Positions 1-56,262 of a stretch of 56,262 nt of DNA are shown piece after piece. The number at the start of each line of letters is the position of its first letter. Positions within the stretch are counted from its first letter, which is position 1. The DNA comes from Saprospiraceae bacterium (GTDB lineage: Bacteria; Bacteroidota; Bacteroidia; Chitinophagales; Saprospiraceae): assembly GCA_020630775.1 (NCBI GenBank), contig JAHDIN010000022.1, positions 1 to 56,262 of the forward strand, given 5' to 3'. Made by a program: the position numbers and the translations under genes. The notes beneath the pieces were generated by a model, which did no database searches, was not told the origin of the DNA, and was given only the letters and a program-made list of their open reading frames with translations.

Positions 1-129
1 GTTAAGAGATGGTCTTGGTTAGAGTGGAATCCTGAAAGACAGGAAGGTACATTTATGGAATATCCTGAAAGACAAGCTATTCCAGAAAACATTAATGAAC
101 AGTTGATTGTAGAATTATACTCTAAGTAA
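1..129 (+). CDS. rpsD: 30S ribosomal protein S4, C-terminal end (partial)
   Basis: The window opens inside a reading frame whose last 42 codons end with the C-terminus typical of ribosomal protein S4: a WLEW motif, a YPER motif, then a PENI...EQLIVELYSK ending. S4 binds 16S rRNA early in assembly of the small subunit. It lies 51 bases ahead of rpoA, the usual order rpsD-rpoA-rplQ at the end of bacterial ribosomal operons, so the three are probably co-transcribed. The N-terminal three quarters lie outside the window. Confidence 0.95.
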   Translation, partial: VKRWSWLEWNPERQEGTFMEYPERQAIPENINEQLIVELYSK

Positions 130-180
130 TTCTAAACAATCAATACATTTCTTCAATTGGTAAACACGCTAAACTAAGTT

Positions 181-1179
181 ATGAGTATTCTTAATTTTCA
201 GAGACCCAACAAAATTTTATTAACCAAGGCAGATGACTTTGATGGTTCATTTGAATTTAAACCATTAGAGCCCGGTTTTGGTCAAACAATTGGTAATTCT
301 CTAAGAAGGGTACTATTATCTTCTTTAGAAGGTTATGCCATTTCAGCAATAAGAATAGCAGGTGTTGATCACGAATTCTCAACTATCAAAGGTGTTGTTG
401 AAGATGTAGTCGATATCGTTTTGAACATGAAGCAAGTAAGGCTTAAGCCTGAAATTGATATGCCAGATATGGACTCTGAAAAGATTTATCTGACAATTAG
501 TGGAAAAGAACAATTAAAGGCTGCTGACATAGAGGCACATACTAATGTGTTTAAAGTTATGAACCCAGAACTTGTAATCTGTAACATGGATTCAAGTGTA
601 AATTTGGAAATCGAATTAACGGTTACAAAGGGAAGAGGATATGTTCCTGCTAGTGAGACTTTATCAAAAGATGCTTCTATAGGAGTTATTCCTGTTGATG
701 CGATTTATACGCCAATAAAAAATGTGGCCTATAAAATTGAGAATACAAGGGTAGAACAAAGAACTGACTACGAAAAATTAACTATTGATATCAAAACTGA
801 TGGAACAATCCATCCTGAAGATGCAGTGAAAGAGGCTTCAAGAATTTTGATTCAGCACCTGATGTTGGTAACGGATGAAAATATCACATTTGAAACTGAG
901 AAGAGTAGAGAGGATGATATCGTAGATGAGCATATTTTACATATGCGTAAGCTATTGAAGACACCACTTGAAGATTTAGATTTATCTGTAAGAGCATACA
1001 ATTGTTTGAAAGCAGCTAAGATTAATTCTCTTGGTGAGATGGTAAAATATGATACCAACGAATTATTGAAGTTCAGAAATTTCGGTAAGAAGTCTCTAGT
1101 AGAAATTGAAGAACTACTACAAAATAAAGGTCTTACTTTCGGTATGGACTTGTCTAAGTATAAGTTAGACGAAGAATAA
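181..1179 (+). CDS. rpoA: DNA-directed RNA polymerase subunit alpha
   Basis: This 332-residue protein has the full RpoA architecture. An N-terminal dimerisation and assembly domain (about residues 1-230, with the [19 protein letters not shown] signature near residue 30) is followed by a linker and a C-terminal DNA-binding domain (about 255-320) with helix-hairpin-helix features such as LRKFRNFG-like residues near 295-300. The alpha dimer is the platform on which beta and beta' assemble; its C-terminal domain contacts upstream DNA and activators. Length is normal for the family. The gene sits between rpsD and rplQ as expected. The ATG start is preceded by no strong Shine-Dalgarno sequence, which is usual in Bacteroidota. 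Confidence 0.98.
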
Positions 1180-1299
1180 TTGTTTTTAAGGATCGTATCG
1201 ACTCTACTATAGGATCCATTACTAAATAGCATATAACTAGGTTTAATAAAAAACAAGTCGATTATTAACTTAAACCAGGTGATGCGCAATTAATTTGTC

Positions 1300-2055
1300 A
1301 TGAGACACGGAAAAAAATTCAATTCCCTAGGAAGAAAGAAGGGACACAGAAGAGCATTATTAATGAACCTTTCAAATGCTCTTATCAAACACAAAAGAAT
1401 TAATACAACTTTAGCAAAAGCTAAAGCTTTAAGGGTACACATCGAACCATTGGTTACGAAAGCTAAAACAGATTCCGTACACTCAAAAAGAATCGTTTTT
1501 GGGTATCTTCAAAATAAAGAAGCTATCAAAGAATTATTCGGTCCAATAGCAGAAAAGGTAGGAGATAGACCAGGTGGATATACAAGAGTAATCAAAACTG
1601 GATTTAGAAAAGGTGATGGCGCAGAGATGGGTATGATTGAATTTGTAGACTTCAATACAATTTACACATCAGCTAAGCCAGAGAAGAAAGGAAGAAGAAG
1701 ACGTAAAAAGAAAGGAGGCAACACCGAGGCAGCAGCAGCAGCTACTGCAGCAGCAGCGACTGCGGCAACAAGCGAAAATAAAGCTGCTGATGATTTAACA
1801 AAAATTGAAGGCATAGGGCCAGCAATTTCTAAAGTATTAACTGCTCAAGGTGTAGTAAGTTTTTCTGACTTAGCAGATATGGGGGCAGATGAAGTTAAAT
1901 CTATATTAGAAGGGGCTGAAGGTAATTTTGCTGCTCATGACCCGACTACTTGGCCGAAACAAGCTGAAATGGCAGCTCAAGGGAAGTGGGACGAATTAAA
2001 GAAGTGGCAAGATGAGTTAGATGGTGGAAAAGAAGTAAGCTCAGAAGAAGAATAA
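1300..2055 (+). CDS. rplQ: 50S ribosomal protein L17 with C-terminal helix-hairpin-helix extension
   Basis: Residues 1-120 are a normal L17 (start [21 protein letters not shown]), a large-subunit protein near the exit tunnel. At 251 residues the protein is about twice the length of E. coli L17. A lysine/arginine-rich stretch (about 130-140) and an alanine-rich linker (about 143-157) lead to an acidic domain of about 85 residues. That domain contains a helix-hairpin-helix-like signature ([13 protein letters not shown] near 168-180) and a HDPTTWPKQ motif near 218. Similar domains are attached to ribosomal or poorly characterised proteins in other Bacteroidota, as I recall them. The gene is followed directly by an intrinsic terminator and closes the operon. 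The role of the extension is unknown. Confidence 0.95.
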
Positions 2056-2080
2056 AGAATAGTGAAAACCAACATATTTA

Positions 2081-2115
2081 AAAGGTGTCCTACTTTCGTA
2101 GCGGCACCTTTTTTT
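2081..2115 (+). terminator. Intrinsic terminator after rplQ
   Basis: The arms AAAGGTG and CACCTTT close a hairpin, with a short inner TAC/GTA pairing, followed by a run of T. It lies 25 bases after the rplQ stop and ends the ribosomal operon. Confidence 0.85.
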
Positions 2116-2239
2116 ATGAATTTTCATATCATTACCACATTAGAACATTTGATTTCGGTAATATCGATTCTATTGCAGTTTTATTTAATAATCAATTGCA
2201 ATAAGCTCTAACTTTTCAAGTCATATTAGCACAATCTTT

Positions 2240-2247
2240 TATATTTG
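2240..2247 (+). promoter_or_regulatory. Bacteroidota -7 promoter box before carA
   Basis: TATATTTG fits the TAnnTTTG -7 consensus of the primary sigma factor in Bacteroidota. It lies 20 bases before the carA ATG, so the leader would be very short. No clear TTTG -33 element is seen at the expected distance. Confidence 0.55.
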
Positions 2248-2267
2248 CAAAACTCATTTTTCAATCA

Positions 2268-4660
<2,393 letters not shown>

Positions 4661-4780
4661 GCTGTAGCTCTAAACTCATATCTTATTGATTTTTAATATA
4701 TTTACGGTGGTTATGTGGGCTTTTCCTACTTAACAAATCCAAATCTTACGAAGAATAGAACCTTATGCAATCATTAAAGA

Positions 4781-5110
4781 ATGCATGTAATTATGGATAA
4801 TATTTTAGATAAGATTAATTTGAATAATGTCAATTGGGTTAACAAATACTCGATTGCCGTATTTCTTTTTGTTATTTGGCTGGGATTTTTTGATAAGTAC
4901 AATTTTCTGACTCAAAGACATCTTTCTAATACGCTTAACAACTTAGAGGAGCGTAAAGAAATGTATGAGAGACAATTAGAAACCGCTATCAAAGAAAGAG
5001 AAGTGATGAATAGCGATATTGAAAAATATGCAAGAGAGCATTATTTCATGCATAAGCCGAATGAGAAAGTTTTCGTGATTAAAGAACCAGAAAAAATAAA
5101 GACTAAATGA
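4781..5110 (+). CDS. Septum formation initiator family protein (FtsB/DivIC-like)
   Basis: This 109-residue bitopic membrane protein has a short cytoplasmic N-terminus, one transmembrane segment (about residues 23-38, ending in a [10 protein letters not shown] motif) and a periplasmic coiled coil (about 45-85) rich in Glu, Lys and Arg. A final [18 protein letters not shown] motif is typical of this Bacteroidota branch. The family takes part in the FtsB/FtsL/FtsQ divisome complex. ATG at 4781 is used; an alternative in-frame ATG at 4793 would remove four residues. The TGA stop overlaps the sucD ATG (ATGA), so the two genes form one transcript. Confidence 0.88.
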
Positions 5111-5985
5111 GCGTCTTAGTTAATAAGAATTCTAAAATTATAGTTCAAGGTATAACTGGTAAAGAAGGTAGTTTTCATGCTTCCCAAATGATTGAATATG
5201 GGACACCAGTTGTAGGTGGTGTGACACCAGGAAAGGGAGGCCAAGAACATTTAGGCGTACCTGTATTTAATACAGTATCTGAAGCAGTTGAAAAAGCAAG
5301 TGCGGATACATCTATTATTTTTGTACCACCTGCATTCGCCGGTGATGCTATAATGGAAGCTGCAGCTGCAGGTATCAAAGTTATCATATGCATCACAGAA
5401 GGTATTCCAGTTCAAGATATGGTAAAAGTGAAAGCTTACATTAATGATATGGACTGCAGATTGGTTGGACCTAATTGCCCAGGAGTTATGACTCCAGGAG
5501 AAGCTAAAGTAGGTATCATGCCGGGCTTTATCCATAATCCAGGAAGAATAGGAATTGTTTCAAGATCTGGTACACTTACTTATGAAGCTGTCGATCAAGT
5601 GACCAAAGCAGGTATGGGACAATCGACTTGTATTGGTATTGGTGGTGATCCAATTCCAGGTACGACGACAAAGGAAGCTGTTGAATTGTTAATGAATGAT
5701 CCAGATACAGATGGTATAGTTATGATTGGTGAGATTGGGGGTAATATGGAGGCTAACGCTGCAAGGTGGATCAAGGAGCATGGCACAAAACCCGTGGTCG
5801 GATTTATTGCTGGTCAAACTGCACCGGCTGGGAGAACCATGGGGCACGCAGGTGCAATTGTTGGAGGAAAAGATGATACAGCAGCAGCTAAAATGGCTAT
5901 CATGAGAGAATGCGGAATTGCGGTTGTCGAATCACCAGCAGATATCGGAGATACAATGGCTAAATTATTGGCTGATAAAGCTTAG
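5107..5985 (+). CDS. sucD: Succinyl-CoA ligase (ADP-forming) subunit alpha
   Basis: This 292-residue protein has an N-terminal CoA-binding Rossmann domain ([19 protein letters not shown]) and a C-terminal ligase domain. The phosphohistidine, His247, lies in the GHAGAIVGG motif. Together with SucC it makes succinate and a nucleoside triphosphate from succinyl-CoA in the TCA cycle; sucC is not adjacent, which is common in Bacteroidota. The start overlaps the preceding divisome gene. An intrinsic terminator follows at 6022-6057. Confidence 0.97.
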
Positions 5986-6021
5986 TAATAAGATGTAAAG
6001 TCAAGGAACCAAAGAGCAATC

Positions 6022-6057
6022 ACCCTTTAAGAGTATTTCTTTTAAAGGGTTTTTTAT
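6022..6057 (+). terminator. Intrinsic terminator after sucD
   Basis: ACCCTTTAA (6022-6030) pairs with TTAAAGGGT (6042-6050), and a T-rich tail follows. It ends the initiator-sucD transcript. Confidence 0.88.
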
Positions 6058-6205
6058 TGTCCAAGAAAATGTACAATGCTTTACACAAGCTATTTTCTGA
6101 AGTCATTTGTTAGCATCACTGAGCACTTTTGTTGGTAAAAACAGGGAATACTAATCTATCGGTATTAAAGTTGTTAAGGTTTGATAGAAATTAAATAGGG
6201 TATAA

Positions 6206-7522
6206 TTGGATTCTGGTATTAAAAAGAAAGTAGATATAGATAAGCTATCTGAGGAATTGGAACTGCTTAGGCATAAATATCGCATACAGTCCTTGCTCAC
6301 TGCATTTATAATTGACTCCCAAAAGAAATATTCTATTGAAGAAATTGCATGGACAATAACAAATAGTCTTATATCTAATCTTGGTTTCGAAGACTGTGTC
6401 GTATATGTTTTGGATGAATCAAAAGAATGCCTAGTTCAGATAGCTGCATATGGCCCCAAAAATCAAGGTGATAACGAAGTAAAGGATAGGCTCGAAATTG
6501 ATTTAGGAGAAGGTATTGTTGGTACAGTTGCACAAACGGGTATTGCTGAGTGTATTAGTGATACATCCGAAGATCCAAGATATATTGTCGATGATGCAAT
6601 TAGGTATTCGGAACTAGCTGTACCGATTATTGTCGATAACAAGGTAATAGGTGTAATTGATTCTGAGCATTCACAAAAGAATTTCTTTAATTCTTTTCAT
6701 ATGGAAATCTTGATGTCTATCGCAGCATTCACTTCAGAAAAGTTGATGAATGCAATCATGTATAAAAAGCTCGAGGAACAGAACAATTCCTTAGAATTAA
6801 AAGTCCAAGAAAAAACAGAATTATTGCAGCAAACTGTTTCTAAACTAAAGAAGTCCAATCAAGAGTTAGAGCAATACGCCCATGTAGTTTCACATGATTT
6901 AAAACAACCATTACGATCAATAAATAGCTTCATACAATTAATAAGTAGAAAAGAAAAAAACCTTACCGACTCTTCTAAGAAGTATATGGCAATTATTTCT
7001 GACTCATGTAAGCAAATGACCAAATTGCTCAATAGCATTCTGGACTATGCCTCATTAAATGGTCAAGAAAAAGAGTATATAGATATAGATTTAAATGAAA
7101 TACTAGGTATAGTATTGAATAATTTATCTCTTCAAATTACTGAAAGCAATTGCCAAATGATTTTTGATGTATTGCCAAGTTTGAAGGCCCACGAATTAGG
7201 TATGATTCAGCTATTTCAAAATATCATTTCCAATTCTATAAAATTTAAAAATCCAGAAATTGACCCGATAATAGAGTTAACCAATCTTAGTAATGAGAAA
7301 CAAGTAGTTATTGAGATTAAAGACAATGGTATTGGAGTTGAAAAAGACGAACAGGAAAATATCTTTTCAATGTTTACTAAACTTCATTCAAAAGTTGATG
7401 GTACTGGTCTAGGACTCAGTCTTTGTAAGAAAATAATGGAACAGCATAATGGCGAGATTAAATTTCAATCTGATGGAAAAGGTAAGGGTAGCACAATTAC
7501 TTTGTATTTTAATTTACATTAA
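6206..7522 (+). CDS. Soluble GAF-domain sensor histidine kinase
   Basis: The 438-residue protein has a GAF domain (about residues 35-180), a coiled-coil linker (about 185-222), a HisKA domain with phospho-acceptor His230 in SHDLKQPLRS, and an HATPase_c domain with the N box (FQNIISNSIKF), DNGIG and GTGLGLSL motifs. No transmembrane segment is visible, so it should sense a cytoplasmic ligand or partner. The HDLKQPL form is typical of phytochrome-like and Bacteroidota kinases. The frame opens after TAA at 6203, so TTG at 6206 is the most likely start. No response regulator is adjacent, so the partner is unknown. It converges on the WYL gene, with only two bases between the stops. Confidence 0.88.
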   Translation: MDSGIKKKVDIDKLSEELELLRHKYRIQSLLTAFIIDSQKKYSIEEIAWTITNSLISNLGFEDCVVYVLDESKECLVQIAAYGPKNQGDNEVKDRLEIDLGEGIVGTVAQTGIAECISDTSEDPRYIVDDAIRYSELAVPIIVDNKVIGVIDSEHSQKNFFNSFHMEILMSIAAFTSEKLMNAIMYKKLEEQNNSLELKVQEKTELLQQTVSKLKKSNQELEQYAHVVSHDLKQPLRSINSFIQLISRKEKNLTDSSKKYMAIISDSCKQMTKLLNSILDYASLNGQEKEYIDIDLNEILGIVLNNLSLQITESNCQMIFDVLPSLKAHELGMIQLFQNIISNSIKFKNPEIDPIIELTNLSNEKQVVIEIKDNGIGVEKDEQENIFSMFTKLHSKVDGTGLGLSLCKKIMEQHNGEIKFQSDGKGKGSTITLYFNLH

Positions 7523-7524
7523 GA

Positions 7525-8532
7525 TTAATAATTAGCTAAGGCCATTCTTAATTTGTTTTTCATTCGATTTCTGAGTTTTTTAGGTTTTAAAATTGTCAGC
7601 GATTCTCCAAAACCAAGTAGTAATCTTTCAAGTTCATAGTTATGGTGAACTTTCATTTGAAATATAATACTTCCATCCTCTTCTTCGGTTAATTTTTTTT
7701 GACTTTTATGAAATGGTTTAGTTAATACATATGGAGCATTTTTTCGATCAACCTTAAACTCAATGTCTATAATGTCATTGTCTGATAATACTGTAACACC
7801 AATAGTATCTTTGTAATACTTGTTGGCATTGAAATTCTTCTGGTTAAGTTTCAATTTCAAGTCCATGTCAATGCTCATGATTCTGTCTAGTGCCAAAGTC
7901 ATCACGCTCTCTCTTCCGTCACATCGACCTACAAGAAACCATCTGTTGTTAAATTCTTTAAGAATATAGGGATGGAAAGTAAAATTACTTTCTCTTCTAG
8001 CAGTAAATGATTTATATGAAATAATTAGTACAATTCTTTTTTGTATTGCTTGATAAAGAATATCTAAGTTTTCTATCCCCTTTAAATTTTCATTTTTTTC
8101 CATATGAATAATTGAGGATTTCTTCTGACTGGTTCTATAAATCTTATCCTCTAGCTTTTGGATTATACCGTTCATTTCAGAGAACAGTGTGAAACTTTTA
8201 AATTGGCTAAGCATTGCCATTGTTTCATTAAGAACATCTAAATCTAATTGCGATAGTGGAACCTTTGTAATGCTATAATTTTCATCTTCATAAGTATAAT
8301 ATTTTCTATCATAACATATTATCGGAGCGTTATACCCTAATTTATCACTTCGCATGGTCTGAATATCAAGTTGTACAGTTCTTTTAGAAACTAAAGTATC
8401 CTTGCCTTCATATTCATACAATGAATCCGAACAAGCTTTAATTAGATTTGTAAGTGTCCATTTTCTATTTCTGTTTTGAAGACACTTGTCAATAGTTCTG
8501 TACCTTATCAATGCATTCTTATTTGTTGCCAT
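7525..8532 (-). CDS. WYL-domain helix-turn-helix transcriptional regulator
   Basis: The 335-residue protein has an N-terminal winged-helix DNA-binding region (about residues 8-65) and a WYL domain (about 155-225) with the core RWFLVG at 197-202, preceded by FHPYIL. A C-terminal extension domain (about 240-330) follows. WYL domains are thought to bind nucleic-acid-type ligands and control DNA-repair or defence genes. The gene is divergent from rtcB across a 65-base intergenic region that holds a perfect palindrome. A matching palindrome and promoter recur before the permuted tRNA pair at 11245. I infer that this protein controls rtcB, itself and that RNA unit. Whether it represses or activates is not visible. 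Confidence 0.9.
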   Translation of the reverse strand: MATNKNALIRYRTIDKCLQNRNRKWTLTNLIKACSDSLYEYEGKDTLVSKRTVQLDIQTMRSDKLGYNAPIICYDRKYYTYEDENYSITKVPLSQLDLDVLNETMAMLSQFKSFTLFSEMNGIIQKLEDKIYRTSQKKSSIIHMEKNENLKGIENLDILYQAIQKRIVLIISYKSFTARRESNFTFHPYILKEFNNRWFLVGRCDGRESVMTLALDRIMSIDMDLKLKLNQKNFNANKYYKDTIGVTVLSDNDIIDIEFKVDRKNAPYVLTKPFHKSQKKLTEEEDGSIIFQMKVHHNYELERLLLGFGESLTILKPKKLRNRMKNKLRMALANY

Positions 8533-8543
8533 AGAATTTTAAT

Positions 8544-8585
8544 TACGCAAATAAATTGCGTAGTTAGATAATATTTTTGATTTAT
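8544..8585 (+). promoter_or_regulatory. Palindromic operator and rtcB promoter (probable WYL regulator site)
   Basis: TACGCAA (8544-8550), a 5-base spacer and TTGCGTA (8556-8562) form a perfect 7+7 palindrome. Twelve bases later comes TTTTGATTTAT (8575-8585). TATTTTTG at 8572-8579 fits the TAnnTTTG -7 box, which places the palindrome centre near -31, where a -33 element would be expected. The same arrangement, with identical spacing, recurs at 11245-11286. Its position between the regulator and rtcB suggests autoregulation as well. Confidence 0.75.
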
Positions 8586-8597
8586 AATTGAATTATT

Positions 8598-9974
8598 ATG
8601 AAAATCAGAGGAAAGGATCTCATTTCAATGGGATATAAACAAGGAAAGTGGTTTAAAGATGCTTTAGTGCATGTTAACAAAATGAGATTAAGTGGATCAG
8701 AATTACTTTTATACTTAGATTCTGTGGCACCTAAAGTAGTTGAACCACATGCAACTCCCGTCAATTTTCACAAGAATATTGAAGCAGAGAACGAGGTAGA
8801 GCAGAATAACGTCAATAGTGTTTTAAATACTATGTATTCCCTTATGAGAACTCCAACTGTAAGAAATGGTGCAGTGATGCCTGACGCTTGTCCTACAGGT
8901 CCTATAGGACAAATTCCTGTTGGTGGAGTAGTAATGACAGAAGATGCTATTCATCCAGCAATGCATAGTGCTGATATTTGTTGTTCTGTTATGATGACTT
9001 CCTTTGGGAGTACCGATCCTAAGAAGGTTTTGGATTTCGCGCATTCTATTACTCATTTTGGTGGAGGGGGTAGGAAGGATCAAAATTTTGAGTTACCTAA
9101 AAGTCTCATAGAGAGAATGAAAGGCAATGAATTTCTAAAGGATAATAATAGTCTACAATTAGCTAAAAGTTATCTAGGTACACAAGGAGATGGTAATCAC
9201 TTTTTATATGTAGGACAATCAGAAAATACTGGTGAAACCATTATGGTCACTCACCATGGAAGTAGAGGTATAGGAGCTTCTCTTTACAAGAAAGGATTGA
9301 GATTAGCTGAATCTTTTAGAAAACAGATTTCTCCAAAAACACTGAAGTATAATGCTTGGATTCCATATTCTGATCCTAAAGGAAAACAATACTGGGAAGC
9401 TCTTCAGATAATTAGAGATTGGACTAAACTAAATCATGAAGTCATTCATCTTGAAACAGAAAAGGCTTTGAGAATTGATCCATTAATACAATTTTGGAAC
9501 GAGCATAATTTTGTTTTTAAAGAAGATAATATGTTTTTCCATGCAAAAGGAGCAACTCCATTGGATGATAAGTTTGTTCCTGATTCTTATAACGGACTCA
9601 GGTTAATTCCATTAAATATGAGTGAACCTATATTGATTGTTAAAGGTCAGACGACAGAAACAAATTTAGGTTTTGCTCCTCATGGTGCAGGTAGAGATGT
9701 CAGTAGAACGCAACATATAAGAAGTAAAGAGGGTAGGACCAAAGAGGAAATCTTTGAAGTAGAAACTAAAGATTTGGATGTAAGATTTTTTTCTGGGGAA
9801 GTTGACATTTCAGAATTACCAAGTGCTTATAAGAATGCTGAAAATGTACAGTCTCAAATGAAGAAGTTTGGATTAGGTGAAATACAGGATAGAATTATTC
9901 CTTATGGTTGTATAATGGCAGGCGATTGGAAAGTCAATGCACCTTGGAGAAAGAAATCAAAGAAAAAGAGATAA
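8598..9974 (+). CDS. rtcB: RNA-splicing ligase RtcB family protein
   Basis: RtcB joins 2',3'-cyclic or 3'-phosphate RNA ends to 5'-OH ends, using GTP and Mn2+, in tRNA splicing or repair. The 458-residue protein keeps the metal and guanylylation residues: Asp126 and Cys128 (HSADIC), His201 (GDGNHF), His219/220 (THHGSRGIG), His315 (FFHAKGATP) and the probable guanylylated His362 in PHGAGRDVSR. The segment SADICCSV differs from the canonical GVDIGCGM, and the protein looks like a divergent bacterial branch. No archease gene is adjacent. It is followed by a small ORF and a terminator, and faces the WYL gene across a palindromic operator. tRNA-like genes and a slipin lie downstream. The lysine/arginine tail (KKSKKKR) may help RNA binding. 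Confidence 0.93.
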   Translation: MKIRGKDLISMGYKQGKWFKDALVHVNKMRLSGSELLLYLDSVAPKVVEPHATPVNFHKNIEAENEVEQNNVNSVLNTMYSLMRTPTVRNGAVMPDACPTGPIGQIPVGGVVMTEDAIHPAMHSADICCSVMMTSFGSTDPKKVLDFAHSITHFGGGGRKDQNFELPKSLIERMKGNEFLKDNNSLQLAKSYLGTQGDGNHFLYVGQSENTGETIMVTHHGSRGIGASLYKKGLRLAESFRKQISPKTLKYNAWIPYSDPKGKQYWEALQIIRDWTKLNHEVIHLETEKALRIDPLIQFWNEHNFVFKEDNMFFHAKGATPLDDKFVPDSYNGLRLIPLNMSEPILIVKGQTTETNLGFAPHGAGRDVSRTQHIRSKEGRTKEEIFEVETKDLDVRFFSGEVDISELPSAYKNAENVQSQMKKFGLGEIQDRIIPYGCIMAGDWKVNAPWRKKSKKKR

Positions 9975-9986
9975 CTTTGCTCTTAA

Positions 9987-10097
9987 ATGAATAAAATTTT
10001 CGAACATATTATAGATGAAAGACCGGAGTTGAGACTTCTTAACCTAAAGGTGCAAGACAATTTCGGACGCTTTATATTATTGGTTTATGAATATTAG
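9987..10097 (+). CDS. Possible 36-residue small protein downstream of rtcB
   Basis: ATG at 9987 opens a 36-codon frame ending in TAG at 10097. It starts 12 bases after the rtcB stop and ends before the terminator at 10127, so it would be on the rtcB transcript. The product mixes charged and hydrophobic residues (starts MNKIFEHIIDERPE, ends in an ILLVYEY tail) and could fold as helix-strand. I recognise no family. The position makes it plausible; length alone would not. Confidence 0.35.
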   Translation: MNKIFEHIIDERPELRLLNLKVQDNFGRFILLVYEY

Positions 10098-10126
10098 TGA
10101 TTAAAAAAACATAAATTGAAAATAGA

Positions 10127-10161
10127 GCGTCCAGTCATTTTGATTGGACGCTTTTTTTTTT
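10127..10161 (+). terminator. Intrinsic terminator of the rtcB transcript
   Basis: GCGTCCAGTC (10127-10136) pairs with GATTGGACGC (10142-10151) with one G-U pair, followed by ten T. This separates the rtcB transcript from the tRNA-like array. Confidence 0.92.
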
Positions 10162-10320
10162 AAATAGGACTTAATAGAAATATAATCAGACTTGAAACAT
10201 AAACGATTGAGAGACAGACAGTTGGATTATTATGTACGAACTGACAAAAGTCAGACTGGTGATATATTGATGTATTATAATTTGTAATTTATTGATAATC
10301 AATTATTTAACATTTAATTT

Positions 10321-10353
10321 TTTGGTTTTTTCAAAATCTTGACTTTACCTTTG
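10321..10353 (+). promoter_or_regulatory. Promoter for the leader ORF and tRNA-like array
   Basis: TTTG at 10321-10324 and TACCTTTG at 10346-10353 fit the Bacteroidota -33 (TTTG) and -7 (TAnnTTTG) boxes with a 21-base spacer. Transcription should begin near 10360, just before the 35-codon ORF. The stretch 10162-10320 is A+T-rich; apart from a small CTGAC/GTCAG hairpin at 10241-10254 I see nothing in it, and no copy of the CGCAA palindrome. Confidence 0.65.
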
Positions 10354-10371
10354 TATTGTAAAATTTTAGAA

Positions 10372-10479
10372 ATGGAATATCAAATGGACATAGAAAGAAA
10401 GCATAGTGGATTTAAGCCCGATACAATGGATAAACTAGAGCAGTTTGTATTTGATCGATTAAAGGAGATCTGTATGTGA
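10372..10479 (+). CDS. 35-codon ORF, possible leader peptide of the tRNA-like array
   Basis: ATG at 10372 opens a 35-codon frame ending in TGA at 10479, just behind a good promoter. Its codons include GAA/GAG, AAA/AAG, GAC/GAT, CAA/CAG, CAT, CCC and CTA. Every amino acid matching the seven anticodons of the following array (Lys, Glu, Asp, Pro, Gln, Leu, His) is therefore represented, in roughly half of the codons. The last codons overlap the 5' arm of a possible antiterminator, and the stop codon lies in a hairpin. It may be a regulatory leader peptide or a real small protein. No family is recognised. Confidence 0.4.
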   Translation: MEYQMDIERKHSGFKPDTMDKLEQFVFDRLKEICM

Positions 10480-10538
10480 TGTATTATATAACATCACATT
10501 TAGAAAGGCATCTCCTTAAGGAGGTGCCTTTTTTTTTT
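10461..10538 (+). promoter_or_regulatory. Possible attenuator: antiterminator versus terminator
   Basis: AAGGAGAT (10462-10469), within the leader ORF, is perfectly complementary to ATCTCCTT (10510-10517). The latter includes most of the 5' arm of the terminator at 10504-10538. Between them TGTGATGT (10475-10482) pairs with ACATCACA (10491-10498), so the two stems can nest. A ribosome that reaches the stop codon at 10477 would cover AAGGAGAT and leave the terminator free. A stalled or absent ribosome would allow the alternative pairing and read-through into the tRNA-like genes. This is inference from base pairing only. Confidence 0.4.
10504..10538 (+). terminator. Intrinsic terminator just before the tRNA-like array
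   Basis: AAAGGCATCTCC (10504-10515) pairs with GGAGGTGCCTTT (10520-10531) around a TTAA loop, with one G-U pair, and is followed by a run of T. Only 19 bases separate it from the first tRNA-like gene, and no promoter is visible in that gap. The array therefore seems to depend on read-through. Confidence 0.88.
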
Positions 10539-10557
10539 GGATTAAATTAAAAAATGA

Positions 10558-10630
10558 TCACCTGTAGCTTAGTTGGCAAAGCACCTAGCTTTTAACTAAG
10601 GGATCGAAAGTTCGAGTCTTTCCAGGTGAA
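10558..10630 (+). tRNA. tRNA-Lys(UUU)-like
   Basis: The acceptor stem TCACCTG/CAGGTGA is a perfect 7 bp. T8 A9, the D-stem GCTT/AAGC, the D-loop AGTTGGCA and A26 follow. The anticodon stem CCTAG/CTAAG has one C-A mismatch; the loop CTTTTAA gives anticodon TTT. The variable region GGATC, T-stem GAAAG/CTTTC and T-loop TTCGAGT are normal. Discriminator A; no CCA is encoded. The first pair is T1-A72 rather than the usual G1-C72 of bacterial tRNA-Lys, so it may not be a housekeeping tRNA. Confidence 0.8.
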
Positions 10631-10641
10631 CAAATAATTAT

Positions 10642-10714
10642 GTCCCGTTCGTACAATGGTTGAGTACGTCCGACTTTCTATCGGGAAATGAGAGTTCGAT
10701 TCTCTCACGGGATA
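10642..10714 (+). tRNA. tRNA-Glu(UUC)-like with pyrimidine at position 37
   Basis: The acceptor GTCCCGT/ACGGGAT pairs with one G-U. The D-stem is GTAC/GTAC, the anticodon stem TCCGA/TCGGG, and the loop CTTTCTA gives anticodon TTC. T-stem GAGAG/CTCTC and T-loop TTCGATT are complete; the variable region has 4 nt. Position 37, next to the anticodon, is T, whereas it is nearly always a purine. No CCA is encoded. Confidence 0.78.
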
Positions 10715-10743
10715 CAAAGATTTTTAAAAGCTGAAATCTAAAT

Positions 10744-10815
10744 AGTACTGTAACTCAATGGTAGAGTATCCGACTGTCTCTCGGAAAGTTGCGGGTTCGA
10801 GTCCCGTCAGTACTG
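10744..10815 (+). tRNA. tRNA-Asp(GUC)-like with pyrimidine at position 37
   Basis: Acceptor AGTACTG/CAGTACT, D-stem ACTC/GAGT and anticodon stem TCCGA/TCGGA are all perfect. The loop CTGTCTC gives anticodon GTC with T at position 37. The T-arm is GCGGG TTCGAGT CCCGT. Discriminator G fits aspartyl-tRNA, but the first pair is A-T instead of G-C. A 21-base stretch over the T-arm and acceptor start (10791-10811) is identical to 11522-11542 in the permuted Arg-like RNA. Confidence 0.8.
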
Positions 10816-10819
10816 CTTA

Positions 10820-10893
10820 CAGGAAACGATCCATTGGTGTGGTTACGTCATTTGGAATGACGGTTATTGGAGGTTCAAATCCTTCTTTCCTGA
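10820..10893 (+). tRNA. tRNA-Pro(UGG)-like, irregular D-arm
   Basis: The acceptor CAGGAAA/TTTCCTG and anticodon stem CGTCA/TGACG are perfect; the loop TTTGGAA gives anticodon TGG. T-stem GGAGG/CCTTC has one G-U, with T-loop TTCAAAT. Irregular points: position 8 is C instead of T, the D-stem ATCC/GGTT has a T-T mismatch, and the variable region has 6 nt. It starts only four bases after the Asp-like gene, so the two must be cut from one transcript. Confidence 0.68.
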
Positions 10894-10924
10894 CTACTGT
10901 GTTTTTAATTATTTACGTAATGGT

Positions 10925-10940
10925 CCCGCCTTATGGCGGG
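10925..10940 (+). repeat. Small GC-rich hairpin between tRNA-like genes
   Basis: CCCGCC and GGCGGG form a 6-bp hairpin around TTAT in the 55-base gap between the Pro-like and Gln-like genes. No T-run follows, so it is not a terminator. It may be a processing signal or a small mobile palindrome. Confidence 0.5.
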
Positions 10941-10948
10941 CAAAATAA

Positions 10949-11019
10949 AACCGTGTGTTGTAATGGTAGCATTTGAGATTTTGACTCTCAAGGTAAAGGT
11001 TCAAGTCCTTTCATGGTTG
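10949..11019 (+). tRNA. tRNA-Gln(UUG)-like
   Basis: The acceptor AACCGTG/CATGGTT has one G-U. The anticodon stem TGAGA/TCTCA is perfect and the loop TTTTGAC gives anticodon TTG. T-stem AAAGG/CCTTT with T-loop TTCAAGT is perfect; the variable region has 4 nt. The D-stem TTGT/GCAT has a T-T mismatch. Discriminator G fits glutaminyl-tRNA. Confidence 0.75.
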
Positions 11020-11024
11020 CAAAA

Positions 11025-11098
11025 ATCCTACTAGCCCAATTGGCAGAGGCGATGGATTTAGAATCCATAAAGTCTGAGTTCAAATCTCAGGTAGGGTA
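11025..11098 (+). tRNA. tRNA-Leu(UAG)-like without the long variable arm
   Basis: Acceptor ATCCTAC/GTAGGGT, anticodon stem ATGGA/TCCAT and T-arm CTGAG TTCAAAT CTCAG are good; the D-stem GCCC/AGGC has one mismatch. The loop TTTAGAA gives anticodon TAG, which reads the leucine codon CTA. Bacterial tRNA-Leu is class II with a long variable arm, but here the variable region is only AAAGT (5 nt). Either it is charged unusually or it is not a normal translational tRNA. Confidence 0.72.
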
Positions 11099-11158
11099 CT
11101 ATTAAGGAGCTTATAAAGAATAATTAAATAGTTAATATTTCTGCTCTTTTGATTTCAT

Positions 11159-11230
11159 GGTGATTCTAGTTTAATAGGCAAAACATCTTGTTGTGACCGA
11201 GAAGAATAGGGTTCGAATCCCAGAATCACC
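11159..11230 (+). tRNA. tRNA-His(GUG)-like with G-1:C73 and a defective T-stem
   Basis: An 8-bp acceptor GGTGATTC/GAATCACC is consistent with the extra G-1 paired to C73 that marks tRNA-His. D-stem GTTT/AAAC and anticodon stem TCTTG/CGAGA (one G-U) are present, and the loop TTGTGAC gives anticodon GTG. The T-arm is irregular: only about four bases separate TTCGAAT from the acceptor, leaving a T-stem of three or four pairs with a bulged A. The 60-base gap before it (11099-11158) holds no clear element. Confidence 0.7.
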
Positions 11231-11244
11231 CTATAAAATTTAAT

Positions 11245-11286
11245 CACGCAATTCTATTGCGCACTAGTGAAATAATTTTGATTTAT
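11245..11286 (+). promoter_or_regulatory. Second copy of the rtcB-type operator and promoter
   Basis: CACGCAA (11245-11251), five bases, TTGCGCA (11257-11263), twelve bases, TTTTGATTTAT (11276-11286). The layout and length equal those of 8544-8585 base for base, with 30 of 42 positions identical by hand alignment and matches concentrated in the palindrome arms and the -7 region. TAATTTTG at 11273-11280 is the -7 box. It should start a transcript near 11290 that covers the two permuted tRNA-like RNAs, controlled together with rtcB. Confidence 0.72.
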
Positions 11287-11443
11287 GATTACGAAATGTT
11301 GTAATCTGAATTCTAAAAAAAAAAGATAAACACTTTAAGTAAAGAAGGATTTAAGGTTTGATCATACTAACATGTGAGTTTCTATATAGCTCCATTGCGT
11401 CTGCCGGTAGGTGATGATGTTCAAGTATTCTGACCTTATACCA
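11287..11443 (+). other. Leader of the permuted tRNA transcript
   Basis: GATTAC (11287-11292) and GTAATC (11301-11306) form a hairpin at the expected transcript start, followed by a run of ten A. From about 11340 to 11443 I recognise neither protein nor RNA. GTATTC (11425-11430) could pair with GGATAC (11448-11453), which would compete with the anticodon stem of the first permuted RNA. Confidence 0.4.
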
Positions 11444-11521
11444 CTTAGGATACGAGGGTCATGGGTTCGATTCCCATACGGTTAACCACCGTTAGCTCAG
11501 AGGGTAGAGCATCGTACTTAT
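11444..11521 (+). tRNA. Circularly permuted tRNA-like RNA, open in the anticodon loop
   Basis: No tRNA can be drawn here in normal order, but every part is present with exact spacing in permuted order. The order is: loop bases CTTAGGA, anticodon 3' strand TACGA (11451-11455), variable GGGTC, T-arm ATGGG TTCGATT CCCAT (11461-11477), acceptor 3' strand ACGGT, a 5-nt loop TAACC, acceptor 5' strand ACCGT (11488-11492), T8 A9, D-arm GCTC AGAGGGTA GAGC, A26, anticodon 5' strand TCGTA (11512-11516), then CTTAT. TCGTA/TACGA and ACCGT/ACGGT pair perfectly. The acceptor stem is closed by a loop and the ends lie in the anticodon loop. Both ends carry ACTTA. The anticodon after joining is uncertain (UAG if the loop is CTTAGGA). 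It could be a remnant of recombined tRNA genes, but the spacing argues for a folded RNA. Confidence 0.5.
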
Positions 11522-11600
11522 GCGGGTTCGAGTCCCGTCAGTTCCCATATTGGAATTGTAGCTCAATTGGTTCGAGCACTAGACTCCTAATCTAGAATTT
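11522..11600 (+). tRNA. Circularly permuted tRNA-Arg(CCU)-like RNA, open before the T-arm
   Basis: The permuted order is: T-arm GCGGG TTCGAGT CCCGT (11522-11538), acceptor 3' strand CAGTTCC (11539-11545), a 6-nt loop CATATT, acceptor 5' strand GGAATTG (11552-11558), T8 A9, D-arm GCTC AATTGGTTC GAGC, A26, anticodon stem CTAGA/TCTAG with loop CTCCTAA (anticodon CCT), variable AATTT. The acceptor strands form 7 bp with one G-U. Without the 6-nt loop the total is 73 nt, the normal tRNA size. Downstream of the variable region no T-arm or acceptor strand exists, so the normal-order reading fails. It directly abuts the other permuted RNA. The T-arm is identical to that of the Asp-like gene, so origin by duplication is likely. 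Confidence 0.58.
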
Positions 11601-11629
11601 GATGAGTGGCAACTCTTTAAAAATGCAAA

Positions 11630-11737
11630 ATGGGTGTAATGTCTTTAGTTCAGTTTTTCAGAAAATTTGATGAAGAACAGTTAAATGAATGCTTTGAAAG
11701 ATTTAGGATACCGTTGACCTTGAAAATTAAAGTATAA
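11630..11737 (+). CDS. Possible 35-residue small protein after the permuted tRNAs
   Basis: ATG at 11630 (alternative ATG at 11639) opens a frame ending in TAA at 11737. The product (35 or 32 residues) has an amphipathic, charged middle (FRKFDEEQLNECFERF) and a basic end (LTLKIKV). It lies 30 bases behind the second permuted tRNA on the same strand and would share its transcript. No family is recognised. A small GAGT/ACTC hairpin at 11605-11616 precedes it. The rest up to 11892 is A+T-rich and shows nothing else. Confidence 0.35.
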   Translation: MGVMSLVQFFRKFDEEQLNECFERFRIPLTLKIKV

Positions 11738-11892
11738 TTAGTCCAAATAGAAAGGATAAGAGAGAAAAGATGAGATTTAGATAACTGGAAATAATTGAAA
11801 AGTTCTACTTAATAAATATTCCGTATTCATTGAACGAACTAAGGATATTAAACCCTATTGATAAGAATTTTAATTTTTTAAATATTATAATA

Positions 11893-12993
11893 ATGAAGCG
11901 AATTACTGTTAAAGCAAATGAAGTTGCTCTTGTTACAAAACTAGGTCGGCTTCAAAGAATCTTAACTGAGGGACAGTATTGGTTATTAAATAGCTACCGC
12001 TACGAGGTCTATCAATTAAATTGTCCAATAACTTTATCTTCTCAATGGGATCATTTAGTAGGCGATCCAAAATTTGCTTCACAAGTTGACCTTGTCGAAG
12101 TATCGGATCAAGAATTGTGGATTGAATTCAAGAATAATTTATTTACTAGACTATTAAGACCAGGAAAATATCTTTATTGGAAATCAGGTCCTAAATTCGA
12201 TTTGACAAGAATGGATTTATCAACTGTAGAGGTAGATTCTTCAATTCCAACATATATCCTTAATAAATCAGATATTCAACAATACCAAAATGTATATGTG
12301 ATTGAAAATTATGAAAAGGGTCTATTGTATATTGATGGAGAATTTATTAAAACTTTAGGACCTGGTATTTATCGATATTGGAAATCGGATAAAATAGCAA
12401 CGGTATCTAAAGTCGATATGAGGGTTCAATTAATTGAGGTTTTGGGTCAAGAAATTTTAACCAAGGACAAAGCTGGCTTACGTGTCAACTTTAGTGCTCA
12501 ATACAAGATCAATGATGTTGAAAAGGCAATGGTACAAACTAAAGATTATTTGAAGCAGTTGTATAACGGCTTACAATTGGTCTTAAGAGAATATCTTTCA
12601 AGTTTAACACTTGATCAAATGTTAGCTAACAAATTGGTTATCGGATCTTATGTATTGGAAAATATCGCTGATAAAGCAGAATTGTTAGGTGTTAAACTGT
12701 TAAGTGGTGGTATCAAGGATATTATTCTTCCAGGTGACATCAAAGAAATTATGAATCAAGTTTTGATTGCGCAGAAGAAGGCTCAGGCAAATACAATTAT
12801 GCGACAGGAAGAAACTGCCTCTACTAGAAGCTTACTTAATACAGCAAAGTTAATGGAACAAAATAGCATGCTATTAAAGCTCAAGGAGATGGAATACATG
12901 GAGAAAATTTCTGAAAAAGTAGGAGAAATTAGTTTGAATGGTGGAGGAAGAGTCATCGATCAATTGAGAAAGCTTGTTATTAGTGATGAATAG
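11893..12993 (+). CDS. Slipin/band-7 (SPFH) family protein of the RtcB-associated type
   Basis: From ATG at 11893 the protein has 366 residues. Two short repeats resembling LQRILTEGQYWLL (about residues 20-32) and FTRLLRPGKYLYWK (about 85-98), and a third near 165 (IKTLGPGIYRYWK), precede an SPFH/band-7 domain (about 185-300), with a coiled-coil tail (about 300-345). There is no clear N-terminal membrane anchor. From memory, slipin proteins of this form often sit beside rtcB in bacterial RNA-repair gene clusters. Here it closes the rtcB/tRNA-like locus, so a shared role is likely, perhaps as an oligomeric scaffold. TTG at 11830 would extend the frame by 21 residues, but the ATG gives the usual family N-terminus. 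A long hairpin follows. Confidence 0.85.
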   Translation: MKRITVKANEVALVTKLGRLQRILTEGQYWLLNSYRYEVYQLNCPITLSSQWDHLVGDPKFASQVDLVEVSDQELWIEFKNNLFTRLLRPGKYLYWKSGPKFDLTRMDLSTVEVDSSIPTYILNKSDIQQYQNVYVIENYEKGLLYIDGEFIKTLGPGIYRYWKSDKIATVSKVDMRVQLIEVLGQEILTKDKAGLRVNFSAQYKINDVEKAMVQTKDYLKQLYNGLQLVLREYLSSLTLDQMLANKLVIGSYVLENIADKAELLGVKLLSGGIKDIILPGDIKEIMNQVLIAQKKAQANTIMRQEETASTRSLLNTAKLMEQNSMLLKLKEMEYMEKISEKVGEISLNGGGRVIDQLRKLVISDE

Positions 12994-13036
12994 CAATTAG
13001 CCTCTTAAGTCTTAAGACCTTAAGGGGCTAATTGCA
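12993..13036 (+). terminator. Long hairpin after the slipin gene
   Basis: GCAATTAGCC and the following TCTTAAG pair with CTTAAGG and GGCTAATTGC, giving a stem of about 17 bp that starts on the last base of the stop codon. The tail ATTTATTAT is only moderately T-rich. It probably ends the slipin transcript. Confidence 0.7.
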
Positions 13037-13261
13037 TTTATTATAGCGTTGCAAATGCCTCATTCTAAGAATAAACCAAATAAATTTTGAATTTTAACAT
13101 TTACAATAAATACAATATATAATCAACTGATATACATATATATATGATTATAAAATAATTATAATCTAATCTCATATTAGTTATTTAAATAATATTTAAA
13201 CCCTTGATTATAAAGTAGTACGGTCTTTGTTCGGCATTAGATACATAATCTTATTTCGAAT
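13037..13261 (+). other. A+T-rich gap before the giant surface proteins
   Basis: This 225-base gap is extremely A+T-rich, with an alternating TA stretch around 13131-13146. I find no gene or clear TAnnTTTG box in it. It presumably holds the promoter of the surface-protein cluster and marks a boundary to the RNA-repair locus. Confidence 0.4.
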
Positions 13262-16200
13262 ATGAGAATTTCTACGTCCTTTGGAGCTTTAACCCTAACT
13301 TTTTGTCTCACATTTGGAATCAATCTAAAGCTAACAGCACAGTGCCCAACAGCTGCTGATATGTCTTGTAATATGGCTGCTGGTCAATATGATAATGTAG
13401 TCATAGGAGAGGTTTCAGGAGATGCTGGACAATCTGATGGTTGCAATGATGGTATAGTTGAAATTGTTGGACCTCCAGGTACAAACATTGGTTGTATGGT
13501 TGTAACAAATTCAGAATGGGCAGTTCTTATACCTCCCAATACTGCCATTCCAATGGACGGAGTTTTTTTAATTGCATGTAGTTCGGATCCAGCAAGTAAT
13601 TGTGGTGTAGGTATTAATGGTTCATCAAATGGATTAATAGCTGATGGAACTGAAGGCGATTTTAATTCAGGTCTTCTTGGAGAAATTGATCTAGATGTTT
13701 GTAATACAGCAAACAGCATTTATTACGATCCAGCAGCCACTGGGTTTACAATTGATAATTCAGGGAACAGTGATGGTGATCAGGTTATGTTATTTAGACC
13801 TAATGGAACACCACATGACGGTATATATTGGGGTACAGCTAATACAACCACAAGCGGAGCAAGTACTATAGGCGGTGCTTCAGGTAATGCGGATCATGTC
13901 ACGATTCAAATTTCAGGTCAATCCTATACCTTAGGAGATAATGATGCTAATGGTACTGTAAATGATAATCCAATTGCTGTAGTTGGAGGAAGAGGTGATG
14001 GAACAAATGCAACAGCAGTTCCAGTACTGCCTACTCACATAGATTGTCCTTGTAATACACCTACAAGCCCGGGAACCTTTACAATTCCATCATTAGATGA
14101 TGCAAGCAATATATGGTTTGAAATGCAGCCTAATTTTAAAGGATGTAATTCTTCATTTGCAAGACCAGGTACTTCCGGAGGTGCTGATAGAAATCCTACA
14201 CATATGGATGGATTAGTTACCTCTACTGATACAAATCCCAATGGCAGTCCATCTAACAATGGGGGAGGAGCTACAGGAGGAATGACGGGTGATCTTTGGA
14301 CACCAAGTGCCTATACTCCGACATCTTGTGGAAATGCAGAATGGGGATATACAGATCATCCAACACCTGGACAACCTAATAATGACCCATCATTCGTTTT
14401 TTATGCTAGTACGGATCAAGTGTGTACGGTGGGTGATATGATTACATTCACAGTTGAAGTATATAATTATCAGCATGTGTCTGATAATACCGATATATTA
14501 TCAGGCGACGACAATATTCAAACAGGTTCTTATGTGCATGATCCAATTACAGGTATGAATGTACCTTGGAGTACTTATGCCGTTTCTGGTGAAACAACTA
14601 CCATGACTTATACTTCGACAATGACTTCGTCGGGTACATTTAGTTTCGGATTGGTATGGGATGATTATTCTAATTGTTGTGGCACATCCGGGTTGCCACA
14701 TAGTCAGAGTAATCCTAATGAGTGTTATGAGAGAGAAACTATAACGGTTCAAGTGATAGAACCAATGACCGCTGCGCCATCATTTTCATGTGTAGATGGT
14801 CAGGTAAATGTTACGACGGTTCCATTGAACGCAACAGGAGTATTGTATGAATTATTAGACGAGCCTTCGTATCTAGCCTCAGGTGGTAATGTGGTTCAAT
14901 CCAACAGTACGGGACAGTTTTTAGTTACAACTCCAGCTACAGACAATTACTTTGTAAGAGTAAGTCAAGCTGGTAACTGCTCAGGACCTTTTGAAGCTTC
15001 AGGTACAGTTTGTGTTTTTGCACCACCATGTCCAGAGTTTACTGCTTACGAAGCTTGTACTACACCTTCTGGAAATTTTTGCCCTGGATCATCTATTGAA
15101 ATTGCGATTGAAGGTACTAACTTGCCAGAAGGAGCTTTGATTGAATTCGTTTCACTAGCAGATATGGATACTAATCCATATGATAATCCTATATCTGATG
15201 TGGTAGCATCATATAAGGTACCTCCTGCAACTATTTCCATTGGATCATCTAATGTTTATAGTGGAGCAGATGGTAACTTTTTTGCTGGTCAAGATTTAGA
15301 TGGCGAAGGTGGTCCAGATCAATTAACTTTTAATATTCCAGGTGTAAACATTTCGGGTCAAACAGGACTACAGATCTGTATTGATCTAGCTGAAGAAGAT
15401 GGAACTAATCCATCTGACGGAAATGAAAGTAATTGGGATAATGGTAGTAGTAATTCAGATGAATTTATAATTAGTGCTCAAGTTGATGCAAATCCAGTTG
15501 CTGAAGTACTATCTATTCAATCTGATGCACCTTTGGGATCATCAAATGGAAATCCAAGAGTAGATACAGATGGAGATAGTGTAGGGGACGGTACAGAAGT
15601 CACAGCAACATTTCAAACATTTACCTCAAATATTTCAGGAACCGGCTCAAATCTAGATATAGAATTTTCAATTACACTTGATGATGGAGGATCAGATATT
15701 GCTTTTGATAATATTATAATAAAATCAAATGAAAATCCTTCGGGGATTTTAGAAATTGATTTTGATAATCAAAATAGTGGTTATTCAACTTCATCACAAT
15801 TTTCTGATAACACAGACGATTATTATGGTATTGTATCTTCTTCTAGTTCATCTTGTGAAACAATATCGATTACAACTGAATTGTGTGGTAATTTAAATAT
15901 CGCACCAAGGATTTCACCTGACCAATCAGGTTGTAATACGACAACTGGAGGTTCATCTGAAGAACCAACGTTAACTCCATTAACTTACACAATTAGTTGC
16001 CCTGAAGCCTCAATTTCTGCCTCAGTATTCGACGTTTGTCAAGCTGATATGTCTTCAATAGATATTCCGGTTTCAATATCTGGCGGTACAGGTCCTTATG
16101 AAATAACATACAGCGTTGATGGCGTAAATAGCACGATATCACCAATTTCTGATGGCGGCGATATTACAATAACTGGACCTACAAGTGGAGAAGTAAAAGT

Positions 16201-19200
16201 AACCTTAGTTTCAGTTTCAGATTTAGGAGGAAGTATGTGTAATGGTTCAGTGAATGATGCTGAAGCATGTGTAAATATAAGACCTACACCTACAGGTACA
16301 GTGATGAGTCATGCCGATCCAACTGCATGTTCGCCATGTAATGGATTAGTGACATTCACATTTACTGGCAATGGTCCTTTTGATTTGGAATATACGGTAG
16401 ATGGAGGATCGCCACAAAGTGTTTCTTCGGTGAATTCACCATACACATTAACTGGATTATGTCCAGGTGTTTACGATATAGTTAGTATTCAAGATGAAGG
16501 AGGTTGTGATGGAACAATCACAAGTAATCCCCAGACTTTAAATGCACCAAGTGGAGAAACACTTTCTATCACAACTGCTGCAAGTGCTGTATGTAATGAT
16601 GGTTCTGGTATGGTTGATCTTACTTCAGATATTACATTTGATCCAGCATATTCAGCAAGTTCTTTTTATTTCTTTGGAGTGGATCCAAATGGTTTGCCTT
16701 TGGATCCAACAAATCCAACAACATTTACAGGATTTACACTTTCAAGTTCTACAGTTACAGTACCCTCTGCAGGTACAACTGTTTATGCTTTATATATAGA
16801 TCCAATGTCTGGTTGCCCTTCTTCAGTGCCAGTTGTTTTATCTACGAATGCTTCAGCATGTTTTACTTGTCCTACTATAACAGCTTTATCTGATCCTGCT
16901 GACCCATGTGTGGGTGGAAGTTTTGATTTGACAGTTTCATCTTTGAACGCAACACTAATGAATCAAACTACTGGAGGAGGCCCGTTTGGGATTCAATTTT
17001 TAGCATTCTCTGGGACGACAGCTCCAGCAAGTGCTTATTCAGGAGGAAGCAGTTTAGGTATAGTTACAAATTCAAGTTTAACAAATACTGATACTGAAGC
17101 TACATTAAATAATGTGGGTTCTTCGCTTACTGCAGGCGATTATCAGATTTGTGCAATTCTCTCAGGAGTGCCCACTGACGCTACCTGTCGACCACAAGTT
17201 TGCGTCCCAGTCACAGTAAATGCCAACCCAGTAGCAACAGTAAATAATATTTCGCAGTGTTTTTCTAGTGCTGCTGGTACACCTTCCTTAACATTAACAG
17301 CCACAACTGGTAGTCCTACGATGTATTCGATTGATTATGATATGGCTGCCAATACTGCAGGCTTAGTGGATGTTACAAGTGCGACAAGTTTAACAGGCGC
17401 GACTTATGCAATTCCGTCTAGTTTAGCTGCGGGTACATATAATGGAACGATCACCTATTCTGATGTAAATGGTTGTAGTGGTACAGATGATTTTACAATC
17501 ACAATTAATGCGAATCCAGTAGCAACAGTTAATAATATTTCGCAATGTTTCAGCAGTTCTGCAAGTACACCTACATTGACATTAACAGCAACGACAGGTA
17601 GTCCTACTACATATACGATTGATTATGATATGGCTGCGAATACAGCAGGTTTAGTGGATGTTACAAGTGCGACAAGTTTAACTGGAGCAACATACTCTAT
17701 TCCAGCGAATTTGGCCTCTGGAACATACAATGGAATAATTACTTTTTCTGATGCAAATGGGTGCAATGGAACAGATGATTTTTCTATAACCATAAGCGAT
17801 AATGCAGTAGCTACTGTAAATAATATCTCTCAATGTTTCAGTAATGCAGCAAGTACACCAACATTGATATTGACTGCGACTACTGGTAGCCCAACTATGT
17901 ACACAATTGATTATGATATGGCTGCCAATACTGCTGGCTTAGTAGATGTGACTACTGCTACAAGCTTGACAGGAGCAACATATTCAATCCCAGCAAACTT
18001 AGCAATTGGTACATACAATGGGGTAATAACTTACATAGAAGGCAATGGTTGTTCTGGAACAGATGATTTTACAATCACCATTAATGCAAACCCAGTAGCA
18101 ACAGTAAATAATATTGAGCAATGTTTTAGTAGTTCTGCCAATACACCTTCTTTGGTCTTAACAGCCACAGTAGGCAATCCAACAATGTATACAATTGATT
18201 ATAATATGGCTGCTAATACAGCAGGGTTGGTAGATGTAACTAGTGCGACAAGTTTGACAGGAGCAACTTATGCAATTCCAACAAATTTAGCAGCAGGTAC
18301 ATACAATGGTATAATAACTTATTCAGATGCGAATGGATGTTCTGGCACAGATGATTTCACGATCACAATAAATGCAAATCCAGTAGCGACAGTTAATAAT
18401 ATTTCGCAATGTTTTAGTAGTTCATCAAGCACACCGTCGTTAACATTAACGGCTACAACAGGCAGTCCAACGATGTATACGATCGATTATGATATGGCTG
18501 CTAATTCAGCGGGGTTGGTAGATGTGACTAGTGCGACAAGTTTGACGGGAGCGACTTATGCGATTCCAGCAAATTTAGCAGCAGGTATATACAATGGCAC
18601 CATAACTTATTCAGATGTGAATGGTTGTTCAGGTACTGATTATTTCACGATCACAATAAATGCAAATCCAGTAGCGACAGTCAATAATATTTCGCAATGT
18701 TTTAGTAGTTCATCAAGCACGCCATCGTTAACATTAACAGCAACAGTTGGTAGTCCAACAATGTACACGATTGATTATGACATGGCTGCTAATACAGCAG
18801 GGCTGCTAGATGTAACTAGTGCGACAAGTTTGACAGGCGCGACTTATGCGATTCCAGCAAATTTAGCAGCAGGTACATACAATGGCACCATAACTTATTC
18901 TGATGCGAATGGTTGTTCAGGGACTGATGATTTTACGATCATAGTTAATGCGAATCCGTTAGCGACAGTTAATAATATTTCGCAATGTTTTAATAGTTCA
19001 CCAAGTACACCATCGTTAACATTAACGGCAACAGTTGGTAGTCCAACAATATACACGATTGATTATGACATGGCTGCTAATACAGCAGGGCTGCTAGATA
19101 TAACAAGTGCGACAAGTTTGACAGGCGCGACTTATGCGATTCCAGCAAATTTAGCAGCAGGTACATATAACGGTACAATAACTTATTCAGACGCGAATGA

Positions 19201-20329
19201 TTGCAGTGGGACAGATGCTTTTACAATTGAAATAAAGGATACACCAGTCGCCACTATAAATGATATTACGAACTGTGGCCCTGAAGATGAGTTTCCATTC
19301 ACTTTAAATGTGACTTCAGGAAATGTTACGCACTTCACAGTAGACTTTGATACGGATGCAAATGCTGCTGGTCTTCAAGATATGGCAATGATTGCCATGA
19401 CATCTGGTGCACAATTTACGAGCACAAATAATTTACCAGCGGGTGTTTACAATGGTATTATTACTCTTGTAGCAGATAATGCTTGTACTGTTGATGATCC
19501 TTTTACGATTACTATAGTGAATGATGTTAATGCTGGGATAAATGATAGCGTGGACATTTGTAATGAAGATCCTACAGAATTCAGTTTTGATTTAATGGAT
19601 GAACTTGGAGGTACACCAAATTCAGGTGGAACATGGACAGAAACCACTTCTGGAACACCTTCAGGTGTAACTATTTCTGGAAGTGATGGGTCTGTGAATT
19701 TTCAAGGAGTGGCCCCTGGTACTTATCAATTTAGATATGCTCTTAGTGGTACTTCACCATGCATGGATGCCGATGCAACAGTCACGGTGAATGTTAGTGC
19801 TTGTTATGATTTAGCATTAACTAAGGTTTTAACGACTGCGTCAGTTGTTAAACCAGGAGACATGGTGACGTTTGATATAACTGTATTTAATCAATCAGAT
19901 ATAGACGCTTTTGATGTAGATGTTCAAGACTATTTTCCATCTTGTTTGATATACATCAGTTCTGTCTACAGTTCACATACATCTATGGGAGCTCCCCCAA
20001 CAATCACCGATAATTCCACTAATGGTTTTGAAATATCTCAAGTGTCAGCGATGAGTTCTGTAGTGGTGACTTTAAGTTTTACAATCGATATGTCTTGTGA
20101 AGAAACTTCAATAATTAATAATGCGGAAATCACTGGCGGTTCAAGCACAGATGGTGGCCCTAATGCATTTGATGCAGATTCAACACCAGGCGATGATGCT
20201 TCAAGTCCACCAGATGACGAAGACAATAACACTGATGAGACTAACGGTGATGATGATTTTGATCCAGCCGAAATAAAAATATGTCAAACTGGATGCTCTG
20301 GATCATTCCCATGGAATGGTAATAATTAA
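13262..20329 (+). CDS. Giant secreted repeat protein (2355 residues) with lamin-tail and DUF11 domains
   Basis: A signal peptide (about residues 1-27, cleaved near LTAQC) is followed by a lamin-tail-like domain (about 45-170), several beta-sandwich regions rich in Gly, Ser, Thr and Asp, and seven near-identical 96-residue repeats (about 1320-1991). A diverged eighth repeat, a DUF11-type domain (about 2180-2280) and an acidic tail rich in DD pairs come next. The end has two cysteines and an FPWNG motif. There is no recognisable T9SS type A sorting domain. Such proteins are usually surface adhesins or matrix components; a calcium-binding role for the acidic parts is possible. The next gene encodes a related protein 31 bases downstream, so they likely form an operon. 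Confidence 0.85.
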   Translation: MRISTSFGALTLTFCLTFGINLKLTAQCPTAADMSCNMAAGQYDNVVIGEVSGDAGQSDGCNDGIVEIVGPPGTNIGCMVVTNSEWAVLIPPNTAIPMDGVFLIACSSDPASNCGVGINGSSNGLIADGTEGDFNSGLLGEIDLDVCNTANSIYYDPAATGFTIDNSGNSDGDQVMLFRPNGTPHDGIYWGTANTTTSGASTIGGASGNADHVTIQISGQSYTLGDNDANGTVNDNPIAVVGGRGDGTNATAVPVLPTHIDCPCNTPTSPGTFTIPSLDDASNIWFEMQPNFKGCNSSFARPGTSGGADRNPTHMDGLVTSTDTNPNGSPSNNGGGATGGMTGDLWTPSAYTPTSCGNAEWGYTDHPTPGQPNNDPSFVFYASTDQVCTVGDMITFTVEVYNYQHVSDNTDILSGDDNIQTGSYVHDPITGMNVPWSTYAVSGETTTMTYTSTMTSSGTFSFGLVWDDYSNCCGTSGLPHSQSNPNECYERETITVQVIEPMTAAPSFSCVDGQVNVTTVPLNATGVLYELLDEPSYLASGGNVVQSNSTGQFLVTTPATDNYFVRVSQAGNCSGPFEASGTVCVFAPPCPEFTAYEACTTPSGNFCPGSSIEIAIEGTNLPEGALIEFVSLADMDTNPYDNPISDVVASYKVPPATISIGSSNVYSGADGNFFAGQDLDGEGGPDQLTFNIPGVNISGQTGLQICIDLAEEDGTNPSDGNESNWDNGSSNSDEFIISAQVDANPVAEVLSIQSDAPLGSSNGNPRVDTDGDSVGDGTEVTATFQTFTSNISGTGSNLDIEFSITLDDGGSDIAFDNIIIKSNENPSGILEIDFDNQNSGYSTSSQFSDNTDDYYGIVSSSSSSCETISITTELCGNLNIAPRISPDQSGCNTTTGGSSEEPTLTPLTYTISCPEASISASVFDVCQADMSSIDIPVSISGGTGPYEITYSVDGVNSTISPISDGGDITITGPTSGEVKVTLVSVSDLGGSMCNGSVNDAEACVNIRPTPTGTVMSHADPTACSPCNGLVTFTFTGNGPFDLEYTVDGGSPQSVSSVNSPYTLTGLCPGVYDIVSIQDEGGCDGTITSNPQTLNAPSGETLSITTAASAVCNDGSGMVDLTSDITFDPAYSASSFYFFGVDPNGLPLDPTNPTTFTGFTLSSSTVTVPSAGTTVYALYIDPMSGCPSSVPVVLSTNASACFTCPTITALSDPADPCVGGSFDLTVSSLNATLMNQTTGGGPFGIQFLAFSGTTAPASAYSGGSSLGIVTNSSLTNTDTEATLNNVGSSLTAGDYQICAILSGVPTDATCRPQVCVPVTVNANPVATVNNISQCFSSAAGTPSLTLTATTGSPTMYSIDYDMAANTAGLVDVTSATSLTGATYAIPSSLAAGTYNGTITYSDVNGCSGTDDFTITINANPVATVNNISQCFSSSASTPTLTLTATTGSPTTYTIDYDMAANTAGLVDVTSATSLTGATYSIPANLASGTYNGIITFSDANGCNGTDDFSITISDNAVATVNNISQCFSNAASTPTLILTATTGSPTMYTIDYDMAANTAGLVDVTTATSLTGATYSIPANLAIGTYNGVITYIEGNGCSGTDDFTITINANPVATVNNIEQCFSSSANTPSLVLTATVGNPTMYTIDYNMAANTAGLVDVTSATSLTGATYAIPTNLAAGTYNGIITYSDANGCSGTDDFTITINANPVATVNNISQCFSSSSSTPSLTLTATTGSPTMYTIDYDMAANSAGLVDVTSATSLTGATYAIPANLAAGIYNGTITYSDVNGCSGTDYFTITINANPVATVNNISQCFSSSSSTPSLTLTATVGSPTMYTIDYDMAANTAGLLDVTSATSLTGATYAIPANLAAGTYNGTITYSDANGCSGTDDFTIIVNANPLATVNNISQCFNSSPSTPSLTLTATVGSPTIYTIDYDMAANTAGLLDITSATSLTGATYAIPANLAAGTYNGTITYSDANDCSGTDAFTIEIKDTPVATINDITNCGPEDEFPFTLNVTSGNVTHFTVDFDTDANAAGLQDMAMIAMTSGAQFTSTNNLPAGVYNGIITLVADNACTVDDPFTITIVNDVNAGINDSVDICNEDPTEFSFDLMDELGGTPNSGGTWTETTSGTPSGVTISGSDGSVNFQGVAPGTYQFRYALSGTSPCMDADATVTVNVSACYDLALTKVLTTASVVKPGDMVTFDITVFNQSDIDAFDVDVQDYFPSCLIYISSVYSSHTSMGAPPTITDNSTNGFEISQVSAMSSVVVTLSFTIDMSCEETSIINNAEITGGSSTDGGPNAFDADSTPGDDASSPPDDEDNNTDETNGDDDFDPAEIKICQTGCSGSFPWNGNN
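17219..19234 (+). repeat. Seven tandem 288-bp coding repeats (96 residues each)
   Basis: Seven consecutive units of 288 bp start with codons for NANPVATVNNISQCF and end near CSGTDDFTITI. All keep one cysteine near position 14 and one near position 86 of the unit. Units 5 to 7 (from 18371) share long runs of identical DNA, which suggests recent amplification or gene conversion. An eighth, diverged unit begins at 19235. Copy number may vary between strains. Confidence 0.93.
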
Positions 20330-20360
20330 TCATTGAAACAATCTAATTAATAAAAAGGAA

Positions 20361-22541
20361 ATGAAATATACAATTCAAAATTTAGCCTTGCTTCTGTGCC
20401 TTTGCTTTGGTTCTCAAAATCTTAAGAGCCAATGTCCAAACGGTTTATATATTACAGAAGCAGTTTATGATGTTTGCAATTCTAGTAGCCTGGGCGATGG
20501 CAGTGCAGGGGCATCCGGTTGGGGCGAATATTTTGTTCTTTCAAATAATACGAGTGCTGCAATAGACATTATGGGGGCAGAGTTTGATGATGATGGAGAT
20601 CTTCAAGACGGCGATGGTGTTATCATTTCGCCGAGTACCTCATTAATGGTACCTGCAAATGGGTGTTTGATATTGGCGGCAAATACACAGACAAACTGGG
20701 AGTCTGAATATGGCCCAATAAGCAATACGGGTTGTTCATATTACGATATGTCAACTGAAGGATTTGAATCATTGAATAATGGTGGCGATAATATAGGTCT
20801 TACTGGAGCTTGCAATAATGGAAGTTATGGTGATGTTGCAGGTGATGGAGAAGCAATTGTTTGGGATGGTTCTGATTTCATACTTGGAGGTGTAGTGTCT
20901 ACGAATGTGGATCATGGAGGACAAACATATGTTCCTGGATCTACAAATCCTCCTACCGGAAGTGGATCTATGTGTGCGATTACTCAAATTGCTATAACCA
21001 ATGTTTCGGCATGTACAAATGTTGGATCAGATTCTGATAACTCTAATGATACTTTTACAGCTGATGTTACAGTGACATATATGAATCCGATAACGGGTTC
21101 AGGATCCTTGGATCTGTCAATGGGTGCAATAGAAAGCGTGGATGTGTCTAGTTTGCAAAATGCAACAAGTCATACTTTTCAGAACGTAGAAATGTCTGCT
21201 GATGGGAATCCTGTTTCAATTGCCGCAACATTCTCAGCTGAATCATCATGTACTTTTACTGGTAGTAATTTAATTACCGCACCATCCGCTTGTTCAAATG
21301 TAAGTGGTTGTACTTTCCCCGAAGTTGAGATTGTAGCTACATGTACGAATGATGCCACTTCAACGGAGGCAGCTCAAAATGAATATTTTATAAAAATTGA
21401 TATTACTTCTTTAGGTACTGATACTGATGGGGATAATGAGGTAACTATTACTATCAATTCTACGGACTATAATTATACTGCAACTGGTACATATTATGAA
21501 GGGCCATTTAATTACAGCGGATCAGGTTTAGTTACTTTAAATGCTAGTTATCTTAATGATGGTGAAGCCTGTTCTGGTACAGCGATTGTCTCTGAAGTGG
21601 TTTGTGGTTATAATACAGATAGCGATGGTAATTCTGACGGCACCGCTGATGATGATCTTCACGCATCTGGTCCGGCTTGTAACTGTAATTTACCTGATGG
21701 ATTTATTTTAGCTCAAGTAGCTCCAGGGAGTTTTGATGCATCAACAACAAATATGGTTTATATATTAGTTGATAGCGATGGCGATGTAGTTGCTCAAAAT
21801 TCTTCAGGCCTATTTTTACCACTGGATGACGATACATATAACATCTATCCATTCAATGTTGATAAGAGCGATTTCGCCAATTTTCTTTCAGCTATTCCTT
21901 CAGCAGGACAGCCATACAGTTCGTTTACACCACCGTCAGGGTCTTGTGTTTCAGGATGTGGCTCGACCTCTATGACTTTGGATTGTAATTGTCGAGTGGA
22001 TGATGTGGCTATACAAAAGATGATAACTTCCTCAGGTCCCTTTACCGTAGGTAGTAAGGTGAATTTTGATATCATAGTATACAATCAAGGGACTGACCCT
22101 ATATATAATGTTTCGGTTATAGACTATTTGCCAGCTGAATTAGATTTTCTAATGGCAGACAATGCTACCAATGATTTCTCTGGAAATTCCGACGTTTCTG
22201 GAGGTGGGACTGTAAGTGCAACCGTTGCAAGTACAACACCTATTGCTGCTGGCTCTTCCTATACCTTAAGTATAACGCTAACTATAAATAGCAGCGCTAC
22301 GCCTGGAGGTTCTATACAAAATGATGCAGAAATTATTGCGGCTACAACAGATCAAGCAGGAAATAATCCAATTGTAGATCAAGATAGTCCATTAATAAAT
22401 ACAGGTGGTGGTACAGAAGATGATAATAACATTGATGATGACGCTTTAGATGCACCTGCTGATGAAGATGATTTTGATTTTGCTCGTCTCCAACTATGTG
22501 CTGGAAATTGTGGAACATTCCCTTGGGACGGAAGTAAATAA
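20361..22541 (+). CDS. Secreted protein with lamin-tail and DUF11 domains (726 residues)
   Basis: A signal peptide (about residues 1-24, ending LKSQC) precedes a lamin-tail domain (about 28-140), Asp/Gly-rich beta regions and a DUF11-type domain (about 550-660). The acidic tail ends in two cysteines and FPWDG, closely matching the tail of the upstream giant protein. A central segment (about 415-540, DSDGNSDG to TLDC) resembles a segment of the downstream giant protein. No T9SS domain is seen. The three genes are evidently paralogous mosaics expressed together. The substrate or partner is unknown. Confidence 0.83.
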   Translation: MKYTIQNLALLLCLCFGSQNLKSQCPNGLYITEAVYDVCNSSSLGDGSAGASGWGEYFVLSNNTSAAIDIMGAEFDDDGDLQDGDGVIISPSTSLMVPANGCLILAANTQTNWESEYGPISNTGCSYYDMSTEGFESLNNGGDNIGLTGACNNGSYGDVAGDGEAIVWDGSDFILGGVVSTNVDHGGQTYVPGSTNPPTGSGSMCAITQIAITNVSACTNVGSDSDNSNDTFTADVTVTYMNPITGSGSLDLSMGAIESVDVSSLQNATSHTFQNVEMSADGNPVSIAATFSAESSCTFTGSNLITAPSACSNVSGCTFPEVEIVATCTNDATSTEAAQNEYFIKIDITSLGTDTDGDNEVTITINSTDYNYTATGTYYEGPFNYSGSGLVTLNASYLNDGEACSGTAIVSEVVCGYNTDSDGNSDGTADDDLHASGPACNCNLPDGFILAQVAPGSFDASTTNMVYILVDSDGDVVAQNSSGLFLPLDDDTYNIYPFNVDKSDFANFLSAIPSAGQPYSSFTPPSGSCVSGCGSTSMTLDCNCRVDDVAIQKMITSSGPFTVGSKVNFDIIVYNQGTDPIYNVSVIDYLPAELDFLMADNATNDFSGNSDVSGGGTVSATVASTTPIAAGSSYTLSITLTINSSATPGGSIQNDAEIIAATTDQAGNNPIVDQDSPLINTGGGTEDDNNIDDDALDAPADEDDFDFARLQLCAGNCGTFPWDGSK

Positions 22542-22596
22542 TGTAATGATCAAAATAGATACTAACTACATGAGAACAGATTTTAGATATATACAA

Positions 22597-25500
22597 ATGA
22601 ATAAAATGAGAAATCTTATTTATAATCTTGGGCTATCAATATGCTTTTCGATAGCAACAATATCCTTCTCTTTCGGACAATGTGGCGATGCTTATATTGG
22701 AGGTTTGATGGATGGCTACCAAGGGTCTTCATATCCTAAGTTTATATTGATCTGCGCTAATGCTGATATAAGGGATTTAAGTACTTACTCAGTAGAGTCC
22801 GCTAATAATGGTAATGGTTCTACGAATCCAACAGAATTTCAATTTCCAGCTGTTGAATTAGATGCTGGTGATTGTTTGACTATTGAATCAGGATCAGGTG
22901 TAAATCAATTTATTGATTACTTTGGATGTGGGCCAGATTATACAGATGGAGCTGCCAATATTAATGGTGATGACGCAATATTGCTTTATTGCGATAGTGG
23001 AGGAGGTCCGGTTTTAGAAGATGTATATGGAGATCCAAATGTAGACGGCACTGGTGAAGCTTGGGAATATACTGATGGCTGGGCTGCAAGATTAAATGCA
23101 AGCGCCGCACCATCTATTACTTTTGATCCTTCTGATTGGGCCATAGCTCCTAATCAAACATTAACAATGCATCCTTTTAATGATAATGCAATGCAAACAG
23201 TGGAGTGTCCTCCTTGTACTGATTTTACATACGATGCAAAAGCTTTTTGCTATGATGATAATAATGACTTTGTAGAAGGGAGTTACTATGTTACTGTCGA
23301 TAATATTTCAGGTGGTTATAGTTCTGGGATTTATGAGGTAGCCATCGGTGCTACATCTCAAACATATTCAGGTACTGAATTGGTGTTTGGTCCATATACG
23401 CATTCTGGTAGCGGTAATGCTGTTCAGTCCGTGACTATAAATGAAACTACTGGTGCATGCAATGTTACATTTGAAGTTGTAGAAACTTTATGTACAGATA
23501 TAGATGGAAATATAGGAGGGGATACTGCTCCAGACAATAATATGGCACTATGCGATTGTTCGGACACAAATAATCTTGATGATGACGGTGTGATTATCGC
23601 ACAATCTGAACCCGGTACTTTTTCAGCGGGGGGAACCTCTGGAGCTGTTCAAATTTATTTATTGTTAGATGGGAATTCAGGCTCTGTTAATAAAGTAAGC
23701 CAAAATGCTACGGGTTTATTTTCAAAATTAGCTAGCGGTACCTACTATGTATACGCCTTAAATTATGAAACATCTAATGCTGCAGATGTAATATCTGATA
23801 TAGCGGGATCAACAATCGATATTGATGCTTTAGTAAATGCAGCTGCTCCTTACGATGATGAATGTTATAAAGTATGTGGGCCAGCCAATTATACATTAGA
23901 TTGTGGTTCGTCAAATGTAACTCTGGCGTGTAATGATCATTTAAATATAACTGTATCAGAATCTTGTGATATAAACGTAAGCGCTGATGTCTTTTTAGAA
24001 GGCGAACAATATGCTGAAGGTAGATATTCAATAGAAATAACAACTGCTGATGGAACTGTAGTAGACTTTGAAGAATTGACAGCTAGCACAGATGACGATG
24101 TTCATAATTTCTTAGGGCAAGATTTAATCTTTACAGTTACAGAGGCTTGTTCTGACAATAGTTGTTGGGGTAATGTCACATTAGAGGACAAATCGATTCC
24201 TACCTTAGACTGTCAAGATGTGACAGTTCTTTGTACTGAATTAGATAATCTTGATCCAGGTGCTATGATTAAAGGGTGGGATAGAGCTCTTGCAGAAGGT
24301 GTCGCCATTCCTGCAGGAAGCAATGTAAATATTCCATTGGTTCTTGATGAAGTTGCTGGTGTTGTGACAGATGTAATTGTAAACTTTGAAGCCTTAACGA
24401 CGAATGTAAGTGAGCTTAATGTTTGTTTAACTTCTCCTAACGGACAGACAACATTAGACTTAATTGATCACTCTATATTTACTTCTGATTCTCGATGTGA
24501 CAATTCAAATATTAATGTTTGTATTTCTGATGAAGCTAGTAATGCACATTCAATGTTGGCTTCTCCAGCATTGTGTGTAAGTACAAGAAATGCACTTTTT
24601 GGAAGCTTTAGACCTCTAGATGCATTGAGCGGATTTAATGGTGATGATGCAGGTGGCAGTTGGACATTGGTTGTAAAAAATACTGGAAGCTCTACAGCAA
24701 CAGTTGTTCAAGCCGATCTACAGGTAGCCACTGATGAAGGTGATTTATTAACAAATACAGATATCATTACGAACTCAGGTTGCACAGAAATGCCAGAGTT
24801 TAGATTTACTGATGTTGAGTCTGATCAAACATGTGTTAACGATTTATGGAAAACTATTACCAGAACTTGGACGGTAACCAATCCAGAATCAGGACAGTCG
24901 GCTAGTTGTAATCAAACGATTAATGTAAGAAGATATAAAGTTGAAGATATTATTTGGCCTAAGAACTTTGATGATATAGATCAACCTTCTTTAGTTTGTG
25001 ATGGCAATAATGATACAGGTATGCCGCAATTAGCATGTGATACACCAATAGGAGGATGTGGTAATTTTGCTATGTCAGGTCCTACGGTTATTGATTTTCC
25101 AATATGTGGCAATAGTTATAAGCGCATAAATACTTGGACTATTTTAGACTGGTGTACAGGTGATTTAGTGGAGTATGATCAAGTGATAAAAGTTGTAGAT
25201 AACAATCCAATTATAGTTACATGTGTTCCAGATAACTTGCCTCAACAAGCATACGATCAAATAGGTTATGATCCTACAAGTGGCGGTGATGGAGCGTTTG
25301 TTGGAGCTTTAGATGAGGCAACATGTACGGGTAGCTGGAGAATTGTGCCACCGCTTGTTATTGATAATCCTTGTGGTGATGCTACAACAATGCAAGTTTT
25401 CTATTTACCAGATGATGATACAGATGCAAGTACAGCACCAACTGATGGTCAGTATATAGAATGGACTGGAGGTGATGTCCTAGACGGATTACCTGTCGAT

Positions 25501-28401
25501 AGACGTACTTGGATTAGAATCGTCATTACGGATGAATGTGGAAACACTGGTGAATGTTTTACAGAGGTGGATATATTAGATGATACATCACCAATTTGTA
25601 TTGCAAAAGAATTTATTGTTGTTGGCTTAAGTGATCCAGGTACTGGACCTGATGGTGTCTATGGTAAATTGTCTGCTTCTAGTGTAGATAATGGTTCATA
25701 TGATTGCTCACCATTGACATTTGAGATTAGACGAATTTCTTCTCCTTGTAATAATGAAGATTTAAGTTTTGGTGAAAATGTAAAATTCTGTTGTGATGAT
25801 TTAGGTGTTGATGGATTAGGTGAGGTTCAAGTAGAATTGAGGGCGACTGATTCTCAAGGCAATTCATGTACAGTTATATCAACCGTAAGGTTGAAAAATA
25901 GCGTACCAGTAACTGTTGAATGTCCTGATGGTTTCATTGTAGATTGCGAAGCAGATTATAATACGGTTGATGCATTCCCATCAATTACAGGGCTTTGTGG
26001 TGAAGAGGACATTACCTTTGATTCTAATGCAGTTATAGCGAGCACAACACCAGCGTCAAAGCCGGCTAGTACGTCTCCGTTATATGATATTGATGGTGAT
26101 GGACAATTTGATCAGGTGCCACCATTTGATGAAAGATGTCAGTTTGGTGCAGTAAGAAGATCCTTTGTGGGTAGTGATGGAAGAACATGGTGTGAACAAT
26201 ATATAGTCATTGAACCTGCTGTTCAATTAAATCCGAATTCTATTGTTTGGCCTTCAGACATAACTGTAGATTGCAGTGATTATACACCAAACCAACCACA
26301 GTTTAATAGTCATGCCTGTTTGAGTATAGGAGTTACAGTAGAATCTGACACCTTCTGGCGAGTAGATAACTCTTGCTATAAAGTTAGAAATGAATGGACG
26401 GTCATTGATTGGTGTTTATTCGACCAAACTAATGGTGCAGAGGGAAGGTATTCAAGTGAGCAATTAATTACAGTTCATGACTTTTCAGCTCCGACCATTA
26501 ATCCAACGCAGGGATTAAGTTTTGAAACCGCATCTGATAATTGTAGAATGGGTAGTTTGACTGTTTCCGCTGTTGCTAATGATTCAGATAATTGTCCTGA
26601 AGCTGAATTAGATTGGACGATTTTTATCGATTATAATGACGACAATGTTGTCGATGAAACTTTGAATCGAACAACACATTCTGGAGATTCAATATTCATA
26701 ACACTTTCTAATGTTCCGGTCAATAAATCAGGCCATTCTATAAGTTGGCAAGTGATGGATCAGTGTGAGAATTTATCTACTTCCGAAAGTAGATTTACAG
26801 TTGCTGATGTCAAAGCACCTACGCCTTATTGTGTGAATGTATCTACAGCAACAATGAGCGATGGGACAGTTGAAATATGGGCTAAAGATATGAATGCTAA
26901 TAGCAGTGATAATTGTACTTCAGCTTCAGATTTAATTTTTACTTTTTCTGAACAGATTCCACCAGCTTCCGGATACTATAATCCTACTACAGGAGCAAAT
27001 GCGGGTATTACGGATTATCAAGAAGGTACAGCAGATATTTTTGATCCGAGTGAAAATACTTCTGGTAGAGTTATTTCGCGGAATGATATCGACGAAAATG
27101 GTCAAGTTCAGTTAGATGTTTATGTTTGGGACGAATGCAGAAACTTTGATTTCTGTGCAGTAACACTGACCGTTCAAGATGATTCAACTTCTGCGGCTAT
27201 GGTGGTCATCGAAGGTGATATTAGAACTGAGTTTGGAGAGGCTGTCCAAGATGTGAAATCTGAATTAATGGATTTAGATTCGGGTCAACCGGATTATTAC
27301 CTAACTGATGAGGCTGGGGAGTATGCTTTTAATGATGTGCCTATGTCGAGAAGTTATGAAGTATCAAACTCTAAGAACGATGATTATCTAAATGGTGTGA
27401 GTACTTTGGATATCGTATTGATACAGAGACACATATTAGGTTCAAACCGTTTAGATTCTCCTTATAAGATGATTGCAGCTGATATAAACAGCGATGAAAA
27501 TATTACAGCAATTGATTTAATTGAATTAAGGAAATTGATATTAGGTATATATGATGAATTGCCAGAAAGTGGATCTTGGAAATTTGTAGATGCCGGTCAG
27601 GAGCTAAGTATTCAAAATCCTTGGATTTATAGAGAGTATATTGATCATATTAGTATAAATAGATCTTATTTAAATGATGACTTCATAGGTGTTAAAATAG
27701 GGGATGTTAATAATAGTATGATTCCGAATGTGGTAAGTCAAGGATCAGAGTTGAGAAGTGGAGCTACAGTACAACTTCTTTTTGAAGATAAGTATGTTAA
27801 AGAAGGGGAGATGTTCGAAATCGAATTCTCTGCTGATCACGAAGATCTATTTGGTTACCAATTTACTATGATTACAGAAGGGGTACAAATTCTTGAAGTA
27901 ACAGGAAGAGATATGTCTGACTATAATTACAATATTTTCAACGGAGGTGTTGTGGTTAGTCAAAACAGTGACTATAGTATCCATCCAGGACAAGGATTTT
28001 TAAGTGTTCATGGAATTGCTGAATCTAATGGATGGATATCTGAAATGATCAGAACAAATTCATCTGTGGCGAGGGCTGAAGCTTATTTAGGCAAAGATTT
28101 AACAATTTCTGGCATAAGATTAGCACCTAGATCAGAAGATGCCTTTAGACTTTTCCAAAATGAACCAAATCCTTTTGCTAATCAAACAAGCATTGGGTTC
28201 GAGGTGCCATTTTCAACGGAAGTCAAATTCACACTATATGATATTTCTGGAAAGTTGATTAAATCATTTAGAATCGACGCAAATCAAGGATATAATAGTC
28301 TTGTATTATCGAGCGATGATTTAGAAGGAAATGGACTAGTTTATTACAAAATGGAAAGCGGTCAATTCTCAGAAACTAAGAGAATGATCATGCTTGACTA
28401 A
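22597..28401 (+). CDS. Giant T9SS-secreted protein with P-domain and dockerin-like module
   Basis: The frame is open from 22450 but overlaps the previous gene there; ATG at 22597 (or 22606) gives a proper signal peptide ending in SFGQC, so about 1934 residues. In order: a lamin-tail-like region, a segment shared with the upstream protein, a proprotein-convertase P-like domain (about 560-710), many cysteine-containing HYR-like beta modules, a CarboxypepD-like and dockerin-like part with two EF-hand-type repeats (TLDIVLIQRHILG and DINSDENITAIDLIELRKLILG, split about 80 residues before a cohesin-like strand region), and a T9SS type A sorting domain at the end (LFQNEPNPF...). It is therefore exported by type IX secretion and attached or released at the surface. 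A terminator follows. Confidence 0.85.
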   Translation: MNKMRNLIYNLGLSICFSIATISFSFGQCGDAYIGGLMDGYQGSSYPKFILICANADIRDLSTYSVESANNGNGSTNPTEFQFPAVELDAGDCLTIESGSGVNQFIDYFGCGPDYTDGAANINGDDAILLYCDSGGGPVLEDVYGDPNVDGTGEAWEYTDGWAARLNASAAPSITFDPSDWAIAPNQTLTMHPFNDNAMQTVECPPCTDFTYDAKAFCYDDNNDFVEGSYYVTVDNISGGYSSGIYEVAIGATSQTYSGTELVFGPYTHSGSGNAVQSVTINETTGACNVTFEVVETLCTDIDGNIGGDTAPDNNMALCDCSDTNNLDDDGVIIAQSEPGTFSAGGTSGAVQIYLLLDGNSGSVNKVSQNATGLFSKLASGTYYVYALNYETSNAADVISDIAGSTIDIDALVNAAAPYDDECYKVCGPANYTLDCGSSNVTLACNDHLNITVSESCDINVSADVFLEGEQYAEGRYSIEITTADGTVVDFEELTASTDDDVHNFLGQDLIFTVTEACSDNSCWGNVTLEDKSIPTLDCQDVTVLCTELDNLDPGAMIKGWDRALAEGVAIPAGSNVNIPLVLDEVAGVVTDVIVNFEALTTNVSELNVCLTSPNGQTTLDLIDHSIFTSDSRCDNSNINVCISDEASNAHSMLASPALCVSTRNALFGSFRPLDALSGFNGDDAGGSWTLVVKNTGSSTATVVQADLQVATDEGDLLTNTDIITNSGCTEMPEFRFTDVESDQTCVNDLWKTITRTWTVTNPESGQSASCNQTINVRRYKVEDIIWPKNFDDIDQPSLVCDGNNDTGMPQLACDTPIGGCGNFAMSGPTVIDFPICGNSYKRINTWTILDWCTGDLVEYDQVIKVVDNNPIIVTCVPDNLPQQAYDQIGYDPTSGGDGAFVGALDEATCTGSWRIVPPLVIDNPCGDATTMQVFYLPDDDTDASTAPTDGQYIEWTGGDVLDGLPVDRRTWIRIVITDECGNTGECFTEVDILDDTSPICIAKEFIVVGLSDPGTGPDGVYGKLSASSVDNGSYDCSPLTFEIRRISSPCNNEDLSFGENVKFCCDDLGVDGLGEVQVELRATDSQGNSCTVISTVRLKNSVPVTVECPDGFIVDCEADYNTVDAFPSITGLCGEEDITFDSNAVIASTTPASKPASTSPLYDIDGDGQFDQVPPFDERCQFGAVRRSFVGSDGRTWCEQYIVIEPAVQLNPNSIVWPSDITVDCSDYTPNQPQFNSHACLSIGVTVESDTFWRVDNSCYKVRNEWTVIDWCLFDQTNGAEGRYSSEQLITVHDFSAPTINPTQGLSFETASDNCRMGSLTVSAVANDSDNCPEAELDWTIFIDYNDDNVVDETLNRTTHSGDSIFITLSNVPVNKSGHSISWQVMDQCENLSTSESRFTVADVKAPTPYCVNVSTATMSDGTVEIWAKDMNANSSDNCTSASDLIFTFSEQIPPASGYYNPTTGANAGITDYQEGTADIFDPSENTSGRVISRNDIDENGQVQLDVYVWDECRNFDFCAVTLTVQDDSTSAAMVVIEGDIRTEFGEAVQDVKSELMDLDSGQPDYYLTDEAGEYAFNDVPMSRSYEVSNSKNDDYLNGVSTLDIVLIQRHILGSNRLDSPYKMIAADINSDENITAIDLIELRKLILGIYDELPESGSWKFVDAGQELSIQNPWIYREYIDHISINRSYLNDDFIGVKIGDVNNSMIPNVVSQGSELRSGATVQLLFEDKYVKEGEMFEIEFSADHEDLFGYQFTMITEGVQILEVTGRDMSDYNYNIFNGGVVVSQNSDYSIHPGQGFLSVHGIAESNGWISEMIRTNSSVARAEAYLGKDLTISGIRLAPRSEDAFRLFQNEPNPFANQTSIGFEVPFSTEVKFTLYDISGKLIKSFRIDANQGYNSLVLSSDDLEGNGLVYYKMESGQFSETKRMIMLD

Positions 28402-28428
28402 AAATAAATTCAACCAACTTACGAGAGA

Positions 28429-28457
28429 AGCCGGTTAACATTATGTTACTGGCTTTT
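28429..28457 (+). terminator. Intrinsic terminator after the giant protein cluster
   Basis: AGCCGGTTAAC pairs with GTTACTGGCT, with small irregularities, around a short loop and is followed by a T-run. Confidence 0.8.
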
Positions 28458-28470
28458 TTTCTTTTTTGAC

Positions 28471-28478
28471 TAGCTTTG
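28471..28478 (+). promoter_or_regulatory. -7 box just before truA
   Basis: TAGCTTTG fits TAnnTTTG. It ends only four bases before the GTG start of truA. The transcript would therefore be leaderless or nearly so, unless truA starts further downstream. Confidence 0.5.
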
Positions 28479-28482
28479 AAAA

Positions 28483-29244
28483 GTGAAAAGAGTCTTTCTT
28501 GAAATTAAGTTTAATGGTTCTGCTTATTCTGGTTGGCAGATACAACCCAATGCACTTACGGTACAAGAATGCATTGAAACATCAATTTCCAAGATCTATA
28601 ATCAAAAGATCACAATTCTTGGTTGTGGCAGGACTGATGCTGGAGTGCATGCTTCGCAATTCTACTTACATGTAGATATCCCTGAAGAATTATTTGATAA
28701 TAACTTATTAGCGCATAAATTAAATGGCTTATTGCCAAAAGATATTTCTGTAGTAAACATTCTTAATGTTTCAAATGAAAGTCATGCAAGATTTGATGCA
28801 ACTTACCGAGCTTATAGATATCATCTCCATTTTCATAAAGATCCTTTTTTAAATGGTACCTCATTTAGATATAATCAATCACAAAGACCAGTATTTGAAG
28901 ATTTAAATAAAGTAGCAGAAATAATAAAAGCCTATTCAGACTTTTATCCTTTTTGTAAAACCAAAAATGATCTTGATCATTACCGTTGTGAAATATATGA
29001 GGCACTTTGGACTCAAAACTCAAATAACCAATATTCTTTCTATATAAGTGCCAACAGATTCCTAAGAGGGATGGTGCGTTTAATTGTTGGGACTTGTATT
29101 AAAGTATCTATAGGTGCCATCTCCGTTGATGAATTAAGAGTTGCTTTAGATAATCAATCCAGACTTAAAAAAGCTTGGGCTGTACCACCAGAAGGTTTGT
29201 TTTTAGTAAGCGTCAAATATCCTTATATACATTCTGATGTATAA
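28483..29244 (+). CDS. truA: tRNA pseudouridine(38-40) synthase TruA
   Basis: TruA makes pseudouridine at positions 38-40 of the tRNA anticodon arm. The 253-residue protein has the family signature CGRTDAGVHA with catalytic Asp52, and later motifs such as FDATYRAYRYHL and NRFLRGMVRLIVGT. The start is GTG at 28483, which gives the normal N-terminus KRVFLEIKFNGSAYSGWQ. Length is typical. Its last eight bases overlap the next gene. Confidence 0.95.
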   Translation: MKRVFLEIKFNGSAYSGWQIQPNALTVQECIETSISKIYNQKITILGCGRTDAGVHASQFYLHVDIPEELFDNNLLAHKLNGLLPKDISVVNILNVSNESHARFDATYRAYRYHLHFHKDPFLNGTSFRYNQSQRPVFEDLNKVAEIIKAYSDFYPFCKTKNDLDHYRCEIYEALWTQNSNNQYSFYISANRFLRGMVRLIVGTCIKVSIGAISVDELRVALDNQSRLKKAWAVPPEGLFLVSVKYPYIHSDV

Positions 29245-30511
29245 AATACTTTTCTATACAAATGATCATTCAGCCAAGCTAAAGTATGTTATTAAGCATA
29301 TGATGGATCAGTTAGATAGTGTTCATTACTTGATTTCATCTGAACTGCATCAGGATGTTGATTTAATCATTTGTTATGGCTTAGATAAACCATTGATTAA
29401 ATCTCTTCCAACATTTACAATTCCTTATACTGACTATTTTTCAAGATTTGACAAAGATAGAAAGCCCACAATTGAAAGGGTTTTATCTTTACGCCAAGCT
29501 GAATTTAATTTTGATTTATTTGCGGCTATCTTTTTTCTTTTATCCAGGGTGGAGGAGTATGCTAAAGATGATCTTGATGTGCACAAAAGATTTAAATCAA
29601 GCACTAATCTTTTGGTAAAAAAGGGTCTTCATGAGTACCCTGTAGTCGATGAGTGGATAATTGCATTTGCTCATCTGATTAATGAAGCGAGTAATCATAA
29701 GCTTCAGATAAATTCTAAATTTAAGTGCTTATCTACGATAGATATAGATCATGTTTATGCTTTTAAAGGGAAGCCTTTGTTGCATAGTATTGGGTCTAGT
29801 TTAAAAGATGTCTTAAGCTTAAATTTTAAGCGACTTAGAGATCGCTTTCAAGACTTTGATCCTTTTGATACCTATGCTTTAATGCATGATATTAATAGTA
29901 GGTATGATCTAACACCGCATTACTTTATTCTTACATCTGATAAAACGAAGTATGATCGATCACTCAATCCAGCGCATCCTTTATTTAATAATGTAGTCAA
30001 GTCTATAGCTGAATATTCCAAAATAGGGATCCACCCCTCATACTATGGTTCTGAAAGTTTATCAAGTATTCAAAAGGAGTTAAATATTCTTTCTTCAATT
30101 ATAGGGTCGGAAATCGATACTTCCAGATTCCATTTCTTGCGCATGCAATTGCCAGACTCATTTAATTATTTAGAGTCAATTGGAATTAAAGAGGATTATA
30201 GCCTAGGCTTTGCGGATAGAATTGGTTTTCGATCAGGTACCAGTAAGCCTTATTATTGGTATGATATACACAAGGATCAAGTTACTGATTTGTTGATAAT
30301 GCCATTCCAGATTATGGATGTAACATTGAATAAATACTTACAGCTTGATCAAAAGGAAGCTGTAATGCAATGTCAACTTATTATTGATCGTGTTAAGCAA
30401 GTCAATGGGCAATTTGTATTAATCTGGCATAATAGCTCATTTTATGATCATGAAGGTTGGGCCGGTTGGGACAAAGTCTATTCTGAAATTTTAGCTTATG
30501 CGACTGCATAA
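29237..30511 (+). CDS. Polysaccharide deacetylase-like protein
   Basis: The 424-residue protein has an N-terminal domain of about 160 residues seen in Bacteroidota deacetylase-like proteins, then a NodB-like fold. STIDIDH near residue 172 supplies the metal-binding aspartates and histidine, and IGIHPSYYG near 260 supplies a second histidine. Members act on cell-wall or capsular sugars, but the exact substrate cannot be told. No signal peptide is seen. It overlaps truA by eight bases and ends 15 bases before a transporter gene, so the three genes form an operon. Confidence 0.78.
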   Translation: MYKILFYTNDHSAKLKYVIKHMMDQLDSVHYLISSELHQDVDLIICYGLDKPLIKSLPTFTIPYTDYFSRFDKDRKPTIERVLSLRQAEFNFDLFAAIFFLLSRVEEYAKDDLDVHKRFKSSTNLLVKKGLHEYPVVDEWIIAFAHLINEASNHKLQINSKFKCLSTIDIDHVYAFKGKPLLHSIGSSLKDVLSLNFKRLRDRFQDFDPFDTYALMHDINSRYDLTPHYFILTSDKTKYDRSLNPAHPLFNNVVKSIAEYSKIGIHPSYYGSESLSSIQKELNILSSIIGSEIDTSRFHFLRMQLPDSFNYLESIGIKEDYSLGFADRIGFRSGTSKPYYWYDIHKDQVTDLLIMPFQIMDVTLNKYLQLDQKEAVMQCQLIIDRVKQVNGQFVLIWHNSSFYDHEGWAGWDKVYSEILAYATA

Positions 30512-30526
30512 ATATATCTTAGCAGG

Positions 30527-32011
30527 ATGAATGCATCTATGGTATCTCCGACTGTTTTATTAATTACAGTTATGGCTTATTTCCTTATTCTAAAATTGAT
30601 ATCATTCTGGACGAGTCGTCAAGCGGATACACAAACTTTTTTTAGCGCTAATAAAAATTCACCGTGGCTTTTGGTGTCGATTGGTATGATTGGGACAACT
30701 TTGTCGGGAGTGACATTTATATCAATTCCAGGCGTAATCGGCTCGGATGGTTTAAACCAATCCTACTCCTATGTGCAAATGGTATTTGGTTTTCTACTTG
30801 GCTATGCTGTGATAGCTTTAGTCTTGATGCCCATTTATTACAAGCAAAACTTAGTCACTATTTATGGCTATCTACAAAATCGTTTTGGCTTTTGGGCTTA
30901 TAAGTTGGGAGCGTTTTATTTTTTGCTTTCGAGGATAATAGGTGCTTCGTTCAGGTTGTATTTGGTAGCCTTGGTAATGCATCCATTTATTTTAAAGCCA
31001 TTCGGAATTTCTTTTGAACTCACAATTATTGTAACCCTCTTGTTGATTTGGTTTTATACTTATAAAGGAGGGATTAAGACTATTGTTTGGACCGATACTA
31101 TCCAGACGGTGGCGATGATATCAGCAGTTATTTTTACTACTGTAGCTATCTGTAAAGAATTGGATATGAGTCTTTTTGATATTCCTGCTCAAATCAAATC
31201 TGCAGGATATGGACAGATTTTCTTTTTCGAAAATGGCTGGTCAGATCCTAATAACTTTTATAAACAATTTTTTGCGGGTGCTTTGTTGGCTATAGTCATG
31301 ACTGGGCTTGATCAAGATATGATGCAAAAGAATTTGACATGCAGAACACTCAAGGATGCGCAAAAAAATATGTTTTTGTTTAGCATCGTTTTATTTTTTG
31401 CAAAACTTTTATTCATTACCCTTGGTGCCATTCTTTATATATATGCTGCAGAAAAAGGATTGACGCTTCCAGACCGAACTGACCAAGTTTACCCTTTTAT
31501 TGCTCTAGAGCACTTGACGCCTTTCGTAGCAATTACATTTATTATTGGTCTAATTGCTGCGGCATATTCTAGCGCGGATTCTGCATTGACGGCTTTGACT
31601 ACCTCCTTTTGTGTAGACTTCCTGAATTTTGAAAAAGGACATCTTTCAGAAGATCAAAAGAAGAAGCATCGACTTATTGTTCACATAGCTTTTACATTCG
31701 TTCTATTTGTAGTGATCTATATTTTCAATAAATGGAATAATATGGCCGCTATAAATGGGGTATTTAAAGCAGCAGGTTATACATATGGACCTCTTTTGGG
31801 TTTATTTACTTATGGTATTCTTACTAAGCGAGCTTCTTGGGATAAATGGATTCCATTAGTTGTTTTGATTTCTCCGGCACTGACTTTTATAATTGATATC
31901 AATTCAGCAGATTGGTTTGGAGGATTAAAGTTTGGCCATTTCATTTTAGCAGTGAATGGTCTAATAACATTTATCGGATTGTATATTTTGAGTCTAATAA
32001 AAAGAGGATAA
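30527..32011 (+). CDS. Sodium:solute symporter family protein
   Basis: The 494-residue integral membrane protein has about 13 hydrophobic segments and the SSS-family pattern: an early GMIGTTLSGVTFISIPG segment, a YKGGIKTIVWTDTIQ motif near residue 180, and AAAYSSADSALTALTTS near 345, which resembles the sodium-site region. It should couple Na+ entry to uptake of a sugar, amino acid or other solute; the substrate is unknown. It follows the deacetylase-like gene closely and ends at a bidirectional terminator. Confidence 0.9.
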   Translation: MNASMVSPTVLLITVMAYFLILKLISFWTSRQADTQTFFSANKNSPWLLVSIGMIGTTLSGVTFISIPGVIGSDGLNQSYSYVQMVFGFLLGYAVIALVLMPIYYKQNLVTIYGYLQNRFGFWAYKLGAFYFLLSRIIGASFRLYLVALVMHPFILKPFGISFELTIIVTLLLIWFYTYKGGIKTIVWTDTIQTVAMISAVIFTTVAICKELDMSLFDIPAQIKSAGYGQIFFFENGWSDPNNFYKQFFAGALLAIVMTGLDQDMMQKNLTCRTLKDAQKNMFLFSIVLFFAKLLFITLGAILYIYAAEKGLTLPDRTDQVYPFIALEHLTPFVAITFIIGLIAAAYSSADSALTALTTSFCVDFLNFEKGHLSEDQKKKHRLIVHIAFTFVLFVVIYIFNKWNNMAAINGVFKAAGYTYGPLLGLFTYGILTKRASWDKWIPLVVLISPALTFIIDINSADWFGGLKFGHFILAVNGLITFIGLYILSLIKRG

Positions 32012-32020
32012 TACAAAAAA

Positions 32021-32052
32021 AGAAGCCCCCTAAAACAGAAGGCTTCTCTTTT
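32021..32052. terminator. Bidirectional terminator between convergent genes
   Basis: AGAAGCC (32021-32027) pairs with GGCTTCT (32041-32047). A run of A precedes it and a T-rich run follows, so it can serve the symporter on the plus strand and the peroxidase on the minus strand. Confidence 0.82.
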
Positions 32053-32078
32053 TCAATCTTTGTGATAAAACTACAGTA

Positions 32079-33512
32079 TTATCTTACAATCAACTTTTGT
32101 ACAGATTTTTTATCTGCTTGTATGATTTCGATAATGTAAGTTCCAGATTCGAAATCTCCTTTGTTTAAAGTGTATTGGTTAGATAAAGTGTTTTCTAGTT
32201 TTATAGTTTGACCACTAATATTCATGATATGAATCGTAGTAGGTGTATTGCCATTGCTGTCAAATTCAATTAATGACTGATCGGCCATTGGGTTAGGACG
32301 AACTACTAAGTTTTCAACAGGTTCGTTTGTAGATGTTCCTATCTTAAATGGATCAGACCACATCTCATGAGTTGTCAAATTGTGATCTGTTAAAGTCATT
32401 AAAAATGATTTTAAAGCACCTTTTTCTTCTTCAGTAAATTGGAATCCACCTGCTGGGATAAATCCATTTTCTGTCCATTTATTTTCGATAACTTCTGATG
32501 AGTAATGTTCTATTACTTCATCAAGACTATTAAATCTTCCATCATGCATATATGGAGCAGTCAATTCAATATTCCTTAAAGTTGGAATTTTAAATAGATG
32601 ATTAAAGAAAGGATCTAGCACACCAGCACCGATGTCATCTGGATCTTCAGGTAAGCCATTGTTGAAAATATCAGGGAAGAAAAATAAAGGAGATTCTCCA
32701 TTAAAGTCAAATCCATTTGGAAACATGCCGTGCGGATCATGACCTCCTTGACTATGGCAAGAAGTACAATTTTCAGAGAATAAGTTAAGGCCTAATTTCT
32801 CTGTATCAGTGAATCCTTCAAAATCGTTGGAAGCTTCTTTGTCAAATTTGGATTCGAAAGTGACCATTGAAGAAATGAAATGAACCAAGGCATTGATGAT
32901 TTTATCCTCAGTAATGATGCTTGTATTGTAAGCATTTTGAAATAACTCTGGATAGTAATTGGTTTCAGATAATTTTTCAATGATATCCGTCAGATTCGCT
33001 CCGATTTCGTTTTCATCTTTTAAAGGTAAACGGATCATTTCATGTAAATCCGTTTCTTTCATGTCCCAAAGAAAATGTTCTTTATTTGACCAGAACAAAT
33101 CGTTGAGATGCATTGAATTTCTTTTAGTAGGAGAAATGACTCCTTCACTAAATGATTTACTATCTGCAAAAGATAGCTTTTGGTCATGACATGATCCACA
33201 TGAGATATCTTCTAATGCGGAAAGCTTCACGTCATAAAATAAAACCCGTCCTAAAGTAGCTACGTCATCTTCTATATCTAAAACTCTAGCATGATTGATA
33301 CCTGTAGATCCATATCCTAATGTATCATCCGCAGAAGGATTGGATATATGATCTGGAATTTCAATGTCCTTATAATTAAACGGCGTAGAAGGCAATTTAG
33401 GCCCTTCGTTTACGGCTGTAAAAACATAAGATGATTGACTTGAGTCGGCGAAGTTTGAGAAAATGAGTGCCATAACGGCGAGACTAATGGAAACTAATAG
33501 TATTCTCTTCAT
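32079..33512 (-). CDS. Di-haem cytochrome c peroxidase-like protein with T9SS tail
   Basis: The 477-residue protein has an N-terminal signal peptide (about 1-22) and two haem-binding CxxCH motifs, at residues 105-109 (CGSCH) and 249-253 (CTSCH), as in the CcpA/MauG family. A conserved APYMHDGRF stretch lies near 328. The last 75 residues form a T9SS type A sorting domain (VVRPNPMADQSLIEF...). The family reduces H2O2 or oxidises cofactors in the periplasm; here the tail directs the enzyme across the outer membrane, which is unusual for the family in general but seen in Bacteroidota. It stands alone, convergent with the symporter gene. Confidence 0.88.
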   Translation of the reverse strand: MKRILLVSISLAVMALIFSNFADSSQSSYVFTAVNEGPKLPSTPFNYKDIEIPDHISNPSADDTLGYGSTGINHARVLDIEDDVATLGRVLFYDVKLSALEDISCGSCHDQKLSFADSKSFSEGVISPTKRNSMHLNDLFWSNKEHFLWDMKETDLHEMIRLPLKDENEIGANLTDIIEKLSETNYYPELFQNAYNTSIITEDKIINALVHFISSMVTFESKFDKEASNDFEGFTDTEKLGLNLFSENCTSCHSQGGHDPHGMFPNGFDFNGESPLFFFPDIFNNGLPEDPDDIGAGVLDPFFNHLFKIPTLRNIELTAPYMHDGRFNSLDEVIEHYSSEVIENKWTENGFIPAGGFQFTEEEKGALKSFLMTLTDHNLTTHEMWSDPFKIGTSTNEPVENLVVRPNPMADQSLIEFDSNGNTPTTIHIMNISGQTIKLENTLSNQYTLNKGDFESGTYIIEIIQADKKSVQKLIVR

Positions 33513-33645
33513 AATGATTACAAATTTGTGACAATTAAATATAAGCTATTTTTTTCAGTCATAGGTCAATCAAAAGGCCTAAGAAGTCTGTAAAAACAAC
33601 TCATTTATGTTAATAAGTGTATTTTTCGACAAATAATTGCCAATT

Positions 33646-34449
33646 ATGCCCAAAGTCACAGAGCAAAATTCACTATATCAAGATTTAGAATTGATGGATA
33701 CTAAAACCATCATTTCTAGTATCAATGAAGAAGATCAAAAAGTTGCGTCTGCTGTAAACAAAATTTTACCATCAATCGAGAAGCTTATTAATGCTGTCTA
33801 TTTAAGGTTAAATAATGGTGGTCGCTTGTTTTATATTGGTGCGGGCACAAGCGGGCGATTAGGAATATTGGATGCTTCAGAATGTCCGCCTACATTCGGG
33901 GTTTCTCACGATTTAGTGATTGGTTTAATTGCAGGAGGTGATGGTGCAATAAGAAAAGCCGTAGAATTTGCAGAAGATAATCAAGGCCTTGCAAAAGAAG
34001 ATTTAGAAAATTATCAAATTGGAAAGGAAGATTTTGTAATTGGTATAGCAGCAAGTGGTACCACACCCTATGTAATTGGAGGGCTAGAGTTTTGTCAAAA
34101 TCAAGCCATAGATACAGGTTGTATAACATGTAATCCTGGAGCACCAATAATTGAGTATGCTGATTTTCCAATAGTTTGTAATGTGGGTCCTGAATTTGTT
34201 ACTGGTAGCACCCGAATGAAGGCAGGTACTGCACAAAAGATGATATTGAACATGATCACAACAACAGTGATGATTAAACTTGGTCGCGTCAAAGGAAATA
34301 AGATGGTAGATATGCAATTAAGTAATAATAAACTAGTCGATAGGGGCACAAGAATGATCATGGAAAATACAGATCTCGATTATGATACTGCTAAGCATTT
34401 GCTGCTTGAAAAAGGGTCTGTGAGAGATGCTATTCAAAGTCTGGATTAG
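33646..34449 (+). CDS. murQ: N-acetylmuramic acid 6-phosphate etherase
   Basis: MurQ cleaves the lactyl ether of MurNAc-6-phosphate during recycling of peptidoglycan sugars. The protein (267 residues from ATG at 33646; TTG at 33637 would add three) is a SIS-domain enzyme with GRLFYIGAGTSGRLGILDASECPPTFG, GGDGAIRKAVEFAEDN and TGSTRMKAGTAQKMILNM motifs, all typical. No transporter or MurNAc kinase gene is next to it. Confidence 0.95.
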   Translation: MPKVTEQNSLYQDLELMDTKTIISSINEEDQKVASAVNKILPSIEKLINAVYLRLNNGGRLFYIGAGTSGRLGILDASECPPTFGVSHDLVIGLIAGGDGAIRKAVEFAEDNQGLAKEDLENYQIGKEDFVIGIAASGTTPYVIGGLEFCQNQAIDTGCITCNPGAPIIEYADFPIVCNVGPEFVTGSTRMKAGTAQKMILNMITTTVMIKLGRVKGNKMVDMQLSNNKLVDRGTRMIMENTDLDYDTAKHLLLEKGSVRDAIQSLD

Positions 34450-34549
34450 GATTTTTTGGATTTTGAGATGATAGAATTTTTCTATTAGTAACTGGAAATT
34501 AATTTATCAAAAAGAACTTCAAATTCGGTAATTAATTAAATGTTGATGA

Positions 34550-34939
34550 ATGAAAAATAAGGAGCTTACGCATAAGATTATTGGCTCTGCTATGAAGGTA
34601 CATTCCACCTTGGGAAATGGATTTCAAGAAGTAATTTATCAAAGAGCATTAGCCATTGAGATGGAAAAGCAAGGATTATCCTTTGTTCGCGAAATGAAAA
34701 TGGATATTTTATACGATGGTCATCACATTGGAAAACGGAGAGTGGATTTTTTTGTAGAAGATAAGATTATGCTCGAGTTAAAAGCTGTAATAAAGTTGGA
34801 AGATGCTCATTTAGCTCAAGCCATGAATTACTGTCAGGCATATAAATTGCCAATTGGTCTGTTAATCAATTTCGGTAGCCGAAGCTTAGAATTCAAAAGA
34901 GTCTACAATCTCAATCATCCTGAGAATAAAAAATCCTAA
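34550..34939 (+). CDS. GxxExxY protein
   Basis: The 129-residue protein belongs to the GxxExxY family, common in Bacteroidota and often found in many copies. The naming motif is GFQEVIY at about residues 24-30, and the later part has the DFFVEDKIMLELKAV pattern of PD-(D/E)XK-like nucleases (Asp, Glu and Lys spaced suitably). The function is not established. It stands alone between murQ and a convergent T9SS gene. Confidence 0.88.
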   Translation: MKNKELTHKIIGSAMKVHSTLGNGFQEVIYQRALAIEMEKQGLSFVREMKMDILYDGHHIGKRRVDFFVEDKIMLELKAVIKLEDAHLAQAMNYCQAYKLPIGLLINFGSRSLEFKRVYNLNHPENKKS

Positions 34940-34989
34940 AATCAAATAATCTAACGAATCCTAATCCAGACAAGGGAGTATTTTATTCA

Positions 34990-36648
34990 TCAAATTTTTA
35001 CAAACTTATAACTGTTGCCCAACTCATCCCTCACTATATATAAGCCTTTAGACCAATCCTCTACAGAAATTGATACTTCATGATTTTTAAGCTGTATGAC
35101 ATCTGTCATTTGCTTACCATTAGCATCAAAAATAATTAATGAACAGCTTTCGCATGCTGTAATTTTTTGAATGAATAATTGTTGCGTTGCTGGATTAGGG
35201 TAAAGCGAAATTGTCGCAGGTTTATGACTATTTATGGATGGATATACTAATGTGATTTTTTGTTTTGAGTCTTCGTCAAGATTCGAAAAATCCAATTGAC
35301 CACCATTCATATAAATTGTTAAACTGGCTTCTGGTTCAAAGGTTTTTATACTGCTCCCTTTTCCAAATTTTAACCTTGTGCTGGGTTTTAAATCTACAAA
35401 AGTAGGGGAGGCATTGTTTTCTAGAATAATTAGTTGTCCATTAAAGTTTAATGTAGCATTTTCTTTTAGATCTATAGAAGCACCTGGTCTAAGACTCAAC
35501 AATCCTTTACCTTGAGAGCCGTATTGAATTTCATTGTCTTTCTCGATGACCATTCGGGCTTGATCTCGAAATTGTAGACAAGATAGTTGATTGCCAAATT
35601 CGATCTGGCCACCATCAAAAACAAATGCATCTTCTCCGCCACTAATCACTTCAATAAATGGAGGTAAACAAAAACCTTCGCTAGAATTTACCAAATTAAT
35701 TATGTGACGTAATGAATCATTACCTGTGGTACTAACTAAAGCACCTCTCAATTGTGTATGGCTTTGAAACACAAGTTGAGACTCTTGCCCCATAACAATG
35801 TTAATAAGAGATCTTTCTGTTGAGTCTTGGGGTGTGATCTCATAGTAATGGATGTTGTCTTTAGAAGGCAAACCTGGGATGTCATGCTTAACCATTAAAT
35901 GTCCAAAAGGAAATCCTGTAAAAGATTTATAGAAAAATTCCGAGTCAACAATATAGGCACTGCCCGTTTTAAAACTGTTAGGAATAACTCTAGTCTCGAA
36001 TTCATTCCAGAAGAAGTCTTCAAACTCACTAAAAGAAATAGAAGATTGTAAAATCAATCTCGTTTCATCGGTGTATTCATCAAAAGCAGCAGCAATTACT
36101 ATTTTGAATAATTCTTGATTTTCTAATTTCGAGGTTGCCAGACAAGATATATAGTTAATAGCGTTGTTATTTCCATTTCCTATAAAGAATGCCAGTGCGT
36201 TATCTATTGTTATGGTATCAAAATATTCTTCATTTTCAAATTCTCCTTTAATAATAAAGCTCAAATAAGACTTCATTTCCGGTGGGCAATTACTATTAGG
36301 ATTGTCACAAAAACTTCCATCAAATAATCGCATGGCGAAGCTTATTGAATAGCCAAAATTCGAATTAATAGGATATCCTTCAAGGGTATCGGATTCGAAA
36401 AATAATACACGTTCGTTATCTAATTGATCTAGCTCTATGCCTGAAGAATAATCATGACATTTTTCAATTTTAGGTCCATCCAATAAATCATTTTCCGTAG
36501 TAAATATGGTCCAATCTTCTAATGTCGATATGATAGTGTTATTGTCTCCACATTCAATAAATTCTTCATTTAGAGGAATGAAAAAGAACTGGCCGTAATA
36601 GTGCGATAAATTCGTAAGAAAGAGGATAAACAGAATGGCGTATTTCAT
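34990..36648 (-). CDS. T9SS-exported protein of unknown function (552 residues)
   Basis: A signal peptide (about residues 1-19) is followed by a beta-rich region. The region 300-460 has repeated short strands with LxF or IxF patterns that could form a parallel beta-helix. The last 75 residues are a T9SS type A sorting domain (ISLYPNPATQQLFIQ... ending YKFVKI). A pair of cysteines near 512-515 lies within the sorting domain. I recognise no catalytic motif. It is probably a surface protein. Confidence 0.75.
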   Translation of the reverse strand: MKYAILFILFLTNLSHYYGQFFFIPLNEEFIECGDNNTIISTLEDWTIFTTENDLLDGPKIEKCHDYSSGIELDQLDNERVLFFESDTLEGYPINSNFGYSISFAMRLFDGSFCDNPNSNCPPEMKSYLSFIIKGEFENEEYFDTITIDNALAFFIGNGNNNAINYISCLATSKLENQELFKIVIAAAFDEYTDETRLILQSSISFSEFEDFFWNEFETRVIPNSFKTGSAYIVDSEFFYKSFTGFPFGHLMVKHDIPGLPSKDNIHYYEITPQDSTERSLINIVMGQESQLVFQSHTQLRGALVSTTGNDSLRHIINLVNSSEGFCLPPFIEVISGGEDAFVFDGGQIEFGNQLSCLQFRDQARMVIEKDNEIQYGSQGKGLLSLRPGASIDLKENATLNFNGQLIILENNASPTFVDLKPSTRLKFGKGSSIKTFEPEASLTIYMNGGQLDFSNLDEDSKQKITLVYPSINSHKPATISLYPNPATQQLFIQKITACESCSLIIFDANGKQMTDVIQLKNHEVSISVEDWSKGLYIVRDELGNSYKFVKI

Positions 36649-36755
36649 AATAATGAAGTAAGTGTAAATAATGACTTACTACAAATTAAGAATTTTGTAC
36701 CAACCCTCAATCTTGTCTTTAGAAAATGTCGTAGTGAAGTGTAAAATAAAAGTGA

Positions 36756-37457
36756 TCAAATGCTCAAGAAGTCATCCTGATCCCTTCTTAACTGTTCTGC
36801 TCTTTCGGCACGTGTCATGTCGAAAGCGTCTCTAGGAAGAAAATGTTCTTTAGGTTCGTCATCATCTCCTTCCCAAGGATCATAGTTTTCTTCATCTTTC
36901 TCAATGATGCCTTTCATTAACCAGGCCACGCCCATGCCCATGATGGCACCCATTAAATGGCTTTCCCAGGAAACACCTTCCTGAATAGGTAAGACCCCAC
37001 TCAAATAACCACTATAGAGAATGGTCACTACTAGCGCTAAAATGATTGACTTAATGTTTCTTCTGAATATGCCACTACCGAAAATAAAAGCAATAAGGCC
37101 ATAAACAACACCACTGGCGCCGATATGATACACTGATCTTCCAAACATCCAGACTGCCGCTCCAGTAAGTAGGTAAATTAATATGAAAGATGGCCAAGCA
37201 ACACGCTTGTAGAAAAAGTGAATCATCGTTGAACTTACAAATAAGGGCACCGAATTAGAGAAAAGATGTTCCCAACTTCCATGTATAAGCGGGGAGGTGA
37301 GGACACCAATCAGCCCATCAATTTCTCTTGGATATACACCCCATTGAGCGAGTGACAACTGACTTGTATATTTATAAATATGAACAGCCCATATAATGAC
37401 CAGTAAAGTTATACTGAATCTAAGTGCTTTATAGAGTTGTTTGACTGAGCTATCCAA
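36756..37457 (-). CDS. Rhomboid family intramembrane serine protease
   Basis: The 233-residue protein has six or so hydrophobic segments and the rhomboid dyad: Ser115 in HIGASGVVYG and His167 in WESHLMGAIMG. A conserved HGSWEHLFSNS motif (about residues 59-69) lies in the loop after the first segments. It cleaves transmembrane substrates within the membrane. The tail after residue 185 is acidic and cytoplasmic. It starts 8 bases downstream of the neighbouring coiled-coil gene, so the two share a transcript. Confidence 0.93.
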   Translation of the reverse strand: MDSSVKQLYKALRFSITLLVIIWAVHIYKYTSQLSLAQWGVYPREIDGLIGVLTSPLIHGSWEHLFSNSVPLFVSSTMIHFFYKRVAWPSFILIYLLTGAAVWMFGRSVYHIGASGVVYGLIAFIFGSGIFRRNIKSIILALVVTILYSGYLSGVLPIQEGVSWESHLMGAIMGMGVAWLMKGIIEKDEENYDPWEGDDDEPKEHFLPRDAFDMTRAERAEQLRRDQDDFLSI

Positions 37458-37465
37458 TGATTTCT

Positions 37466-38191
37466 TTAGTTATATCTACGTTGGACGAGCTTGATAAAGT
37501 TCCTTGCCTTTTTTAGTTTCCCAGCAGAAGTCCAGTCGTATTTTGAAGCGACACTTCTCATCAATACATTTTTTGCCTCTTCAAAAGTAGACAGACCATT
37601 TAATGCAACAAGCATATTATCCATCTCTTCTTTGTTACCTCCAAACAATTCGTTTTGAGTAAAGATTCTTTCGTTAATGCTCATGGCTCTAGTCAAATCT
37701 TGTATAGGTGTTTGACTTAACTTATCAGAAATTTCACTGCTATTACCATCCATCACAAATAATTCCTGCAAAGCACCATCTACTTTAGGTTGGACAGATT
37801 CAGCTATTGTAACAGGCTCTTTCTTAATCTCCTCTTTAAGAGCTTGGTCAACCTTTTTTATTTCAGCTTCATGCGATGCTTGCGTCGCAATCTGCGACTT
37901 TACCTTGCGAACTTCGACTTCATCTTCTACAACTGATGATTTCGTATCCTTATGTTTTTGCTTTTTAAGTTTCTTCTCAAGCTTTTTTCTCTTCTTAATT
38001 TTTTTTGCCATCTGCTCCGCTTCCAAATCTTTTACTTCTTCAATATCTGACATAGCAATGCTGTCATATAGATCGATGACATAAGCTTTCAAAAGATCTT
38101 TCTCAGTTTGACTGGCTTCTCCGATTTCATTAATTAGATCGTATAAACGGTTAATCTTTTTAAGAATTTTTGAAACGTTATTCAGGTCCAT
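37466..38191 (-). CDS. Conserved Bacteroidota coiled-coil protein of unknown function
   Basis: The 241-residue protein has an N-terminal helical part, a strongly basic helical stretch (about residues 68-85, many KK pairs), a charged linker, and a C-terminal helical domain (about 170-238) with the motif NERIFTQNELFGG and a tail KLVQRRYN. I recall the C-terminal part from many uncharacterised Bacteroidota proteins. No signal or membrane segment is seen, so it is cytoplasmic. It precedes the rhomboid gene by 8 bases. Confidence 0.7.
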   Translation of the reverse strand: MDLNNVSKILKKINRLYDLINEIGEASQTEKDLLKAYVIDLYDSIAMSDIEEVKDLEAEQMAKKIKKRKKLEKKLKKQKHKDTKSSVVEDEVEVRKVKSQIATQASHEAEIKKVDQALKEEIKKEPVTIAESVQPKVDGALQELFVMDGNSSEISDKLSQTPIQDLTRAMSINERIFTQNELFGGNKEEMDNMLVALNGLSTFEEAKNVLMRSVASKYDWTSAGKLKKARNFIKLVQRRYN

Positions 38192-38262
38192 TATCGTAGT
38201 TTATTTAGAGCTATTAAACACATTACAAGAATTTATAATATATCAAAAACCAATCCTTTTTT

Positions 38263-38270
38263 TAGTTTTG
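38263..38270 (+). promoter_or_regulatory. Possible -7 box upstream of tdk
   Basis: TAGTTTTG fits TAnnTTTG, 84 bases before the tdk ATG. No convincing -33 element is visible. Confidence 0.35.
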
Positions 38271-38354
38271 ACGCTATAAATAACTACTTAGTTCTCATTT
38301 TTATTGAGATATTGGATTATAACATTGTTAAAAATCAAATAATAGCCAAATTAC

Positions 38355-38945
38355 ATGTTTTTAGAGCCCAATTTTAAAGGACAAAGGAGCGGATGGATAG
38401 AGGTCGTTTGTGGTTCTATGTTTTCAGGTAAAACAGAAGAATTAATCCGTCGATTAAAAAGAGCTCAGATTGCGAATCAAAAAGTCCAAATATTTAAACC
38501 GCACAAGGACACTAGATATGACGATATAAATGTGGTTTCGCATGATAAAAATTCCCTAGAGTCAATTCCGGTTAAATCAAGTCTTGAGATTTATAACTAT
38601 GTTGAGAAAATCAATGTAGTTGGTGTTGACGAGGCACAATTTTTTGATAATGACCTCATAGAAGTCTGTCAAAAATTAGCTATAAATGGTATTCGGGTAA
38701 TTATAGCTGGCTTGGATATGGATTTTAGAGGGCAGCCGTTTGGGCCTATTCCTGGGCTATTAGCTGTGGCAGAGTACATCACAAAAGTACATGCTATCTG
38801 TCCTCACTGTGGAAGTTTGGCTACACATTCCTATAGATTAAGTTCGGAAAAAGAAACCGTTGTCCTTGGAGAAAAAGACAAATACGAGCCTCGATGCAGA
38901 ATTTGTTTCCAAATGGGGCCAATTCTAGATTTTCATTCAAGTTAG
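38355..38945 (+). CDS. tdk: Thymidine kinase
   Basis: This type II thymidine kinase phosphorylates thymidine for dTMP salvage. The 196-residue protein has the P-loop [10 protein letters not shown] (about residues 20-29), a Walker-B-like [10 protein letters not shown] with the catalytic glutamate (about 92-101), and two zinc-binding cysteine pairs (CPHC near 148 and CRIC near 183). Length and motif spacing are normal. Confidence 0.96.
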
Positions 38946-38970
38946 CCTAGTCGAATAAGGCTCAATTTTA

Positions 38971-38978
38971 TACATTTG
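38971..38978 (+). promoter_or_regulatory. -7 box upstream of purH
   Basis: TACATTTG fits TAnnTTTG and lies 21 bases before the purH ATG. No clear -33 box is seen. Confidence 0.5.
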
Positions 38979-38999
38979 TCGCCTATTTAAGCCAACAGC

Positions 39000-40526
39000 A
39001 TGTCGAGAAAGAAAATCCGTTCCGCCCTTATCTCTGTGTTTGATAAATCAGGTTTGGAAAATATATCTGTAGCCCTCAAAAATTCTGATATAACTGTTTA
39101 TTCAACAGGGGGGACTTATAACTTTTTAGTTGAGCAAGGATTGTCTCCTATAAAAGTAGAAGACATAACAAGTTACCCCTCCATTTTAGATGGGCGTGTC
39201 AAAACTTTACATCCTAAGGTTTTTGGAGGCATTTTAGCAAGAAGAAATGAAGATCATTTAGGCCAATTGTCTAATTATGAAATCCCTGAGATTGATTTAG
39301 TAGTGGTTGATCTTTACCCTTTTGAAAAAACGGTTGCCTCAACAGATGATGAAGAAGCGATAATTGAGAAAATTGATATTGGAGGTATTGCCCTTATAAG
39401 AGCGGCAGCTAAAAACTATAATGATGTGGTCATTATACCTTCTAAAGAGCAATACAGTGATCTAGAAGAAATTCTCAATAATGATGCTAGCACAGATTTA
39501 AACGATAGAAAAAAATTAGCATCACAAGCCTTCGCTGTTTCTTCTCATTATGATTCTGCGATTTTTAATTACTTCAATAGATCTGTAGGGTTGGAAGATA
39601 AATTGCGTATCAGTTTCCAATCTGCTTCAACATTAAGATATGGTGAAAATCCTCACCAACAAGGTATTTACTTTGGAGAAATGAACAATGTTTTTCATAA
39701 GCTATCTGGAAAAGATTTGTCATTTAATAATCTTGTTGATGTAGATGCAGCCATGCAATTAATGGCAGAATTTGTCAATGACAAGCCTACTGTGGCGGTA
39801 CTAAAACATACGAACCCATGCGGATTAGCAACGCGTGACAATATATTTTCAGCTTGGACTGATGCTTTGGCAGGAGATCCTGTGTCTGCCTTTGGAGGTG
39901 TTATTATTGCCAATACAAAGATTGATCTTCAAACTGCAGAGGCCGTCAATGAATTGTTTTATGAAGTCTTAATGGCACCAGATTTTGATCAAGATGCTTT
40001 AGAACTTTTACAGAAAAAGAAGAAGCGTATCTTATTAAAAATTAATTCTTTTGAAAGATCTCAAAAGAGTTATAAAACTATTCTGAATGGGGTCATTATG
40101 CAGGATACGGATTTGAAAATGGAGAATGCTAATGATTTCGAATGTAAAACAAATCAGCAGCCAACAGCCAATCAGATTGCAGACTTGATGTTTGCTAATA
40201 AAGCGGTAAAACATTTAAAATCAAATACAATCGTGCTTGTTAGGGATCAACAGCTATTAGGAATGGGTTCGGGACAAACTTCTAGAGTGGATGCGTGTAA
40301 GCAAGCAATTACAAAAGCCGGAGTGATGGGATTTGAATTAGAAGGAGCAGTTATGGCATCAGATGCTTTTTTCCCATTTCCTGATTGTGTGGAATTGGCA
40401 CATAAGGCGGGTATTCAGGCAGTTGTTCAGCCAGGAGGTTCTATTAAAGACCAGTTGAGTATTGATTATTGTAATGATAATAATCTAGCTATGGTATTTA
40501 CTGGCACTAGACATTTTAAACATTAG
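39000..40526 (+). CDS. purH: Bifunctional AICAR formyltransferase/IMP cyclohydrolase
   Basis: PurH performs the last two steps of purine synthesis to IMP. The 508-residue protein has an N-terminal MGS-like IMP cyclohydrolase domain (about residues 1-150; ALISVFDKSGLE, STGGTYNFL) and a C-terminal AICARFT domain with KHTNPCGLA (about 265) and a GMGSGQTSRVDA motif near 420. Length is normal. The stop lies five bases before coaX, so the two genes form an operon. Confidence 0.96.
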   Translation: MSRKKIRSALISVFDKSGLENISVALKNSDITVYSTGGTYNFLVEQGLSPIKVEDITSYPSILDGRVKTLHPKVFGGILARRNEDHLGQLSNYEIPEIDLVVVDLYPFEKTVASTDDEEAIIEKIDIGGIALIRAAAKNYNDVVIIPSKEQYSDLEEILNNDASTDLNDRKKLASQAFAVSSHYDSAIFNYFNRSVGLEDKLRISFQSASTLRYGENPHQQGIYFGEMNNVFHKLSGKDLSFNNLVDVDAAMQLMAEFVNDKPTVAVLKHTNPCGLATRDNIFSAWTDALAGDPVSAFGGVIIANTKIDLQTAEAVNELFYEVLMAPDFDQDALELLQKKKKRILLKINSFERSQKSYKTILNGVIMQDTDLKMENANDFECKTNQQPTANQIADLMFANKAVKHLKSNTIVLVRDQQLLGMGSGQTSRVDACKQAITKAGVMGFELEGAVMASDAFFPFPDCVELAHKAGIQAVVQPGGSIKDQLSIDYCNDNNLAMVFTGTRHFKH

Positions 40527-40531
40527 TCTTA

Positions 40532-41254
40532 ATGAACCTGATTGTTGATATAGGCAATTCATTTATAAAACTAGCCATCTATAAGGATGATGATTTAAAA
40601 TTTTTCAAGCGCTTTGTAAAAGTAAGAGTAAAGGATATTCAAAGTCTAGTTAAAAGATATCCTTTTCGTAGTGCTATAGTTTCTTCAGTTAGGAAAACAG
40701 AACCTTATTTCATACAACATTTAGACAAGAATTATCATCTTATAAAATTGAGTCATAGGACTAAAGTACCTGTGCAAATTAAATACAAAACACCTCAAAC
40801 ATTAGGATTAGATCGATTGGCGGCAGTTGTAGGCGCTTTCTATATGTTTCCGAAGGAAAAATCTTTGGTTATTGACATAGGCACTTGCATGACATTTGAT
40901 TATGTTGACGCTAAAGGCGTCTATCATGGAGGCAATATATCACCTGGTGTAGAGTTAAGGTTAAATGCAATGCACCATTTTACCTCTGCTTTACCTCAAG
41001 AAAAGCGAAAAGTGAATAAAGATGTCCTAGGTAAATCCACCAAAGAAGCCATTCAAAATGGTGCAGTTTGGGGCTTAAAATTCGAGATTGAGGGTTTTAT
41101 AAAATATTTAACTAAAAAGATGGGTGCTATTCGGGTCATTTTGACTGGTGGAGACGCTGAATATTTTGGTGAATTATTAGAATCTAAGATATTTGTGAAG
41201 CCTAACCTAGTCCTTTATGGACTCAACAAAATATTGACAATAAATATTGATTGA
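40532..41254 (+). CDS. coaX: Type III pantothenate kinase
   Basis: CoaX phosphorylates pantothenate, the first step of coenzyme A synthesis. The 240-residue protein has the ASKHA-fold motifs VDIGNSFIKLAIY at the start, GLDRLAAVVGAF (about residue 90), and DIGTCMTFDYVDAKGVYHGGNISPG (about 113-137). It lies five bases after purH. An outer-membrane protein gene follows about 56 bases later, an order that I recall from other Bacteroidota. Confidence 0.94.
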   Translation: MNLIVDIGNSFIKLAIYKDDDLKFFKRFVKVRVKDIQSLVKRYPFRSAIVSSVRKTEPYFIQHLDKNYHLIKLSHRTKVPVQIKYKTPQTLGLDRLAAVVGAFYMFPKEKSLVIDIGTCMTFDYVDAKGVYHGGNISPGVELRLNAMHHFTSALPQEKRKVNKDVLGKSTKEAIQNGAVWGLKFEIEGFIKYLTKKMGAIRVILTGGDAEYFGELLESKIFVKPNLVLYGLNKILTINID

Positions 41255-41310
41255 TCCTGTTTTAAATATAATTATCTGAGGCTTTTTTGAAGGACTTTAA
41301 TCTAAATAAT

Positions 41311-42708
41311 ATGTTTAAGAACCCTTGTAAAAAGGTCTTCCTACCCAATAAGACAGTATTTTATAAACTGATCTTGACGCTGATGCTATTTGGGCCCATA
41401 CTTTCTAATGCTCAATCAAAGATTAACTCACCTTATTCAAGATTTGGAATAGGGGATGTAAATGGTAGAGAATTTATGTATTCCCAACAAATGGGAGGCT
41501 TAGGAGCGGCATTTACCAATCCATATTCTATCAATATTGTAAATCCAGCTGCATTAGCGCATTTAGAAGTAACATCTTTTGATCTTGGATTAGAAGCTAA
41601 GTCATTTGGATTGAAAGATGCTAGTGATCCCGATTATACCAATTTATGGTCAGGGAACATGTCATATATGTCATTAGCTGTCCCACTTCAAAATAAGTTG
41701 AATGACATACTAGAAAGGAAGCAAAGGCCATATTCTGTGACAACCGCTTTTACATTATTACCGTATTCTGTGGTTGGATATGATATATCGGTTGTGGATA
41801 GCACGAATGTAGATTTGGGCACTTTTGTGAGAAACTTTAGTGGAAGCGGTGGTACATTTCAATTTATGTGGAGCAACGCTGTCAGATATAAAGATTTTTC
41901 TTTTGGATTAAATACATCCTACCTATTTGGCAAGTTGAATTACGATAAAAACTTCATCTTGACTGAAAATCCAGCTTCATATGTAACGACATTTGAAAAT
42001 TCACATAGGTTAAATGGGTTCAGATGGAATGCTGGTCTATTATATACCTTAAACTTCGATAAGTCTGAAGAAAAAGAGGGTGAGTCTGATATAGATAAGA
42101 AAAAAATGACCTTCGGTGTTTATGGTAATGGATCTTCTTCGATCAATGTAAGCAGCAGGATTTTGGAGACAGCGACGCAGTTTGTAGGGCTATTGGAGGT
42201 TAGAGATACCTTAGGTATGCTTCAGGAGGATGTTGAAACTTCGGGCACTTTACCAGCTGAATTGGGATTTGGAGTACAATATTATCACGGTCAAAAATTC
42301 GGTATCGGCGTTAATTATAGCCAAACCAGTTGGTCTGATTTTGCTGCTGATTTTGTTAATAATCCATTAAAAAACACTTCAAAGTTATCAATCGGCGGTT
42401 ATTATCGTCCTAATTATAAATCGGTTACAAGTTACTTTTCGAGAGTGCATTATCGATTTGGATTACATTACAGATCAATTCCAGTAGAAGAAATTCAACA
42501 GAATCAAGGAGAAGTTGTAAGAGATGTTGGTTTGAACTTTGGAATGGGCTTCCCTTTCTTCTATCAGAGAAAAATATCTCATTTAAATTTAGGGATCTCT
42601 GCAGGAATGAAAGGACAAGGAACCGCCATAGAAGAGAGATATCTCAGATTTACATTCAGCTTCACATTTAATGATGATGAATGGTTTATAAAAAGGAAAT
42701 ATAATTAA
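41311..42708 (+). CDS. Predicted outer-membrane beta-barrel protein
   Basis: From ATG at 41311 the protein has 465 residues (TTG at 41287 would add eight). A signal peptide (about 1-34, ending LSNAQ) precedes SPYSRFGIGDVNGREF, a motif of a conserved Bacteroidota outer-membrane family, and many amphipathic strands with alternating aromatic residues. The C-terminus ends in a strand (LRFTFSFTFNDDEWFIKRKYN). Transported substance or partner is unknown. It lies between coaX and a TPR protein, probably in one transcript. Confidence 0.8.
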   Translation: MFKNPCKKVFLPNKTVFYKLILTLMLFGPILSNAQSKINSPYSRFGIGDVNGREFMYSQQMGGLGAAFTNPYSINIVNPAALAHLEVTSFDLGLEAKSFGLKDASDPDYTNLWSGNMSYMSLAVPLQNKLNDILERKQRPYSVTTAFTLLPYSVVGYDISVVDSTNVDLGTFVRNFSGSGGTFQFMWSNAVRYKDFSFGLNTSYLFGKLNYDKNFILTENPASYVTTFENSHRLNGFRWNAGLLYTLNFDKSEEKEGESDIDKKKMTFGVYGNGSSSINVSSRILETATQFVGLLEVRDTLGMLQEDVETSGTLPAELGFGVQYYHGQKFGIGVNYSQTSWSDFAADFVNNPLKNTSKLSIGGYYRPNYKSVTSYFSRVHYRFGLHYRSIPVEEIQQNQGEVVRDVGLNFGMGFPFFYQRKISHLNLGISAGMKGQGTAIEERYLRFTFSFTFNDDEWFIKRKYN

Positions 42709-42727
42709 GGATTCAAATAGAAATATT

Positions 42728-44143
42728 ATGATCAATATGAGAAACATTTTCACACTGTTATTAGCATTATCTGTTTCGGTTTGTATGGGACAATATGCTT
42801 CTTGGGTAGGTACTCCACACGAAGACGAAGCCAGTGATGCGCATTCAGTTTATAGACAAATGCTCAAGTCAGAGGATTATGCAGGTGCAGAGACTCATTG
42901 GAAAAAAGCATATGAATTAGCTCCAGCAGCAGACGGTAAAAGAGATTACCACTTTATGGATGGTGCAAAAATCTACATTCATAAATTCAAGAATGAAGCA
43001 GATGCTGCGCAAAAGGAGGCACATAAAGAAATGATCTATAAGCTTTATAGCCAAGCTATTGAAGCCTATGAAAATAGAGATATTAAACCTTCAAAATGCG
43101 GTGATGATGATGCTTGCTACGAAGCTAAAATTGGATCTGTTCTAGCTAAAAAAGGATATGCAATGTTTTATCATATCAATGCGCCGTACTCTGAAAATTT
43201 AGCAGTTTATGATCAAGCTCTGGAGAAAATAGGTAATGATATTGAATATACTTTTTTCGATCCAGTGGCTGCTATGGTAGTTTACCAATTTCAAAAAGGC
43301 AAATTAGATAAAGAACAAACTTTGGGTTACTTCCAAAAAATGGAAGAAATTGCTAAGTACAATTTAGATAATAATGCAAAACTAGGCGACTATTATGACC
43401 AAGCTTGGAAATCTGCAAAATCAAAATTTGGTCCGATTGAAACCGAGTTATTTGATTGTGATTATTTCAAGCCTTCATATATGAAGATGTACCAAGATGA
43501 TCCGAATGATATGGATCAACTTAAAAACATCATCGGTTTACTTAAGAAAAGAAACTGTGATCCTTCTGATCCTTTCTTGATGGATCTTGAATCCAAGTGG
43601 AAAACCTATGCTGCTCAGACTAATGCTGCACTTCAAGCAGAATTCGAAGCAAATAATCCAGCAGTAATGGCAAAGAAAAAATATGATGCAGGGGATTTTG
43701 CAGGAGCTATTGCAAAATATAACGAGGCTATTAATGCGGAGACAGATCCAAGTAAGAAAGCAGGATACCTATTTTCAAGAGCTTCTATAGAATTTAGAAA
43801 GTTAAAAGAATATTCTAAAGCAAGAGCAACTGCTCGAGAAGCTGCAAAATTAAGAGCGAATTGGGGCAGACCATTTATGTTGATTGGTGATATGTATGCG
43901 ACTTCAGCTAGAAATTGCGGTAATGCATGGAATCAAAGATTAGCTATTTTGGCTGCAATTGATAAGTACAATTATGCCAAGTCAATAGATCCTGAAGTAG
44001 CAAGTGAAGCAGCTACAAAAGTTTCAAAATATAGAGGATCTATGCCGAGCCAAGAAGATGGATTTATGCAGGGTATCAAGAAGGGAGATAGTGTAAAAGT
44101 AGGATGTTGGATAGGAGAGACGGTTAAGGTTAGATATAATTAA
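42728..44143 (+). CDS. Secreted TPR-like protein (471 residues)
   Basis: A signal peptide (about residues 1-22, ending VCMGQ) precedes helical repeats of the TPR type. The clearest are near 25-60 (SVYRQMLKSEDYAGAETHWKKAYELAP) and 320-380. The C-terminus ends with KKGDSVKVGCWIGETVKVRYN. It is a paralogue of the lipoprotein at 45960, sharing the N-terminal repeat, a tandem of TPR units, and the GDSxKVGCW ending. It is probably periplasmic or surface-exposed. A terminator follows. Confidence 0.8.
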   Translation: MINMRNIFTLLLALSVSVCMGQYASWVGTPHEDEASDAHSVYRQMLKSEDYAGAETHWKKAYELAPAADGKRDYHFMDGAKIYIHKFKNEADAAQKEAHKEMIYKLYSQAIEAYENRDIKPSKCGDDDACYEAKIGSVLAKKGYAMFYHINAPYSENLAVYDQALEKIGNDIEYTFFDPVAAMVVYQFQKGKLDKEQTLGYFQKMEEIAKYNLDNNAKLGDYYDQAWKSAKSKFGPIETELFDCDYFKPSYMKMYQDDPNDMDQLKNIIGLLKKRNCDPSDPFLMDLESKWKTYAAQTNAALQAEFEANNPAVMAKKKYDAGDFAGAIAKYNEAINAETDPSKKAGYLFSRASIEFRKLKEYSKARATAREAAKLRANWGRPFMLIGDMYATSARNCGNAWNQRLAILAAIDKYNYAKSIDPEVASEAATKVSKYRGSMPSQEDGFMQGIKKGDSVKVGCWIGETVKVRYN

Positions 44144-44168
44144 TCTAGTCTGTAATAAGGATAAAAAA

Positions 44169-44203
44169 AAGGGGTTCGAAAAACACTCGAATCCCTTTTT
44201 CTT
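44169..44203. terminator. Bidirectional terminator between convergent genes
   Basis: AAGGGGTTCGA pairs with TCGAATCCCTT with one G-U pair. A runs precede it and T runs follow, so it can serve both the TPR gene and the minus-strand barrel gene. Confidence 0.82.
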
Positions 44204-44231
44204 TTAAGTTATTTGATTTTTTATGAAAGTT

Positions 44232-44657
44232 TTAAAAGTAGTATCCCACATTTAAAACTAAATCTCCATTATAAGTTGTTCTGTACTGAAGTTCTCCATA
44301 AAAACTTCCCGAAAATCTAACACCTGCTCCAAGGTTTAATCCTAATTCAGTATCTGAAGAACCATTGCCACTTACTCTAGTGAAGTTAAGACCACCTTTT
44401 CCATATAGTGGGATGCCATCAGAAATTTCAGTAATCTCATATGTCACATCACCATCTAAAGCCAATGCTGTGCCCCCATCAAAAAAATACAAAGAAGCTG
44501 ATGGAACGATGTCAATATTTTCAATATCCAAATCTAATATGGCACGACCTTGAACACCAAAGTTGTCCCAATAAGAAATACCTGCACCAAATTGTGTTTG
44601 GCCGAAGGCGAAAGTCGCTGAAAATAGTAATGCGAAAAGTGTCAGTTGTTTTTTCAT
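44232..44657 (-). CDS. Small outer-membrane beta-barrel protein
   Basis: The 141-residue protein has a signal peptide (about residues 1-19, ending AFGQ) and about eight amphipathic beta strands, ending in LVLNVGYYF, a typical barrel end with a terminal phenylalanine. It resembles OmpW/OmpX-like small barrels of Bacteroidota. No enzymatic motif is seen. It is monocistronic and converges on the TPR gene. Confidence 0.75.
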   Translation of the reverse strand: MKKQLTLFALLFSATFAFGQTQFGAGISYWDNFGVQGRAILDLDIENIDIVPSASLYFFDGGTALALDGDVTYEITEISDGIPLYGKGGLNFTRVSGNGSSDTELGLNLGAGVRFSGSFYGELQYRTTYNGDLVLNVGYYF

Positions 44658-44726
44658 GTTTTAAAGTTTTAGTTATCAATTGTTTTCGCGGTCAAAATAT
44701 AAAATTGATTTGAATTTTTTCTCACC

Positions 44727-45815
44727 CTATTGGCCGAAACTTATACCTATTTGTTTGGCAGTTTTAATTAGATAATGCCGCTTATTTACATAATTATAAT
44801 CGCTAATAGCCTTTTTTAGGCTTGTATCGCTAACAGTATTGTTGCTGAGGGTTACCATTCTTCCATACTTTCCTTTCTTTATTAATTCAAAAGCTCTGGC
44901 TCCAAAAGCGGTTGCTAAGATACGATCATAGGCCACAGGCGTACCGCCTCTCTGAATATGCCCAAGGACTGCAACACGAACATCAGCTTGACAACCAGCT
45001 TCTTCAAGCTGACGCCTTAAAACATTGCCAATGCCTCCCAGTTTGATATTATGATCGCCTTTTTCATTTCTACCAACGACCTTTTCATCAATTTTTGCGC
45101 CTTCAGCAATAACAATATTTACAAAGCCGCGACCTTTTTTATATCTCTTATTTATGGTCTTGACCAAACTTTGAATATTAAACTTGATTTCAGGAATAAG
45201 ACATATCTCTGCGCCACCTGCAATAGCCGTATGCAAAGCTATCCATCCAGCATCTCTTCCCATCACTTCTAATATCATAACACGATTATGACTAGAAGCT
45301 GTAGTAACTAGTTTATCAAATGCATCCGTAGCAATTTGTACGGCTGTCGAAAATCCAAATGTGACATCTGTAGCAGAGAGATCATTGTCAATCGTTTTTG
45401 GTACACCGATAATATTTAATCCCTTTTTATAAAGTTCATAAGAAATGGCTTGAGATCCATCTCCTCCAATATTGACCACGGCATCAAAATTTAATTTTTG
45501 AATTTTCTTAACCAGATCCTTACTGATGTCTTTATAAGTAATCAAACCATTTTTATTTTTAAATGGAAATTTCAACGGATTACCTTTGTTTGTTGTCTTT
45601 ATTATGGTGCCCCCTTTTACATGTATACCACCAACTTTTTGAGGTGTTAATTTTACTATTTCTACAGGATCGGCAATTATACCATTAAAAGCTTCAATGC
45701 TGCCAAATACTTCATAACTCCCATCATTATGGGCCGACTTCACGATAGCTCTTATAACGGCATTTAAACCTGGACAATCTCCACCTCCAGTTAAAACAAG
45801 AATTTTCTTTTTCAT
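44727..45815 (-). CDS. pfkA: 6-phosphofructokinase
   Basis: This enzyme phosphorylates fructose-6-phosphate in glycolysis. The 362-residue protein has GGGDCPGLNAVIRA at the start, NIGGDGSQ for the nucleotide, PKTIDNDLSATDVTFGF with the catalytic aspartate, EVMGRDAGWIA and LGHIQRGG. GGDGS (Gly104 in E. coli numbering) points to ATP, whereas Lys in PKTIDND (position 124) is usual for PPi-dependent enzymes. This mixed type is known in ATP-using group III enzymes, so ATP is likely. It is divergent from the lipoprotein gene at 45960. Confidence 0.93.
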   Translation of the reverse strand: MKKKILVLTGGGDCPGLNAVIRAIVKSAHNDGSYEVFGSIEAFNGIIADPVEIVKLTPQKVGGIHVKGGTIIKTTNKGNPLKFPFKNKNGLITYKDISKDLVKKIQKLNFDAVVNIGGDGSQAISYELYKKGLNIIGVPKTIDNDLSATDVTFGFSTAVQIATDAFDKLVTTASSHNRVMILEVMGRDAGWIALHTAIAGGAEICLIPEIKFNIQSLVKTINKRYKKGRGFVNIVIAEGAKIDEKVVGRNEKGDHNIKLGGIGNVLRRQLEEAGCQADVRVAVLGHIQRGGTPVAYDRILATAFGARAFELIKKGKYGRMVTLSNNTVSDTSLKKAISDYNYVNKRHYLIKTAKQIGISFGQ

Positions 45816-45860
45816 CTAATCGTTAATTAAGAAATGAAATTAAAAAATAAGATGGCATTG

Positions 45861-45910
45861 AAGTGATTTAATAACAAGTGTTCAACTAACAATTTGTTAT
45901 TAAATCACTT
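45861..45910. repeat. 17-bp perfect inverted repeat between pfkA and a lipoprotein gene
   Basis: AAGTGATTTAATAACAA (45861-45877) and its exact complement (45894-45910) flank a 16-base loop in the 144-base gap between two divergent genes. There is no T-run, and the site lies upstream of both genes. It could be a binding site for a dimeric regulator or a structured leader. Confidence 0.7.
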
Positions 45911-45959
45911 CATTAAGACCTCAATATGTATTTTTATCGTCTAAATTAAAAATAGTCTT

Positions 45960-47387
45960 ATGAGAAGCGTTCTGATTTATTTCACCATTTCCATCTTGGT
46001 TGTTTTGTTTGCTTGCACACCCAAAATTGCAGAGGAGTTGCCAGTTGAAGAACCAAAGCCTGAAGAGGTAATTGAAACAGTAGACAATCCTTGTACTACA
46101 TTTAGTGGATTGACTGCTTCGGTAAGAGAAGAAACTGAAACAGCGTATGTGTTGTATAAAGATCAAGTTAAACTAAAAAATTTCGACAAGGCATATAAGT
46201 TATGGAAAGTCGCATATTATAATGCGCCTGCTGCTAATGGAAGAATTAAGTATCAGTTTGAAGATGGGGTTACTATCTATAAGCACTTTTATAAGGAAGC
46301 AAGTGATCCCCAACTAAAAAGCAGCTACGTAGATACCGTTATGATGATCTATGATAAAAGAGTTGAATGTTTTGGAGAAGAAGCATACGTCGCTGGTAGA
46401 AAGGCTTTTGATTATTACTACTATTTTAATGCTGAATCAAATACAGATGAAGTATACGCACTCTTTAAACAATCAATAGATGCTAAAAAAGAGAAGACTG
46501 ATTACTTTGTTATAAATCCCTTCACTAAGATTTTGACTGATAAAATTATCAATGAAGAAATCTCTCTAGAGGAAGGCCAGAAATATACACAATTGGTATT
46601 GGACGCAATTGATTTTGGTAATGCTTCTGGAAAAAATAAGGAGGCATGGGAGATTATAAATAATTATGCGCCGGCACGATTAGAAAATTTGGAAGGGATC
46701 AAGGGATTGTATCCTTGTTCTTATTACGAGAAAAAATATATGGCTTTGCTTGAATCCAATCCTGATGACTGCGAAACGATAAGTACTGTTTATGGAAGAA
46801 TGTTATGGGGAGGCTGTGATGGTACCAATGCTAATGTACAGAAAGTAAAAGCTATAAAAGATGATAAGTGCTATACACCTCCACCACCTGTAGGTCCTTT
46901 GCGTCAAGCATTCAATGCTTATAATGAAGGGAAGTATTATGATGCCGTTAGCTTGTTTGAAGACTTTGTAAATAGAACTGATGATATTAAGAAGAAGGCT
47001 AAGTATACGCTTATGATTTCGAAAATTTATTATCGAGATATTAAGAATTACCCTAAATCAAGAACTTTCGCTCTAAAGTCTGCAGAATATAATCCTTCAT
47101 CAGGCGAGCCTTATTTAGTAATCGGTAAACTCTATGCTTCAAGTGGTCCTTTATGTGGACCGGGAACAGGATGGGATAGTCAAATAGTTACCTGGCCTGC
47201 AATTGATGCATGGCAAAAAGCAGTTGCTGATCCAGATACTAAAGCAGAGGCTAATAAACTAATCAGAAGCTATAAACAGTATATGCCAACCAAAGAGGAT
47301 GTATTTATTAGAGGTCTTAAAGCTGGTGATAGCTTTAAAGTAGGTTGTTGGATCAATAGATCGACGACGATTAGAACTGCAGATTAA
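45960..47387 (+). CDS. TPR-like lipoprotein, paralogue of the 42728 gene
   Basis: The 475-residue protein has a lipoprotein signal with lipobox LFAC (cysteine at residue 19), a proline/glutamate-rich linker (EELPVEEPKPEEVIE), then TPR-type helices (about 60-110 and 315-400). It ends with GDSFKVGCWINRSTTIRTAD. The last part, with GEPYLVIGKLYASSGPLCGPG, matches the pattern of the paralogue at 42728-44143. Lipidation at the outer membrane or inner membrane is expected. Partners are unknown. Confidence 0.82.
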   Translation: MRSVLIYFTISILVVLFACTPKIAEELPVEEPKPEEVIETVDNPCTTFSGLTASVREETETAYVLYKDQVKLKNFDKAYKLWKVAYYNAPAANGRIKYQFEDGVTIYKHFYKEASDPQLKSSYVDTVMMIYDKRVECFGEEAYVAGRKAFDYYYYFNAESNTDEVYALFKQSIDAKKEKTDYFVINPFTKILTDKIINEEISLEEGQKYTQLVLDAIDFGNASGKNKEAWEIINNYAPARLENLEGIKGLYPCSYYEKKYMALLESNPDDCETISTVYGRMLWGGCDGTNANVQKVKAIKDDKCYTPPPPVGPLRQAFNAYNEGKYYDAVSLFEDFVNRTDDIKKKAKYTLMISKIYYRDIKNYPKSRTFALKSAEYNPSSGEPYLVIGKLYASSGPLCGPGTGWDSQIVTWPAIDAWQKAVADPDTKAEANKLIRSYKQYMPTKEDVFIRGLKAGDSFKVGCWINRSTTIRTAD

Positions 47388-47620
47388 ATGTAAACATCAT
47401 TGAATGAATAAATTTTAAGTGTTAAAGCAGATTCAATGCATTAAATAGGACATTTAATGATACTTAAGGCTATAAATAGCCTAAATTCCTATGATCAAAA
47501 ATCAAAATAAACCCTCTGAGTGAATAAATGTTTATCTTATGATCTATTGGCTATAAGCCTTTGATATCTCGGTTTTTATCCAATTTTGAAATATCTTTAG
47601 CCGTTAATAAATTAAACTTT

Positions 47621-48412
47621 TTGAAGAGCGTATTTATATCCATCATTTTCATTTCCGTATGCTTTTTAGCTACAGGCCAGAGAGTCATACAACCTAAATT
47701 GGTTGAAACGGATTGGAAAGGAATTCTCTACAAAAAAGAATGGGCTGTAGATTTTCGAATTCACGAAAATGGAGCTGCTATTGCTTACAATTCAGGTACT
47801 ATAAGATCCTACGACAAAACGAGTTATTATCAATTCGAATTAGGCTTTATGCGAGATCCTAGAGAAAAATCTCAAAGTAGGATTTCAACAATCGGTGGCT
47901 CTGGTACATTCACATTTGGCAAGATTAATTCAGTAATAAATTTAAGGGCTGGTATCGGTCAAAAAAGATACTTGTCTGAGAAAGAAAAGCGCAAAGGCGT
48001 AGCAGTCGGTTACAGTTACGAAATTGGACCTTCTGTAGCATTGCTTAAGCCATACTATCTTGAAGTTGTTACAATTGCTACAGTTGACGGAGAAATAATC
48101 CCAGTTTTAGAAAGCATAAAATTCGACGGAGAAAATCAGGAGCAGTTTTTAGATATAAATGGAATTAGTGGGAGATCCTCATTTTTTAAGGGATTTGGTG
48201 AGTTGGGCGTAAGAGCAGGAATTCAAGGGAAAGTAGGCGCGCATATTGCTATGGGCGCTTTCGATAAAACTGTAAGAGCATTTGAAACCGGATTTATGTT
48301 CGACATATTTCCGACAAAAATTCCAATCTTCATTGAGACTGAAGCAGTCAGAAACAAAATTGGATTCGTAAGAGTTTACTTTAATATACATTTAGGTTCA
48401 AGGAATAATTAA
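47621..48412 (+). CDS. Conserved secreted protein of unknown function
   Basis: TTG at 47621 gives a clear signal peptide ([19 protein letters not shown]) and 263 residues; TTG at 47561 would add 20 residues without an obvious role. The mature part has repeated amphipathic strands (for example [26 protein letters not shown]) and ends with [10 protein letters not shown], which fits a beta-barrel. It overlaps lipA by one base (TAATG), so the genes are coupled. I recall similar proteins upstream of lipA in other Bacteroidota, but no function. The 170-base gap before it shows nothing recognisable. Confidence 0.72.
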
Positions 48413-49290
48413 TGTTAGAATTACCAGTAGTATCAAAAGAAGAGCCAACGCCAAGAAGGCGAAAACCAGATTGGTTAAGAGTCAAATTGCCCATTGGAGA
48501 GGATTATAAGCGTGTAAGAAAATTAGTTGATGAATATCAGCTGCATACGATTTGTCAAAGTGGTAATTGCCCTAATATGGGTGAATGCTGGGGAGCCGGT
48601 ACCGCAACTTTTATGATATTAGGTAATGTGTGTACACGCAGCTGCTCTTTCTGTGCAGTAAAGACAGGAAGGCCACCAGAGTATGATGAAGATGAACCTA
48701 GAAGAGTTGCAGAGGCTATCAGATTAATGGAAGTTAAACATGCAGTTATTACTTCTGTAAATAGAGATGAGTTGAAAGATAGAGGGGCAGAAATTTGGTA
48801 TCAGACAGTTATTCAAGTAAAAGAACAATCTCCAAGCACAACAATAGAAACGCTGATTCCTGATGTCAGAGCCAATTGGGATGCTTTAAACAGAATGATA
48901 GAAGGTGGACAAGAAGTTGTTTCTCACAATATGGAAACAGTCCGTTCCTTATATCGAAAAGTGCGTCCACAAGCGAAATATGATAGGAGCTTAGAGCAAA
49001 TCCAAAGAACCAAGGATAAAGACAAGAGAACTAAGTCTGGTTTTATGGTAGGCTTAGGGGAGACCAAGGATGAAGTGCTTGAGATTCTTAATGATTTACA
49101 TCAACATGGTTGCGATGTTGTAACTATAGGACAGTACTTGCAACCGACTAAAAAGCATCTTGATGTAGCTGAATATGTTAGGCCAGAAGTGTTTGATTAC
49201 TATCGGGAGGAAGGTATGAAAATGGGTTTTGATTTTGTGGAAAGTGGCCCTCTAGTAAGATCAAGTTATCACGCAGAAAGACATTTATAA
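48412..49290 (+). CDS. lipA: Lipoyl synthase
   Basis: LipA inserts two sulfurs into protein-bound octanoate, using radical SAM chemistry. The 292-residue protein has the auxiliary-cluster cysteines 48, 53 and 59 ([13 protein letters not shown]) and the radical-SAM cysteines 74, 78 and 81 (CTRSCSFC), then [10 protein letters not shown], and a C-terminal [14 protein letters not shown] with the conserved RSSY serine. Length is normal. Start overlaps the upstream gene by one base; the next gene begins six bases after its stop. Confidence 0.97.
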
Positions 49291-49296
49291 TAAGGG

Positions 49297-50274
49297 ATGC
49301 TATATAATGTCAAAGCAGGAATAATCGGTTTAAATGACTTGGGGAATGTTTATGCAGATCTCATCAAGCAGCATGTAAAAAATTTAAATCTCATCGCGGC
49401 TTATGGTCGAACTCAAAAGGAGTTATTGCATGCTAAAAATAATCTCAAGTTAGAATATGTGTATTCTGATGATAAGTCCCTGATTGAGAATCATGACGTT
49501 GATCTTATTTTTATTTTTTCAGATCCTGAAAGACGACCACATCAGGCTATCCAAGCTATAGAAGCAGGCAAGCATATTTTCTTAGCAAATCCAATTGCAT
49601 TAAATTATGAAGATGCTAAAGCTGTAAAGGCAGCTGCAGATTCGCATCCGAGTCAATTGGTAATGGCTTGTTCATTAATCAATTTTAATCCGCTATTAGA
49701 AAAGGTGAGACAAGATATTACCGGAGGAAAAATTGGAGTCATTAATCATATCAGTATTGATTCGTCTTTTATTAATTCTTTAAATAAGTCGCACAACTCA
49801 AGTACGGGTTCTATCTTCTTTAATTATGCATTAGATGAATTAGAGCTTATTCATTGGTTGATTGGAAGTAAGCTCAAAAAAATACATGTTGATAAGAATA
49901 GGGAAACGCTCATTTGCCATGGCACTTCTGAAAATTCTTGTACCATTTCACTGATTGTCCAACCAAAAATTAAAAAAGGTCAAAGCTACTTAACCATCTA
50001 TGGCAATAAAGGTCAAATTATAGTTTCGAACACCAATAACAAATCTTATAAGCTTTATACCGAAACTGGTGAACGACAAGAAGTATACTTGGATCCATAT
50101 GGACGGTTTCAGTTTCCAGAATATTTGCAATTGGTTCACTTTACGCAATCTATTCTCGGAAATGTAAAGCCAAAGGTTAAGTTAGATCATGCCGTTGATA
50201 TTATAGAATTGGCTATCGCATTCGAAAAATCTAAAGTGCTTGAGGAAGAGATTACTTTGAGTGATTCCATTTGA
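49297..50274 (+). CDS. Gfo/Idh/MocA-like oxidoreductase lacking the conserved lysine
   Basis: The 325-residue protein has an N-terminal Rossmann domain (AGIIGLNDLGNVYADLI) and a C-terminal alpha/beta domain as in Gfo/Idh/MocA dehydrogenases. The usual catalytic EKP motif after the AGKHIF strand is NPIAL (about residues 97-101), so the lysine is missing. The dinucleotide motif GLNDLG is also not the canonical GxGxxG. It may bind a ligand without dehydrogenase activity. It lies six bases after lipA. Confidence 0.75.
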   Translation: MLYNVKAGIIGLNDLGNVYADLIKQHVKNLNLIAAYGRTQKELLHAKNNLKLEYVYSDDKSLIENHDVDLIFIFSDPERRPHQAIQAIEAGKHIFLANPIALNYEDAKAVKAAADSHPSQLVMACSLINFNPLLEKVRQDITGGKIGVINHISIDSSFINSLNKSHNSSTGSIFFNYALDELELIHWLIGSKLKKIHVDKNRETLICHGTSENSCTISLIVQPKIKKGQSYLTIYGNKGQIIVSNTNNKSYKLYTETGERQEVYLDPYGRFQFPEYLQLVHFTQSILGNVKPKVKLDHAVDIIELAIAFEKSKVLEEEITLSDSI

Positions 50275-50431
50275 GTTTCTAAACGTGGCTTAAGTTATGC
50301 GGTGTTTTGATGATTAAATGTTATTAGGTTCATCGAAATTTTAATTATTTCCATAGAAGAAATATCTTACTACGACGAAGGTGAAGAATTCTTTTGCCGA
50401 ATCACTTGTTGTGATTTTATAACTGACTAAT

Positions 50432-51205
50432 ATGGCTAAATCAAAAGGCGGAAACATAATTAATATTATTCTGGCATTAATGAGTTTCTTTGCTATACTC
50501 ATTTCGTTTTTCACATTAAATGAAATGAAAAAGCAAAGGCAATTATCATTGGAGCCTAATTTATTTATTGAAGAAATAAAACCTCTTCAGGTTAAGATTG
50601 ATCCTGCTTGTGATTCGTGTATTTTCTCTTATGTTGATAATATCAATTCAGATAAAAAATCAGTATTTGATATTTTAAATATTATCAATGTAGGGAATGG
50701 TAATGCCGTAAATGTAAAGGTCGATTGGGATTTACAAGTTGATGAATATGAGAAAGTCATTTATGGAAATGGGTATACTGAAGAGCAATTTAGTACAGCG
50801 ATTGAAGATGACTTCTGTAAAATTTCCTATGTTACCGAATCTGGATCTGGCAATACAGCTGGATATGTTGGTGGAGAATCTCATTCTCATATATTATCTG
50901 CGTCAACCATCGATGAATCGTATAGTTTTAAAATTCCATACCTCATTATACAATTAGCTGGTATTGCGGCTCAGTCAGAGCTAATTGCAACAAATAATGG
51001 AGAACATTACAATTCCTCAAAGTTAGTTTTTAACCAAAAGTTGAAATTATCTTATGATGGTACTGATGGTAGGCACTATGAGAAAAAGTATAATATGATG
51101 ATACAGTTGATTCATATAATCTTGCATACTTCACAAAGTGATGGGACAAAATTTTCTCAACCTCGCGAAAATCAGATTTTATATATTCAAGTTTCAGAGG
51201 TTTAG
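50432..51205 (+). CDS. Membrane-anchored protein of unknown function
   Basis: The 257-residue protein has one N-terminal transmembrane segment (about residues 8-27, IINIILALMSFFAILISFF), a short basic stretch and a soluble domain with alternating strands. A CDSC pair (CDSCIF) lies near residue 55. I recognise no family. Strand-rich content and a single anchor resemble small envelope or defence-island membrane proteins, but that is only an impression. It stands next to the convergent Fic gene. Confidence 0.6.
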   Translation: MAKSKGGNIINIILALMSFFAILISFFTLNEMKKQRQLSLEPNLFIEEIKPLQVKIDPACDSCIFSYVDNINSDKKSVFDILNIINVGNGNAVNVKVDWDLQVDEYEKVIYGNGYTEEQFSTAIEDDFCKISYVTESGSGNTAGYVGGESHSHILSASTIDESYSFKIPYLIIQLAGIAAQSELIATNNGEHYNSSKLVFNQKLKLSYDGTDGRHYEKKYNMMIQLIHIILHTSQSDGTKFSQPRENQILYIQVSEV

Positions 51206-51300
51206 AATTGTTACTTCTTATAAGCTTAGATTGCTTTAGTCTTGATATCCGATTTGAATTTTTTTTTAGGACTTGAGTATTTAAAAGTGCTTTGCATAAA

Positions 51301-52278
51301 TTACTTGGCTTCAAGATTTAAGTTCATTTTATATTTAGTCGTTCTATTGTCACCTATTTTTTCCCAGTAATTCAGATCAATACCTTTTTTCATATCTCTG
51401 GTTGCTGTTGCTATGGAGATTTCCTTGAAGACTTCCAAATAGTCTTTTCTCGCGAAAGTTTCTCGCTCATAATTTGTCCAGAAGTATTTAATGCGTTCTA
51501 CATCTGTAAGATTATTTCTTTGTCCTGATATAAGTTGCATGAGACTTGTTTTAATTTTCTCTAACATGAATTCTACAAAAATGGTACACAAGCCTGCTTT
51601 ATCAGATTGTGCTAAAGCATCGTAATATTTCTGTTGTTCAATTTTGATCTCATGTTCAATTGGGAGAAATTCGAAAACAGGATTTTCATTTATAAGAATC
51701 ACAGTTTGCCATAGTCTCCCCATTCTACCATTTCCATCCATAAAAGGATGTATAAATTCCATTTCATAGTGGAAGACACAACTTTTGATAATCAAATTAT
51801 CTTTGCTTTGTTTAAGGTAGGCGAATAAATCTTTCATAAGGTTTTCTACATTCCAAGCTGGTGGAGCTACATGTGCTACTTGTTTTCCTTTAAATACGCC
51901 AACGCCTTTTGTTCTGAATTTCCCTGAATTATCTACGAGCCCTTTCATTAAAATCTTATGAGCCTTCAAATAAGATTTTATACTATCAAACTTGAATGAA
52001 GTTAATGCATCATAAACTTCTATAGCATTTTTAACTTCACGTATATCTTTCTCAGTACCTAGTACTCTTTTATTGTTAATTATATCAGATACTTGTTTTT
52101 CATTCAGTGAATTTCCTTCGATCCATAGTGACGATTGTATTGATTTTATTCGATTTGCTCTACGTAATTTAGTAGTCGGTTTTCTTAAATGAGCGGCATC
52201 AACTATTCCTAAAAGTTTACCAATCTCTGTAGATAGATTGATAATTTGACTGGTTCCTTCGTAGTATTTGTTCTTCAT
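51301..52278 (-). CDS. Fic family protein with N-terminal inhibitory motif
   Basis: Fic proteins AMPylate or otherwise modify target proteins. The protein (325 residues from ATG at 52278) has an N-terminal helical region with the inhibitory motif SSLWIEGN, the catalytic motif HPFMDGNGRMGR (complete, His about residue 177) and a C-terminal winged-helix-like domain (about 250-325). ATG at 52299 would add seven residues, but that start lies in a perfect palindrome, so 52278 is chosen. The target is unknown. It is probably an autoregulated stand-alone Fic enzyme. Confidence 0.88.
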   Translation of the reverse strand: MKNKYYEGTSQIINLSTEIGKLLGIVDAAHLRKPTTKLRRANRIKSIQSSLWIEGNSLNEKQVSDIINNKRVLGTEKDIREVKNAIEVYDALTSFKFDSIKSYLKAHKILMKGLVDNSGKFRTKGVGVFKGKQVAHVAPPAWNVENLMKDLFAYLKQSKDNLIIKSCVFHYEMEFIHPFMDGNGRMGRLWQTVILINENPVFEFLPIEHEIKIEQQKYYDALAQSDKAGLCTIFVEFMLEKIKTSLMQLISGQRNNLTDVERIKYFWTNYERETFARKDYLEVFKEISIATATRDMKKGIDLNYWEKIGDNRTTKYKMNLNLEAK

Positions 52279-52279
52279 G

Positions 52280-52299
52280 ATGCCATCATATGATGGCAT
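52280..52299. promoter_or_regulatory. 20-bp perfect palindrome before the Fic gene
   Basis: ATGCCATCAT at 52280-52289 is followed by its exact reverse complement at 52290-52299. The site ends two bases before the probable ATG of the Fic gene. The winged-helix end of the Fic protein could bind it and repress its own gene. Confidence 0.7.
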
Positions 52300-52413
52300 A
52301 AAAATAGGGTTATTTTATATCTTTCGCTAAGTACTATTAAAAGCAATATTATGAATGTTTGAGTAGTTGATAACCATGCTTTATTGGTGTTTAGAAAAGA
52401 TAAACAATCAGAA

Positions 52414-52941
52414 TTATTTAATAAAATCTTCATATTCTTTGCAGCTCATTGCATACATCACGCAGGCATGTCCATCATAAATTAAATCCTTGACGTACCT
52501 CATTCCTACCTTTTCCATAACCTTAATCGAAGCCATATTAACTTTATACGCATGTGCTACAATTCTCTCTAACTTAAGCTTTTCAAATCCATAATTTAAA
52601 GATGCTATTGAAGATTCTGTTGCATATCCTTTATTCCATTCTGATTTAAAGAATCGATATCCAAGATCTATTTCGCTTGATTCATTTAATTTTAATCCGC
52701 ACCAACCGATAAATTGATTATCTCGTTTTCTGAACACTGAGAATCTTCCCATTCCAAATTTCTCATATTGATCGTAAGCATTATAAAACTTATGGCAAGT
52801 TTCTATCGATTCAAAAGGAACATCTCCAGTATACTTTACTACATCTGGATCAAGATTCAATTTGTATAGATCTTCGACATCGTCTAAAAGAATGGGCCGC
52901 ATCTTTAATCTTTGCGTTTCGAGCCAGACAATTTCTCGCAT
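52414..52941 (-). CDS. GNAT family N-acetyltransferase (RimJ/RimL-like)
   Basis: The 175-residue protein has the acetyltransferase fold with TQRLKMRPILLDDVEDLYKL-type start (ETQRLKMRPI), the central GYRFFKSEWNKGYATE acetyl-CoA-binding motif (about residues 90-105) and the SIKVMEKVGMRY element (about 138-149). It acetylates an amine of a protein or small molecule; the substrate is unknown. It lies four bases downstream of the lycopene cyclase gene and is probably co-transcribed with it. Confidence 0.88.
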   Translation of the reverse strand: MREIVWLETQRLKMRPILLDDVEDLYKLNLDPDVVKYTGDVPFESIETCHKFYNAYDQYEKFGMGRFSVFRKRDNQFIGWCGLKLNESSEIDLGYRFFKSEWNKGYATESSIASLNYGFEKLKLERIVAHAYKVNMASIKVMEKVGMRYVKDLIYDGHACVMYAMSCKEYEDFIK

Positions 52942-52945
52942 AAGA

Positions 52946-54088
52946 TTAAAATACTTCTTCTAGGAAAGCTTTAGAAAAAGGAAGGGTTGGAGGTGCAGTA
53001 AAGATTCTTAGATCTTCTAGAAAATTATTCTCTTCATCTAAGAACTTAAATATTTCTTGTGCTTTGAGTTTTTTGAATAGTCTACTAAATACTTCGGCGC
53101 CAGTAACTTTTCCAGTTAATATGGCATTCATAAAAATCTTATCATAAAACTTGTATCGTCCTGAGGCTTGCTTGTAAAGATGTAAGGTGTCCTGCTTTAA
53201 GTGATTGAGAATTTTGTCGGTTTCTTTTTGAATATATCTAAATGCATAGCCTGAAGATCCCTTAACGGATCCACCATTTGTACCTATATTAATGATTCTA
53301 TTCTGAGGTGCTTTATTAAAATCGAATGTTGTCATTGGAATCGCACCAAGCTCTTCTTCTAGTATGGTATAGTTCCCTTTGTGGACATACTTTTCAATAT
53401 AAGCTTTCATGTAGGGGTCATAAAAAGTACCATCAGGGATATTACCCGAAAAAATAGCTATCTCAACTAAAGCTTCTCGTTTGTTATGCGGCAATACATA
53501 AAAGAACCTTGTTTCGCCATCTTGCTCCAAACGGAAATCCATAAATGTAGCTTGGTCTGGATCGAACACATCCTCCTCGAATTGGATCACCCAACCTTTA
53601 AAATGTTGCCAAACAAAATGATCGTTGCTAAAGTCAGGCTTGTCGTAATAACTTTTAAATAATTGATTGCCATAAAAACATCTATCCTTCATTTGTATCA
53701 GAACATTCGTATCTGTTGATTGGATATTGTCAATTTCACCAAAGAAGAAATCTGTATTAGCCTGAGATTTTAAAAATGGAATGACTTCCTCATAAAAGTC
53801 AATCCCTCTTATCATTTTATAAGCATATGGAGCGATCTCATAAGTCTTGGAAAATGCGGTGTCAGCGAACATAATTGATGACCAAGACTTGAAAACAATA
53901 TGCTCAAAAGTTTCTTTTTGCTTTGACCAAAAACTCCAAGTTCTATCATTTTTATTCTTAAGATCCTTGTCAATGAGTAGTATAGACAAGTGATCGAGTG
54001 CTTTATCCTTTCTAATTTTATAGGCTAAGCTTAGGCCGGATAATCCCGCACCTGCAATTATTAAATCATATTTATTTTGACCTGAAAT
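52946..54088 (-). CDS. crtY: Lycopene cyclase family protein, no canonical start codon
   Basis: The family cyclises lycopene to beta-carotene. The C-terminal part has the motif NIGTNGGSVKGSSGYAFRYI (about residues 285-305), and the frame continues upstream of TTG at 53989 to code for the FAD-binding start KYDLIIAGAGLSGLSLAY. That essential part has no ATG, GTG or TTG before it; the frame is closed by TAG near 54130. ATT at 54088 is the only reasonable candidate here, giving about 380 residues. Either an ATT start is used, or the start codon has been lost, or there is a sequence error (an ATG before KYDL would be typical). It is divergent from folC; a GNAT gene follows. Confidence 0.75.
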   Translation of the reverse strand: MSGQNKYDLIIAGAGLSGLSLAYKIRKDKALDHLSILLIDKDLKNKNDRTWSFWSKQKETFEHIVFKSWSSIMFADTAFSKTYEIAPYAYKMIRGIDFYEEVIPFLKSQANTDFFFGEIDNIQSTDTNVLIQMKDRCFYGNQLFKSYYDKPDFSNDHFVWQHFKGWVIQFEEDVFDPDQATFMDFRLEQDGETRFFYVLPHNKREALVEIAIFSGNIPDGTFYDPYMKAYIEKYVHKGNYTILEEELGAIPMTTFDFNKAPQNRIINIGTNGGSVKGSSGYAFRYIQKETDKILNHLKQDTLHLYKQASGRYKFYDKIFMNAILTGKVTGAEVFSRLFKKLKAQEIFKFLDEENNFLEDLRIFTAPPTLPFSKAFLEEVF

Positions 54089-54117
54089 GAGACCTGAGTA
54101 TTTTGCGTTTTTAAAAA

Positions 54118-55365
54118 TTGAAATTGGCTACCAAATTTACAAAGTATAAGGAAATAGAGCATTTTTTGTTTAAGCAATTACCCATGTATCAACGCGTGGG
54201 CCCTAAAGCTTTCAAAAAGGATCTTAAGAATATCCAATATTTGGATAAATACCTTAATCACCCTCATAGAGACTTTAAAAGTATCCATATTGCAGGTACT
54301 AATGGTAAAGGTTCGGTTTCCTTTTTAATAGCGTCTGCGCTATCAGCAATGGGTTATAAGGTAGGTTTGTATACTTCGCCGCATTATAAGGATTATAGAG
54401 AAAGGATAAAGGTTAATGGTGCACTAGTGCCCAAGGCATATGTCAAACGATTTGTCAATAAGTTGATTGAAGACGCGCTTTTTGAAAGCAATTTTAAACC
54501 GTCATTTTTTGAAATTTCGGTTGCTATGGCATTCGCTTACTTTAAAGAATCTAAAGTTGATTATGCAGTAATCGAAACAGGTTTAGGTGGACGACTAGAT
54601 TCTACTAATATCATAAAACCAGAATTATCTGTAATTACGAATATTGGCTTTGATCATGTGCAATTTTTAGGAAATACGATAAAATCTATTGCTGGTGAAA
54701 AGGCAGGTATTATCAAAAAAAATATACCCGTTGTAATAGGCAAGAAGCAAAAGGAAAGCCATCCTGTATTTTTGAAGCATTCAGAACGTAAGTCGTCAAA
54801 GCTCATTTATGCATCAAGATTTAAGAAGCAAATTGATCAAAACTTATTGCCATCAAACCTGCCTGACTTTCAACATGAAAATCGTTTGACAGCTTTTGCA
54901 GCTTTGAAAGTGCTTTTTGAAAAATATGATGATAAAAAGCTTAAGCAAGCATGGTCTAAAGGTCTCAAGCAGTGGGGGTATATGGGACGCTATATGACCA
55001 TTTCAAAACAACCAAAGGTTATTGTTGATAGTGCCCACAATGAGGATGGTATTAAGTACTTGTTTAAGCGTATCGAAAAAGAAAAATTTGATCATTTGCA
55101 TATTGTTTTTGCTGTGGTAAATGATAAAGACTTGAATCAGATAGAAACCTATTTGCCTCGGAATGCCAGCTATTATATCTCCGCAGCAAAAATTCCAAGA
55201 GCAAAACCAGCAGGGGAGTTAAGTGAAGCATTAAATGCTTTTGGTATAAGAAGTCAACGTTACTCTTCTGTAAGAAAAGCACTCGCAGCTGCCAAGTCAA
55301 CAAGTAATAAGAAGGATTTAATCTTAGTAGCGGGGAGTATTTTTACGGTTGTAGAAGTATTATGA
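54118..55365 (+). CDS. folC: Bifunctional folylpolyglutamate/dihydrofolate synthase
   Basis: FolC adds glutamate to dihydropteroate and folates. The 415-residue protein has the Mur-ligase fold: P-loop IHIAGTNGKGSVSFL (about residues 57-71), the SPHYKDYRERIKVNG motif, the central VIETGLGGRLDSTN motif (about 154-167), and a C-terminal domain with VDSAHNEDGIKYL (about 302-314). The start is TTG at 54118, giving the family-like N-terminus ahead of LPMYQRVG; the next ATG (54184) would cut into that motif. It is divergent from the lycopene cyclase gene. Confidence 0.94.
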   Translation: MKLATKFTKYKEIEHFLFKQLPMYQRVGPKAFKKDLKNIQYLDKYLNHPHRDFKSIHIAGTNGKGSVSFLIASALSAMGYKVGLYTSPHYKDYRERIKVNGALVPKAYVKRFVNKLIEDALFESNFKPSFFEISVAMAFAYFKESKVDYAVIETGLGGRLDSTNIIKPELSVITNIGFDHVQFLGNTIKSIAGEKAGIIKKNIPVVIGKKQKESHPVFLKHSERKSSKLIYASRFKKQIDQNLLPSNLPDFQHENRLTAFAALKVLFEKYDDKKLKQAWSKGLKQWGYMGRYMTISKQPKVIVDSAHNEDGIKYLFKRIEKEKFDHLHIVFAVVNDKDLNQIETYLPRNASYYISAAKIPRAKPAGELSEALNAFGIRSQRYSSVRKALAAAKSTSNKKDLILVAGSIFTVVEVL

Positions 55366-55445
55366 AATTGATAGATTATTTTATGCGATAAGTGAAAATT
55401 GAATTCATTTTCAATTGATTAATTTAGGAGCAGTTTAATCCATTA

Positions 55446-55640
55446 TTGCTTTTGTCTTGATACAAAAGCAAACAAAAATCAAGGCTGATGGTATTTTTTA
55501 ACGGCTCCAAAATTTTAAAATCCTAAACAAGCCCAAACTCGCCTACGGCTCAGACATGGCATTGTTTTTTACGGAGTTTAAAATCTTTCTACCTAAAATA
55601 CCAAAGGCCAAAAATGTCAATAATTCATTTAAAAGTTCGA
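55446..55640. repeat. Intergenic repeat-like element with a 10-bp inverted repeat
   Basis: TTGCTTTTGT (55446-55455) and its complement ACAAAAGCAA (55462-55471) flank CTTGAT. The next stretch includes AACAAAAATCAAGGC and CTCGCCTACGGCTCAGAC. I recall related intergenic sequences in several Bacteroidota genomes, where they recur many times. The 388-base gap 55366-55753 also holds a small AATTGAA/TTCAATT hairpin near 55398-55418 and no gene I can support. Confidence 0.5.
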
Positions 55641-55753
55641 GCTTGAAATTTTAAAGGAAATAAAGAGTGTTAGTGAAATCAGAAATATTAAAAATAATAA
55701 GGTTTAAATTTCCTTTAACGACATTTGATAAAAGCTTATCCTAAATTGCATTT

Positions 55754-56254
55754 ATGTATAAAGTTGTCTTCTTTCTATTATTTAGTACCTCTATTTTAGC
55801 ACAAGAGAAGGATAGCTTTACGGTTTATTATTTTTTACTGGAGGATTGTAAAATCTGTCAATATTATACACCTACGTTTCAAGAGCTTTATAACTCTTAC
55901 AATTCTGACTCTCTGAGTTTTGTTGGCTTATTCCCGAATAGATTCTCTTCTAAAGATGCTATAAACGACTTTAAGGAGAAGTACGAAATTCCTTTTCCTT
56001 TAAAGCCAGAATACTTTCAGAGTAAGACCAAAAAATTTGAGGTAACCATCACACCTGAGGTAGTGGTTTATAATGAAACGCAAGAAAAGATTTTATACAA
56101 AGGTAGGATAGATAATAGCTATTATAAATTGGGACGACGTAGACAAGTTATAACGGCTAGAGAGTTGGAAACCGTACTAGAGTCAATTCAAAAAGGAGAA
56201 AAAGTAGATGTTGAATCGCAACCAGCTTTGGGTTGTTTTATTCAGTTGAAGTAA
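55754..56254 (+). CDS. Secreted thioredoxin-like protein
   Basis: The 166-residue protein has a signal peptide (about residues 1-16, ending ILAQ) and a thioredoxin-like fold with CKIC (Cys32 and Cys35) in EDCKICQYY, a redox-active-site position. The later VTITPEVVVYN strand with the cis-proline pattern fits the AhpC/TSA or TlpA-like branch, and the tail has GCFIQLK. It probably acts in periplasmic disulfide or cytochrome maturation. The gene ends eight bases before the window edge. Confidence 0.78.
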   Translation: MYKVVFFLLFSTSILAQEKDSFTVYYFLLEDCKICQYYTPTFQELYNSYNSDSLSFVGLFPNRFSSKDAINDFKEKYEIPFPLKPEYFQSKTKKFEVTITPEVVVYNETQEKILYKGRIDNSYYKLGRRRQVITARELETVLESIQKGEKVDVESQPALGCFIQLK

Positions 56255-56262
56255 CATCCTCT

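What the first reader, a model, noticed from the sequence alone, without database searches (positions are those of the whole stretch)
11522..11600. A bacterial tRNA gene in circularly permuted order, Arg(CCU)-like
Every part of a 73-nt tRNA is present with canonical spacing, but the T-arm and 3' acceptor strand precede the 5' acceptor strand and D-arm. The two acceptor strands form seven pairs across a 6-nt loop; no T-arm exists after the variable region. Permuted tRNA genes are known from some algae and archaea; I do not recall bacterial cases. With a closed acceptor and ends before the T-arm, such an RNA would need end-joining by a ligase such as RtcB, whose gene lies in the same locus. Weak point: its T-arm is identical to that of the nearby Asp-like gene, so a chance junction of duplicated pieces is possible.
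Basis: partly seen in the sequence, partly recalled or inferred. Interest (0 to 1): 0.92.

Follow-up and report, generated by a model that had tools for sequence, protein, structure and literature searches.

The report
Permuted tRNA mimic beside slipin gene
The inside-out tRNA shape is real and conserved, but it is the second half of a two-part RNA that imitates tRNAs, like bacterial Y RNAs, and it probably serves an RNA-repair gene set rather than being a working tRNA gene.

Summary
In detail: 11522-11600 holds all parts of a tRNA in circularly permuted order, and it is not a chance junction. 74 of 79 slipin-bearing entries have the same tandem pair of T-arms upstream of slipin. On 51 aligned sequences 92.9% of cells pair in the permuted fold and 37 of 42 pairs change on both sides, while the ordinary-order acceptor pairs near chance. 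The tertiary 15-48 pair fits within each permuted unit (50/51, 46/49) but not in ordinary order (15/50).

It is very unlikely to be an Arg(CCU) tRNA gene: its triplet takes 22 values in 49 rows. Directly upstream (11451-11516) lies a sister module resembling YrlA, a bacterial Y RNA known to match tRNA by circular permutation. So the finding is the second module of a slipin-linked tRNA-mimic RNA with sealed acceptors, in an island of WYL regulator, RtcB and tRNA array; its upstream palindrome also precedes rtcB. RtcB end-joining is neither needed nor supported. New against YrlA: no Ro60 gene found in this assembly, tandem layout, a complete anticodon arm. Function is inferred only; no transcript data were available.

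The parts
11522..11595 (+). Module 2 (the finding): permuted complete tRNA-like unit. T-arm 11522-11538, sealed acceptor hairpin 11539-11558, TA 11559-11560, D-arm 11561-11577, anticodon arm 11579-11595 (loop CTCCTAA)
11451..11516 (+). Module 1: YrlA-like permuted unit opened at the anticodon loop. Closing stem 11451-11455 with 11512-11516, variable region GGGTC 11456-11460, T-arm 11461-11477, acceptor hairpin 11478-11492 (5 pairs here), TA 11493-11494, D-arm 11495-11510
   Evidence: Rfam YrlA 43.3 bits at 11451-11518, below the gathering score of 69
11376..11392 (+). Hairpin GAGTT-TCTATAT-AGCTC in the upstream part of the RNA, recurrent in relatives
   Evidence: alignment A2 of 34 sequences; function unknown
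11246..11280 (+). Palindrome ACGCAATTCTATTGCG (11246-11261) and -7-like TAATTTTG (11273-11280): candidate promoter of the RNA
8545..8561 (.). The same palindrome in the WYL/rtcB intergenic region
7525..8532 (-). WYL-domain regulator
   Evidence: Pfam WYL and WCX
8598..9974 (+). RtcB-family RNA ligase
   Evidence: Pfam RtcB, 119 bits
10558..11231 (+). Array of seven ordinary tRNA genes: Lys, Glu, Asp, Pro, Gln, Leu, His
   Evidence: ARAGORN, Rfam
11893..12993 (+). Slipin (SPFH/Band-7 protein); start at the ATG at 11893 is my inference, the listed ORF begins at TTG 11830
   Evidence: Pfam Band_7, 94.7 bits

Best explanation
The feature is the second of two circularly permuted, acceptor-sealed tRNA-like modules in one structured RNA (candidate start near 11287, extending past 11595) encoded directly upstream of slipin. 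Shown by comparison: both modules keep the tRNA core in permuted order; module 1 is opened at the anticodon loop, as in the bacterial Y RNA YrlA; module 2 is opened in the variable region and keeps a whole anticodon arm with a free triplet. Inferred from the shared palindrome: the WYL regulator controls this RNA together with rtcB, probably in response to RNA or translation damage. Inferred mechanism: with sealed acceptors the RNA should not be charged or used in translation; it works as a tRNA-shaped platform that recruits proteins recognising the tRNA elbow (repair, modification or decay enzymes) to a slipin-centred complex, much as YrlA recruits PNPase, while the array supplies ordinary tRNAs and RtcB reseals broken ones. 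Permutation is a way to present a tRNA shape inside a longer RNA, not a gene that needs end-joining. I hold what it is at about 0.9 and the platform role at about 0.4; the figure below is for the statement as a whole.
For: Covariation and double changes in all eight helices; the same eight helices predicted by RNAalifold without a given structure; 15-48 tertiary pair in 50/51 and 46/49, only 15/50 in ordinary order, also without the Flavobacteriales-type rows (21/21, 18/19); U8, A14 and D-loop GG nearly invariant. YrlA matches to both modules. Every R1 hit of 100 bits or more in 395 phylum genomes (16, own included) lies beside slipin. Palindrome at only two places in the window and three in the assembly, placed 14-15 nt before TTTG in 51 of 57 loci that have it. 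YrlA binds PNPase, and DusA and TruB modify it (PMC8394870, passages). In Anabaena one repressor controls a tRNA operon, rtcB and a slipin operon (PMC10272220, passages and section 8).
Against: Single-sequence folding prefers other structures by about 11 kcal/mol on average, and the module 1 closing stem is in 2 of 51 minimum-energy folds. YrlA scores are below Rfam's gathering cut-off. The ordinary tRNA model scores above its cut-off on these modules in several relatives (for example L100 40.2 bits). Ordinary tRNA arrays reach 96.9 bits with model R1, overlapping the weakest slipin-linked hit (94.5). No expression, binding or phenotype data.
Confidence: 0.55

Rival explanations
1. Bait or sensor: the two tRNA-shaped modules, especially the anticodon arm with its variable triplet, attract tRNA-cutting toxins; cleavage spares real tRNAs or signals damage that switches on repair.
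For: 22 triplets in 49 rows with U33 (45/49) and purine 37 (43/49) kept; RNA-repair setting. Wolin and colleagues suggest the YrlA tRNA-like domain could competitively inhibit an anticodon nuclease (PMC7790460, passages).
Against: Module 1 has no anticodon loop; in Salmonella YrlA itself is reported not to be cut (PMC7790460).
Confidence: 0.3
2. Leader RNA of slipin: the modules are a cis-acting 5' region that tunes slipin expression, for example by binding a tRNA-processing enzyme.
For: Fixed place upstream of slipin and same strand; the RNA follows slipin, not RtcB.
Against: Distance from the second T-arm to slipin varies from about 300 to 980 nt (in part because matches start inside the gene); YrlA-like modules elsewhere are separate RNAs.
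Confidence: 0.25
3. Permuted tRNA gene: variable-region ends are joined by RtcB, the acceptor loop is cut out, CCA is added and a working tRNA-Arg(CCU) results.
For: All parts and spacing present; RtcB in the locus; known permuted tRNAs have intervening sequences of 1-74 bp (PMC3978253, passages).
Against: Free anticodon, nucleotide 1 not conserved, outermost acceptor pair often broken; sister module cannot decode; presence follows slipin rather than RtcB.
Confidence: 0.05
4. Two decayed ordinary tRNAs whose junction looks permuted by chance or after duplication.
For: T-arm identical to the Asp gene in the window; ordinary tRNA models hit parts of the region.
Against: Covariation in the permuted assignment and near-chance pairing in ordinary order; tandem layout in 74 of 79 entries.
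Confidence: 0.02

Closest known systems
YrlA, bacterial Y RNA (Rfam RF02553; PDB 6CU1)
   Same: Order stem, T-arm, closed acceptor hairpin, UA, D-arm, stem; superposes on tRNA by circular permutation (PMC11472068, passages); found in an rtcBA operon in Salmonella (PMC7790460, passages)
   Different: Here two modules in tandem, the second with a whole anticodon arm; outer Ro60-binding stem not matched; no TROVE gene found in the own (53.9% complete) assembly or in 58 of 59 other genomes searched; partner gene is slipin; scores below Rfam's cut-off
SPFH/Band-7-linked 'novel tRNA-like molecule' of RNA-repair systems (Burroughs & Aravind 2016; abstract recalled, paper not held)
   Same: Recalled: a tRNA-like noncoding RNA as cognate of SPFH/Band-7 genes in RNA-repair systems; probably the same association
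   Different: Whether the permuted order, the tandem modules or the anticodon arm were described there could not be checked
Circularly permuted tRNA genes of algae and archaea
   Same: 3' half before 5' half with a short intervening sequence at the acceptor (PMC3978253, passages)
   Different: Those mature through a circular intermediate into working tRNAs; here the triplet is free, the partner module cannot decode, and no maturation evidence exists
Anabaena TrcR regulon (tRNA operon, rtcB, slipin)
   Same: tRNA operon, rtcB and slipin under one regulator; the tRNA operon is switched on by translational stress (PMC10272220, passages and section 8)
   Different: Other phylum and regulator, genes dispersed; whether an RNA of this kind lies there was not checked

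Membership tests
YrlA / bacterial Y RNA | tRNA-like module: T-arm, closed acceptor hairpin, D-arm, closed by a stem | tested here: met
   Module 1. Module 2 meets it except that its closing stem is an anticodon hairpin
YrlA / bacterial Y RNA | Rfam RF02553 gathering score of 69 bits | tested here: not met
   43.3 and 30.4 bits in the window; 36.7 and 32.0 in L079
YrlA / bacterial Y RNA | Ro60/Rsr (TROVE) partner gene | tested here: not met
   None in the own assembly (53.9% complete); 1 of 60 genomes has one. 17 of 91 locus sequences do, 16 of them Chryseobacterium
YrlA / bacterial Y RNA | Basal stem that binds Ro60 | tested here: inconclusive
   YrlA model positions outside 21-89 are unmatched in the window; no protein-binding test
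Circularly permuted tRNA gene | Permuted order with paired acceptor strands | tested here: met
Circularly permuted tRNA gene | Conserved anticodon identity and tRNA acceptor features | tested here: not met
   22 triplets in 49 rows; nucleotide 1 not conserved
Circularly permuted tRNA gene | Joined ends, circular intermediate, CCA-ended charged product | not testable with these tools
   No RNA-seq or biochemistry available
Ordinary tandem tRNA genes | Acceptor strands and 15-48 pair formed in ordinary order | tested here: not met
   48.7% of cells against 43.3% in shuffles (1 of 500 shuffles reaches it); 15-48 in 15 of 50
SPFH/Band-7-linked tRNA-like RNA | tRNA-like RNA encoded beside a slipin/Band-7 gene in an RNA-repair locus | tested here: met
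   family definition recalled, not read

The most novel reading that the evidence does not exclude
Slipin-linked RNA-repair loci carry a tRNA mimic that exists in both possible orders: circularly permuted with sealed acceptors in Bacteroidota (and apparently in E. coli), and ordinary order at the same place in Photobacterium and Burkholderia. Evolution has thus permuted a tRNA fold in place, and in Bacteroidota has built a complete permuted tRNA with a freely varying anticodon: a platform or bait that keeps the tRNA shape while dropping charging and decoding.
Probability: 0.3. Interest if true: 0.8.

Novelty: new variant of a known kind. Interest (0 to 1): 0.62.

Why it matters
It adds a conserved class of permuted tRNA mimics, scoring below the cut-off of its nearest Rfam family, to a known one (YrlA), and ties it to slipin and a shared palindrome with rtcB instead of Ro60. 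If the mimic recruits or baits tRNA-acting enzymes, it gives a handle on how bacteria sense and mend broken tRNAs, on what this slipin does, and on why tRNA arrays sit beside RNA ligase genes. The 15-48 covariation is direct evolutionary evidence that a permuted RNA keeps the tRNA core. It also shows that ordinary tRNA models mislabel such RNAs.

Tried and rejected
Chance junction of two decayed tRNAs: my first idea, dropped. Ordinary-order acceptor pairing: near chance. A conserved small protein downstream in Chryseobacterium (FFQLLNQHFEK-like): similar stretches appear in different frames in different loci, so dropped. Model R1 alone as a census tool: rejected, since ordinary arrays score up to 96.9 bits while the weakest slipin-linked hit has 94.5. 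Third palindrome in the assembly (C44:29685): only three ORFs of 80 aa or more in the 5-kb stretch, none examined further. First count of the -7 element used too strict a pattern (16 of 57), repeated as the position of TTTG. Slipin in phage records: one short weak match.

Rows dropped before counts: A1 uses 51 of 71 prepared entries, thinned by hand, mostly Chryseobacterium. The 71 exclude L112 (same sequence as L038), L040 and L037 (taken as near-duplicates) and L043, L062, L074 (one T-arm found), L093, L118 (no clear pair). T-arms were chosen by motif (TTCRA loop, 4 of 5 stem pairs, GG), so T-arm conservation in A1 is by construction; the other helices and the 15-48 pair were not used for choosing. 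Rows are related, which inflates cell counts; one search repeats the 15-48 test on 21 rows without a hand-made list of Flavobacteriales-type loci. The 100 'other' junctions include Y-RNA-like modules, which raises their mean. Model R1 was built from A1, so hits on its own members match by construction, and unnamed G genomes may be the same as named loci.

Not in print: searches listed no paper that I could see describing this RNA (listings, plus passages of nine papers: and one whole section). The library lacks most subscription papers; Burroughs & Aravind 2016, Chen 2014 and Wang 2018 were not held, so priority is unsettled. One search opened an unrelated paper through a misremembered DOI.

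Full report
THE OBSERVATION. ARAGORN finds seven ordinary tRNAs at 10558-11231 and none here. Rfam's tRNA model takes 11552-11617 as a weak ordinary tRNA (33.6 bits).

SURROUNDINGS. The island is WYL regulator (7525-8532, minus), RtcB (8598-9974), tRNA array, the RNA, slipin (Pfam). The assembly has 3.1 Mb in 84 contigs and is 53.9% complete. A close RtcB (58% identity or more over nearly the whole protein) is in 14 of 60 genomes, own included, with a fragment in a further one. 76 slipin loci came from genome contigs; the number of tRNAs found in them varies from none to many.

CONSERVATION. In L031 and L033 the same place holds the same layout with other letters. A descriptor scan found it upstream of slipin in many loci, often twice. 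T-arms chosen without regard to acceptor pairing occur as a tandem pair 57-85 nt apart upstream of slipin in 74 of 79 entries (window, the 76 loci, L112, L118); L043, L062 and L074 show one, L093 and L118 no clear pair. Acceptor strands defined only by arm positions pair 6.42 of 7 near slipin (99 rows) and 3.44 elsewhere (100 rows); distinct strand pairs give 6.20 against 3.85 +- 0.16 with shuffled partners.

STRUCTURE. MAFFT alignment A1 (51 sequences) against the permuted structure: 92.9% of 2109 cells paired, 37 of 42 pairs with changes on both sides, 521 double-change cells (shuffles 151 +- 11); sliding the partners drops pairing to 37-48% (one search gives 38.6-47.3%). Weak spots: closing stem of module 1 at 84.6%, outermost acceptor pair of module 2 unpaired in 20 of 50, fourth D-stem pair of module 2 unpaired in 23 of 51. 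RNAalifold, given no structure, returned the same eight helices, three of them shorter by one or two pairs. Ordinary-order acceptor pairing reached 48.7% against 43.3% in shuffles; 1 of 500 shuffles reaches it, but slid versions reach 49.6%. The tertiary 15-48 pair is G-C or A-U in 50 of 51 rows (module 1) and 46 of 49 purine-pyrimidine rows (module 2); the ordinary-order assignment gives 15 of 50 and the swapped control 13 of 50. U8 (50 and 47 of 51), A14 (51 and 49 of 51) and the D-loop GG (51 and 51) are nearly invariant.

Against this, single-sequence energy minimisation prefers other folds (mean -44.4 against -33.5 kcal/mol for the permuted fold) and shows the module 1 closing stem in 2 of 51 folds, though the acceptor hairpins appear in 44 and 39 of 51; the window's own fold is not unusually stable (z -1.30). 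Such programs ignore tertiary contacts and modified bases, so I weigh the comparative evidence more. Ordinary tRNA models also score above cut-off on these modules in several of nine relatives scanned.

WHAT IT IS. Rfam's YrlA (bacterial Y RNA) matches module 1 (11451-11518, 43.3 bits, E 2.9e-8) and the finding (11521-11577, 30.4 bits, E 1.5e-4), below its gathering score of 69; L079 gives 36.7 and 32.0 bits. The YrlA consensus has the same order: stem, T-arm, closed acceptor, UA, D-arm, stem. A structure-comparison paper states that Y RNA 6CU1 superposes on tRNAs as a circular permutation (PMC11472068, passages). A review describes YrlA's tRNA-like domain as resembling D, T and acceptor arms, modified by DusA and TruB and binding PNPase, with the basal stem holding Rsr (PMC8394870, passages). 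So a permuted tRNA layout in bacteria is known, as Y RNA. Different here: no TROVE gene in the own (incomplete) assembly and in 58 of 59 other genomes, YrlA's outer stem unmatched, two modules in tandem, and in module 2 a complete anticodon arm. Its triplet takes 22 values in 49 rows while U33 (45/49) and purine 37 (43/49) stay. Decoding is therefore very unlikely.

PARTNER AND CONTROL. Covariance model R1 hits at 94 bits or more in 9 of 60 genomes, each beside slipin; slipin at 41% identity or more is in 10 of 60, the tenth (G056) having only weak R1 hits of 66.4 and 51.0 bits. Of the 14 genomes with close RtcB, 5 have the RNA. In 395 genomes drawn from the phylum 25 have R1 hits at E 1e-19 or better: 16 (own included) lie beside slipin, at 100.4 bits or more; the other 9 lie among ARAGORN tRNA genes with no slipin in the stretch fetched, at up to 96.9 bits. 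A palindrome ACGCAA-N-TTGCG occurs at two places in the window (0.05 matches expected), between WYL and rtcB and before the RNA, and at three places in the assembly. In 57 of 71 loci a 9-of-12 match or better lies 185-245 nt before T1, with TTTG 14-15 nt downstream in 51 of them. I infer a WYL-controlled promoter shared with rtcB; binding was not tested. In Anabaena the repressor TrcR controls a tRNA operon, rtcB (77-fold up in the mutant) and a slipin operon (slipin 42-fold up) (PMC10272220, passages and section 8).

BEYOND BACTEROIDOTA. Slipin relatives on plasmid records also have T-arms upstream (model R1 gives 16 to 47 bits). In E. coli the T-arm is followed at once by a 7 of 7 hairpin (best ordinary-order alternative 5); in Citrobacter by a 6 of 7 hairpin, which ties with the best ordinary-order pairing. 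In Photobacterium (first T-arm) and three Burkholderia records (second T-arm; similar sequences) the best pairing is ordinary order at 7 of 7, against 3-4 for a hairpin; the fourth Burkholderia record is undecided, and Subdoligranulum has a hairpin of 6 of 7 in the script's register. The ordinary-order figure is the best of some 60 positions, so 5-6 is expected by chance. The E. coli stretch is covered to 80% or more in 1,620 of 5,426 E. coli genomes. This suggests one slipin-linked mimic in both orders, but on few sequences and without a covariation test.

FUNCTION. Committed reading: a tRNA-shaped platform for a slipin-centred RNA-repair or decay complex, controlled together with RtcB. Shown: permuted folds, conservation, slipin linkage, shared palindrome. 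Inferred: transcription, WYL control, protein recruitment, damage response. Rivals: bait or sensor for tRNA-cutting enzymes (0.3), slipin leader (0.25), processed permuted tRNA (0.05), decayed array (0.02); platform, bait and leader are not exclusive.

NOVELTY. A new variant of a known kind. The kind is the bacterial Y RNA/tRNA mimic and, by recollection of an abstract only, the SPFH/Band-7-linked tRNA-like RNA of Burroughs & Aravind 2016 (not held). Library searches listed no description of this RNA.

Noticed in passing
window 9987-10154 and 10372-10533: Two short ORFs (36 and 35 codons), each followed by a strong terminator-like hairpin, lie between rtcB and the tRNA array; the same two-step layout is in L031, L033, L038 (same as L112) and L108. 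They look like attenuators coupled to translation; the ORFs were picked as the longest ATG frames, so they are weak evidence.
   Followed up: partly
L056 8944-11930 (Chryseobacterium oryctis): A Ro60/TROVE gene (8965-10557) with the same palindrome just before it (8944) is followed by several Y-RNA-like modules, about 2 kb downstream of slipin; 16 Chryseobacterium loci have this TROVE gene. Both kinds of tRNA mimic share one island.
   Followed up: partly
L177 about 4165-4300; L178, L179, L180 upstream of slipin: At the slipin locus of Photobacterium and Burkholderia the tRNA-like unit appears in ordinary order, in some with a GAAA-capped anticodon stem.
   Followed up: partly
L175 about 4315-4350; L176 about 4361-4400: In E. 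coli and Citrobacter slipin islands (beside rluF and lysC; RtcR and a nucleotidyltransferase gene nearby in Citrobacter) a T-arm followed by a closed hairpin lies upstream of slipin; Rfam shows no tRNA or YrlA match there at E 0.01. The E. coli stretch is in 1,620 of 5,426 genomes.
   Followed up: partly
window 11376-11392: Recurrent hairpin with loop TCTRTAT in the upstream part of the RNA, of unknown role.
   Followed up: partly
G000:C44:29685-29700 (L167 about 2186): Third copy of the palindrome in the assembly, with no evident partner gene in the 5 kb around it.
   Followed up: partly
L031 about 5697-6207; L033 about 5691-6193: An ORF of roughly 170 codons sits between the array's Leu and His tRNAs in these relatives but not in the window (read by eye).
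   Followed up: no
window 10558-11231: The array holds Lys(ttt), Glu(ttc), Asp(gtc), Pro(tgg), Gln(ttg), Leu(tag), His(gtg); several of these are, by recollection, favourite targets of tRNA-cutting toxins. Whether they duplicate housekeeping copies was not tested.
   Followed up: no
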